A stretch of DNA of 42,650 nucleotides, from positions 1,386,389 through 1,429,038 of the forward strand of contig CP070777.1 of the NCBI GenBank assembly GCA_020346225.1, written 5' to 3'. The notes below the pieces were generated by a model. It was not told where the DNA came from. It saw only the letters and a program-made list of their open reading frames with translations, and did not search any database. The stretch's first letter is position 1, and each line of letters begins with the position of its first letter. Source of the stretch: Candidatus Zixiibacteriota bacterium. GTDB lineage: Bacteria; Zixibacteria; MSB-5A5; GN15; FEB-12. The position numbers were made by a program, and so were the translations under genes. Shown here in pieces: positions 1-42,650 of this stretch.

Positions 1-792
1 GAAATGGTCTCGGCGGCCAAGCTGCGCCGTGCCCAGCAGAAGGTGGAGCAGTCGCGTCCGTACGGCAAAATGATGGAGCAGCTTCTCAGCCATCTGGCGG
101 CGGCCTCCACCGACGATATGCCCCATCCCTTTTTCGAGCAGCGCGATGTGAAGAAGAAGACACTGATGGTGGTCACCTCCGATCGCGGTCTGTGCGGCTC
201 TTACAACGCCAACATCATCCGTCGCGCCTCGCAATGGCTCAGAGAAAACGAGGAATTCCAGCCGGAACTGGTAACGGTGGGCAAGAAATGCAACGATTTC
301 TTCAAGCGACGCCAGTGGCCCATTGTCGAGTTTTTCGGTGACTGGGGCGGTGTCATCGACTACGCCAAAGCCAGAGACATCGCCCGGCTTCTGACCTGGC
401 GCTTTCTCAATGGCGAGACCGACGAGATAAGCCTGTTGTTTACGCGCTTTCTGTCGACCGTCAAGTACCGCATTTCCATAGAGCGATACCTGCCGGTCGC
501 CAGACCGAAAACCGAAGAGGATTATTCGTACAACATCGACTATATCTTCGAGCCGTCGGCGGAGGCTATTTACGATGCCATCCTGCCCAATTATACGACG
601 TCCAAGATGATCATGGCTCTGGCCGAATCGTTTGCCTCCGAGCACGGCAGTCGCATGATTGCCATGGGCAACGCGACCTCGAACGCCGAGGAGATGGTGG
701 ATACGCTGACGCTCGACTATAACAAGGCCCGGCAGGCGCAGATTACCAAGGAACTTCTGGAGGTCGTCTCCGGCGCCGAGGCCCTGAGGTAA
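1..792 (+). CDS. atpG: ATP synthase F1 subunit gamma (5' end cut off by window edge)
   Basis: This is the central rotor-stalk subunit of F1-ATPase, which couples proton flow through Fo to catalysis in the alpha/beta hexamer on the cytoplasmic face of the membrane. The visible protein begins at EMVSAAKLRRAQ, the conserved end of the N-terminal helix. The Met at position 4 is therefore internal, and roughly 25 residues lie upstream of the window. The conserved DRGLCGSYNAN stretch and the C-terminal helix ending MGNATSNAEEMVDTLTLDYNKARQAQITKEL are both present and intact. The gene ends at TAA 790-792, 48 bp before atpD, in the standard order gamma-beta-epsilon. The assignment is certain; only the start is missing. 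Confidence 0.97.
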   Translation, partial: EMVSAAKLRRAQQKVEQSRPYGKMMEQLLSHLAAASTDDMPHPFFEQRDVKKKTLMVVTSDRGLCGSYNANIIRRASQWLRENEEFQPELVTVGKKCNDFFKRRQWPIVEFFGDWGGVIDYAKARDIARLLTWRFLNGETDEISLLFTRFLSTVKYRISIERYLPVARPKTEEDYSYNIDYIFEPSAEAIYDAILPNYTTSKMIMALAESFASEHGSRMIAMGNATSNAEEMVDTLTLDYNKARQAQITKELLEVVSGAEALR

Positions 793-798
793 CGATAA

Positions 799-2663
<1,865 letters not shown>

Positions 2664-2699
2664 CGTCGCGGAGCTGGCGAAAGACGGCGACAAGCAGCT

Positions 2700-2719
2700 C
2701 GTCTGAGGCGGTTCAGACG
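2700..2719 (+). terminator. Weak hairpin after the atp operon
   Basis: Inverted repeat CGTCTGA / TCAGACG with a 6-nt loop lies 37 bp after the atpC stop. The following bases are only mildly T-rich (GGCCTTCTGC), so it is either a poor intrinsic terminator or a 3'-end-stabilising structure. The next gene has its own promoter. Confidence 0.35.
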
Positions 2720-2800
2720 GCCTTCTGCTGCGGCGCGAAAACACTCCCCAATATTGATGTAACTTATTGCTGCGTATTGTGTTTGGCGGTTGTTTTCCGC

Positions 2801-2829
2801 TTGACTTTTATGGGCGGATTCCGTAAACT
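2801..2829 (+). promoter_or_regulatory. Sigma70-type promoter for the fatty-acid cluster
   Basis: TTGACT (2801-2806), a 17-bp spacer and TAAACT (2824-2829). The -10 ends 8 nt before the ATG at 2838, so initiation about 7 nt downstream of the -10 would fall within a base or two of the start codon. No Shine-Dalgarno lies between the -10 and the ATG. It would drive yceD-rpmF-plsX and the fab genes. Confidence 0.7.
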
Positions 2830-2837
2830 TTTAGGCT

Positions 2838-3350
2838 ATGATATTGAATCTAAAGGAATTCGATTCGTTTCCTGCTCGCAAAGTACTCCGGGGCGATCAG
2901 AAGGATCTGGATCTTGAGTTTGACAGCATCCGTAGCCTCAACCGCATTGAGTTTTCGCTTGAGATTCAGAAATCGGGAGAGGAGTATTTTTGTCAGGGTG
3001 AGGCCAGGGCCTCGGTGCAAATGACCTGCGCTCGCTGTCTCGGCGAATTCGACCAGGATCTGGTCAACAGCACCGACTTCATCGTTTGCACCAGGGAGCA
3101 GGCGCTGGCGAACCGGGATGTCGTTGACAACGAAGACTATGCCTACTTCCAGGGCCAGGATCTCCAGGCCGATGTCAGCCATATCGTCCGACAGACTCTC
3201 ATCACGGCGGTCTCTATGAAGCCGCTGTGTTCCGAGGACTGCCGCGGCCTGTGCCCGCAGTGTGGCACCAACTTGAACGAGAATTCCTGTAAATGTCGAA
3301 AGACGAACATTGACCAACGCTGGGAAGGACTGAAGAAACTCTCCGGTTAG
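2838..3350 (+). CDS. yceD: YceD/DUF177 family zinc-binding protein
   Basis: This 170-aa protein belongs to the YceD/DUF177 family, which is almost always encoded directly upstream of rpmF. In plants and bacteria the family has been linked to 23S rRNA/50S maturation; its exact biochemical role is not settled. Two Cys clusters are visible: C64-x2-C67 (CARC), and C131, C135, C139, C142, C151 and C153 (the CSEDCRGLCPQCG block plus CKC), consistent with zinc binding. The predicted transcript start is essentially at the ATG, so translation is probably leaderless. It is the first gene of the rpmF-plsX-fab cluster, 25 bp before rpmF. Confidence 0.9.
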   Translation: MILNLKEFDSFPARKVLRGDQKDLDLEFDSIRSLNRIEFSLEIQKSGEEYFCQGEARASVQMTCARCLGEFDQDLVNSTDFIVCTREQALANRDVVDNEDYAYFQGQDLQADVSHIVRQTLITAVSMKPLCSEDCRGLCPQCGTNLNENSCKCRKTNIDQRWEGLKKLSG

Positions 3351-3375
3351 TCCCGGTAAATTGTAAGGATCATGT

Positions 3376-3558
3376 ATGCCTCTGCCCAAGAGAAGACATT
3401 CGCGCACCAGGGGGCGGAAACGCCGGACCAATTGGAAGCTGTCCGCTCCCAATGTGGTCGACTGCCCGCAGTGCCATCACCCCCGTCTGCCCCACCATAT
3501 CTGCACTAACTGCGGCTACTACAACGGCAGAAAAGTCATCGCGGTCAAGGAAGTTTAG
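3376..3558 (+). CDS. rpmF: 50S ribosomal protein L32
   Basis: L32 is a small zinc-ribbon protein of the large ribosomal subunit. This 60-aa copy starts MPLPKRRHSRTRGRKRR, the typical basic tail, and carries four Cys (C30, C33, C43, C46) as CPQC...CTNC, so it is the zinc-binding (C+) form. Coupling of rpmF with yceD and plsX is conserved across bacteria and links ribosome production with lipid synthesis. The start ATG at 3376 is preceded by AAGGATC. The gene is complete. Confidence 0.98.
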   Translation: MPLPKRRHSRTRGRKRRTNWKLSAPNVVDCPQCHHPRLPHHICTNCGYYNGRKVIAVKEV

Positions 3559-3603
3559 ACCGCCCGGGAACCTGAGTGACCAGTACGGAATTCTATTGCT
3601 GGT

Positions 3604-4710
3604 ATGATCGATGATAGTCAACATACCGTAGTTCTCGACGTAATGGGCGCCGACAGCGGTTTTGAGTGCATCGTTGACGGCGGGCTGGATGCGGCCCGCC
3701 GAGTCGGCGACGGCATCAGAGTCGTTTTTGTCGGCCGCAGCAGCGACATCGAAAAGGCTCTTTCCGCACGGGAAGACGTACCGGAAAATATCTCCATCCA
3801 CCACGCCGATGACGTCATCCCGATGCATCTGTCGGCCACGGATGGTGTCCGGCTGCGGAACAGCTCCGTCGCGCAGGGGCTTCGGCTGGTGAAGGAGGGC
3901 AAGGCCGACGCGTTTGTTTCGCCCGGCAACACCGGCGCCGTGATGGCCACCGCGCTGCTCACGCTGGGAAGGATCGAGGGTGTCAGCCGCCCGGCCATTA
4001 CGGCCCAGTTCCCGACCTCCACCGGCAGGCCCACCGTCGTTCTGGATGTCGGCGCTAACGCTGATTGTCGGCCGCAGCATCTCTCACAATTCGCGGTCAT
4101 GGGATCCGTGTACTCTTCGATTGTGTCGAGAATCGACTATCCCCGGGTTGGCCTGGTGTCCATAGGTGAGGAGCGGGGCAAGGGGAACGATTTGATCCTC
4201 GAAGCCCAGCGACTGCTCAAGAAATCAAAGATAAATTTCGTCGGCAACATCGAGGGACGCGACATTTTATCCGGCAAAATCGACGTGGCTATCACCGACG
4301 GCTTCACCGGCAACATTCTGCTGAAATTCGCCGAATCGATTAAGCCGATGCTGGTTAAGTCGATGCAGCGCCAGATCCAGACGAATATTTTCTCCCGGGT
4401 GGGGGCCATGTTGCTGCTGCCTTTTTTGAAGCGGATGCGTAACACCTTTGATTATGCGGAATCGGGCGGGGCGCCCCTGCTGGGGGTGAACGGCATCGTG
4501 GTTATTTGCCACGGTTCGTCCAACGCCAGAGCCATTACCAACGCCATAGTCGTGGCGTATGAAATGGCCACCAAGCGAATCAAAGAACGGATTCACGATG
4601 AGTTGATAACAAACCACTTTGGACATAATAATGGGTCACAAGATAAGAGCGAAGATAATAGGCACGGGATCGTATACACCGCCTCGTCGGATGACCAACG
4701 CCGACTTTGA
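3604..4710 (+). CDS. plsX: Phosphate acyltransferase PlsX
   Basis: PlsX converts acyl-ACP plus phosphate to acyl-phosphate, the donor for PlsY in phosphatidic acid synthesis; it is a peripheral membrane enzyme. The N-terminus reads VVLDVMGADSGFE, where most PlsX proteins have an MGGDxAP-type motif, so this motif is atypical. The rest matches the family: SPGNTGAVMATALLTLGRIEG, TVVLDVGANADC, GFTGNILLKFAES and a C-terminal HGSSNARAITNAI. At 368 aa it is about 35 residues longer than compact PlsX proteins, and its 3' end runs 80 bp into fabH. An out-of-frame TGATAA at 4604-4609 sits where a 333-residue protein would end, so a recent frame change or a sequencing indel is possible. Confidence 0.93.
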   Translation: MIDDSQHTVVLDVMGADSGFECIVDGGLDAARRVGDGIRVVFVGRSSDIEKALSAREDVPENISIHHADDVIPMHLSATDGVRLRNSSVAQGLRLVKEGKADAFVSPGNTGAVMATALLTLGRIEGVSRPAITAQFPTSTGRPTVVLDVGANADCRPQHLSQFAVMGSVYSSIVSRIDYPRVGLVSIGEERGKGNDLILEAQRLLKKSKINFVGNIEGRDILSGKIDVAITDGFTGNILLKFAESIKPMLVKSMQRQIQTNIFSRVGAMLLLPFLKRMRNTFDYAESGGAPLLGVNGIVVICHGSSNARAITNAIVVAYEMATKRIKERIHDELITNHFGHNNGSQDKSEDNRHGIVYTASSDDQRRL

Positions 4711-5620
4711 GAAGATTGTTGACACTTCCGACGAGTGGATCGTAAGCCGCACCGGAATCAGGGAAAGGCGTATCGCCGATAGTGATACTCACTGCTCGGA
4801 TATGTCCGTGATAGCGTCCCGGCAGGCTCTGGAGATGGCCGGTTGTTCGAGTAAGGAGATAGACCTCATTGTGGTCGCTACGGTAACCCCCGATTATCGG
4901 CTGCCGTCAACGGCTTGCGTGGTGCAGGAAAAACTGGGGCTGCCCAATGCCACGGGGTTTGACGTGGCGGCGGCCTGCGCCGGTTTCATAAACGGCCTGT
5001 CCCTGGTCGGTTCGCTGGTCGAAACCGGGCGCTACAAGAAAGCCCTCGTGATAGGTACTGAAAAGTTGTCCGCATTCACCAACTATCGTGACCGCAATAC
5101 CTGCGTGTTGTTCGGCGACGCCGCCGGCGCCGTGGTTGTCACCGCGCAGGAAGGAGAGAGCGGTATCGTCTCGACTTTTCTGAAGTCCGATGGCAGGATG
5201 CGGGAAATGCTCTGGGCCGAGGTAGGCGGCACGGTCAACCCATACACCACGGACTATACTTATGACGGTCGCGACAAAATCATGATGAACGGTTCCGACG
5301 TTTTCAAGGTGGCCGTCAGGGAAATGTGCCGCGCCGCTGAAAAGGTCCTCGCTGAGGCCGGGATCTCGTCGGAAGAGGTTGCGCTGGTAGTGCCGCATCA
5401 GGCCAACATCCGCATTATCGAGGCCCTGGCCAAGCGGCTCAAGCTCGGCATGGACAAATTCTATATAAACATTGATCGGTACGGCAATACCTCGTCCGCT
5501 TCCGTACCTCTGGCTTTGGACCAAGCCAACCGCGACGGGGTCATCAAATCCGGTGATTACGTCCTCATGGCGGCCTTCGGCGGCGGGCTTGTCTGGGGTT
5601 CCGCTCTGGTGAGGTGGTAG
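4631..5620 (+). CDS. fabH: Beta-ketoacyl-ACP synthase III
   Basis: FabH starts fatty-acid synthesis by condensing an acyl-CoA primer with malonyl-ACP. With the ATG at 4631 the protein has 329 aa and the full catalytic triad: Cys116 (DVAAACAGF), His256 (VPHQANIRI) and Asn286 (RYGNTSS). The glycine-rich C-terminal loop AAFGGGLVWGS is present. An in-frame TTG at 4619 is possible, but the ATG places IRAKIIGTGSYTP at the usual family distance from the N-terminus. The start lies inside the plsX reading frame. It is followed by fabD after 1 bp. Confidence 0.97.
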   Translation: MGHKIRAKIIGTGSYTPPRRMTNADFEKIVDTSDEWIVSRTGIRERRIADSDTHCSDMSVIASRQALEMAGCSSKEIDLIVVATVTPDYRLPSTACVVQEKLGLPNATGFDVAAACAGFINGLSLVGSLVETGRYKKALVIGTEKLSAFTNYRDRNTCVLFGDAAGAVVVTAQEGESGIVSTFLKSDGRMREMLWAEVGGTVNPYTTDYTYDGRDKIMMNGSDVFKVAVREMCRAAEKVLAEAGISSEEVALVVPHQANIRIIEALAKRLKLGMDKFYINIDRYGNTSSASVPLALDQANRDGVIKSGDYVLMAAFGGGLVWGSALVRW

Positions 5621-5621
5621 G

Positions 5622-6563
5622 GTGAGTAAGACGGCCTTATTATTCCCGGGACAGGCTTCGCAGTATGTCGGTATGGGCCGGGATCTGTTTGAAGCATCCG
5701 ATAAAGTCCGAAGCATGTACGAGCTGGCCTCGAAGGAGTTGGGGGCCGATATCGCCCGGCTCTCATTTGAGGGCCCGGCGGAAGAACTGAAACGCACCCG
5801 CTTCACCCAGCCGGCCATACTGCTTCACGCCCTGGCTGTCCTGACCCTGCTCGATCGTGATGTCCCTCGTTTTGATTATGCCTGCGGGCATTCTCTCGGG
5901 GAGTACGCGGCACTCGCCGTCACCGGTGCCATGACCTTCGACGATGCCATCCGGGCGGTGGTGCGCCGGGCAACTTTGATGGAACAAGCCTGCCGGCAGA
6001 ACCCGGGAACGATGGCAGCCATTATGGGACTTGGCCAGGAACAGGTGGAGGATATTTGCCAGAGAGCCTCGTCCAAAGGTGTGGTAATCCCGGCTAACTT
6101 CAATTCGAAAATCCAGATTGCCATCTCCGGCGCGATTCCATCGGTTGAGGAGGCTGTGACTCTGGCGCGCGAGGCCAAGGCCAAGCGGGCCGTGATGCTG
6201 GAGGTCGGCGGGGCTTTCCACTCGCCGCTGATGGAGCCGGCCAAGGTTGGCCTGGCCCATTTTCTGGAGAGCCTCCCCATCGCGCCACCCCGCGTACCGG
6301 TGGTGGCCAACGTTACGGCGCAGGCGGTACTCGAGGCGGATGATATCCGGAGGCTTCTGGTCGAGCAGGTCACCGGACCCGTCCGGTGGTTCCAGACCAT
6401 GAATTACCTGTCTGGCGCCGGAGTGACCCGAATCATTGAAGTCGGTCCCGGCAAAGTGCTCAGCGGGCTGGCCAGGCGGGACATGCAGCTTGAGCACATC
6501 CTTAATCTTGACACGCTCACTGACATCGAGAACTTCAGAGCCCTGTCAGGCTCGAAAGGATAA
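5622..6563 (+). CDS. fabD: Malonyl-CoA:ACP transacylase
   Basis: FabD loads malonyl groups from malonyl-CoA onto ACP, supplying the extender for FabH and FabF. This 313-aa protein has the N-terminal LLFPGQASQYVGMG motif, the nucleophile elbow GHSLGEYAA with Ser91, and His200 in VGGAFHSPLM. The start codon is GTG at 5622, one base after the fabH stop, so translation is probably coupled. The stop at 6561-6563 is one base before the fabG ATG. Length and motifs are normal for the family. Confidence 0.97.
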   Translation: MSKTALLFPGQASQYVGMGRDLFEASDKVRSMYELASKELGADIARLSFEGPAEELKRTRFTQPAILLHALAVLTLLDRDVPRFDYACGHSLGEYAALAVTGAMTFDDAIRAVVRRATLMEQACRQNPGTMAAIMGLGQEQVEDICQRASSKGVVIPANFNSKIQIAISGAIPSVEEAVTLAREAKAKRAVMLEVGGAFHSPLMEPAKVGLAHFLESLPIAPPRVPVVANVTAQAVLEADDIRRLLVEQVTGPVRWFQTMNYLSGAGVTRIIEVGPGKVLSGLARRDMQLEHILNLDTLTDIENFRALSGSKG

Positions 6564-6564
6564 T

Positions 6565-7299
6565 ATGAATTTCAAGGGGAAGACTGCTATTGTGACCGGT
6601 TCGGCCCGCGGCATCGGCCGTGCCATCGCAGAAAAACTGTCGCAATTTGAGGCCAATGTGGTCGTCTCCGATGTCGACCGGCAGCAGGTCGAAAAGGTGG
6701 CGTCGGAGATAGGAAACGGCGCTGTGGGTATCAAGGCTGATGTCACCTCTCACGACGATATCGAAAACCTCTTTGAAAAAGCCCGGGAGAAGTTCGGCCG
6801 GGTCGATATCGTCGTGAACAATGCCGGTATCACACGCGACACCCTTATGGTAAGGATGGACGAGAAAGACTGGGATATGGTGCTTGACATCAATCTCAAA
6901 GGAGCCTTTCTTGTCACCAAAACTGCTGCCAAGATAATGATGAAGCAGCGACAGGGACGCATTATCAACATAAGCTCAATTGTCGGCCTCGACGGCAACG
7001 CCGGACAGGCCAATTACGCGGCCTCCAAGGCCGGACTGATTGGGTTGACCAAATCAGCTGCGAAAGAACTGGCGGCCCGGGGTATCACCGTTAACGCGGT
7101 CGCTCCCGGTTTCATAGCAACCGAGATGACCGACGCTCTTCCGGAGCAGGCGCGGACCGCCTTTCTGGACCGGGTTCTGATCAAGCGCGCCGGCAATCCC
7201 GACGACGTAGCTTCGGCAGTGATATTCCTGGCCTCGGATGAGGCCTCGTATATAACCGGCCAGGTTCTGGCCGTGGATGGTGGATTGACAATAGCATAA
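6565..7299 (+). CDS. fabG: 3-oxoacyl-ACP reductase
   Basis: FabG is the NADPH-dependent short-chain dehydrogenase that reduces beta-ketoacyl-ACP in each elongation round. The true start is the ATG at 6565 ([18 protein letters not shown]), one base after fabD; the frame is open further upstream but runs inside fabD. The protein has 244 aa. The nucleotide-binding TGSARGIG motif is at 11-18, NNAG at 85-88, and the catalytic Ser138, Tyr151 and Lys155 are all present. The ending, VDGGLTIA, is typical. TTGACA (7285-7290) near its 3' end may form part of an acpP promoter, but the matching -10 is poor. Confidence 0.97.
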
Positions 7300-7330
7300 G
7301 TATAAAATAAAACCCAAAAGGAGTTATTCC

Positions 7331-7570
7331 ATGTCAGTCGAAGAAAGAGTCAAGGAAATCATCGTTGAGCAGTTGGGTGTGGAAGCCGGTCAGGTCACGG
7401 ACCGGGCCAAGTTCGTCGAAGATCTCGGAGCTGACTCGCTTGACACGGTGGAGCTCGTCATGGCCCTGGAAGAAGAGTTTTCCATTGAGATCCCCGATGA
7501 GGATGCCGAAAAGATCGTGTCGGTGGGCGATGCCATAAGCTATATCGCGGCGCACAGCGAGGGCAAGTAG
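7331..7570 (+). CDS. acpP: Acyl carrier protein
   Basis: This is the 79-aa acidic carrier protein that shuttles growing acyl chains between Fab enzymes and PlsX. The phosphopantetheine attachment site is Ser36 within [19 protein letters not shown] strong Shine-Dalgarno (AAAAGGAG) precedes the ATG at 7331. The gene lies between fabG and fabF as in most bacteria. The A-rich 31-bp upstream spacer (TATAAAATAA) is the most AT-rich stretch in this cluster and could hold an extra promoter for this highly demanded protein, though I could not pair convincing -35/-10 boxes. Confidence 0.98.
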
Positions 7571-7618
7571 CCCTCGATCGGTGCGCCATGGGATGTCTTT
7601 ATCAAGATTCTCAGGGTT

Positions 7619-8866
7619 ATGAATAACAGAGTCGTCATTACTGGGATGGGGGTGGTGTCCCCCCTGGGCATATCTCTGGACCAGTTCTGGAACGCCGTTC
7701 TCGCCGGTCAGTCCGGGGTGGGAGCGATAACCCGTTTTGACGTATCTGCCTTTCCCACAAAAATCGCCGCCGAGGTGAAAGGTTTCAACCCCGTCGAGCA
7801 TATCGACAAAAAAGAGGCTCGTCGGATGGATCTGTCGGAGCAGTATGCCATGGTGGCGACTGACCAGGCGATCCGTGATGCCGGGATCGATACCAAGGCC
7901 ATCGACCTCGACCGCTGCGGCGTGGTGATCGGGTCCGGCATCGGCGGCATTTCCACTTTCGAAAAACAGCATTCACTTTTGAAAACTTCCGGACCGGGCC
8001 GCGTGTCGCCGTTCTTCATTCCCATGATGATTATCGACATGTGTGCCGGGCTGGTTTCCATTAAATACGGTTTTCGCGGCCCCAATTACGCCACCGTTTC
8101 GGCATGTGCCTCTTCGGCGCATGCCATCGGCGACGCCTTTCGCATCATCCAGCGCGGTGAGGCCGATATCATGATTGCCGGAGGAGCTGAAGCCACCATC
8201 ACGCCCACGGCTCTGGCCGGGTTCTGTCAGGCCAAGGCGTTATCCACGCGCAACGATGAACCCGAGCGGGCCTCCCGCCCGTTTGACCGCGACCGCGATG
8301 GTTTCGTTATGGGCGAAGGGGCGGCGATTCTGGTGCTGGAGTCATATGAGATGGCCAAAGCGCGCGGCGCCAGAATCTACGCCGAGCTCAAGGGTGCCGG
8401 CTCGACGGCGGACGCTTTCCATATGACCGCCCCGCACCCGGAAGGCTACGGGGCGCGCAAGTCCATTGAACTGGCTCTCAAGGATGCAGGTATTAGCGGT
8501 GAGCAGGTCGACTATGTCAATACCCACGGCACTTCCACCGACCTTGGTGATATCTCCGAAACCAAGGCCATCAAGGAGGTCCTGGGCGAACATGCTTACC
8601 GAATTCCAATTAATTCGACCAAGTCAATGATCGGCCACCTGCTGGGTGCGGCGGGCGCCATAGAACTGGTTGTGACGGCCAAGTCTATTCAGGAGCAGGC
8701 GGTCCATCCTACCGTGAACCTAGATAATCCTGATCCTGAGTGCGACCTGGACTATGTCCCCGGTCACAAGAGAGCCAGTACCATCAATAATGCCATCTCG
8801 AACTCTTTCGGTTTCGGGGGACACAACGTCACGCTGGTGATAGGTCGGGTGGACGGTGCTGCGTAG
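7619..8866 (+). CDS. fabF: Beta-ketoacyl-ACP synthase II
   Basis: FabF is the main elongating condensing enzyme, joining acyl-ACP and malonyl-ACP. At 415 aa it has the KAS I/II Cys-His-His triad: Cys163 (VSACASSAH), His303 (NTHGTST) and His340 (SMIGHLLGAAG). The N-terminal VITGMGVVSPLG and C-terminal NSFGFGGHNVTL motifs are both present. It follows acpP by 48 bp and precedes rnc by 3 bp, matching the conserved acpP-fabF-rnc order. Confidence 0.98.
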   Translation: MNNRVVITGMGVVSPLGISLDQFWNAVLAGQSGVGAITRFDVSAFPTKIAAEVKGFNPVEHIDKKEARRMDLSEQYAMVATDQAIRDAGIDTKAIDLDRCGVVIGSGIGGISTFEKQHSLLKTSGPGRVSPFFIPMMIIDMCAGLVSIKYGFRGPNYATVSACASSAHAIGDAFRIIQRGEADIMIAGGAEATITPTALAGFCQAKALSTRNDEPERASRPFDRDRDGFVMGEGAAILVLESYEMAKARGARIYAELKGAGSTADAFHMTAPHPEGYGARKSIELALKDAGISGEQVDYVNTHGTSTDLGDISETKAIKEVLGEHAYRIPINSTKSMIGHLLGAAGAIELVVTAKSIQEQAVHPTVNLDNPDPECDLDYVPGHKRASTINNAISNSFGFGGHNVTLVIGRVDGAA

Positions 8867-8869
8867 TAG

Positions 8870-9622
8870 ATGGGTTTTCTGGATTTCGTAAAGAATTTGG
8901 TGGGGAGGGCACAGACCGCTCCGCTTGAGGCGAGCCTCGATACCGTCGAGGAAATCATCGGATATCGATTTCGCGATCGATCTGCTCTGCTTCTGGCCCT
9001 CACTCACAGGTCGTATCACCGCCAAGGGAATACCCTCCGGCCGTCCAACGAGCGGCTGGAGTACCTGGGCGATTCCGTGCTCGATCTGATCATCGCCGAC
9101 CGCCTGTACCACGACCACCGCCGCATGCGCGAAGGGGAACTCACCAAGATAAAGGCCATGCTGGTAAATGAAACGACGCTGTCCAACATCGGCCAGGATA
9201 TCGGGCTCAACCGGCATATTCTGCTCTCTCCGGAAGAGGATAAGCTGGGCGGGCGGGAGCGGGCATCGATTATATCGGACGCTTTCGAGTCGGTTATCGG
9301 CGCGGTCTATCTTGACGGCGGTTTCGATGCGGCTCGCGATGTCGTGTTGAGGCTCATCTATATTCGCAAGGATTCGATCGTGTCCGACGAGTCCCAGAAG
9401 AACTACAAGGGGGAGCTGCTCGAATTGATACAATCGCGCGGAAACGGCATGCCCCGCTATGACGTCGTCGAGGAGTCCGGGCCCGACCACGAGAAGCAGT
9501 TCCGTGTCGAAGTTTTCGTTTCCGGCAAAAGGATCGGTAGCGGGGTGGGCTATTCCAAGAAGGAAGCGGAACAGAAAGCCGCCGCCGCCGCTTTGGAGAA
9601 GTATCAACAGCCGGAAGAGTAA
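8870..9622 (+). CDS. rnc: Ribonuclease III
   Basis: This is a double-strand-specific endoribonuclease that matures rRNA and some mRNAs. The 250-aa protein has an N-terminal catalytic domain with the signature ERLEYLGDSV at 61-70 and the acidic metal-binding residues (Asp68, Asp137, Glu140 in ISDAFESVIGAVYLDGG). A C-terminal double-stranded RNA-binding domain (about 178-245) ends in the conserved KKEAEQKAAAAAL helix. The ATG follows the fabF stop by 3 bp, so it is the last gene of the operon. No obvious terminator follows; etfB has its own promoter. Confidence 0.97.
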   Translation: MGFLDFVKNLVGRAQTAPLEASLDTVEEIIGYRFRDRSALLLALTHRSYHRQGNTLRPSNERLEYLGDSVLDLIIADRLYHDHRRMREGELTKIKAMLVNETTLSNIGQDIGLNRHILLSPEEDKLGGRERASIISDAFESVIGAVYLDGGFDAARDVVLRLIYIRKDSIVSDESQKNYKGELLELIQSRGNGMPRYDVVEESGPDHEKQFRVEVFVSGKRIGSGVGYSKKEAEQKAAAAALEKYQQPEE

Positions 9623-9641
9623 ACCCGGCGGCAGCGGTAAC

Positions 9642-9671
9642 TTGACAACCTCGGCCGCATTTGCGATATTC
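9642..9671 (+). promoter_or_regulatory. Promoter upstream of etfB
   Basis: TTGACA (9642-9647) is followed after 17-18 bp by GATATT/ATATTC (9665-9671). Initiation near 9678 would give a leader of about 46 nt, with GAGGAG just before the etfB ATG at 9724. This contrasts with the very short leaders elsewhere in the window. Confidence 0.55.
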
Positions 9672-9723
9672 AGCGCACAGATTTTGAAAATACCGTATTC
9701 TGAGCTCGCATTGAGGAGATGCC

Positions 9724-10509
9724 ATGAACATAGTCGTTCTCGTTAAACAGGTTCCGGAAATTGCCCTGATCAAGGTCGACCGGGCCGCCAACCAGGTTGT
9801 TCTGCCGCAGGGGCCGGGCACCGTCAATCCTTTCGATGAATATGCCGTCGAGGAGGCGCTGCGCATAAAGGAAAACCACGGCGGCAAGGTAACCGTCATG
9901 TCGGTCGGCTCCGAGCGAACGGAGTCGGCGTTGCGCGCCTGCCTGGCGCTGGGCGTCGATGACGCCTGTCTTCTCTGTGACGAAAAATTCGATGGCTCCG
10001 ACCAGCAGGCCGTGGCCAGAATCCTCGCCGCCGGCCTCAAGAAACTGGGTGAATACGATCTCGTGCTGGCCGGGAAGCAGGCGATAGATTCCGATTCGGC
10101 GCAGGTCCCCGCGGCCGTGGCTGCCAATCTCGATCTGCCCCAGTCTATGTTTGTCAAGAAGTTCGAGTCGATTAGCGGCTCCACTGCCACCGTCCATCGC
10201 ACCACGGAGGACGGGTTCGACGTGGTCGAGCTGACCCTCCCGGCGGTGGTGTCGGTTGTCAAGGAGATTAATGAACCGCGCCTGCCTTCGCTGAAGGGAA
10301 AGATGACCGCCAAGAAGAAAGAGATTGTTAGGTGGAACGCCGCCGATCTCGAACTTGACGGCAGCGACATCGGTGCCAACTCGAAGACGCGCGTCATTAA
10401 GGTGTCGCCGCCCCCGCCGCGCCCGAAAGGTGAAATGATCGAGGGTGAGACGCCCGAGGAGATTGCCGCCAAACTCTTCGACAAGCTGAGAGAAAATCAG
10501 ATCATCTGA
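9724..10509 (+). CDS. etfB: Electron transfer flavoprotein subunit beta
   Basis: EtfB pairs with EtfA to carry electrons from acyl-CoA and other dehydrogenases towards the quinone pool. The 261-aa protein starts MNIVVLVKQVPE, has the nucleotide-binding region LVLAGKQAIDSDSAQVPAAVA at about 113-133, and contains the family signature spanning 179-199 (EINEPRLPSLKGKM, then TAKKK). It has its own promoter and a Shine-Dalgarno (GAGGAG), and is closed directly by a strong terminator. No etfA is present downstream or anywhere else in the window, which is unusual because etfB and etfA are normally adjacent. An acyl-CoA dehydrogenase that could be a partner lies at 23893-25095. Confidence 0.95.
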   Translation: MNIVVLVKQVPEIALIKVDRAANQVVLPQGPGTVNPFDEYAVEEALRIKENHGGKVTVMSVGSERTESALRACLALGVDDACLLCDEKFDGSDQQAVARILAAGLKKLGEYDLVLAGKQAIDSDSAQVPAAVAANLDLPQSMFVKKFESISGSTATVHRTTEDGFDVVELTLPAVVSVVKEINEPRLPSLKGKMTAKKKEIVRWNAADLELDGSDIGANSKTRVIKVSPPPPRPKGEMIEGETPEEIAAKLFDKLRENQII

Positions 10510-10516
10510 TGTTTTA

Positions 10517-10541
10517 GGCCGCCGCCCGGCGGCCTTTTTTT
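10517..10541 (+). terminator. Intrinsic terminator of etfB
   Basis: A perfect 7-bp GC stem (GGCCGCC / GGCGGCC) with a 4-nt loop is followed at once by seven T residues (10535-10541). It begins 7 bp after the etfB stop, so etfB is a single-gene transcript. Confidence 0.9.
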
Positions 10542-10552
10542 CGGCCCCGTAC

Positions 10553-10584
10553 GCCGGAATAACCCCCAAAAAAATAATTCCGGC
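10553..10584. promoter_or_regulatory. Inverted repeat upstream of the 748-aa gene
   Basis: Perfect 8-bp arms GCCGGAAT (10553-10560) and ATTCCGGC (10577-10584) flank an A-rich 16-bp spacer and end 14 bp before the -35 box at 10599. The position suits a regulator operator; alternatively it is just a stem-loop in a spacer. No family assignment is possible from the sequence alone. Confidence 0.35.
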
Positions 10585-10598
10585 GGCAGCTTTCAAAA

Positions 10599-10628
10599 TT
10601 GACATCACAAAAAAGACGGCGATATATT
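10599..10628 (+). promoter_or_regulatory. Strong sigma70-type promoter, leaderless arrangement
   Basis: Perfect -35 TTGACA (10599-10604), 18-bp spacer and TATATT (10623-10628). Only six bases (TTCGGT) separate the -10 from the ATG at 10635, so the transcript should begin at or next to the A of the ATG. There is no Shine-Dalgarno. Confidence 0.75.
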
Positions 10629-10634
10629 TTCGGT

Positions 10635-12881
10635 ATGTTTAGAGGTGTGTTGAGGCTTCCTGTTTGCCGGAGCCGACCGGGCCTTTGCCTGATAGCGCTT
10701 TTTCTTGTTTCCCTCCTGGCCGGTCCGGCGCAATCGAATGACCTCGTTCGTTATGCCCTGTGCGACGTGCGCGTTCTATACCTGTTCGATGACGCCCGCT
10801 CGATCGACTGGCCGACGCTCTACTATCTCAACGACCAGTTCGGCTGCCGGCTTGATTTGCTGACCGTTGGCGGCGTCAGCGGTGCGGATGTAACCAGCCT
10901 GGATGTTCCCGACCGTGAAATTTACCTGCACACGGTGTCCCGGTCCCTGGATGACTCGGCTTCGGTGGCGGCTGCCCTTGGGGAGCTTTTCAGGGACCGT
11001 CGGCCGGATATTGTCATTCTCGCCGCCGGGGGCGACGGTCTGATCGGTCTGCTCCGCGACGGGCTCCTTCATCTCGCTCAGCCCGGGCCGCGACTGTTCA
11101 ATATTCTCAAGGTATACCAGCGGCTCGATATGACCGAGGTCTCCGAGAGCGTTCGCGATGCCGTGGTTCTCAACAGCCGCGAGCTGCTGACGCGCTACCG
11201 CGAGCGCATGCAGCTGGAAATTCCCGTGCTGTTCCCGCGTTTCGAGATCGCCGGCTACTCGTCCCGCCATCTGGTGCATTACCGGCTGCTTCAAAGCAAT
11301 CTTGTCGAGCAGACATACGAGGACAATTTTCTCACCGGCATCAATTTTTTGCGGCTGATCTCGATAACCGACAGCCTCTTTACCGCCGGTCCCATGAAAG
11401 TGACGATCCTCCGGCAGGCCAGGAAGTTCGTTTCCTACTTCAACGCCTCACGTATCTCCATCGGCGCCCGGCAGGTGGGCTTTATTCTCGACGGCTACCG
11501 GGAATTGCGTAATCTCAACCAGCACGAGCAGGCCGCGCTGGAAATTCCCGATTATAACGCTTACCTCCGGCACCTGCTGTACAAAGCCGAACGGGCGGCT
11601 CTTGACGCCGTCGGCATCAGTTGGGATGGGAAGATAATACTGCGCGACTCGCCGCACGGACCGAGGCTGAAATTCCTTGCCTCCCTTTCGGCCGGCGGGC
11701 CGCAGGCAATTGAACTGAACAGCATCAAGTTCCATCCCTACTGGGACAGCACTGTTGTGGCGCTGGACGTGCCGCCGAGGGTAATCGCGCCGCACCAGAC
11801 CTTTACGCGGGAGATTCTGGTCGATATCGACGACCGGTACCTCAACAGTCAGACACCCGACTCGTTGAAATTCACGGTTGAGGTCGCCTATGGACAGATT
11901 CCACTTGTCTTCACCAGCCTGCTCGCCGTCTGGCAGGTGCCGGACCTGGACGTTCGCTTCGAACCGCCCTATTATTTCGTCAAACCGTTCCCCGATCTCG
12001 AAATCGACCGCGTCGTTTCCAACCTCAATTTGAATGCTGTCATCACCAAGCCCTACGACTACTCGGGTACCGTGCAGCTCAATCTGCAAACGCCGCGCGG
12101 ACTGTTTGCCGGGGCTTACCGCAAGGAAGTCACCCTCGAACCCGGCGGCATAACCGAAACGGTACGCATCCCGTTCACCATATCCAACCTGTTTGAGCTG
12201 GGTGTACAGCAGCAGGTCATTGAGCTGAAGGTCGATAATAAGCCGGTTGCGGGAGATACTTCGAGGATAAGAATTGCCTCCTGCGAGGTCGCCGACACCG
12301 TCAAGATCGGCTTCCTGCCGGACAGCCTGGGGATGCTTGAAGACATTCTTCGCATGACCGAGGCTACTTACCGGCCGCTCACGGACCGGTCGCTGGTAAC
12401 GGGCGACCTTGAAGCCTACAACGTGATCGTCATCGGCTCCGGGGCCTTCCGTGACTATGACTCTTTCCACCTGATGAAGAACAGATTTGAAACCTATTTG
12501 CGCCAGGGTGGTTCCCTGGTCATACTGGGGCAGCCGGAAGACTGGCCCGGGGATGCTGTGCCCTTCTCTTTTGTAGCGACAACCGAGGTCGTCACCACCG
12601 ATGAGTTGACAAGCCTTATACCTGAAGCGCGCATACTCGCTCGTCCCTATACCATTTCCCAGAAGAATCTGCTGTCGTCATTCTACCGAAGGCAGGTGGT
12701 GTCCGCCGCCGTTATTACTCCGGCTGAGAAGGTGATCGTAACGTCGCGGGGCGGCACGCTGCTGTCGGTTTCGAGACTGGGTGACGGTCAGATGATATTC
12801 TGCGGCCTGCCGCTGGCGGAAATGATAGCCCGTCTGGATATTGACGCTATCCATCTTTTTGCCAATATCCTGAACTATTGA
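10635..12881 (+). CDS. Exported protein of unknown function with C-terminal glutamine-amidotransferase-like fold
   Basis: I do not recognise this gene. From the ATG at 10635 it encodes 748 aa. The frame stays open to a TTG at 10599, but that TTG is part of the promoter -35. The first 35 residues form a basic start and a hydrophobic core (LCLIALFLVSLLAGPAQS), a clear signal peptide. Residues about 40-160 look like an alpha/beta domain (VRVLYLF, DIVILAAGGDGLIGLL). The middle is rich in beta strands resembling Ig-like sandwiches. The last 200 residues (KIGFLPDSLGMLEDIL, then YNVIVIGSGAF, FETYLRQGGSLVILGQ and MIFCGLPLAEMI) resemble the class I amidotransferase-like domain found at the end of some PIG-L-type and secreted proteins, without a visible catalytic Cys. 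It is a single gene between etfB and an ABC exporter. Confidence 0.85.
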   Translation: MFRGVLRLPVCRSRPGLCLIALFLVSLLAGPAQSNDLVRYALCDVRVLYLFDDARSIDWPTLYYLNDQFGCRLDLLTVGGVSGADVTSLDVPDREIYLHTVSRSLDDSASVAAALGELFRDRRPDIVILAAGGDGLIGLLRDGLLHLAQPGPRLFNILKVYQRLDMTEVSESVRDAVVLNSRELLTRYRERMQLEIPVLFPRFEIAGYSSRHLVHYRLLQSNLVEQTYEDNFLTGINFLRLISITDSLFTAGPMKVTILRQARKFVSYFNASRISIGARQVGFILDGYRELRNLNQHEQAALEIPDYNAYLRHLLYKAERAALDAVGISWDGKIILRDSPHGPRLKFLASLSAGGPQAIELNSIKFHPYWDSTVVALDVPPRVIAPHQTFTREILVDIDDRYLNSQTPDSLKFTVEVAYGQIPLVFTSLLAVWQVPDLDVRFEPPYYFVKPFPDLEIDRVVSNLNLNAVITKPYDYSGTVQLNLQTPRGLFAGAYRKEVTLEPGGITETVRIPFTISNLFELGVQQQVIELKVDNKPVAGDTSRIRIASCEVADTVKIGFLPDSLGMLEDILRMTEATYRPLTDRSLVTGDLEAYNVIVIGSGAFRDYDSFHLMKNRFETYLRQGGSLVILGQPEDWPGDAVPFSFVATTEVVTTDELTSLIPEARILARPYTISQKNLLSSFYRRQVVSAAVITPAEKVIVTSRGGTLLSVSRLGDGQMIFCGLPLAEMIARLDIDAIHLFANILNY

Positions 12882-12940
12882 AGCCCCGGGTCGTTATAAC
12901 TTCCACAGCGCCCTCTGATTCCTGATGTTGGATTTTCTCG

Positions 12941-14707
12941 ATGGACGATTCTAGACCTGCCGGCGGCGGTGACCGCCAGTTCGCTACCGTCACAAAGTAT
13001 CTGCGCCGGTACAGAAAATACCTGATTATCGGTTCGGTGGCCGTCATTTCGGCCAACGTCCTGGTTCTGATCATTCCCTATATCTCCAAGCTGGTCTTCG
13101 ACGCCCTCGAGGCCGGCCGGCCCAACGCCGTCATCCTTCGCTATGTCGCCCTGGCCTTCGCCCTGGCCGTTATCTCGGGCGTGTTCCGGTTCACCATGCG
13201 CCGCACGATTATCTGGATGTCGCGCTACATCGAGTATGACCTGCGCGGCGAGGTGTTCACCCACCTTCTCCGTCTGACGCCGTCGTTTTATCATAACACC
13301 CGCACCGGTGACCTGATGGCCCGCATGACCAATGACCTCGAGGCCGTCCGCCAGATGATCGGCCCGGGTATCATGTACATAAGCGACACCATCGTCAAAC
13401 TCACCGTCGCCTTCGGCATAATGATTTATCTGTCACCCAAGCTGACCCTGTACGCCGTCCTTCCGCTGATCATCCTGCCCGTTACCGTAAACAGGCTGGC
13501 GAATCTGCTTCATGTGAGATCCATGAGGGTACAGGAGAAGTTCTCTGAACTCACGGCTACGGCCCAGGAGAATCTTTCCGGGATACGGGTGGTCAAGGCC
13601 TACCGGCAGGAGGAACCGGAGATCGCCAACTTTTCGGTGCTGTCGCGCGCCTATATCGCCCTGAACATGGCTCTGGCCAGGCTGCAGGGTATGTTCATAC
13701 CGTCCATGCGGCTGACGGCTTCCCTGTCATATCTGGTCGTCTTCTACTTCGGCGGCCTCGAGATCATCCGCGGCGGGCTTCGCCTGGGCGACGTGGTCGC
13801 GTTTTTCGGTTATCTGGCTATGATTCTCTGGCCCATGATAGCCATCGGCTGGGTAACGGCCCTGTATCAGCGCGGAAAAGCTTCACTGCAGAGGATAAAC
13901 AGGGTACTGCATACGCAGCCGCAGGTTCAGGATGCCGTCGGCGAATTGTACGACCGGCCCATGAAGGGCGCTATCGAGCTGCGCCACCTGACCTTCTCTT
14001 ACAACGGTCACACGGTTCTTGATAACATTAACCTGACCGTTGAGCCGGGTCAGACCGTGGGCCTCATCGGCAAGACGGGCTCGGGCAAGACCACCCTGGT
14101 GTCGCTCCTGGCACGCCTCTTTCCCGTCGAACAGGGCCGCGTATTTATCGACGGGGTGGATATCAACGACTGGTCGATGGAAGCCCTGCGGCGACAGGTC
14201 GGCTTTGCCACCCAGGAGCCTTTCCTGTTTTCAGACACGGTCGCCGAGAACATCCGTTTCGGTCACCGGCAGGCCGATGACGCCGACATAGCGGCCGCTG
14301 CCGAGATCGCCGCCCTGAGCAAGGACATCGAGGGCTTCCGTGACGGTTTCGGGACAATCGTCGGCGAACGTGGCATCACCCTCTCCGGAGGACAGAAGCA
14401 GCGTACCGCAATCGCCCGGGCCATCGTCAAAAAACCGGCGATTGTCGTCCTCGACGATGCCACCTCGGCGGTCGACACCGAAACGGAGCACGAGATAAGC
14501 GAACGCATCAAGAAGATCCTCACCAACCGTACTGCGGTCGTAATCTCGCATCGGGTGTCATCGGTTAAGGACGCCGACCTGATTCTGTACATGCACCACG
14601 GAGCCATTGTCGAGCGGGGACGCCATCAGGAGCTGCTCGACCGGGACGGCCATTACGCCCGTCTGTATCGCTCGCAACTGCTGGAAATGGAGCTGGAACG
14701 ACTGTGA
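12941..14707 (+). CDS. ABC exporter half-transporter, subunit with degenerate catalytic site
   Basis: A type IV (MsbA/LmrCD-like) exporter subunit of 588 aa, with six membrane segments in the first ~310 residues and a nucleotide-binding domain after ~345. Walker A is GKTGSGKTT (377-385), the signature is canonical LSGGQ (481-485), and the H-loop His is 537. The residue after Walker B Asp505 is Asp506 (VVLDDATSAVD) instead of the catalytic Glu, the mark of the degenerate-site partner in heterodimeric exporters. The partner gene overlaps by 4 bp (GTGA). The substrate cannot be read from sequence; lipids or drugs are typical for the family. Confidence 0.93.
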   Translation: MDDSRPAGGGDRQFATVTKYLRRYRKYLIIGSVAVISANVLVLIIPYISKLVFDALEAGRPNAVILRYVALAFALAVISGVFRFTMRRTIIWMSRYIEYDLRGEVFTHLLRLTPSFYHNTRTGDLMARMTNDLEAVRQMIGPGIMYISDTIVKLTVAFGIMIYLSPKLTLYAVLPLIILPVTVNRLANLLHVRSMRVQEKFSELTATAQENLSGIRVVKAYRQEEPEIANFSVLSRAYIALNMALARLQGMFIPSMRLTASLSYLVVFYFGGLEIIRGGLRLGDVVAFFGYLAMILWPMIAIGWVTALYQRGKASLQRINRVLHTQPQVQDAVGELYDRPMKGAIELRHLTFSYNGHTVLDNINLTVEPGQTVGLIGKTGSGKTTLVSLLARLFPVEQGRVFIDGVDINDWSMEALRRQVGFATQEPFLFSDTVAENIRFGHRQADDADIAAAAEIAALSKDIEGFRDGFGTIVGERGITLSGGQKQRTAIARAIVKKPAIVVLDDATSAVDTETEHEISERIKKILTNRTAVVISHRVSSVKDADLILYMHHGAIVERGRHQELLDRDGHYARLYRSQLLEMELERL

Positions 14708-16518
14708 GTGCCGCCCACTATCACGAAGAAGAAGCGCTGGGAAAGGCCTATGACGCCCGCCTGATGAGGCGTCTTCTGAAGTATACGCGGTCCTATCGCT
14801 GGATCATCGTTCTGGCCGTCCTCGTGCTGCTGGTAAGTGCCGTGCTCCAGACGGCGCTGGCTTTTGTGACCAAGATCGGCATTGATGAGTACATCATGGC
14901 GCGTCAGGCCGAGGGTTTTGAGACCATCGCCCTCAGCTACCTGGCTATCATCATCGTTCTGCTCGGCCTGACCTATGCCCAGATTTATCTCACCATGTGG
15001 CTGGGACAGCAGGTGCAGCACGATATTCGGATGCAGGTCTTTCGCCACCTGCAGAAACTGGACCTGTCCTTTTACGATAAGAACCCGGTGGGACGGATGG
15101 TTACGCGCGTCACCAACGACGTCAATACTCTCAACGAACTGTTCTCTTCCGGGGTCGTCAACATCATCGGCGATGTCCTTATGCTGGTGTTTTTTGTCGG
15201 CGCCCTGATTTACGTTAACTGGCGGCTGGCCCTGGTGACCTTCATCTCCCTGCCGCTGCTGCTGGTGGTGACGTTTGTTTTCAGGGCCAGGGCCCGCTCG
15301 GCCTACCGGGCCGTGCGCCTGAAGCTGGCCCGCCTCAACGCCTTCGTCCAGGAGCACATTTCGGGGATGAGCATCGTCCAGCTCTTTACCAACGAGCGAA
15401 ACACCTACGCCAAGTTTGACGATATCAACCGGGACCTGCGGGGCGCCCATTTTCGCTCGGTCCTGTATTACGCCGTTTTTTACCCGGCGGTCGAGATAAT
15501 CAGCGCCTTATCGGTAGGCCTGCTCTTCTACTACGGCGGACGCATGATCAACACCGGCAGCCTCTCATTCGGTGAACTGGTGCTGTTCATATATCTGGTG
15601 GAGCGCTTCTTCTATCCCATCCGTGACCTTTCCGAGAAATACAACATTCTTCAGGCGTCCATGGCCTCGTCGGAGAGAATCTTCAACCTGCTCGACACCC
15701 GCCCCGGCATCGCCGATTGCCCGGGCGCGTCGGCGCCGGCGAAGTTCGCCGGGAGGATCGAGGTCGAGAATCTGTGGTTTGCATACAAAGCCGAGGATTG
15801 GGTGCTGCGGGATGTTTCGCTCCTGGTCGAGCCGGGTCAAAAGGTGGCCGTGGTCGGCGCCACCGGCGCGGGGAAAACGTCGCTGGCCTCGCTGCTGTAT
15901 CGCTTCTATGATTACCAGAAGGGGCACATAAGAATCGACGGCACCGAACTGAAGGACTATCCTGTCGCCGACCTTCGCTCGCACATGGGCCTGGTTCTTC
16001 AGGATGTGTTCGTCTTCACCGGTGATTATGCCCGCAATGTCCGTCTTCTCGACGAGGGCATATCCGACGACCAGACGCGTGCGGCACTCAGCCGCGTCGG
16101 TTTCGATTCCTTTCTCGAAGGCCGTGGGGATGACATTTTCACCGAGGTCAAAGAACGGGGAGCCACTCTGTCAACGGGACAGAAGCAGCTTCTCGCCTTC
16201 GCCCGGGCGCTCGCCTTCAATCCTGAAGTACTGATACTGGATGAGGCCACCAGTTCGGTCGACACCGAAACCGAAAGCCTCATACAAAAGGCTCTCGATG
16301 AACTGCTAAAAGACAGAACTTCCGTCATCATTGCTCACCGTCTGTCGACGATTGAGAAAGCGGACAAGATTATCGTCCTGCATCACGGCCAAATCCGCGA
16401 GGTCGGGCGGCACGAAGAATTGTTGAAAAAGGGCGGCATTTACCATAAATTGTACCAGCTACAGTACCGAAAAGAGGATGTTTCGGCTGATCCGAGCGCG
16501 GCGATCGCCGGTGGGTAA
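14704..16518 (+). CDS. ABC exporter half-transporter, catalytically competent partner
   Basis: The second half-transporter, 604 aa, has an N-terminal six-helix membrane domain and a C-terminal ATPase domain. Walker A is GATGAGKTS (385-393), Walker B ends with the catalytic Glu514 (LILDEATSSVD), and the H-loop His is 545. Its signature is LSTGQ (489-493) rather than LSGGQ. Combined with the upstream subunit, one composite ATP site pairs Asp506 with LSTGQ (degenerate) and the other pairs Glu514 with LSGGQ (active), as in TM287/288 or BmrCD-type heterodimers. The GTG start at 14704 overlaps the upstream TGA, so translation is coupled. Confidence 0.94.
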   Translation: MSAAHYHEEEALGKAYDARLMRRLLKYTRSYRWIIVLAVLVLLVSAVLQTALAFVTKIGIDEYIMARQAEGFETIALSYLAIIIVLLGLTYAQIYLTMWLGQQVQHDIRMQVFRHLQKLDLSFYDKNPVGRMVTRVTNDVNTLNELFSSGVVNIIGDVLMLVFFVGALIYVNWRLALVTFISLPLLLVVTFVFRARARSAYRAVRLKLARLNAFVQEHISGMSIVQLFTNERNTYAKFDDINRDLRGAHFRSVLYYAVFYPAVEIISALSVGLLFYYGGRMINTGSLSFGELVLFIYLVERFFYPIRDLSEKYNILQASMASSERIFNLLDTRPGIADCPGASAPAKFAGRIEVENLWFAYKAEDWVLRDVSLLVEPGQKVAVVGATGAGKTSLASLLYRFYDYQKGHIRIDGTELKDYPVADLRSHMGLVLQDVFVFTGDYARNVRLLDEGISDDQTRAALSRVGFDSFLEGRGDDIFTEVKERGATLSTGQKQLLAFARALAFNPEVLILDEATSSVDTETESLIQKALDELLKDRTSVIIAHRLSTIEKADKIIVLHHGQIREVGRHEELLKKGGIYHKLYQLQYRKEDVSADPSAAIAGG

Positions 16519-16521
16519 GAG

Positions 16522-17334
16522 ATGAACCTCAGCAACCAGCAGCTAAGAACGTATCTTGCTTTTGCCGAAAAACTGGCGCGTTCCTCCGGAAAAATTCTGG
16601 CGCGCGGCTTCACGGAAGCAAAAAAAGTCGATTATAAGGGTAAGATAAACCCGGTCACCCAGTTCGACTTGAGATCGGAAAAACATATTATCGAAGCCAT
16701 TTCCCGGAAATTCCCCGACCATGGTATTCTGGCCGAAGAGGGAGGCGCCGCCGACGCCGGGTCTCCCTTCCGGTGGGTAATCGATCCGCTCGACGGTACC
16801 GTCAACTACGCTCACGGTTTTCCGGTTTACTGCGTCTCGATTGCCCTTCAGTATGAAACCAGCTCTGTCGTTGGCGTTGTCTACGACCCCGAGCACAAGG
16901 AGCTCTTTTCCGCCGCTCGCGGTCTGGGAGCGCGTCTCAACGGAAGGCGCATCAGAGTCTCCTCCCGGCGCCGTCTGGAACGGTCGCTTCTGGCCACCGG
17001 CTTTGCCTATAACGTGCGCACGGCCCGGAAAAACAATCTCGGCATGTTTGCCCGGATGATCAAGAAAGCGCAGGCGATTCGCCGGCTGGGTTCGGCCGCT
17101 CTCGATATGTGCTGGCTCGCGGCGGGACGGTTTGACGGTTTCTGGGAATATTACCTGCACCCGTGGGATACGGCTGCCGCCGCGCTCATTGTTGAGCAGG
17201 CCGGAGGGAAGGTAACCCGTATAGACGGCCGACCCTTTTCGATTTTCGACAAACAAATCCTGGCCAGCAATGGCCGCATACATTTGTCAATGATGGCCGT
17301 TCTCGGCGGCCGTCCGATAAAGAAAGCAAACTGA
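16522..17334 (+). CDS. suhB: Inositol monophosphatase family protein
   Basis: A Mg2+-dependent, Li+-sensitive phosphatase of the IMPase/SuhB superfamily, 270 aa. Metal ligands are visible: Glu72/Glu73 (LAEEGG), Asp88 and Asp91 (WVIDPLDGTVN) and Asp216 (HPWDTAAAALIVEQAGG). Substrates in the family include myo-inositol phosphates, histidinol phosphate and PAP, and the sequence does not decide between them; suhB is used as a family label only. It starts 3 bp after the exporter stop and is probably cotranscribed. No frameshift or truncation is seen. Confidence 0.9.
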   Translation: MNLSNQQLRTYLAFAEKLARSSGKILARGFTEAKKVDYKGKINPVTQFDLRSEKHIIEAISRKFPDHGILAEEGGAADAGSPFRWVIDPLDGTVNYAHGFPVYCVSIALQYETSSVVGVVYDPEHKELFSAARGLGARLNGRRIRVSSRRRLERSLLATGFAYNVRTARKNNLGMFARMIKKAQAIRRLGSAALDMCWLAAGRFDGFWEYYLHPWDTAAAALIVEQAGGKVTRIDGRPFSIFDKQILASNGRIHLSMMAVLGGRPIKKAN

Positions 17335-17387
17335 CGGCTCGTCGCCGAGGTGGAGCGAAGGGCCGCAGGCTCGACGGAGAGACTAAA

Positions 17388-18707
17388 ATGCTGAGAAGAT
17401 TTTTTGCGGTGGCTTTCTGTCTGGGGGCGATTCTGATGTGCGGGTGTTCCGATGATGACAATATAACCGAGCCTGTTGACGGCATCGCGCCGGCGTTAAT
17501 CACCGATCTTGCCGCCATTACGCCCTCGGCTACCTCCATAACTCTGACCTGGACGGCGCCGGGTGATGACGGCACGATCGGAAAAGCGCGGCAGTACGAT
17601 ATCCGGTATTCGCTGACATCGATAAGTGAGAGCAATTGGGATGCCGCTACCCCTGTTTCGAATCCGCTCACGCCAACGGTGGGAGGTGAGACGGAAACAT
17701 TCGAGGTAACCGGACTCTCGCCGACCACCACCTACTATTTTGCCGTGCGCACCGGTGACGAGGTTCCGAACTGGTCCGGGCTTTCCAATGTAGCCAGCGC
17801 TACGACGCTTCTGACGGGCAACTGGACGATTTATGACGCCGCCGGCAGTGACCTGCCTTCGGATACTGTCAACTGTATGGTTTTACCGAGTCTCGACGAC
17901 CGACTCTTCGGTACGGCGTCCGGCCTGGCCTGGCTTGTCGGCTCGGATTGGACAGTGTACAATGCGGCGTCAAGCGACATTGCCGGGGACGACATAACGG
18001 CTCTGGCGGTTGATTCCTCGGGTAATGTCTGGATAGGCACGCGGACCGACGGGCTGAGTTGTTTCGACGGTACCGCCTTCACAAATTACAGCGACACCAA
18101 CAGCGCCCTGGCCTGCAACGCCATCCGCGGTATTACCGTCAGCGCGACCGGAGATATCTGGGTCGGCACCGGCAACTGCGGACTCTATCGCATTCAGGGC
18201 GACATCTGGACTCCTTTTAACGTCGGCAACAGCGATATGCATGCCGATGTTGTCCGGTCGGTAGCGTTCGATGCCGACGGAAACCTGTGGATCGGCTACA
18301 GCCTGGGAGGCGCCGACCGCTTCGACGGCTCCTCATTTGAGCACTTTGACGCCTCGGACGGATTTACGTCCCTCGGGGTGACCTCGATTCTGCCGCTGTC
18401 AGAAGGCGACATCTGGTTCGGGACGGAAAACGGAGCCTTTCTTTATTCAAACGGTGACTGGCAGTCGCTTAACACATCCAACAGCGACCTGGCCGCAAAT
18501 CTGGTCCTGGCCGTGGCGGTGGATTCGTCCGGTGACCGTTGGTTCGCGACCCCGTCGGGGCTGAGTCGCTTCAACGGAACCGATTGGACCACTTACACAA
18601 CGGGCAACAGCCTTTTGCCGGATGATGCCGTCAAAGCCCTGGGGGTCGACGCTTTCGGCAATCTCTGGATTGGAACCGAGGACGGTCTGGCCGTGTTTAA
18701 TGACTGA
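17388..18707 (+). CDS. Lipoprotein with fibronectin III domain and two-component-regulator-type propeller
   Basis: This 439-aa protein starts with a short signal peptide and a lipobox-like LMCGC, so it is probably lipid-anchored at Cys20. Residues about 35-135 form a fibronectin type III-like domain (PALITDLAAITPSATSITLTW, then ETFEVTGLSPTTTYYFAVRT). From about 145 to the end there are seven repeats of about 42 residues, each with W-T-x-Y ... D-x-x-G-N-x-W-I-G-T, the Reg_prop pattern, consistent with a single seven-bladed propeller. Unlike hybrid sensor kinases with this propeller, no membrane helix, kinase or DNA-binding domain follows. It is likely an envelope or surface binding protein of unknown ligand. 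Confidence 0.85.
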   Translation: MLRRFFAVAFCLGAILMCGCSDDDNITEPVDGIAPALITDLAAITPSATSITLTWTAPGDDGTIGKARQYDIRYSLTSISESNWDAATPVSNPLTPTVGGETETFEVTGLSPTTTYYFAVRTGDEVPNWSGLSNVASATTLLTGNWTIYDAAGSDLPSDTVNCMVLPSLDDRLFGTASGLAWLVGSDWTVYNAASSDIAGDDITALAVDSSGNVWIGTRTDGLSCFDGTAFTNYSDTNSALACNAIRGITVSATGDIWVGTGNCGLYRIQGDIWTPFNVGNSDMHADVVRSVAFDADGNLWIGYSLGGADRFDGSSFEHFDASDGFTSLGVTSILPLSEGDIWFGTENGAFLYSNGDWQSLNTSNSDLAANLVLAVAVDSSGDRWFATPSGLSRFNGTDWTTYTTGNSLLPDDAVKALGVDAFGNLWIGTEDGLAVFND

Positions 18708-18808
18708 GTTTCATTTAGTGAGAGGAGCAAGTCCGCGGGGATACAGAAGTTCGTAAGCTCTCTTTGCCGACCAGGCTTCTCTTATTTAGGACTTTCTGAC
18801 ACAGGGAA

Positions 18809-20161
18809 ATGACCAAGCTGGTAAAATCGACTTCGGGTGTTCGAGGTATCGTCTTCGACGGCCTCCATCCGGCCATGGCGACCCGATACGGCGCCGCCTT
18901 CGGCACTCTGCTGAAGTCCGGCAGGGTCGTCGTCGGCAGGGACAGCCGCCCTTCGGGGGAGGTGCTGATGCCGTCCGTTATCGCTGGTTTGCGGTCGGTC
19001 GGGATCGAGGTGATAGAAATCGGCATCGTTCCGACGCCGACTGTCGAAATTGCCGTTCAGAAACTCAGGGCCGCCGGAGGCATCTGTATTACCGCGTCAC
19101 ATAATCCCGCGCAGTGGAACGCTCTCAAATTCTTTAACAATCGCGGCGAGTTTATCACGCCGACGCAGTATCGAAAACTCGACAACATTTTTGAGAAGCA
19201 GAAGTTTGCCTATAAACCGCACGCCGGGATGGGAGAGATCTCGACTCAGGATAACTGGGTCGAGGAGCATGTCAGACAGACACTGGCGCTGAAGGTGGTC
19301 AAAAGGGCCGCCGTCAAAAGGCGCCGCTTCAAGGTGGTTGTCGATGCGGTCAACGGGGCCGGTTCACTGGCCCTGCCGCTGCTGCTTCGGAAGCTCGGTG
19401 TTAGTGTCGTCGAGCTGAATTGCCGCGGCGACGGCGACTTTGTGCGCGAGCCGGAGCCGGTCGCCGGTAATATTACCGGACTCGCTCGCGCTGTCAAAAA
19501 GCACAGGGCCGATCTCGGTATGGCCTGCGACCCGGACGCGGACCGCCTGGCCCTGGTCGACGAAAAAGGTCGGCCGGCGGGCGAGGAACTGACCCTGGCT
19601 CTCGCTGCTGCGGCGGTGCTGTCGAGTCGGCGCGGTCCGACCGTAATAAACCTGTCGACGTCCAAAGTTACCGTGGACACGGCGCGGTCCTGCGGCTCCA
19701 AAGTATATTATTCGAAAGTCGGCGAAGCCAATGTGGTCCAGATGATGCGCCGGAAAAAGGCGGTCATTGGCGGAGAAGGCAACGGGGGCGTGATATATCC
19801 GGCTTTTCACGCCGGCCGTGACGCCCTGGTCGCGGCGGCGCTGGTGCTGTCGCACCTGGCCGGAGAGAAGACTACTTTATCCAAGCTGGTATCGACTTTT
19901 CCTGCGTATTATACTGTGAAGACCAAAGGCCGGCTCAGAGGCAATTTCACATCCCGGCTGAAAAGTTTTGAAAAGGAAATCCGTCGCCTGGTGGGGAAAA
20001 CAAGAGTCGACCGGCGTGACGGTCTGCGCTTTGACTTCGACCAGGGATGGGTTCAGATAAGAGCTTCCAACACGGAACCAATCTACCGGGTCATTGTTGA
20101 GACAAGGAGCCGGACATTTTCGCAGAGGCTGTCTGTTAAAGTTACGAAATTCTTTAGCTGA
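18809..20161 (+). CDS. glmM: Phosphoglucosamine mutase-like phosphohexomutase
   Basis: A 450-aa member of the alpha-D-phosphohexomutase superfamily. The catalytic phosphoserine is Ser97 (CITASHNPAQWNALKF), the Mg2+ loop is DPDADR (241-246), the sugar-binding loop is GGEGNGGV (321-328), and the C-terminal phosphate loop is RASNTEPIYRV. The EGNGGV loop differs from the E. coli GlmM form and looks more like archaeal-type mutases. The direct neighbour glmS (15 bp downstream) strongly suggests that it interconverts glucosamine-6-P and glucosamine-1-P for UDP-GlcNAc synthesis. Phosphomannomutase activity is the main alternative. Confidence 0.85.
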   Translation: MTKLVKSTSGVRGIVFDGLHPAMATRYGAAFGTLLKSGRVVVGRDSRPSGEVLMPSVIAGLRSVGIEVIEIGIVPTPTVEIAVQKLRAAGGICITASHNPAQWNALKFFNNRGEFITPTQYRKLDNIFEKQKFAYKPHAGMGEISTQDNWVEEHVRQTLALKVVKRAAVKRRRFKVVVDAVNGAGSLALPLLLRKLGVSVVELNCRGDGDFVREPEPVAGNITGLARAVKKHRADLGMACDPDADRLALVDEKGRPAGEELTLALAAAAVLSSRRGPTVINLSTSKVTVDTARSCGSKVYYSKVGEANVVQMMRRKKAVIGGEGNGGVIYPAFHAGRDALVAAALVLSHLAGEKTTLSKLVSTFPAYYTVKTKGRLRGNFTSRLKSFEKEIRRLVGKTRVDRRDGLRFDFDQGWVQIRASNTEPIYRVIVETRSRTFSQRLSVKVTKFFS

Positions 20162-20176
20162 TACGGGGAATCCGAT

Positions 20177-22003
20177 ATGTGTGGTATAGTAGGCTATGTG
20201 GGCTCCCGGCGGGCCCAGCCCATTCTCTTGAAGGGTCTCAAGCGTTTGGAGTACCGGGGTTATGATTCAGCCGGTATCGCCATGTTCACTGATTCGGGAT
20301 TGATGGTGACCAAGTGTGCCGGCAAGATCAGTTGTCTGGAGCAGTTGCTGACCGGAGACCCGGCTGACAGCACCCACGGGATCGCCCATACGCGCTGGGC
20401 TACTCACGGTGAGCCGACTGAATTGAACGCGCATCCGCATGCCGATGAAAAGGGAGAAATTGCCCTGGTTCACAACGGTATTATCGAGAACTACCGCACC
20501 CTCAAGGAATTCCTTCTCCAGAAGGGCTACCATATCAGGACCGAGACCGACACCGAGATGCTCGTTCACCTGATCCGGTTCAACTACAAGGGCTGTCTGA
20601 CCGAAGCGGTCCGCAACGCTCTCGCCCAGGTGGACGGGACGTACGGTATCGCAGTGATGTCGTCGATGCATCCCGGGGTAGTCGTCGCGGCCCGGATGGG
20701 TTCGCCGCTGGTGATCGGTCTCGGTGACGGCGAGCACCTGGTGGCTTCGGACGTATCCGCCATGCTGGAGCACACCAACAAGGTCGTTTACCTGGAGGAC
20801 GGCGAGATAGCTACTGTCACAGCCGACGACTACAGGATCACGACAATTCAGAATGTGCAGATTACGCCGCAGATTGAAGAGGTTACGTGGACTCTCGATC
20901 AAATCGAAAAAGGCGGCTATGACCATTTCATGCTCAAAGAGATTCACGAGCAACCGACCACTCTCCGCAACGCCATCCGCGGACGCCTCAATTTCGAGGA
21001 AGGTATCCCGCGTCTGAACGGGCTCAATCTTCAGTACGACCAGCTTCGCAAGATTCAGAAGGTTATCTTCACGGCCTGCGGGACTTCGTGGCACGCCGGG
21101 CTGATCGGCAAGTATATGATCGAGGAGCTGGCGCGGGTGGCGGTCGATGTCGAGTATGCTTCGGAATTCCGTTATCGCTCGCCCATTCTGGGCAAGAACG
21201 ATATCTTCTTTGCTATAAGCCAGTCGGGCGAAACGACCGACACGCTGGCGGCCATGCGCGAGGCGAAACAGCGCGGCGTCACCGTGCTGGGCATTGTCAA
21301 CGTGGTCGGCTCGACCATGGCGCGTGAAACCGACGGCGGCGTGTATATTCACGCCGGGCCGGAAATCGGGGTGGCCTCGACCAAGGCGTTCACCTCTCAG
21401 GTGATGGTGCTTTCTCTCATCGCCGGTCTGCTCGGCCGGATGCGCCAGCTTTCGCCGCAGGCCGGGCAGGAGCTGATCGAGGCGATGCAGAAGATTCCCG
21501 ACCAGGTCGAGAAGATTCTAAAGAGCAGCGACCAGGTCAAGAAGATCGCCGAGCAGTATTATCGCGCCAACAATTTTCTCTACCTCGGTCGCGGTATCAA
21601 CTACCCGGTGGCGCTCGAGGGAGCGCTGAAGCTGAAGGAAATTTCGTACATCCACGCCGAGGGCTACCCGGCCGCCGAGATGAAACACGGCCCTATCGCG
21701 CTTATCGATGAAAACATGCCGGTGGTGGTGATCGCTCTCAAGGACCCGGTTTACGACAAGGTCATGTCCAACATCGCCGAGGTCAAAGCCCGCAACGGCA
21801 ACGTCATCGCCATTGCCACCGAGGGGGATACCGAGATAGCCGAACGCGTCAACCACGTCATCTATATACCGGAAACGAATCGTTTCCTGACACCGCTTCT
21901 GTCGATCATTCCGCTGCAGCTTATGGCCTATCATATTGCCGTCATGCGCGAGTGTCATGTAGACCAGCCGCGTAACCTGGCCAAGTCGGTGACGGTCGAG
22001 TAG
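20177..22003 (+). CDS. glmS: Glutamine--fructose-6-phosphate aminotransferase (isomerizing)
   Basis: GlmS makes glucosamine-6-P from fructose-6-P and glutamine, the committed step to UDP-GlcNAc. The full-length 608-aa protein starts MCGIVGYVGSR; after Met removal, Cys2 is the N-terminal nucleophile of the glutaminase domain. Two SIS sugar-isomerase domains follow (FTACGTSWHAG and ISQSGETTDTLAAMR in the first, YLGRGINYPVALEGALKLKE in the second). It ends in NLAKSVTVE, the conserved C-terminal tail that closes the active site. It sits 15 bp after the mutase gene, forming a two-gene amino-sugar operon. No glmS ribozyme is possible in the 15-bp spacer. Confidence 0.98.
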   Translation: MCGIVGYVGSRRAQPILLKGLKRLEYRGYDSAGIAMFTDSGLMVTKCAGKISCLEQLLTGDPADSTHGIAHTRWATHGEPTELNAHPHADEKGEIALVHNGIIENYRTLKEFLLQKGYHIRTETDTEMLVHLIRFNYKGCLTEAVRNALAQVDGTYGIAVMSSMHPGVVVAARMGSPLVIGLGDGEHLVASDVSAMLEHTNKVVYLEDGEIATVTADDYRITTIQNVQITPQIEEVTWTLDQIEKGGYDHFMLKEIHEQPTTLRNAIRGRLNFEEGIPRLNGLNLQYDQLRKIQKVIFTACGTSWHAGLIGKYMIEELARVAVDVEYASEFRYRSPILGKNDIFFAISQSGETTDTLAAMREAKQRGVTVLGIVNVVGSTMARETDGGVYIHAGPEIGVASTKAFTSQVMVLSLIAGLLGRMRQLSPQAGQELIEAMQKIPDQVEKILKSSDQVKKIAEQYYRANNFLYLGRGINYPVALEGALKLKEISYIHAEGYPAAEMKHGPIALIDENMPVVVIALKDPVYDKVMSNIAEVKARNGNVIAIATEGDTEIAERVNHVIYIPETNRFLTPLLSIIPLQLMAYHIAVMRECHVDQPRNLAKSVTVE

Positions 22004-22022
22004 CGGCGGGCGGGGGAGTCCG

Positions 22023-23816
22023 TTGAGCGAACATCTTCTCGTCGGTCTGGCCAGCATCATCGTGCTGGGCATCCTGGCCCAGTGGCTGGCCTGGCGCCTT
22101 CACCTGCCGGCCATCCTGCTGCTTCTGGTTTTCGGCATCATCGCCGGACCCGTAACGGGACTGCTCGAACCCGACGCCGTTTTCGGCGAGGCTCTTTTCC
22201 CCCTGGTATCCATTTCCGTCGCCATCATCCTGTTCGAAGGCGGCCTCAGCCTCAAACTGAGCGAATTGCGGCGGGGCGGAGCCGTCATCCGAAATCTCGT
22301 TACCGTCGGCATACTGGTGACGTGGCTTCTTACCGCCCTGGCCGCCTACGCGATCGTCGGTCTTCAGCTGAGCACGGCGCTTCTGGTCGGCGCCCTTCTG
22401 GTTGTTTCCGGCCCGACCGTCATTATCCCGCTGCTCAGGCAGGTGCGGCCGAAAGGGGATATCGGTTCGATCATCAAGTGGGAAGGTATCGTCAACGACC
22501 CCATCGGCGCGATACTGGCCGTGCTCGTGTTCGAGGTCATCATAACCGGCACCGAGGGCGGCACGGGGATGGTCATCGGCGGCGTGCTCAAAGCCTTCGC
22601 GGCCGGCACTATTATCGGAGTGGCCGGGGCGGGGGCGATGGTGGTTCTGCTTCGGCGGTTTCTCGTTCCGGACTTTCTGCAAAACCCGGTGTCGCTGATG
22701 TTGGTGATGCTGGTCTATGTAGCTTCCAATATGCTTCAGACGGAGTCAGGCCTGTTGGCCGTTACGGTGATGGGCATCGTTCTCACCAACCAGAAATTCA
22801 TTTCCATTCGCCACATCCTGGAGTTCAAGGAGAATCTTCGCGTTCTGCTTATCGCCAGCCTTTTCATTCTCCTGGCGGCGAGGCTCGATGCCTTCCAGGT
22901 GCTTTTGGCCAGCCCGCTCAACTGGATCTTCGTGATTTTGCTCATAGCCGTCATCAGGCCGGCGGCTGTGTTCGCGTCGGCACTCGGCACCAAACTCAGA
23001 ACAAGCGAGCGCTATTTCCTGTCGTGGATGGCCCCCCGGGGTATCGTGGCGGCGGCGGTGGTGTCGGTCTTCGCGATTCGTCTGTCCGAAATCGGTCACC
23101 CCGACGCCGACAAGCTGGCGCCGCTGGTGTTCCTGGTGATAATCGTAACTGTTGCCGTCTACGGCCTGACAGCATCGCGCGTGGCGCAAAGTCTCAAGGT
23201 CTCCCAGCCCGACCCGCAGGGCGTGCTCTTTGCCGGGGCGCACTCGTGGTCACGGCAGATGGCCGCCATTCTCAAGGACAGTGGTTACACGGTGGCGCTG
23301 GTTGATTCCAACTGGGAGAATGTCACCGAGGCGCGCCGTCTGGGCCTGACCGCCTACTATGGCAGCGTTCTGTCCGAAGAGATGATGTTCAGCCTGCAGC
23401 TTGACGGTATCGGCCGGCTTTTGGCGATGACGCCCAACGACGAAGTGAACTCGCTGGCGGCGCTGCATTTTGTCGATATTTTCGGTTCGTCCGAGGTCTA
23501 CCAGCTTCCGCCCCTGGGGGCCGGCAAGGACGCCGCGCAGGAAGAGATGCCCAAACATCTGCGCGGACGGTTTCTCTTCTCCGGAGAGGCGAATTATCAG
23601 CATCTGACCACGCGGTTTCGCCAGGGGGCGATTCTGAAAAAGAACAGCATGACCGAAGCGTTCGACTACGATGCTTTCAAGAGCAAGTACGGCCCGCAGG
23701 CGGTGCCGTTGTTTCTGATACCGGAACCGGGCCGGCTGAGGGTGTGTACCGCTGTCGACCGCATCTCACCCAAACCGGGCCAGGCGATCATAAGCATCGT
23801 CAACCCCGTCGACTGA
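22023..23816 (+). CDS. CPA-family cation/proton antiporter with degenerate RCK/TrkA-like C-terminal domain
   Basis: A 597-aa membrane protein with about 12-13 hydrophobic segments over the first ~395 residues. It resembles CPA1 NhaP-type antiporters (LLVFGIIAGPVTGLL, GPTVIIPLLRQVR, WEGIVNDPIGAILAV; the ND pair is the expected cation-binding site). The soluble C-terminal part starts as a TrkA-N/RCK fold (QGVLFAGAHSWSRQMAAILKDSG, then VALVDSN and YYGSVLSEEMM) but the NAD-binding GxGxxG is replaced by GAHSWS. Transport of Na+ or K+ in exchange for H+ is likely. It starts with TTG at 22023 behind a GGGGGAG ribosome-binding site, 19 bp after glmS. Confidence 0.88.
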   Translation: MSEHLLVGLASIIVLGILAQWLAWRLHLPAILLLLVFGIIAGPVTGLLEPDAVFGEALFPLVSISVAIILFEGGLSLKLSELRRGGAVIRNLVTVGILVTWLLTALAAYAIVGLQLSTALLVGALLVVSGPTVIIPLLRQVRPKGDIGSIIKWEGIVNDPIGAILAVLVFEVIITGTEGGTGMVIGGVLKAFAAGTIIGVAGAGAMVVLLRRFLVPDFLQNPVSLMLVMLVYVASNMLQTESGLLAVTVMGIVLTNQKFISIRHILEFKENLRVLLIASLFILLAARLDAFQVLLASPLNWIFVILLIAVIRPAAVFASALGTKLRTSERYFLSWMAPRGIVAAAVVSVFAIRLSEIGHPDADKLAPLVFLVIIVTVAVYGLTASRVAQSLKVSQPDPQGVLFAGAHSWSRQMAAILKDSGYTVALVDSNWENVTEARRLGLTAYYGSVLSEEMMFSLQLDGIGRLLAMTPNDEVNSLAALHFVDIFGSSEVYQLPPLGAGKDAAQEEMPKHLRGRFLFSGEANYQHLTTRFRQGAILKKNSMTEAFDYDAFKSKYGPQAVPLFLIPEPGRLRVCTAVDRISPKPGQAIISIVNPVD

Positions 23817-23892
23817 CATCGAGACAACTGAACGGGCATTTGACGGCTTAGATGCCGGTGGTAGGGACACGCCGTGTCGGGTCCCTGCAGAT

Positions 23893-25095
23893 TCACTGCT
23901 CCACCTCCGGCAAATCGCGGTCGAGGGGTCTGTCCTGGCGGAGGCCGAGGGCGTAATCGGCCTGCATCAGCGTGTGGATCTCGCGCGTGCCCTCGTATAT
24001 CGAACTGCCCTTGGCATTGCGGTAATAACGTTCCACCGGATACTCATCAGAGAAGCCATACGCACCGTGCACCTGAACGGCATTGGCGGCGGCCGTCTCG
24101 GCCTCGCGGCAGGCAATCCACTTGGCCAGCGAGGTAGCCTTGGTTGAGCGCAGGCTTTGATTTTTCAGCCAGCCGGCTTTCATCCACAAATAAGTCGAGT
24201 ACTCGTACCCAGCTTCCATATTAGCGATCATCTGTTTGACCAGCTGGTGCTGCTCGATATTCACGCCGAACGTCTGGCGCTCTTTGGAGTACTTGACACA
24301 GGCGTCTCGGCAGGCTTTGATAAGTCCGCAGGAACCGGCGGCGACAGTGTAACGCCCCTGATCGAGACAGAACATGGCAATCTTGAACCCGGCGCCTTCT
24401 TTGAAGACCAGATTCTCGGCCGGGACCTTTACATCCTGAAAGGCAATCGAGCCGGTGTTCCCTGCTCGCACGCCCAGCTTGCCGTGAATGGTAGCCGTGG
24501 AAACGCCCTCCCAGCCTTTCTCGACGATAAAGGCCGACAGGCCGGTGTGGTCGCGTTTCTTCTTTTTGTCGAGGTCGGTCCAGGCGAATGCAAGAAAGTA
24601 GTCGGCGACATCGGCCAGCGAAATCCACATCTTCTCGCCGTTCATGATATACTGGTCGCCGCTCTTAACGGCCGTGGTCTGAATACCGACCGCATCGGTG
24701 CCGGCAGCCGGCTCGGTGAGGCCGAAGGTGGCGATCTTCTCGCCTTTTGCCGCGGGAACCAGATATTTCTGTTTTTGTTCTTCGCTTGCCCAGGTGAGAA
24801 CCGGCAGGGAAAAAAGGCCGATGTGGACCGAGAGAATGACCCGGGCCGACGTATCGGCGTATTCCAGTTCTTCGCTGGCCAGCCCCAGCGAGATATAGTC
24901 CGTCCCTAGGCCGCCGTATTTTTCGGGGATGCAAAAGCCGAGCAGGTTGGCCTCGGCCAGGGCGGGGTACAGTGTGGGGTTGATTTTCTGGGCGCGGTCG
25001 AATTCGGCGATATCGGGAATAATGATCTTCCGGGCGACTTCGCGGGCCATATCGCGGACAGCTAACTGGTTTTCGGTAAACGAGAAGTCTATCAT
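23893..25095 (-). CDS. Acyl-CoA dehydrogenase
   Basis: A FAD-dependent dehydrogenase of 400 aa that introduces the alpha-beta double bond into acyl-CoA and passes electrons to ETF. The family pattern is complete: FGLTEPAAGTDAVGIQTTA (FAD/substrate loop), MWISLADVADYFLAFAWT, and the C-terminal YRNAKGSSIYEGTREIHTLM with the catalytic base Glu368. This Glu position fits short-chain or butyryl-type enzymes. It has its own consensus promoter (25134-25162) and a leader of about 30 nt with AAAAGGGA. It is transcribed away from the GNAT gene at 25239. The nearest ETF gene is the lone etfB at 9724. Confidence 0.96.
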   Translation of the reverse strand: MIDFSFTENQLAVRDMAREVARKIIIPDIAEFDRAQKINPTLYPALAEANLLGFCIPEKYGGLGTDYISLGLASEELEYADTSARVILSVHIGLFSLPVLTWASEEQKQKYLVPAAKGEKIATFGLTEPAAGTDAVGIQTTAVKSGDQYIMNGEKMWISLADVADYFLAFAWTDLDKKKKRDHTGLSAFIVEKGWEGVSTATIHGKLGVRAGNTGSIAFQDVKVPAENLVFKEGAGFKIAMFCLDQGRYTVAAGSCGLIKACRDACVKYSKERQTFGVNIEQHQLVKQMIANMEAGYEYSTYLWMKAGWLKNQSLRSTKATSLAKWIACREAETAAANAVQVHGAYGFSDEYPVERYYRNAKGSSIYEGTREIHTLMQADYALGLRQDRPLDRDLPEVEQ

Positions 25096-25133
25096 GGAAA
25101 CGAGGCTCCCTTTTCTTTTGTTGATGCCCGTTT

Positions 25134-25162
25134 TATATAGCGAAAAGGGGCTAAATTGTCAA
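25134..25162 (-). promoter_or_regulatory. Promoter of the acyl-CoA dehydrogenase gene
   Basis: On the minus strand, TTGACA (25162-25157), a 17-bp spacer and TATATA (25139-25134). Predicted initiation near 25127 gives a leader of about 32 nt containing a Shine-Dalgarno-like AAAAGGGA. Confidence 0.75.
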
Positions 25163-25168
25163 CCGAAT

Positions 25169-25201
25169 GCGCCCGGCCGTGTTGCCCGGCGGGCGCTTTT
25201 T
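25169..25201 (+). terminator. Terminator-like hairpin in the divergent spacer
   Basis: GCGCCCG (25169-25175) pairs with CGGGCGC (25190-25196) and is followed by TTTTT. It lies between the divergent acyl-CoA dehydrogenase promoter and the GNAT gene, where no upstream gene needs terminating in this direction. It may insulate the GNAT gene or be a fortuitous GC stem. Confidence 0.35.
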
Positions 25202-25238
25202 GCTTATATTGCCTGACCCGTTTTGGAAAGGATAGAAG

Positions 25239-25715
25239 TTGAGCGCATCAAGTCATCCCAAGGCCGATATAGTTCCGTTCACCAAAGAGTATTCCGGGAC
25301 CGTTCGGGCGTGGATAGATTCGGCGGAGGTATTCAAAGATGTCTGCCGCGGCAAGAACTTTCCGCCGGCGACGGATATAGTCGACACCTGGCAGCGCAAG
25401 GATGTCAGTTCCTACCTGCTCTTTACCGGCGGCAAGCCGGTGGCCTACGCCGAGCTGTGGAGCCGACCCAACGAAATGGCGGTCGAGGTGGCCCATTTGA
25501 TTGTTGATCCCGCGCGGCGGTCGCAGGGGTACGGCTCGCGACTGCTTCAGCTTCTCTACGAGCAAGGGGCGGCGCGCCAGGATGTGGCCAAGATTGTCGC
25601 ACATCTGTACAGCGACAACCGGGTCGCCCTGGGCTGTCTTCTGAAAGGCGGTTTCGAGCTGGCCGGGACAACCGGTTATACCCAGGGCCTGCGGGTGGTC
25701 CGGTTGGTGACGTAG
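25239..25715 (+). CDS. GNAT family N-acetyltransferase
   Basis: A 158-aa protein of the GCN5-related acetyltransferase fold, which moves an acetyl group from acetyl-CoA to an amine. The acetyl-CoA pyrophosphate loop is visible as RRSQGYGSRLLQLL after the beta-4 strand VAHLIVDP, and the C-terminal VAHLYSDNRVALGCLLKGGFELAG is typical of the fold. The start is TTG at 25239, 6-8 nt after AAAGGATAG. The substrate cannot be deduced. It is followed 39 bp later by enoyl-CoA hydratase. Confidence 0.85.
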   Translation: MSASSHPKADIVPFTKEYSGTVRAWIDSAEVFKDVCRGKNFPPATDIVDTWQRKDVSSYLLFTGGKPVAYAELWSRPNEMAVEVAHLIVDPARRSQGYGSRLLQLLYEQGAARQDVAKIVAHLYSDNRVALGCLLKGGFELAGTTGYTQGLRVVRLVT

Positions 25716-25754
25716 AAGAAATCGATGTTAAACTCGTTATAAAGGGATTCTCTA

Positions 25755-26540
25755 ATGGCTGAGTACAAGAACCTGCTGGTCGAGAAGAAGGACGCCGTGC
25801 TGGTTGTCACAATCAACCGCGAACGGGCGTTGAACGCTCTCAACCGCGAAGTGATCAGCGAGCTGCAGCAGCTTTTCAGTTTCTACTGGTCGGACGAATC
25901 GATCAGGTGCGTGGTGCTGACCGGGGCGGGGGAGAAAGCGTTCGTGGCGGGAGCCGATATCACCGAACTGGCGGAGCTGGACGTGCGCTCCGGGACGGAA
26001 CTATCCGCGCGCGGGCTGTACCTGATGAAGACGATCCAGAATTTTCCCCGGCCGGTTATCGCGGCCATCAACGGTTTTGCCCTGGGCGGCGGCTGCGAAA
26101 TCGCCATGGCCTGCGATATCCGTCTGGCTTCGCAGAAGGCCAAACTGGGGCAGCCGGAAGTGAACCTGGGCGTCATACCCGGCTATGGCGGGACACAACG
26201 TCTGCCGCGCCTGGTGGGGCGGGGCAAGGCGATGCAGCTTATCCTGTCGGGTGAGATGATCAGCGCCGAGGAGGCGCATCGAGTGGGCCTGGTTGACGAG
26301 GTCTATCCTCCCGAGGAGCTGATGGACAAGGCCATGGTGATGGCCAACCTGATCGCCTCCAAGGCACCGATCGCGATTTCGGTGGCCAAGGAGTGTATCA
26401 ATCGGGGTCTGGACGGGCCGCTCACCGCAGGCTGCGACCTGGAGAAGGCCAACTTCGGTCAGGTCTGCGGCACCGGCGACAAGAACGAGGGAATGGAAGC
26501 CTTTCTGGAGAAACGCAAACCCAATTTCACCGGCCACTAG
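25755..26540 (+). CDS. Enoyl-CoA hydratase/crotonase family protein
   Basis: This enzyme hydrates trans-2-enoyl-CoA to 3-hydroxyacyl-CoA. The 261-aa protein has the oxyanion-hole segments KAFVAGADITEL and NGFALGGGCEIAMACD, and both catalytic glutamates, Glu115 (GGCEIA) and Glu135 (GQPEVNLGVIPGYGGTQRL), spaced 20 residues apart as in true hydratases. Activity as a short-chain (crotonyl-CoA) hydratase in butanoate or fatty-acid breakdown is likely. An AAAGGGA ribosome site precedes the ATG. A strong terminator closes the unit. Confidence 0.95.
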   Translation: MAEYKNLLVEKKDAVLVVTINRERALNALNREVISELQQLFSFYWSDESIRCVVLTGAGEKAFVAGADITELAELDVRSGTELSARGLYLMKTIQNFPRPVIAAINGFALGGGCEIAMACDIRLASQKAKLGQPEVNLGVIPGYGGTQRLPRLVGRGKAMQLILSGEMISAEEAHRVGLVDEVYPPEELMDKAMVMANLIASKAPIAISVAKECINRGLDGPLTAGCDLEKANFGQVCGTGDKNEGMEAFLEKRKPNFTGH

Positions 26541-26588
26541 GCACGTAGTGCCATTTATGTAAATCTTAACGGTTTCAGCCGTTTGTGA

Positions 26589-26620
26589 GGGGTGCCGACA
26601 TCGGCACCCCTTTTGTTTTG
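26589..26620 (+). terminator. Intrinsic terminator after enoyl-CoA hydratase
   Basis: Perfect 10-base arms GGGGTGCCGA and TCGGCACCCC (26589-26598 and 26601-26610), realistically about an 8-bp stem with a 4-6-nt loop, followed by TTTTGTTTT. Confidence 0.9.
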
Positions 26621-26646
26621 GAACTATAGCTTTCCGAGTGTATTAT
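26618..26646 (+). promoter_or_regulatory. Promoter for the LysE-type gene, near-leaderless
   Basis: TTGGAA (26618-26623), 17-bp spacer and TATTAT (26641-26646). The ATG at 26657 is only 10 nt after the -10, predicting a 5' leader of about 4 nt, too short for Shine-Dalgarno-directed initiation. The -35 overlaps the T-tract of the preceding terminator. Confidence 0.65.
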
Positions 26647-26656
26647 ACAAGGCAGC

Positions 26657-27292
26657 ATGGAACTGTTCTGGATCTTCTTTAACTCGTTCATTGTCGGCTT
26701 CTCGGGCGCCATGATGCCCGGGCCGCTACTGGCGGTTGACATAGCCGAAAGCCCCCGTCACGGCTGGCAGACGGGGCCGATCGTTTCCACCGGGCACGCT
26801 ATCGCCGAGATATTCGTGGTGGTGGCGCTTTCGCTGGGGCTGGCGGCGGTGGCGCAGGACGGCACAATCGCGGCGGTAATCGGCATCGTGGGCGGCACGG
26901 CGCTTGTCCTGATGGGCCTGTCCATGGGGTACGACATTCTCAGAAGCCGCGTCAACTACGAGATAGTCAAGAGCGACAAACAGTCCAGCCACAAGCTGGC
27001 CGGGAAGGGTATCACGGCGACCCTGTCCAACCCGTACTGGTTCGTCTGGTGGGCCACAACGGGATTGGCTTTTCTGGTCAAATCAATCAAGTTCGGGTTT
27101 ATCGGGCCGGTGGTTTTTTATTTCGGGCACATCCTCTCGGATTATGTCTGGTACACGGTGGTGTCGGTGCTTCTGTGGGCCGGCAAGAAAATAATAATGG
27201 GCCGGACGCTGAAGGTACTTATTGTTATCTGTGCCCTCTTTCTGATCTACCTGGGCATCTGGTTCATTTACGACGGCGCGACCGGCCTTTAG
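26657..27292 (+). CDS. LysE/RhtB family amino-acid exporter-like membrane protein
   Basis: A 211-aa integral membrane protein with about six hydrophobic segments. The N-terminus (FNSFIVGFSGAMMPGPLLAVDIAES) carries the PGP motif typical of LysE/RhtB exporters, and the central WATTGLAFLV segment fits the family. Members export amino acids or related small molecules by proton antiport; the actual substrate is unknown. The gene is single, between the upstream terminator and a GNAT gene 42 bp downstream that appears to have its own start signal. Confidence 0.85.
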   Translation: MELFWIFFNSFIVGFSGAMMPGPLLAVDIAESPRHGWQTGPIVSTGHAIAEIFVVVALSLGLAAVAQDGTIAAVIGIVGGTALVLMGLSMGYDILRSRVNYEIVKSDKQSSHKLAGKGITATLSNPYWFVWWATTGLAFLVKSIKFGFIGPVVFYFGHILSDYVWYTVVSVLLWAGKKIIMGRTLKVLIVICALFLIYLGIWFIYDGATGL

Positions 27293-27334
27293 TTTTTCCT
27301 TTCATCGACCTGTCGAGACGAATATCATTCGGCC

Positions 27335-27817
27335 ATGGATATTTCTGTTCGACCCGTTGTCGAAAGCGACAAGGGTTGGGTGCTCGAAATGGTGCGCCGG
27401 TGGGGTGGTGACTATATCGTCAGCCGCAGGCGCAAAATCTACCCGTCCGAGATTGAGGGCTTCATCGCTGCCGATGAAACCGGCGAACGGGTAGGACTGG
27501 TGACCTACGAAATCACCGGCGATCAGTGCGAGATTGTCACGCTTCATGCTTTTACGAAGTACTTCGGAATCGGTACCCGGCTCCTGCAGGCGGTAATCGA
27601 CCGGCTCAAGGGATCAGAGGTGAGGCGGCTGTGGCTGATAACGACCAATGACAATCTCGACGCCATCCGGTTCTATCAGAAGCGCGGGTTTACCATTGCC
27701 GCGATCCATGTCAACGCTCTTGAAAAATCACGCGAGTTGAAACCCAGCATCCCGTTTATCGGCAACTACGGCATTCCGATCCGGGATGAAATTGAGTTTG
27801 AGATGTTACTTCGCTGA
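27335..27817 (+). CDS. GNAT family N-acetyltransferase
   Basis: A 160-aa GNAT protein: N-terminal DISVRPVVESDKGWVLEMV, the CoA-binding strand-loop VTLHAFTKYFGIGTRLLQAVIDRL (G-I-G-T pattern) and the C-terminal DNLDAIRFYQKRGFTIAAIH. The substrate is unknown. The ATG at 27335 has no Shine-Dalgarno; TATCAT (27323-27328) ends 6 nt before it, again suggesting a leaderless message, although the -35 (TTTCAT at 27300-27305) is weak. The 3' end overlaps the 3' end of thpR on the other strand by 12 bp. Confidence 0.87.
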   Translation: MDISVRPVVESDKGWVLEMVRRWGGDYIVSRRRKIYPSEIEGFIAADETGERVGLVTYEITGDQCEIVTLHAFTKYFGIGTRLLQAVIDRLKGSEVRRLWLITTNDNLDAIRFYQKRGFTIAAIHVNALEKSRELKPSIPFIGNYGIPIRDEIEFEMLLR

Positions 27818-28369
27818 TAGCGCCGCCTCGTGGAGGCGGTCGTAGATCGGTCCCTGCGGTGTCAGGGTGGACTTGAACAGCACAATCCTGTCGAGGACAA
27901 CGGGGATTTCCGCGAGGGCATAGTCTTTCATATAATCCGTCAGTTCGTCAAGCCCCTGAGGATTTCGTATCCGTCCCAGGGTCAGGTGAGCCTTGAAGGC
28001 GCGGCTTTCTTTTTCAAAGCGGAGGGTTCGCGCGCGAAGCTCCATATCGCGGGCCATCTTTCTGAGGTCTTCGAGCCTTTCTTCGATACCCACCCAGATA
28101 ACGCGGGGACGATTCAGGTTGGGAAACGCCCCCAGGCGGCTTATGGCCGTCTTGACCGGGCCGTGGGCGGCGGCGACGGCGTCGATCTCGGTTTTGATTC
28201 TACCCACCAGACGCTCGTCGGTGTCGCCGAGAAATCTCAAAGTCAGGTGAATATTCCGTGGTTTGACCCACTTGACCGAACCGCCCTTTTGCGCGAGAGA
28301 GTCGATGATTCCTTCCAGCCGGTCTTCGACGGTCTTTTCCAGCGGCAGGGCGATAAAGAGACGCATCAT
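27806..28369 (-). CDS. thpR: RNA 2',3'-cyclic phosphodiesterase
   Basis: A member of the 2H phosphoesterase superfamily (LigT/ThpR), 187 aa, that opens 2',3'-cyclic phosphates at RNA ends to 2'-phosphates. Both HxTL motifs are present: His41 (NIHLTLRFLGDT) and His128 (AHLTLGRIRN). The ATG at 28369 overlaps the cinA stop (ATGATGA), so the two are translationally coupled. The cinA-thpR pairing recurs in many bacteria. It is the last gene of the pgsA-pgpA-cinA-thpR series. Confidence 0.95.
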   Translation of the reverse strand: MMRLFIALPLEKTVEDRLEGIIDSLAQKGGSVKWVKPRNIHLTLRFLGDTDERLVGRIKTEIDAVAAAHGPVKTAISRLGAFPNLNRPRVIWVGIEERLEDLRKMARDMELRARTLRFEKESRAFKAHLTLGRIRNPQGLDELTDYMKDYALAEIPVVLDRIVLFKSTLTPQGPIYDRLHEAALSAK

Positions 28370-29607
28370 TTGATATCCAGTATATCGCGGCGGAGGAGCT
28401 CGAGGGCGGCGTAAGTGGCCCGGGCGCGGTTGGCCTCGCGGCTGACACCGAAATTGAAGCGACGGGCGTAAGAGGCGTGAATTGACGAGATGCCGATGAA
28501 CGCGACGCCGACCGGCTTATCTTCAGTGCCGCCGTCGGGACCGGCAATGCCGGTAATCGACAGGGCATAGTCGGCGGCGAAGCGCTCGCGGCATCCGTGG
28601 GCCATGGCCACGGCGCACTCCTCCGATACGGCGCCGTGTTTTTCAAGCAGATCGGGGTCGACGCCGAGGTGCTGCGTTTTGCTGTCGTTGGAGTAGCTGA
28701 CCAGTCCGCCGAGGAAGTAGCGCGAGGCACCGGGCACGGCCGTAATTAACATGCCCAGCTGACCGCCGGTGCATGACTCGGCCACGGCAAGGGTCTTGTC
28801 GTTGTCCACCAGAAGCTGTCCCACGACGCTTTCCAGAGTATCCTCGTTTTTGCCGTAAATGTACTTGCCCACCTTTGACTCGAGGTACCTCTCCAGCGTG
28901 AGCGTCTTTTCAGACGCCCGCTGTTCATCATCGGCGGCGGCCATAATACGCAGGTCAACGCCGCTGTAGGCAGGCAGGAAAGCCAGTTTGACGCCGGGCT
29001 CGAGATTCAAATCCTGGTCGATCATCTCGGCCAGCCGCGACTCGACCACGCCGGTGGTGCGGAGCTTGATGGTTTTGTGAGGATGGCCGACTTCGAGTCC
29101 CTGAAGATAGGGTATGACTTCGTCGGTCATAATCTGCATCATTTCGCGCGGCACCCCGGGCAGGGCGATGAAGGTGCGGCCCTCTTCGCTTATACAGATG
29201 CCCACGGCCGAGCCGCCTTTGTTGGGGAAGAAGACAGCCCCCTGCGGCAGCAGGGCCTGGTTCTGGTTAATGGCGGGCATCTCGATACCGCGCCGGGCGA
29301 AGCGGTCCTTCATGTCCTGAAGGATATTCTCGTGGAAAATCAGGTTACGCTTGAAGACCTTTACGATGGCCTTCTTGGTCTGGTCGTCCTCGGTCGGCCC
29401 CAGCCCGCCGGTGGTAATGACAATCCGGGCGCGTTTGAGGGCCATGCGGATAGCCTCTTCCATCTGTGCCAGAGCGTCGCCCGTGGTCGTGACAAACTGC
29501 ACTTCCAGGCCGATATCGGTCAGCTTCTCGGCGATGAAGGCGGCGTTGGTGTTGAGGGTATGGCCGGTGAGGACCTCGTCGCCTATGGTGATTATCTCCA
29601 CTTGCAT
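28366..29607 (-). CDS. cinA: CinA: competence/damage-inducible protein, nicotinamide-nucleotide amidase
   Basis: A two-domain protein of 413 aa. The N-terminal molybdopterin-binding-like (MoCF/COG1058) domain has EIITIGDEVLTGHTLNTN and TTGGLGPTEDDQTKKA; family members hydrolyse ADP-ribose. The C-terminal CinA domain (about 250-413) has LAVAESCTGGQLGMLITAVPG and GIAGPDGGTEDKPVGVAF and deamidates NMN in pyridine-nucleotide salvage. Length and order match the full-length form. It lies 29 bp downstream of pgpA and overlaps thpR by 4 bp. Confidence 0.96.
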   Translation of the reverse strand: MQVEIITIGDEVLTGHTLNTNAAFIAEKLTDIGLEVQFVTTTGDALAQMEEAIRMALKRARIVITTGGLGPTEDDQTKKAIVKVFKRNLIFHENILQDMKDRFARRGIEMPAINQNQALLPQGAVFFPNKGGSAVGICISEEGRTFIALPGVPREMMQIMTDEVIPYLQGLEVGHPHKTIKLRTTGVVESRLAEMIDQDLNLEPGVKLAFLPAYSGVDLRIMAAADDEQRASEKTLTLERYLESKVGKYIYGKNEDTLESVVGQLLVDNDKTLAVAESCTGGQLGMLITAVPGASRYFLGGLVSYSNDSKTQHLGVDPDLLEKHGAVSEECAVAMAHGCRERFAADYALSITGIAGPDGGTEDKPVGVAFIGISSIHASYARRFNFGVSREANRARATYAALELLRRDILDIK

Positions 29608-29636
29608 TTTCTAATCTCCGAATTTCTCTTGGAGGT

Positions 29637-30101
29637 TCAGCCGCCAAAGTAGCGCGCGATGACCCGGATTGCGATTTGGGTCGCCAGATTGGCGTAAACC
29701 CCGGCCACGATATCGTCCATGGTGACACCCCATCCGCCGCGAAGCTTCTCTGATTGCGCCGCCGGGGGTAGCTTGACGACATCGAAAAATCGAAAGGCGA
29801 AAAAGGCGATAGCGTAATTGGTCAGCGAAAAAGGAACCAGCAGCAGCGTCACGAACATGCCGGCCCATTCGTCGATGACAATCATTCTGGCGTCGCGACC
29901 GTAAGTTTTCTCCGCCGCCGTCGACGACCAGACCGAAATAAAAAAGGAGACGACGGTAACGGCAAGCAGAATCCGCAGATCGCCCCTTATCAGGAAGAAA
30001 GCTATCAGCCAGGCCGGGATGGTCCCCCAGGTACCCGGAAAGGGCCTGAGATAACCCCAGCAGAAACCGGTGGCCACGAATGTAATCAGGCGGTTGAACA
30101 T
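29637..30101 (-). CDS. pgpA: Phosphatidylglycerophosphatase A
   Basis: PgpA dephosphorylates phosphatidylglycerol phosphate, the step after PgsA. The 154-aa membrane protein has GYLRPFPGTWGTIPA near the N-terminus, the acidic VIDEWAGMFVTLL segment, RFFDVVKLPPA and the final GWGVTMDDIVAGVYANL, all standard for PgpA. It begins 10 bp after the pgsA stop, so the two act as a phosphatidylglycerol pair. The gene is complete. Confidence 0.95.
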   Translation of the reverse strand: MFNRLITFVATGFCWGYLRPFPGTWGTIPAWLIAFFLIRGDLRILLAVTVVSFFISVWSSTAAEKTYGRDARMIVIDEWAGMFVTLLLVPFSLTNYAIAFFAFRFFDVVKLPPAAQSEKLRGGWGVTMDDIVAGVYANLATQIAIRVIARYFGG

Positions 30102-30111
30102 CTTGCCTTTC

Positions 30112-30699
30112 TCATTTAAGCACCGATTTTATCATATAGAAATACTTGACGCCGTAGTCAACGCCCGTTGCCACCGTTATCACCGCCGTTATCCACAGGA
30201 CCAGGTTGAAGTAGAAGTAGTAATCGAAATCCAGAAAGGCCGCCTGGTCGTTGCCGTAATAGGTCAGGGCATTCTTGAGCGCTATGTAGGCCAGGACGAC
30301 GCCGACAATGCTCAGCTGCAGGAAGGTTTTGACCTTGGCCCAGCGGGTGGGGGATATGACCACGCCGCGATAGGCGGCCAGCAGGCGCAGACCGGTGATC
30401 GAGAACTCGCGGCCGATGATGAGTATCACCGGCAGGGGAGACACGTAGCGAAGGGCGATGAACGAGATGAGGGCCGACGAAACGAGGATTTTGTCGGCCA
30501 GAGGGTCCATGAATTTTCCGAAGCCGGTGATGACGCCGTACTTGCGCGCGTAGTAGCCGTCGGCCAGGTCGGTCAGGGCCGCGATCACGAACAGCCCCAG
30601 GGCAACCATCTGCATGGGGAAATTGTCCACCAGAAAGAAGAACATGAAAATAGGAGCGATGATTATCCTGAGAAGCGTGAGTTTGTTGGGCGTGTTCAT
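30112..30699 (-). CDS. pgsA: CDP-diacylglycerol--glycerol-3-phosphate 3-phosphatidyltransferase
   Basis: PgsA joins CDP-diacylglycerol and glycerol-3-P to phosphatidylglycerol phosphate in the membrane. The 195-aa protein has the full CDP-alcohol phosphotransferase signature: Asp44, Asp47-Gly48, Ala51-Arg52, Gly61, Asp65 and Asp69 (TDLADGYYAR...GKFMDPLADK). Several hydrophobic segments follow. The ATG at 30699 lies 8 nt after a possible -10 and lacks a Shine-Dalgarno. Upstream (30775-30896) is a small promoter-to-terminator unit that might be an attenuator for this operon. Confidence 0.95.
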   Translation of the reverse strand: MNTPNKLTLLRIIIAPIFMFFFLVDNFPMQMVALGLFVIAALTDLADGYYARKYGVITGFGKFMDPLADKILVSSALISFIALRYVSPLPVILIIGREFSITGLRLLAAYRGVVISPTRWAKVKTFLQLSIVGVVLAYIALKNALTYYGNDQAAFLDFDYYFYFNLVLWITAVITVATGVDYGVKYFYMIKSVLK

Positions 30700-30707
30700 T
30701 GGATAAC

Positions 30708-30736
30708 AAGGTATGCCGGGTGGTAAGAGGTGTCAA
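30708..30736 (-). promoter_or_regulatory. Possible pgsA promoter, leaderless arrangement
   Basis: Minus strand: TTGACA (30736-30731), 17-bp spacer and TACCTT (30713-30708). The -35 is perfect but the -10 is weak. The -10 ends 8 nt before the pgsA ATG, the same distance as at yceD. Confidence 0.5.
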
Positions 30737-30774
30737 TCTGGAAATGGCTGGGTGACAGAACCCCTGGCGGCGGC

Positions 30775-30863
30775 ACAAAAAAGAACCCAGACAGGTAACG
30801 AAGGCCTGCCTGGGCGGACTAGATTAGGTAATCCACAGAAAGAGTAACACTTTCCGATTGCGT
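30775..30863 (-). ncRNA. Candidate small RNA or attenuator leader (about 88 nt)
   Basis: A complete small transcription unit on the minus strand. After the promoter at 30896-30868, the predicted RNA runs from about 30863 to a terminator hairpin (30814-30786, 10-bp stem with one G-U pair) and a TTCTTTTTT tract. The body contains GAAAG/CUUUC and a GAUUA-cc-UAAUC palindrome whose arms overlap a possible AAUC/GAUU pairing, so alternative folds exist. A GTG-initiated ORF of eight codons (30850-30824) is the only possible peptide. No known family is recognised. It could be a free sRNA or a leader controlling pgsA (start 76 bp further on). Confidence 0.55.
30786..30814 (-). terminator. Terminator of the candidate small RNA
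   Basis: Minus strand CCCAGGCAGG and CCTGTCTGGG form a 10-bp stem with one G-U pair and a 9-nt loop, followed by TTCTTTTTT (30785-30777). Confidence 0.85.
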
Positions 30864-30867
30864 TAAA

Positions 30868-30896
30868 ATAATAAGGCCAAGGGCCGATTTTGTCAA
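30868..30896 (-). promoter_or_regulatory. Promoter of the candidate small RNA
   Basis: Minus strand: perfect TTGACA (30896-30891), 17-bp spacer and TATTAT (30873-30868). It is among the best promoter matches in the window, with no conventional gene directly behind it. Confidence 0.75.
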
Positions 30897-30899
30897 GGC

Positions 30900-31301
30900 A
30901 AAAAGGGGCTTTCGGTGTCCAATATAGCCTGACTGTGAGCAGCGGCCCGACAGCTTTCCTGACGGCTGCGCCGCCGGCGTCTTTCCGACCGGGATAAGCG
31001 CGGCCTCACAGGTTCTGCCCAAGAGCGCTTATTAACAGTCGATGTGGACATCCTGTGGGCAGGTTGTTATTATCAATGTAATCTCTTATTTTTTAATGGC
31101 TTATTCCTTCGAAAAATTTCATGACAATTGCTTGCCATTGTCTTTGAAAAACTTGGCGGCTATAAGCGCTCGATTCACAAGACATTACGAGAATCAATTT
31201 TTCAGATGCGAGGCCTTGGGGTGACGCGGCCCGCTTTCAACCAGTGACAGTTCAGAGGTACTTCTGTGCGATTCAACAGAATACAAAAAATCTCAATAAA
31301 A
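30900..31301. other. Intergenic stretch, AT-rich, with repeats and possible promoters
   Basis: No gene is supported here; short open frames at 31042-31224 and 31244-31546 lack ribosome sites and family resemblance. What can be seen: ATAAGCGC at 30994-31001 and 31162-31169, with its complement GCGCTTAT at 31025-31032; an inverted repeat GACAAT/ATTGTC (31123-31128/31137-31142); and possible plus-strand promoters TTGTTA-17-TATTTT (31064-31092) and TTGTCT-17-TATAAG (31138-31166) facing nrdJ. Base composition from about 31060 is much richer in A+T than the flanking genes. Confidence 0.5.
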
Positions 31302-31348
31302 GCACAATTTTTTGTGGATTCGATTTTTCCAGCCACCATATATTGTGC
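31302..31348 (+). promoter_or_regulatory. Tandem NrdR-box-like operators upstream of nrdJ
   Basis: Two 16-bp palindromes, GCACAATTTTTTGTGG (31302-31317) and CCACCATATATTGTGC (31333-31348), both keep the CAC...GTG ends of the NrdR consensus (ACACwATATATwGTGT). Their centres are 31 bp apart, the three-helical-turn spacing known for NrdR box pairs. The second box contains TATATT (31339-31344), a likely -10, so binding would block the nrdJ promoter. NrdR is the ATP/dATP-sensing repressor of ribonucleotide reductase genes; the nrdR gene itself is not in this window. Confidence 0.75.
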
Positions 31349-31499
31349 TCACGTTTTGCTAAAAAGCGATGTGAGTGTTGGCTCTGGCCACAGTCCCATA
31401 CAAAAGAGCACAGAACTAACTTCCGGACAGCCGGGCGGTCTGTTGGTCTCGCCTTAAATGGATTTGGTTGTCTGATTTTGTCGGTTACAGGAGGTAGAC

Positions 31500-34400
31500 T
31501 TGAAAGTCCAACGATATTTTACGCGCCAGGGGGAGTCGCCTTATAGCCGCATAAATTTCGTCAAGCGCACCTCACAGATAAAGAATCCCGATGGTTCCAC
31601 GGTCTTCAAGCTCGATGATATCGAAGTTCCCGAGCCGTGGTCGCAGGTGGCCGTTGATATCCTGGCCCAGAAGTACTTCCGCAAGGCGGGCGTTCCCCGG
31701 ACCGACGCCGGGAGCGAGGCGGTTCTGGATGAGAACGGCGATCCCGTTCTGGGCGGAGAGACCGATGCCCGTCAGGTGTTCCACCGGATGGCCGACTGCT
31801 GGCGCCACTGGGGGCAGAAGCACGGCTATTTTGACAGCGAGGAAGAGGCAAAGAGTTTCTACGATGAAGTGTGTTACATGCTGGCGGTTCAGATAGCCGC
31901 GCCCAACTCCCCGCAGTGGTTCAATACCGGTCTTTATCACGTCTATGGCATAAGTGGTGTTTCCAACGGCCACTTTTATGTCGATCCTGACACGCACAAC
32001 CTGACCCAGGCGCAGAACGCCTACGAGCATCCCCAGCCGCATGCCTGCTTCATTCAGTCGGTGGCCGATGATCTGGTCAACGACGGCGGCATCATGGATC
32101 TGTGGGTGCGCGAGGCGCGGTTGTTCAAATACGGTTCGGGCACGGGCACCAATTTTTCCAACATTCGCGGGTGCAAAGAGCCGCTTTCGGGCGGCGGCAA
32201 CTCGTCGGGGTTGATGTCCTTCTTGCGTATCGGTGATCGCGCCGCCGGCGCTATCAAGTCCGGCGGGACCACCCGTCGTGCCGCCAAAATGGTTTCTCTC
32301 GATCTGGACCATCCCGATATCGTGGAGTTCGTCGACTGGAAAGTGACCGAGGAGCAGAAGGTGGCGGCGCTGGTGGCCGGTTCGAAGATTATCCGTCAGC
32401 AGCTCAAGGAGCTTTTCGAGGCCGCCCGCGTGGCCGGTGACAACGGTAATTCCCAGTTCGAAACCGACCCGGAGAAGAATGTCCGGCTCAAGGATGCCTT
32501 AAGCAACGCCCGGCGTTGCTGTGTTCCGCCGGCTTATATCAAGAAGGTCCTGGATCTGGCCGCTCAGGGTATCGATGATATTGAATTCGTCGAGCTTGAC
32601 ACCAACTGGGAGAGCGAGGCCTACCTGACCGTCTCGGGGCAGAACTCCAACAATTCGGTGCGCATTCCCAACCGGTTTTTCGAAAAACTCAAGGGCGGCC
32701 AGGACTGGGAGCTGCGCCGGCGAACGGACGGAAAAATATCATCGGCCGTTCCGGCCGCGGATTTGTGGGAGAAGGTCTGTTATTCGGCGTGGTCGTGCGC
32801 CGACCCGGGGGTGCAGTTCGATACCACCATCAACGAGTGGCACACCTGCCCGGAGGACGGCCGTATCAATGCCTCCAACCCCTGTTCGGAATACATGTTC
32901 CTCGACGATACGGCGTGCAATTTGGCCTCGATCAACCTGGTCAAGTTTCTGGGCGACGACGGCCGCTTCGATATCGAGGGGTTTATGCACGCCGTTCGCA
33001 TCTGGACGGTAGTGTTGGAGATTTCGGTGCTGATGGCGTCCTATCCGTCGCCGGCCATCGCCCAGAACAGTTTCGACTTCCGCACGCTGGGGCTGGGTTT
33101 CGCCAATCTGGGTACGCTGCTTATGCGCCTCGGCGTCCCCTATGATTCGCCCGAAGGTTACGCCTGGTGCGGCGCCCTGGCCTCGCTTCTGACCGGCGAA
33201 GCTTACGTGACCTCGTCGGAGATGGCGCGCGAACTGGGGCCGTTCACCGCGTATTACCGCAACCGCGAGCATATGCTGCGCGTCATTCGCAATCACCGTC
33301 GCGCCGCTTACAACGCGGACAAGTCCGAGTACGAAGGTTTGACGATTAAGCCTCAGGGTATCAATCCCAATTATATTCCGGAGGAGCTGGTTAGCGCCGT
33401 CCGCCTGGTCTGGGACCGGGCCCTCGACCTGGGTGAAGTGTACGGTTTTCGCAACGCCCAGGCGACGGTGGTGGCTCCGACCGGCACGATCGGGCTGGTT
33501 ATGGACTGTGATACGACCGGTATCGAGCCCGATTTTGCCCTGGTAAAGTTCAAGAAACTGGCCGGTGGCGGGTATTTCAAGATCATCAACAATTCCGTTC
33601 CCATCGCCTTGCGAAAGCTCGGGTATACCGATCGGGAGATCGAAGACATTATCCTCTATGCCACCGGCCATAAAACTCTCAAACAGGCTCCGTTCATCAA
33701 TCACGAGTCGCTCCGGGCCAAGGGTTTCGGGCAAGCGGAACTGGAGAAGATCGAAGAAAACCTGGGCCACGTCTTCGATATCACGTTCGCCTTCAACAGG
33801 CATACGATCGGCGAAGAATTCCTCAGGGACACGCTGGGCCTGTCGGAGGAAGTTTACGAAAACTGGAACTTCAACCTCCTGCGTGAGCTGGGTTTCACCC
33901 GGGAGCAGATCGAGGCGGCCAATGAGTTCTGCTGCGGTACCATGACGCTCGAGGGCTCGCCGCACCTGGCCGATAAACATCTGCCGATCTTCGACTGCGC
34001 CAACCGTTGCGGCCGAAAGGGCCGGCGCTTTATCAGGTTCGAGTCGCACATTCGCATGATGGCGGTGGCCCAGCCGTTCATCTCGGGGGCCATCTCGAAG
34101 ACCATTAACATGCCCTCTGAAGCTACCGTGGAGGATGTCAAGAAGGCCTACCGCCTGGCCTGGGAGACGATGAACAAAGCCATCGCCATCTACCGGGACG
34201 GTTCCAAGCTGAGCCAGCCGCTGAGCGCGGCGCTTTTCGACGACACCGAGGCGGAGGAGGGCTTCTCGGTGGAGAAGGCCTCGGAAAGAATGGCCCAGCG
34301 GGTGGTGTACCGCTATATCGCCAAGCGGCGCAAACTGCCCAACCGCCGCGGCGGCTACACCCAGAAGGCCGTTGTGGGCGGCCACAAGGTGTATCTGCGC

Positions 34401-35168
34401 ACCGGCGAGTACAGCGACGGGACGCTGGGAGAGATATTCCTCGACATGCATCGCGAGGGCGCGGCTTTCCGTTCTCTCATGAACAGCTTCGCTATCGCCG
34501 TTTCGCTCGGCCTGCAGCACGGTGTGCCGCTGGAGGAGTTTGTCGAGGCGTTCTTGTTCAGCCGCTTCGAGCCGAACGGCCTGGTCAGCGGCAATAAGTC
34601 CATCAAGATGGCCACCTCGATTATCGATTACATCTTCCGGGAACTGGCCATTTCCTACCTGGGACGTCATGACCTGGCCCATGTGTCGGAAGAGGATCTG
34701 CTGGGGGACACGGTGGGCAAGCCGGGCGAGGAGTCGACGGAGTTTGAAGATGAAGAGCCGGCTGATCCCGCGATCACCGGCCAGGTAACCGCGGCCAGCC
34801 GCACGCCCGATGATATCCATTCGAGCCATCTGAAACTCGATCTGGGCGGCGATTGTGGCGGCAACGGCCACGGGGAATCGCAGTCATTGAACAGCAGTCA
34901 GACAGGAGGCAAGGTCAATGATCAATCGCTGGAGCACCCGCTTACGCCTCCGACAGCTGCGGCCACAGAGGCGACGCTTGAGTATGCCGCAGCGTCGGTC
35001 AAGAGAGTTATCGACGAAACCGGCCAGAGGCTCTTTGAAAAAATCAGAGCGGCCCGGCTGAAAGGGTACGAAGGCGATATGTGTGCCGAGTGCGGGCAGT
35101 TCACCATGGTCCGCAACGGCACCTGCCTTAAGTGTGATACCTGTGGCGCCACCAGCGGCTGCAGCTGA
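31500..35168 (+). CDS. nrdJ: Adenosylcobalamin-dependent (class II) ribonucleoside-diphosphate reductase
   Basis: This enzyme reduces ribonucleotides to deoxyribonucleotides using a radical from coenzyme B12, with or without oxygen. The 1222-aa protein has the reductase barrel: [16 protein letters not shown], the NPCSE loop (460-464) followed by [16 protein letters not shown], and [28 protein letters not shown]. After about residue 900 comes the TSCPD-type region ([12 protein letters not shown]...[22 protein letters not shown]). A Cys-rich tail (CAECG...[14 protein letters not shown]) probably serves as redox relay and/or zinc site. The start is TTG at 31500, with a perfect AGGAGGT at 31489-31495. 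Tandem NrdR-like boxes lie about 150 bp upstream. Confidence 0.96.
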
Positions 35169-35221
35169 GCAGCGGCGCCGCGACCAGTGACAAGTAAAGC
35201 CTGCTTTCCTTCGGAAATGAG

Positions 35222-35268
35222 ACAGGCGCGCCCGGACGAGGCAATCCGGCGCGTCTGTTTCTATTTGG
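35222..35268 (+). terminator. Intrinsic terminator of nrdJ
   Basis: A long stem (35222-35236 with 35245-35258: ACAGGCGCGCCCGGA / TCCGGCGCGTCTGT, one bulge and one G-U pair) is followed by TTCTATTT. The following gene is convergent. Confidence 0.75.
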
Positions 35269-35287
35269 AGTCAGGCCCTCGGCCGGT

Positions 35288-35881
35288 TCATTCGGGTCGG
35301 GTGTAATACCGCATGATGGGTCGGGTTGGTGAGCGGCGGGCGACTTCGACGAATCCTGCCCGGCGATAAGTGGAAACCAGACCGGTCCAGACGAAGGGGT
35401 CGGGCATACTGCCGGACTTCGGTTCGAAAGGATAGCCTTCGATTATGGAAGCTCCTTGCCGGGCGGCATACTTGACGGCGGCTTCGATCAATTTTTGGCT
35501 GACGCCCTTTCGGCGGTATTCCCGGGCAATAAAGAGGCAGTTGATGCACCAGACGGGTTGGTCATCGACCGGTTTGAAGATGCGGGAGGTTTCGAGCCGA
35601 ACAAAGTCGTTGCGCGGGCCGACCGAACACCAACCCACCGGCTCTTTAGCGTGATAGGCAATGAGGCCGGGCACGGTCCGGCTATCGACCAGTTTTTTCA
35701 TGGCTCTTTTGTTTCCGGCGCCCTTGTTGCGCTCAAAGTCGGCGTGCCTGAGCCGCCAGTGCATGCACCAGCAGCCGCCGCAGGCGCCGCGCTCGCCGAA
35801 GAGCTTCACGAAGTCGCGCCAGCGGGCGGGAGTCAGCGGTCTAAAGGTACAGGACAGGTTTTGTGGGCGTTTAAGTGACAA
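35288..35881 (-). CDS. GNAT family N-acetyltransferase
   Basis: A 197-aa acetyltransferase with a Cys-rich start (GACGGCWCMHWRL), the strand WCINCLFIAREYRRKGVSQKLIEAA (pyrophosphate loop R-R-K-G-V-S) and the C-terminal GLVSTYRRAGFVEVARRS. The CxxCWCM N-terminal region recurs in a subset of uncharacterised GNAT proteins. The start is TTG at 35881, about 7 nt after GGGAG. The substrate is unknown. It is convergent with nrdJ and divergent from the MacA-like gene. Confidence 0.85.
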   Translation of the reverse strand: MSLKRPQNLSCTFRPLTPARWRDFVKLFGERGACGGCWCMHWRLRHADFERNKGAGNKRAMKKLVDSRTVPGLIAYHAKEPVGWCSVGPRNDFVRLETSRIFKPVDDQPVWCINCLFIAREYRRKGVSQKLIEAAVKYAARQGASIIEGYPFEPKSGSMPDPFVWTGLVSTYRRAGFVEVARRSPTRPIMRYYTRPE

Positions 35882-36037
35882 ATTCCATCTCCCGCTCGGA
35901 TTGAAACGCGGGTGTTAATGTCAATCCGGAAGAAAGATACATATTTGGCAGGCCGCTCGAAACAATGAAAACAGGCAGTCGTAATTATATACTGATCAAT
36001 CTCGATAACGATTGGGCTTAAATCAGGAGAAATCTGC

Positions 36038-37138
36038 ATGTTCAAGAAAGCAGTCATAATAGGCTTTGTGGTGGTGGTTGTGGCGGGCGTGTTGTTTTTC
36101 GCCATCGACGGCGCCGCCAAGAAGGAAGAGGGTTATAAGACGGTTGAGGTCCAGAAGGGCTCTATTGTCGACAAGGCGCTGGCGGTGGGCAAGATCGAAC
36201 CGCGGATGGAGATCGCCGTCAAGTCCAAGATCCCCGGCATCGTGCGGCGGATATTCGTGGACGTGGGCGACCGGGTCGAAGCCGGGGCCCCGCTGTTTGA
36301 TATCGGTCCCGATCCGACACCGATCGAACTTACCGAGGCCAAGCGCGACGTTGAAATAAAGCAGGTAGCCTATGACAACGAGAAGAGAGAACTCGACCGG
36401 CTTAAATCACTGCTGGAAAAGAACCTCGTCTCCGAGCAGCTGCACGACAATCAGGAGGCGCAGTGTGAATCGTCCCGGCTCAGGTTGCAGCTGGCCCGGG
36501 AAAAACTGTCGCTGATCGAATCGGGCAAATCCAACAGCGGCGGCAGGAACATCGACAACATGATCAAGTCGCCCATTTCCGGTACGGTCCTGTCACGGCT
36601 GGTCGAAGAGGGCGACCCGGTGGTGCCGCTGACGTCTTTTCAGGCGGGAACCGAGCTGATGACGCTGGCCAAGATGGATGACCTGATTTTCAAGGGGAAC
36701 GTTGATGAAATCGACGTCGGCAAGCTCAGAGCGGACCTGCCGGCCGAGATAGAGATCGGCGCTCTTTCTTCGCAGGAGAAGGTGACCGGCGTTCTGGTCC
36801 AGATTTCGCCCAAGGCGCACAAGGAGGAAGGCTCCACGCTGTTCGAGGTGGAGATTCGTATTGACGATGTCGGGGCGGTCTTCCTCAGAGCGGGGTACAG
36901 CGCCAACGCCGACGTCATCATCACCAGGAAAGAGGACATCCTTCTGATTCCGGAACGCCTGATCACGACCAGGGATTCGATGCAGTATGTCGAGGTGCAG
37001 GACAGCAGTCTGGCCATAACCGAGCGTCAGATAGAAACGGGGCTTTCCGACGGAATAAATGTAGAAGTCGTCTCCGGGCTGGAAGTCGGTGAGCTGGTGG
37101 TCGAGCGTCCGCCCAAAGAGATAAACGTGTGGGATTAG
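36038..37138 (+). CDS. MacA/HlyD-like periplasmic adaptor subunit
   Basis: A membrane-fusion protein of 366 aa that links an inner-membrane ABC transporter to the periplasm or an outer-membrane channel. One N-terminal membrane segment (AVIIGFVVVVVAGVLFFAI, about 4-22) is followed by a lipoyl/barrel half (IVDKALAVGKIEPRMEIAVKS), a helical hairpin (about 95-165), the returning lipoyl half (IKSPISGTVLSRLVEEGDPV) and beta-barrel domains. An AGGAGA site precedes the ATG and TATACT (35988-35993) is a possible -10. It leads the four-gene transport operon. Confidence 0.92.
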   Translation: MFKKAVIIGFVVVVVAGVLFFAIDGAAKKEEGYKTVEVQKGSIVDKALAVGKIEPRMEIAVKSKIPGIVRRIFVDVGDRVEAGAPLFDIGPDPTPIELTEAKRDVEIKQVAYDNEKRELDRLKSLLEKNLVSEQLHDNQEAQCESSRLRLQLAREKLSLIESGKSNSGGRNIDNMIKSPISGTVLSRLVEEGDPVVPLTSFQAGTELMTLAKMDDLIFKGNVDEIDVGKLRADLPAEIEIGALSSQEKVTGVLVQISPKAHKEEGSTLFEVEIRIDDVGAVFLRAGYSANADVIITRKEDILLIPERLITTRDSMQYVEVQDSSLAITERQIETGLSDGINVEVVSGLEVGELVVERPPKEINVWD

Positions 37139-37160
37139 GCGAGCGCAAGGAGTCTCGGGC

Positions 37161-38396
37161 GTGGTACCGCTGGTGTCTTTCAAACAGTTCGTGAACGACA
37201 TGCGCCGCCAGAAGTTGCGTACGGCCATGACGATGTTCGGCATCTTCTGGGGGACGTGTTCGATAGTCCTGCTTTTCGCGTTCGGCAAGGGACTCACCGA
37301 AGCCCAGCTTCGTTCCATGCGGGGGATGGGCGAGAATATCGCTATCTTCTGGGAGGGCATAACGGCCCAGGAGTACAAGGGTCTTCCCAAAGGTCGCCGC
37401 ATCCACTTCACCGAGGACGACGTTACACAAATCAGGCAGAGGGGCCAGCACGTCGAGCGGATCTCGGCCGAATACATCAGCTACGACGTCAACATCAAGT
37501 ACGGCAAACAGTCCACCGCCCGCAATATCCACGGCGTCTGGCCGGAATACGGACCGATGCGCAACGTCAATCCGGTCTTCGGTTCCCGCTTCATAAACGA
37601 CCGTGATATGGCCGAGCGACGGCGGGTCGTTGTCATCGGCAACCTTCTTGCCGAGGACCTGTTCGGGGAGGACGACCCGGTCGGCAAGGAGATTCTCGTC
37701 AACGGCGTGCCGTTTAAGGTTGTCGGCGTGATGAAAAAGAAACAGCAGGACAGCTCCTACAGCGGCCGCGATAGCCGGGCCGGCTTTATCCCCTCGACGA
37801 CTTACCGGTCGATGCATTCGCGCCGGTATCTGAACAACTTCGTGGTGCAATGCAAGCCGACCAGCACCATGCTTCAGACGCGGCGGGAAATCTACGAAAT
37901 TATGGGGGCGAAATACAAGTTCGACCCGTCGGACACCAAGGCCATGGCGGTCTGGGATACGACCGAGGGCTTTGCCTTTCTGAAAACGTTCTTCATCGCC
38001 TTCTCGGCGTTCCTGGTGGGTATCGGCGTGGCCACCCTTATCACCGGCGGTATCGGCGTAACCAATATCATGAATGTCGTCCTCGAAGAGCGCACCAAGG
38101 AGATCGGCATCAAGATGGCCATGGGAGCCCGCAAGAGCTTCATTCTCTGGCAGTTTGTCACCGAGACACTTTTGATAACGGCCGTGGGCGGTTTGCTCGG
38201 TTTTCTGTTCGCCTGGCTGCTTGTGTCGGTCTTTCCGGCCTTCAACCTGGAGGACTATGTCGGCACTCCCACCATCAATGTCTGGGGCGGCGTGATTGTC
38301 ATAGTCATTCTCGGTCTGGTCGGGCTCGGGGCGGGCATTTTCCCGGCGCGGCGGGCCGCCAACCTTCAACCGGTTCAAGCCCTGAAGCTGTTTTAG
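37161..38396 (+). CDS. MacB-like ABC transporter permease (first of two)
   Basis: A 411-aa FtsX/MacB-type permease without its own ATPase domain. One N-terminal membrane helix (TAMTMFGIFWGTCSIVLLFAFGKGL) is followed by a large periplasmic domain (about 50-280) and three C-terminal helices with the FtsX motif (IGVTNIMNVVLEERTKEIGIKMAMGA). It starts with GTG at 37161, 22 bp after the adaptor. It is clearly homologous to the next gene (shared RGMGENI/KGMGENI, MRNV, INDRD, KYKFDP and TKEIGIKMAMGARKS blocks), so an old tandem duplication produced two permeases that probably form a heterodimer. Confidence 0.93.
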   Translation: MVPLVSFKQFVNDMRRQKLRTAMTMFGIFWGTCSIVLLFAFGKGLTEAQLRSMRGMGENIAIFWEGITAQEYKGLPKGRRIHFTEDDVTQIRQRGQHVERISAEYISYDVNIKYGKQSTARNIHGVWPEYGPMRNVNPVFGSRFINDRDMAERRRVVVIGNLLAEDLFGEDDPVGKEILVNGVPFKVVGVMKKKQQDSSYSGRDSRAGFIPSTTYRSMHSRRYLNNFVVQCKPTSTMLQTRREIYEIMGAKYKFDPSDTKAMAVWDTTEGFAFLKTFFIAFSAFLVGIGVATLITGGIGVTNIMNVVLEERTKEIGIKMAMGARKSFILWQFVTETLLITAVGGLLGFLFAWLLVSVFPAFNLEDYVGTPTINVWGGVIVIVILGLVGLGAGIFPARRAANLQPVQALKLF

Positions 38397-38402
38397 GCGG
38401 AT

Positions 38403-39650
38403 ATGAAGTTATCGATTATCTACAACGTCTTTGTTCGCGATTTCCGCAAGCAGAAGAAGCGCATAACGCTTACCCTGGTGGCTCTGGGGTGGGGCACGGT
38501 TTCGATCATGCTGCTGCTGGGTTTCGGCGAGGGCCTGCATCGCCAGCTCAACGGCCAGAGAAAAGGCATGGGCGAGAACATTATCGTCATGTGGGGCGGC
38601 GAAAGTTCTATCGCCTACCAGGGCATGGGCAAAGGGCGACCCATCTATCTTCAGCAGGAAGATATTGAGTACCTGAAGAGGAAGGTCCCCCAGCTCAAAG
38701 AAGTGGGCGGCGAATTCTCCAGGTGGGGCGTGAGAGTCGAGCGCGATACCATCGTGCTTCAGGAACACGTTATCGGTACCACGCCCAATTACCGTGACAT
38801 GCGCAACTACGTTCCGCAGATGGGCGGTCGCATGATAAACGACCGTGACGTCCAGCTCCGGCGCCGGGTGGCGTTTCTCGGCTGGGAACTGAAGGAGCGT
38901 CTCTTCGGCGCAGAGGACGCCGTGGGGCGGCAGGTCATGGTGAACTCGGTACCCTTTACGGTGATCGGCGTGATGAAAGAGAAACGGGTCATGGGCAATT
39001 ACTCCGGCATGGACCGGGATAAGCTGACCATGCCCATCACCACTTTCGAAACCATGTTCGGCCACCGCTATCTGAACAACATGGTCTACCAGGTGCACGT
39101 CCCGGAGGACGCGGCCGTGCTCGAGGAAAAGGTCTTCGAGGCCCTCGGAGCGAAGTACAAATTCGACCCCACCGACGACCGGGCCCTGATGATCTGGGAT
39201 ACGGTGGCCACGGCCGAGGCTTTTGACAACATTCTCATCGGCATCAAGATGTTTCTGGGCATCATCGGCGGCCTGACGCTTCTCATCGCCGGGGTTGGTG
39301 TGGCCAACATCATGTACGTGTCCATTAAAGAGCGCACCCGCGAGATCGGCATAAAGATGGCTATGGGGGCGAGGAAGTCGTATATCCTGGTTCAGTTTCT
39401 GATAGAGGCCCTGATTATAACATTCTTCGGCGGTTTCGGCGGGATGGCTATCAGCTACATCCTGACCGAGGCCTTCAAGCGGGTTCCCATCGAGTCCGAC
39501 GTGATGGAGATGATGGGGCGGCCGACGATATCGCTTGAAATCGGTATTACGGTGGTGCTGATTCTAGGGATAATGGGAGTCCTCTCGGGACTGTTTCCGG
39601 CCATGCGGGCGGCCTCGGTCAACCCGGTCGAGTCGTTAAGATATGAATAG
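38403..39650 (+). CDS. MacB-like ABC transporter permease (second of two)
   Basis: A 415-aa paralogue of the previous gene with the same plan: N-terminal helix (ITLTLVALGWGTVSIMLLLGFGEGL), a MacB-type periplasmic domain and three C-terminal helices with GVGVANIMYVSIKERTREIGIKMAMGA. It begins 6 bp after the first permease stop, and the ATPase gene follows after 43 bp. Extracytoplasmic-side transport powered from the cytoplasm (mechanotransmission) is the known mode for MacB. The substrate may be a peptide, lipid or lipoprotein; the sequence does not say. Confidence 0.93.
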   Translation: MKLSIIYNVFVRDFRKQKKRITLTLVALGWGTVSIMLLLGFGEGLHRQLNGQRKGMGENIIVMWGGESSIAYQGMGKGRPIYLQQEDIEYLKRKVPQLKEVGGEFSRWGVRVERDTIVLQEHVIGTTPNYRDMRNYVPQMGGRMINDRDVQLRRRVAFLGWELKERLFGAEDAVGRQVMVNSVPFTVIGVMKEKRVMGNYSGMDRDKLTMPITTFETMFGHRYLNNMVYQVHVPEDAAVLEEKVFEALGAKYKFDPTDDRALMIWDTVATAEAFDNILIGIKMFLGIIGGLTLLIAGVGVANIMYVSIKERTREIGIKMAMGARKSYILVQFLIEALIITFFGGFGGMAISYILTEAFKRVPIESDVMEMMGRPTISLEIGITVVLILGIMGVLSGLFPAMRAASVNPVESLRYE

Positions 39651-39693
39651 AAATGCGGTCGTTACAGTGTTTGTGATACAGGAGTAGACGGTC

Positions 39694-40371
39694 ATGATAG
39701 ATCTCAAAGATGTCGAGAAAACATATGTCACCGGTACGGTGGAATTCAAAGCGCTCAAGGGAATCAACTTTCGGGCAGAGAAAGGGGAGTACATATCGGT
39801 GGTCGGTCCCTCGGGTTCCGGCAAGTCGACGCTGATGAACATCATCGGTTGTCTCGACGTGCCCACCGCCGGCGAATACTACCTGGAAGGTCGACCGGTA
39901 ATCGAGATGACCTCGAATCAGCTGGCCGATATCCGCAACCGCAAAGTGGGTTTCGTTTTTCAGGCTTTCAATCTTTTGCCGTACGCCACCTCGTTCGAGA
40001 ACGTCGAGGTACCCCTGTTGTTCGCCAAGCTGAACGGCCGCTATCGCCGCAGGCGCGTTCTCGAGGTCCTGGCGCAGGTCGGCCTGGCCGACAAGGTGAA
40101 CAACAAGCCGACGGAGCTGTCCGGCGGCGAGATGCAGCGTGTGGCCATCGCCAGAGCGCTGGCCAACGAGCCGGATATTATCCTGGCCGACGAACCGACG
40201 GGCAATCTGGACAGCGCCTCCGGGGGAGAGATCGTCAGGATATTCGATGAACTCAACAAGCTCGGCAAGACGATTATCATCATTACTCACGATGTCAACA
40301 TAGCGTCGCGGACAGACCGTATCGTCAAACTCAAAGACGGTCTGGTGGAAAGCAACGGCAACATGCTGTGA
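39694..40371 (+). CDS. MacB/LolD-type ABC transporter ATP-binding protein
   Basis: The stand-alone ATPase of the four-gene system, 225 aa. Walker A is GPSGSGKST, the Q-loop lies in [26 protein letters not shown], the signature is [15 protein letters not shown], Walker B is [13 protein letters not shown], and the H-loop His is in [11 protein letters not shown]. This is the FtsE/LolD/MacB class that pairs with FtsX-like permeases. An intact AGGAG site precedes the ATG at 39694. The terminator at 40402-40434 ends the operon. Confidence 0.95.
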
Positions 40372-40401
40372 CGAACCGAGAACGACTGGGCCGCAGATAC
40401 G

Positions 40402-40434
40402 GGCCGGGTTTTTGAGCTCCCGGCCTTTTTATTT
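40402..40434 (+). terminator. Terminator between the ABC operon and the convergent secreted-protein gene
   Basis: GGCCGGG (40402-40408) and CCCGGCC (40419-40425) form a perfect 7-bp stem with a 10-nt loop, followed by TTTTTATTT. It lies 30 bp after the ATPase stop. Confidence 0.88.
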
Positions 40435-40464
40435 GTATAGAATCGGGTTCAGCGACTGCTTCGC

Positions 40465-41943
40465 TTATTTGAGCAGGACCATTTTTCGTGACTGGACCAA
40501 TTCGTCGGCGCGCATCACGTATATGTACATCCCGGAACCGACCTCGTCGCCGCGCTCGCCGGTACCGTCCCAGTGAAGGCGGTATGTTCCGGGCGGCATC
40601 GACTCGGCCTCCCACTCGCGCACCCGCTGACCGAGGATGTTGTATATTTCGACACTGACGGTGGCCCGCCTGGTCAGAGAGTAATGAATGGTGGTGCTGG
40701 AGTTGAAGGGGTTGGGATAGTTCTGCGCCAGTTCGAAGTGTGACGGCAGGGTTTGCGATATCAGTTGGCCTACGCCGGTAGTCTGGTCGCCCTGCAGCTT
40801 GAGAAGGTAGATGTCCGAACCTCCCGACGAGTACGAGAAGGAGCGGCCGATCAGCAGGTAGTTGTTATCATCGGCCATGATGAGGTTCTCGCCGTAGTCC
40901 GCCTCGGCGCCGCCGTAGTCGCGACTCCATAGCTGGTAACCGGCCGGATCCGCTTTAACGACATAGACGTCATGGTTGCCGCTGTAAGAGAGCGTGCGTC
41001 CGGCCAGGATAAAGTCGCCGGAGCCGGTTTCGATAACGGCGCAGGCGCGGTCGTCGTCGCCCCCGCCGTAAGTTCGCTCCCACTCGATATTGCCATCAGG
41101 GTCGGTCTTGATGAGGTAAGCGTCGTTCGAGCCGGCGCCGTACGAGGTGGTGGCCCCGACCAGGGCCAGGCCGCCGTCGCGCGTGGTCAGTACGGAGTAA
41201 CCATAATCCGCTCTGGCCCCGCCGTAGGTGGTGGCCCACAGGGAATCACCGTTGGCGTCGGTTTTAACGACGTACATGCTGCTGTATCCCTCGCCGAAGG
41301 AACCGGTGGATCCGATGACGATGTAGCCGTCTCCGGTCGGCCGCACGGCCGCGCCAGCTTCACCGCCGGCCCCGCCGTAGGTTTTCAGCCAGACCTGGTT
41401 GCCCAGGGCATCCGTCCTGATGATCAGTACATCCTGATAACCGGCGCCCCAGGAGTATGTCCCCCCGCAGATGATGAAGCCGCCGTCGGAGGTTTCACGA
41501 ACCGAGCGGCCTTCGTCGTCCGCCGTGCCGCCGAAAGTACGGCTCCACAGCATGTCTCCGAAAGCATCGACCTTGATGAGGTAGACGTCCCGGCCGCCGT
41601 TGCCGAACGACTTGGTCGAGCCGACGATGACAAAGCCGCCGTCAGATGTCGGCGTAATATCGTAGCCGTACTCGGTCCCCTCACCCCCGAAAGTCCGGCC
41701 GAATATCTGGTTGCCCAGAGAATCGACCTTGACAAGGTAGATGTCGAAACTGCCGTTGCCGTAGGAATAGGTTGAGCCGAGCATCAGCAGGTCGCCGCCT
41801 TCGGTCTGAGAGCAGGCGTTGCCGAACTCGTGATACAGTCCACCGTAGTTGTTGGACCAGATTAGCTCTTGAGCCCGCAGGGGAGAAGTGACAAGAATGG
41901 ATACACACAGCAGGGCAAAAGCATATTCCATATGCCTGGACAT
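40465..41943 (-). CDS. Secreted seven-repeat propeller protein with T9SS-type sorting domain
   Basis: A 492-aa exported protein: signal peptide (YAFALLCVSILVTSPLRAQ), then seven repeats of about 50 residues of the form D-G-G-F-x-x-x-G-S-T-x-S-x-G-x-G ... D-V-Y-L-I-K-x-D ... W-x-R-T-Y-G-G. Seven units fit a closed beta-propeller. The last ~90 residues contain FELAQNYPNPFNSSTTIHY, ATVSVEIYNILGQRVREW and a final SRKMVLLK, the FlgD-Ig-like/type A C-terminal sorting domain recognised by type IX secretion. No secretion genes are in the window. The start is at 41943 or at the in-frame Met four codons later. Function is unknown; the protein is probably surface-attached or released. Confidence 0.9.
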   Translation of the reverse strand: MSRHMEYAFALLCVSILVTSPLRAQELIWSNNYGGLYHEFGNACSQTEGGDLLMLGSTYSYGNGSFDIYLVKVDSLGNQIFGRTFGGEGTEYGYDITPTSDGGFVIVGSTKSFGNGGRDVYLIKVDAFGDMLWSRTFGGTADDEGRSVRETSDGGFIICGGTYSWGAGYQDVLIIRTDALGNQVWLKTYGGAGGEAGAAVRPTGDGYIVIGSTGSFGEGYSSMYVVKTDANGDSLWATTYGGARADYGYSVLTTRDGGLALVGATTSYGAGSNDAYLIKTDPDGNIEWERTYGGGDDDRACAVIETGSGDFILAGRTLSYSGNHDVYVVKADPAGYQLWSRDYGGAEADYGENLIMADDNNYLLIGRSFSYSSGGSDIYLLKLQGDQTTGVGQLISQTLPSHFELAQNYPNPFNSSTTIHYSLTRRATVSVEIYNILGQRVREWEAESMPPGTYRLHWDGTGERGDEVGSGMYIYVMRADELVQSRKMVLLK

Positions 41944-41980
41944 GTCCGTAACCCTTCAGTAAAATCCTATTTTTCAGGTC

Positions 41981-42003
41981 CGCTGTTTAAATTTTGAACA
42001 GCG
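41981..42003. repeat. Inverted repeat upstream of the secreted propeller gene
   Basis: CGCTGTT (41981-41987) and AACAGCG (41997-42003) are perfect 7-bp arms around an AT-rich 9-bp centre, 38 bp upstream of the minus-strand start codon. The location between divergent genes suits an operator, but no family is recognised. Confidence 0.4.
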
Positions 42004-42296
42004 CTGTCACCCAGATTTATCGGTTCCATTGGCCGGCGACTTTAGCCCGACGGGTTGAATTTCTTGCCGGCGCGGCGGGACCGGTATGGTAAAGCCAAGG
42101 CGTTGTGAGATAATCAGTTTCAGGCCATCCTGTGGGATCTTCCCCACACTTGCCGGCCCTGAAAATCTCCCGGCAAACGCAGTTTGTCCGTAACCGCTTA
42201 GAGTTCAGTAGCTTAACTCGTCCGGCGGGGGCGGCAAGACGCTTGCACCTGGAATGTTTCAGAGAAGCCTAAAACACCCTGTTAAGGGAGGTTGTC
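42004..42296 (+). other. Non-coding, structured upstream region of the final gene
   Basis: No gene is visible here. Three stem-loops can be drawn on the plus strand: an outer stem TTTCAGGCC/GGCCCTGAAA (42118-42126 with 42155-42164) enclosing a perfect TGTGGG/CCCACA hairpin (42131-42136 with 42143-42148); CAAAC/GTTTG (42174-42178 with 42182-42186); and GAGTT/AACTC (42201-42205 with 42215-42219). I found no match to riboswitch consensus sequences I know. No clear promoter was located, so whether this is transcribed leader is uncertain. Confidence 0.4.
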
Positions 42297-42650
42297 GTGA
42301 TCAGAAAGCTGGTAATTGCCCTGTCTCTGGCGGCCATTCTCCTGGCAGCCGTGGTGCTGTCGGTCGGCGCCCAGGAGCGGGGTACCATCCAGGCCCTGGC
42401 AACCGTCATCTCCAGTCTGAATGTCATCGGCACCAACAACCTGCAGTTCGGCACCGTGACTCCCGGCGTCAACAAGTCCGTCGACAAAGCCACAGTCGGC
42501 TTCGCGGGCGAATGGACCGTCACCGGGACCGCCAATGCCGAGGTTGCGGTTGGTTTTGAGCTGCCCGATTCGCTGGCCACGGTGGATTCTCTGTCCTATC
42601 TGGTCATCATGTTCAGCGGCACGGATGCGTCTTACGACGATGGTACGGGC
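42297..42650 (+). CDS. Secreted protein, 5' part only (DUF4402-like)
   Basis: The GTG at 42297, 6 nt after GGGAGG, opens a frame that stays open to the window end (118 codons). The first 26 residues form a signal peptide (IRKLVIALSLAAILLAAVV, then LSVGAQ). The mature part has ATVISSLNVIGTNNLQFGTVTPG, resembling the start of DUF4402-type secreted beta proteins (L-x-F-G-x-V-x-P-G), which are often found in multiple copies in genomes with pilus-like or surface structures. Competing frames over the same bases lack this signal-peptide logic. The 3' end is missing, so the full domain cannot be judged. Confidence 0.7.
   Translation, partial: MIRKLVIALSLAAILLAAVVLSVGAQERGTIQALATVISSLNVIGTNNLQFGTVTPGVNKSVDKATVGFAGEWTVTGTANAEVAVGFELPDSLATVDSLSYLVIMFSGTDASYDDGTG

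Follow-up and report, generated by a model that had tools for sequence, protein, structure and literature searches.

The small-RNA gene lies on the minus strand of the window (the whole 42,650-nt stretch of Candidatus Zixiibacteriota DNA that was analysed). In transcriptional order it consists of TTGACA, 17 bp, TATTAT, six bases, GCAATCGGAAAGTGTTACTCTTTCTGTGGATTACCTAATCTAGTCCG, a 10-bp terminator stem (30814–30805 paired with 30795–30786) and TTCTTTTTT; there is one copy per genome. Families are designated f1 (the family of the window), f2 and f3 (two further families of the same order) and f4 (a fourth family). Features in window coordinates:

30891–30896, minus strand: −35 element TTGACA of the small-RNA promoter; present in all 30 listed f1 loci and in most f2 and f3 homologues.
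30868–30873, minus strand: −10 element TATTAT, 17-bp spacer; TA...T mostly retained in relatives.
30777–30861, minus strand: 85-nt small RNA, predicted +1 (G) through the end of the T-tract; homologues by BLASTN and covariance model.
30816–30861, minus strand: ultraconserved body, nt 1–46; the same in 49 of 50 distinct f1 loci.
30836–30856, minus strand: hairpin 1, CGGAAAG/CUUUCUG, loop UGUUACU; invariant in f1.
30816–30834, minus strand: hairpin 2, GGAUUA/UAGUCC in this genome; weak.
30786–30814, minus strand: terminator stem-loop CCCAGGCAGG, 9-nt loop, CCTGTCTGGG; compensatory changes.
30777–30785, minus strand: terminator tail TTCTTTTTT; T tract also in aligned homologues.
30112–30699, minus strand: pgsA, a lipid-synthesis gene that heads pgsA-pgpA-cinA-thpR and mostly lies next downstream; context, outside the unit.
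30708–30736, minus strand: separate pgsA promoter TTGACA-17-TACCTT; its −10 element ends 8 nt before the ATG.

Promoter, terminator and fold

The promoter of the initial annotation (TTGACA, 17-bp spacer, TATTAT) was found as described and scored 11 of 12 consensus bases in the promoter scan; 5 promoter-like sites were counted vs 2.9 expected in shuffles, and the match alone is within chance expectation. The unit is significant because its conservation sets in at the predicted start site and gives out within the terminator. That a promoter and a terminator without function met here by chance, a reading for which the chance-level promoter would speak, is virtually without probability, being refuted by the conservation and by the covariation of the terminator.

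The 10-bp terminator stem with its T tail, annotated from the same letters, is CCCAGGCAGG/CCTGTCTGGG followed by TTCTTTTTT; compensatory changes, the check suggested at the time, were seen at 4 of the 10 pairs, and 96.5% of cells were paired vs 25–56% in slid controls. The unit is compact as claimed, at 85 nt instead of about 88 nt, and the RNA folds better than shuffles (z −3.7).

The GAAAG/CUUUC hairpin proposed earlier is real in f1, and no covariation was obtained for it there because it is invariant; it coexists with hairpin 2 in the minimum-energy fold, so that the mutual exclusivity of the hairpins was not borne out. The GAUUA/UAAUC hairpin was not confirmed: only 2 nt would be left for its loop, and its C occurs, as a substitution, in this genome alone; in the other f1 members hairpin 2 is GGAU/GUCC (loop UACCUAAUAUC; weak). 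Each of the three families builds its 5' hairpin differently: CGGAAAG pairs with CUUUCUG in f1; GCAACG pairs with UGUUGC in f2, and GAAAG is left in the loop; f3 has one long hairpin, GAAAGG to CCUUUC, the inner stem of which varies among the three members.

No conserved open reading frame was found in the small RNA, stops and indels separating the families, in agreement with the annotation of no credible protein. A small peptide was rejected: f2 reads GUG UUG CAG and then UAG, terminator loop lengths vary, and no frame survives.

Distribution

Conservation in close relatives, on which the initial annotation had staked its independent small RNA, was found. BLASTN (191-bp query) gave strong homologues in nearly every f1 genome, and the covariance model placed the small RNA in 49 of 54, with promoter, body, terminator and tail conserved; most of the remaining five are fragmented, incomplete assemblies. 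Diverged homologues were present in 5 of 7 f2 and 3 of 4 f3 genomes (E <1e-13, three-family second model); the f2 and f3 sequences were inside this second model, and the counts rest on the first model and inspection. With the second model nothing convincing was obtained in f4 (0 of 15) or in the rest of the phylum; weak matches in f4 and elsewhere (G039, G022, G044, G002 and extra ones in G040) were rejected as unrelated terminators without the body.

The 34-nt core was located on 40 contigs among 84,980 species genomes scanned, all of them MAGs, labelled Zixiibacteriota, GN15, FCB group, Calditrichota/Calditrichaeota or merely 'bacterium'. No viral contig carried the 30-nt core; a phage or mobile origin was rejected on this count and on the single copy and stable place of the gene. 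MAG contigs G028 C171, G026 C138, G071 C274, L100 and L111 end about 100 bases or nearer from the small RNA, as if assemblers broke at the 46-mer common to co-occurring species.

Neither the window nor the RNA locus of five relatives scored above the gathering threshold of any Rfam 15 family, and the earlier remark that no known RNA family is matched holds for this release; the RNA is a new family, with no homologue detected in Rfam.

The features of an autonomous intergenic sRNA are present: its own upstream promoter (TTGACA-17-TANNNT, conserved in relatives with unchanged distance to the RNA), a Rho-independent terminator and no conserved ORF. Comparison of the genomes establishes the unit as a predicted independent, single-copy sRNA gene, confined to three families within a single order of Zixibacteria; the 85-nt RNA would be made from a strong sigma-70-type promoter to its own intrinsic terminator and would not be transcribed as part of pgsA.

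Conservation and divergence

Across 47 distinct loci, nt 1–46 carry 1.99 bits per position; flanks: 0.14 bits upstream (−79 to −50), 0.07 downstream. Conservation begins at the predicted start site and stops within the terminator, and aligned f1 RNAs are identical across almost the whole body. The sole exception among the 50 distinct f1 contexts is this genome, with A40C and C42A (window 30822 and 30820), which turn AUCGUC into CUAGUC in a segment retained even in the other families; the two changes are either real or an assembly error. Third codon positions of pgsA are 41% identical on average among f1 loci carrying the small RNA. Because the first 46 nt are identical while the neighbouring genes drifted far, the small RNA must do something important; bacterial sRNAs are not usually so invariant where synonymous divergence is saturated.

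The f2 version reads GCAACGGAAAGTGTTGCAGTAGTGGATTCTTCCTAACATCGTCATCCCAGG..., and the f3 version reads GCAATCGGAAAG...GGATTACCTTTCATCGTCCTCCCAGG...; promoter layout and terminator are in both as in f1. Common to f1, f2 and f3 are GCAA(U)CGGAAAG, GGRUU, CCU and AUCGUC, the last retained though the surrounding fold differs. Because the three families fold differently and yet share this sequence, the bases that matter can be told apart from the pairings that do not.

Relation to pgsA

The pgsA promoter of the window consists of TTGACA (30736–30731) and TACCTT (30713–30708), with the ATG at 30699. Such a promoter beyond the small-RNA terminator had already been suspected; it was found as TTGACA-17-TANNTT, after the terminator where the RNA is present, in 48 of 49 loci, and also in ten f4 genomes without the small RNA. 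Between its end and the ATG lie ca. 7–11 nt at nearly every f1, f3 or f4 locus and ca. 21–23 nt in f2; since it ends so close to the ATG, the pgsA mRNA is probably leaderless or nearly so, a predicted property conserved across the order.

In most f1, f2 and f3 loci the pgsA-pgpA-cinA-thpR operon is downstream of the RNA and co-directional with it, often 160–500 nt from the RNA start, as would suit an attenuation leader (the other possibility raised in the initial annotation) or a different cis element acting on pgsA-pgpA. The conserved linkage to pgsA that was to be looked for is, however, not constant: in many genomes other genes intervene downstream of an unchanged RNA; convergent genes follow it in L063, L115 and L116; the operon is inverted relative to it in L094; and a two-gene insert between RNA and pgsA recurs (L089, L098, L101, L114, L096, L105), the first gene encoding a protein with a DRRKYVWTYQ motif and a signal peptide-like start, the second a small putative lipoprotein with a CxxCH motif, cytochrome c-like. 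An attenuator is very improbable: the RNA is unchanged before the cytochrome-like pair, convergent genes or the inverted operon (L089, L098, L115, L116, L094), and pgsA occurs without it in f4. A leader of pgsA is unsupported because the gene has its own conserved promoter and the downstream context varies; neither dependence on read-through nor constant linkage was found.

Upstream of the small RNA a large ribonucleotide-reductase gene (nrdJ type; 31500–35168, plus strand, in the window) is present in most f1 genomes; its orientation varies, either divergent (start ca. 600 nt off) or co-directional (ending at least ca. 170 nt before the RNA). The nrdJ-type block seems to have been flipped while the small RNA stayed put.

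Proposed mode of action

A trans-acting, base-pairing sRNA that would work without Hfq, perhaps with an RRM-type protein or CsrA as helper, is the reading preferred here, with confidence about evenly poised between acceptance and doubt. The RNA would be made constitutively at a high level, as the consensus −35 element and its own terminator suggest, and would act in trans on several mRNAs; pairing would proceed through the invariant exposed stretches, i.e., the loop around UUACCUAAUAUC and, ahead of the terminator, the AUCGUC segment, an RRM-type protein assisting in Hfq's place. Several partners would impose many constraints, and every base of the body could be fixed for this proposed reason. 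Hfq, expected in the host of an Hfq-dependent sRNA, was detected (PF17209) in 0 of 51 genomes vs 5 of 14 controls; an RRM_1 protein was present in 39 of 41 genomes, the number of RRM_1 matches reaching 12 in a genome. The base-pairing sRNAs GibS and FopS of Bacteroides have an RRM protein, RbpB, as their partner (PMC11697453).

Several observations count against pairing. The change of AUCGUC to CUAGUC in this genome would fall in one of the predicted pairing stretches. A typical seed has only 7–12 invariant nt, and 46 invariant nt exceed what simple seed pairing requires. Targets: no 19-nt complementary site was found in the genus beyond the RNA gene itself, save one near-match in one genome only; a long antisense target was rejected, none being common in the genus save the RNA gene itself; among the start regions of the window genes the best duplex (z −1.8) was not convincingly better than shuffles, and nothing was obtained for pgsA. 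A 16S gene was not found in the own genome.

That 46 nt hardly vary where divergence is saturated, the single copy per genome and the consensus −35 element in all listed f1 loci would also fit a housekeeping or global regulatory RNA peculiar to this lineage, either a structured protein particle or an RNA touching a near-invariant partner (rRNA, tRNA, RNA polymerase). It would be a small particle, nearly all 46 bases of which contact protein or the invariant partner, the core being kept and the hairpin rebuilt differently in each family. Rfam's 6S model finds no 6S RNA in 13 genomes, which is in line with this reading; 6S RNA as the identity of the unit was itself rejected on the same negative search and on the length, the small RNA being far too short. 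A housekeeping role is nonetheless rather unlikely: the RNA has only 85 nt and a weak second hairpin; the fold differs (GAAAG/CUUUC in f1, GCAACG/UGUUGC in f2, long GAAAGG/CCUUUC in f3); nothing resembles the long 6S hairpin; and the RNA is absent from the sister family f4 and so is not essential to the phylum.

A CsrA sponge or decoy, in which two conserved GGA motifs bind a CsrA dimer and free mRNAs from CsrA, is distinctly unlikely. CsrA was found in 48 of 51 genomes, Hfq in none. The two GGAs of f1 (nt 7–9 and 28–30) are 18 nt apart; those of f2 and of the f3 member L058 are 15 nt apart, and L060, without the second GGA, yet has another at nt 12–14. CsrA can bridge two sites 10–63 nt apart, with an optimum of ca. 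18 nt or more, and it binds sRNAs that have no more than two GGAs, e.g., McaS (PMC7652899). On the other side, the f1 contexts are UCGGA and GUGGA, not ANGGA, and CsrA occurs in f4, where the RNA is missing. CsrA prefers GGA in loops; in f1 the first GGA is part of the 7-bp stem, in f3 it is likewise within a stem or adjacent to one, and multiple ANGGA motifs in loops were not found. Two GGAs, moreover, would not demand 46 invariant bases. The sponge is kept as a rival only, because of the f1 flanks and the paired first GGA.

In the literature no sRNA from Zixibacteria was found described. Zixibacteria, an uncultured group, are represented here by assembled genomes only. The family offers a precise single-copy locus with known (predicted) ends and is therefore searchable at once in metatranscriptomes.

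Comparison with known RNA systems

The best sub-threshold Rfam matches, NsiR1, sroE and mmgR, are built in broadly the same way, with short hairpins and a terminator ending in a U tail; their scores (13.7–15.9 bits) are far under the cut-offs (39–51), and the resemblance is at chance level. Attenuation and riboswitch leaders likewise combine a promoter, a short structured RNA and a terminator, usually before a biosynthetic operon; unlike them, the present RNA is followed by an operon with its own promoter past the terminator and persists where the operon is not downstream.

McaS-type sRNAs that bind CsrA resemble it in two GGAs at a spacing that CsrA can bridge, CsrA being present in Zixibacteria; they differ in that the GGAs of f1 are not ANGGA and the first is paired, and there is no homology.

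With the preferred base-pairing reading the comparison is to GibS and FopS. FopS is multicopy and has a single-stranded 5' part, whereas the Zixibacteria RNA is single copy, of other sequence, and has a hairpin at its 5' end and a body that is invariant throughout a whole family. The likeness is that GibS and FopS are each a compact sRNA transcribed from a promoter of its own to a Rho-independent terminator, an RRM protein being the sRNA partner in Bacteroides (PMC11697453); in Zixibacteria, as in that setting, Hfq is undetected and RRM_1 proteins are present.
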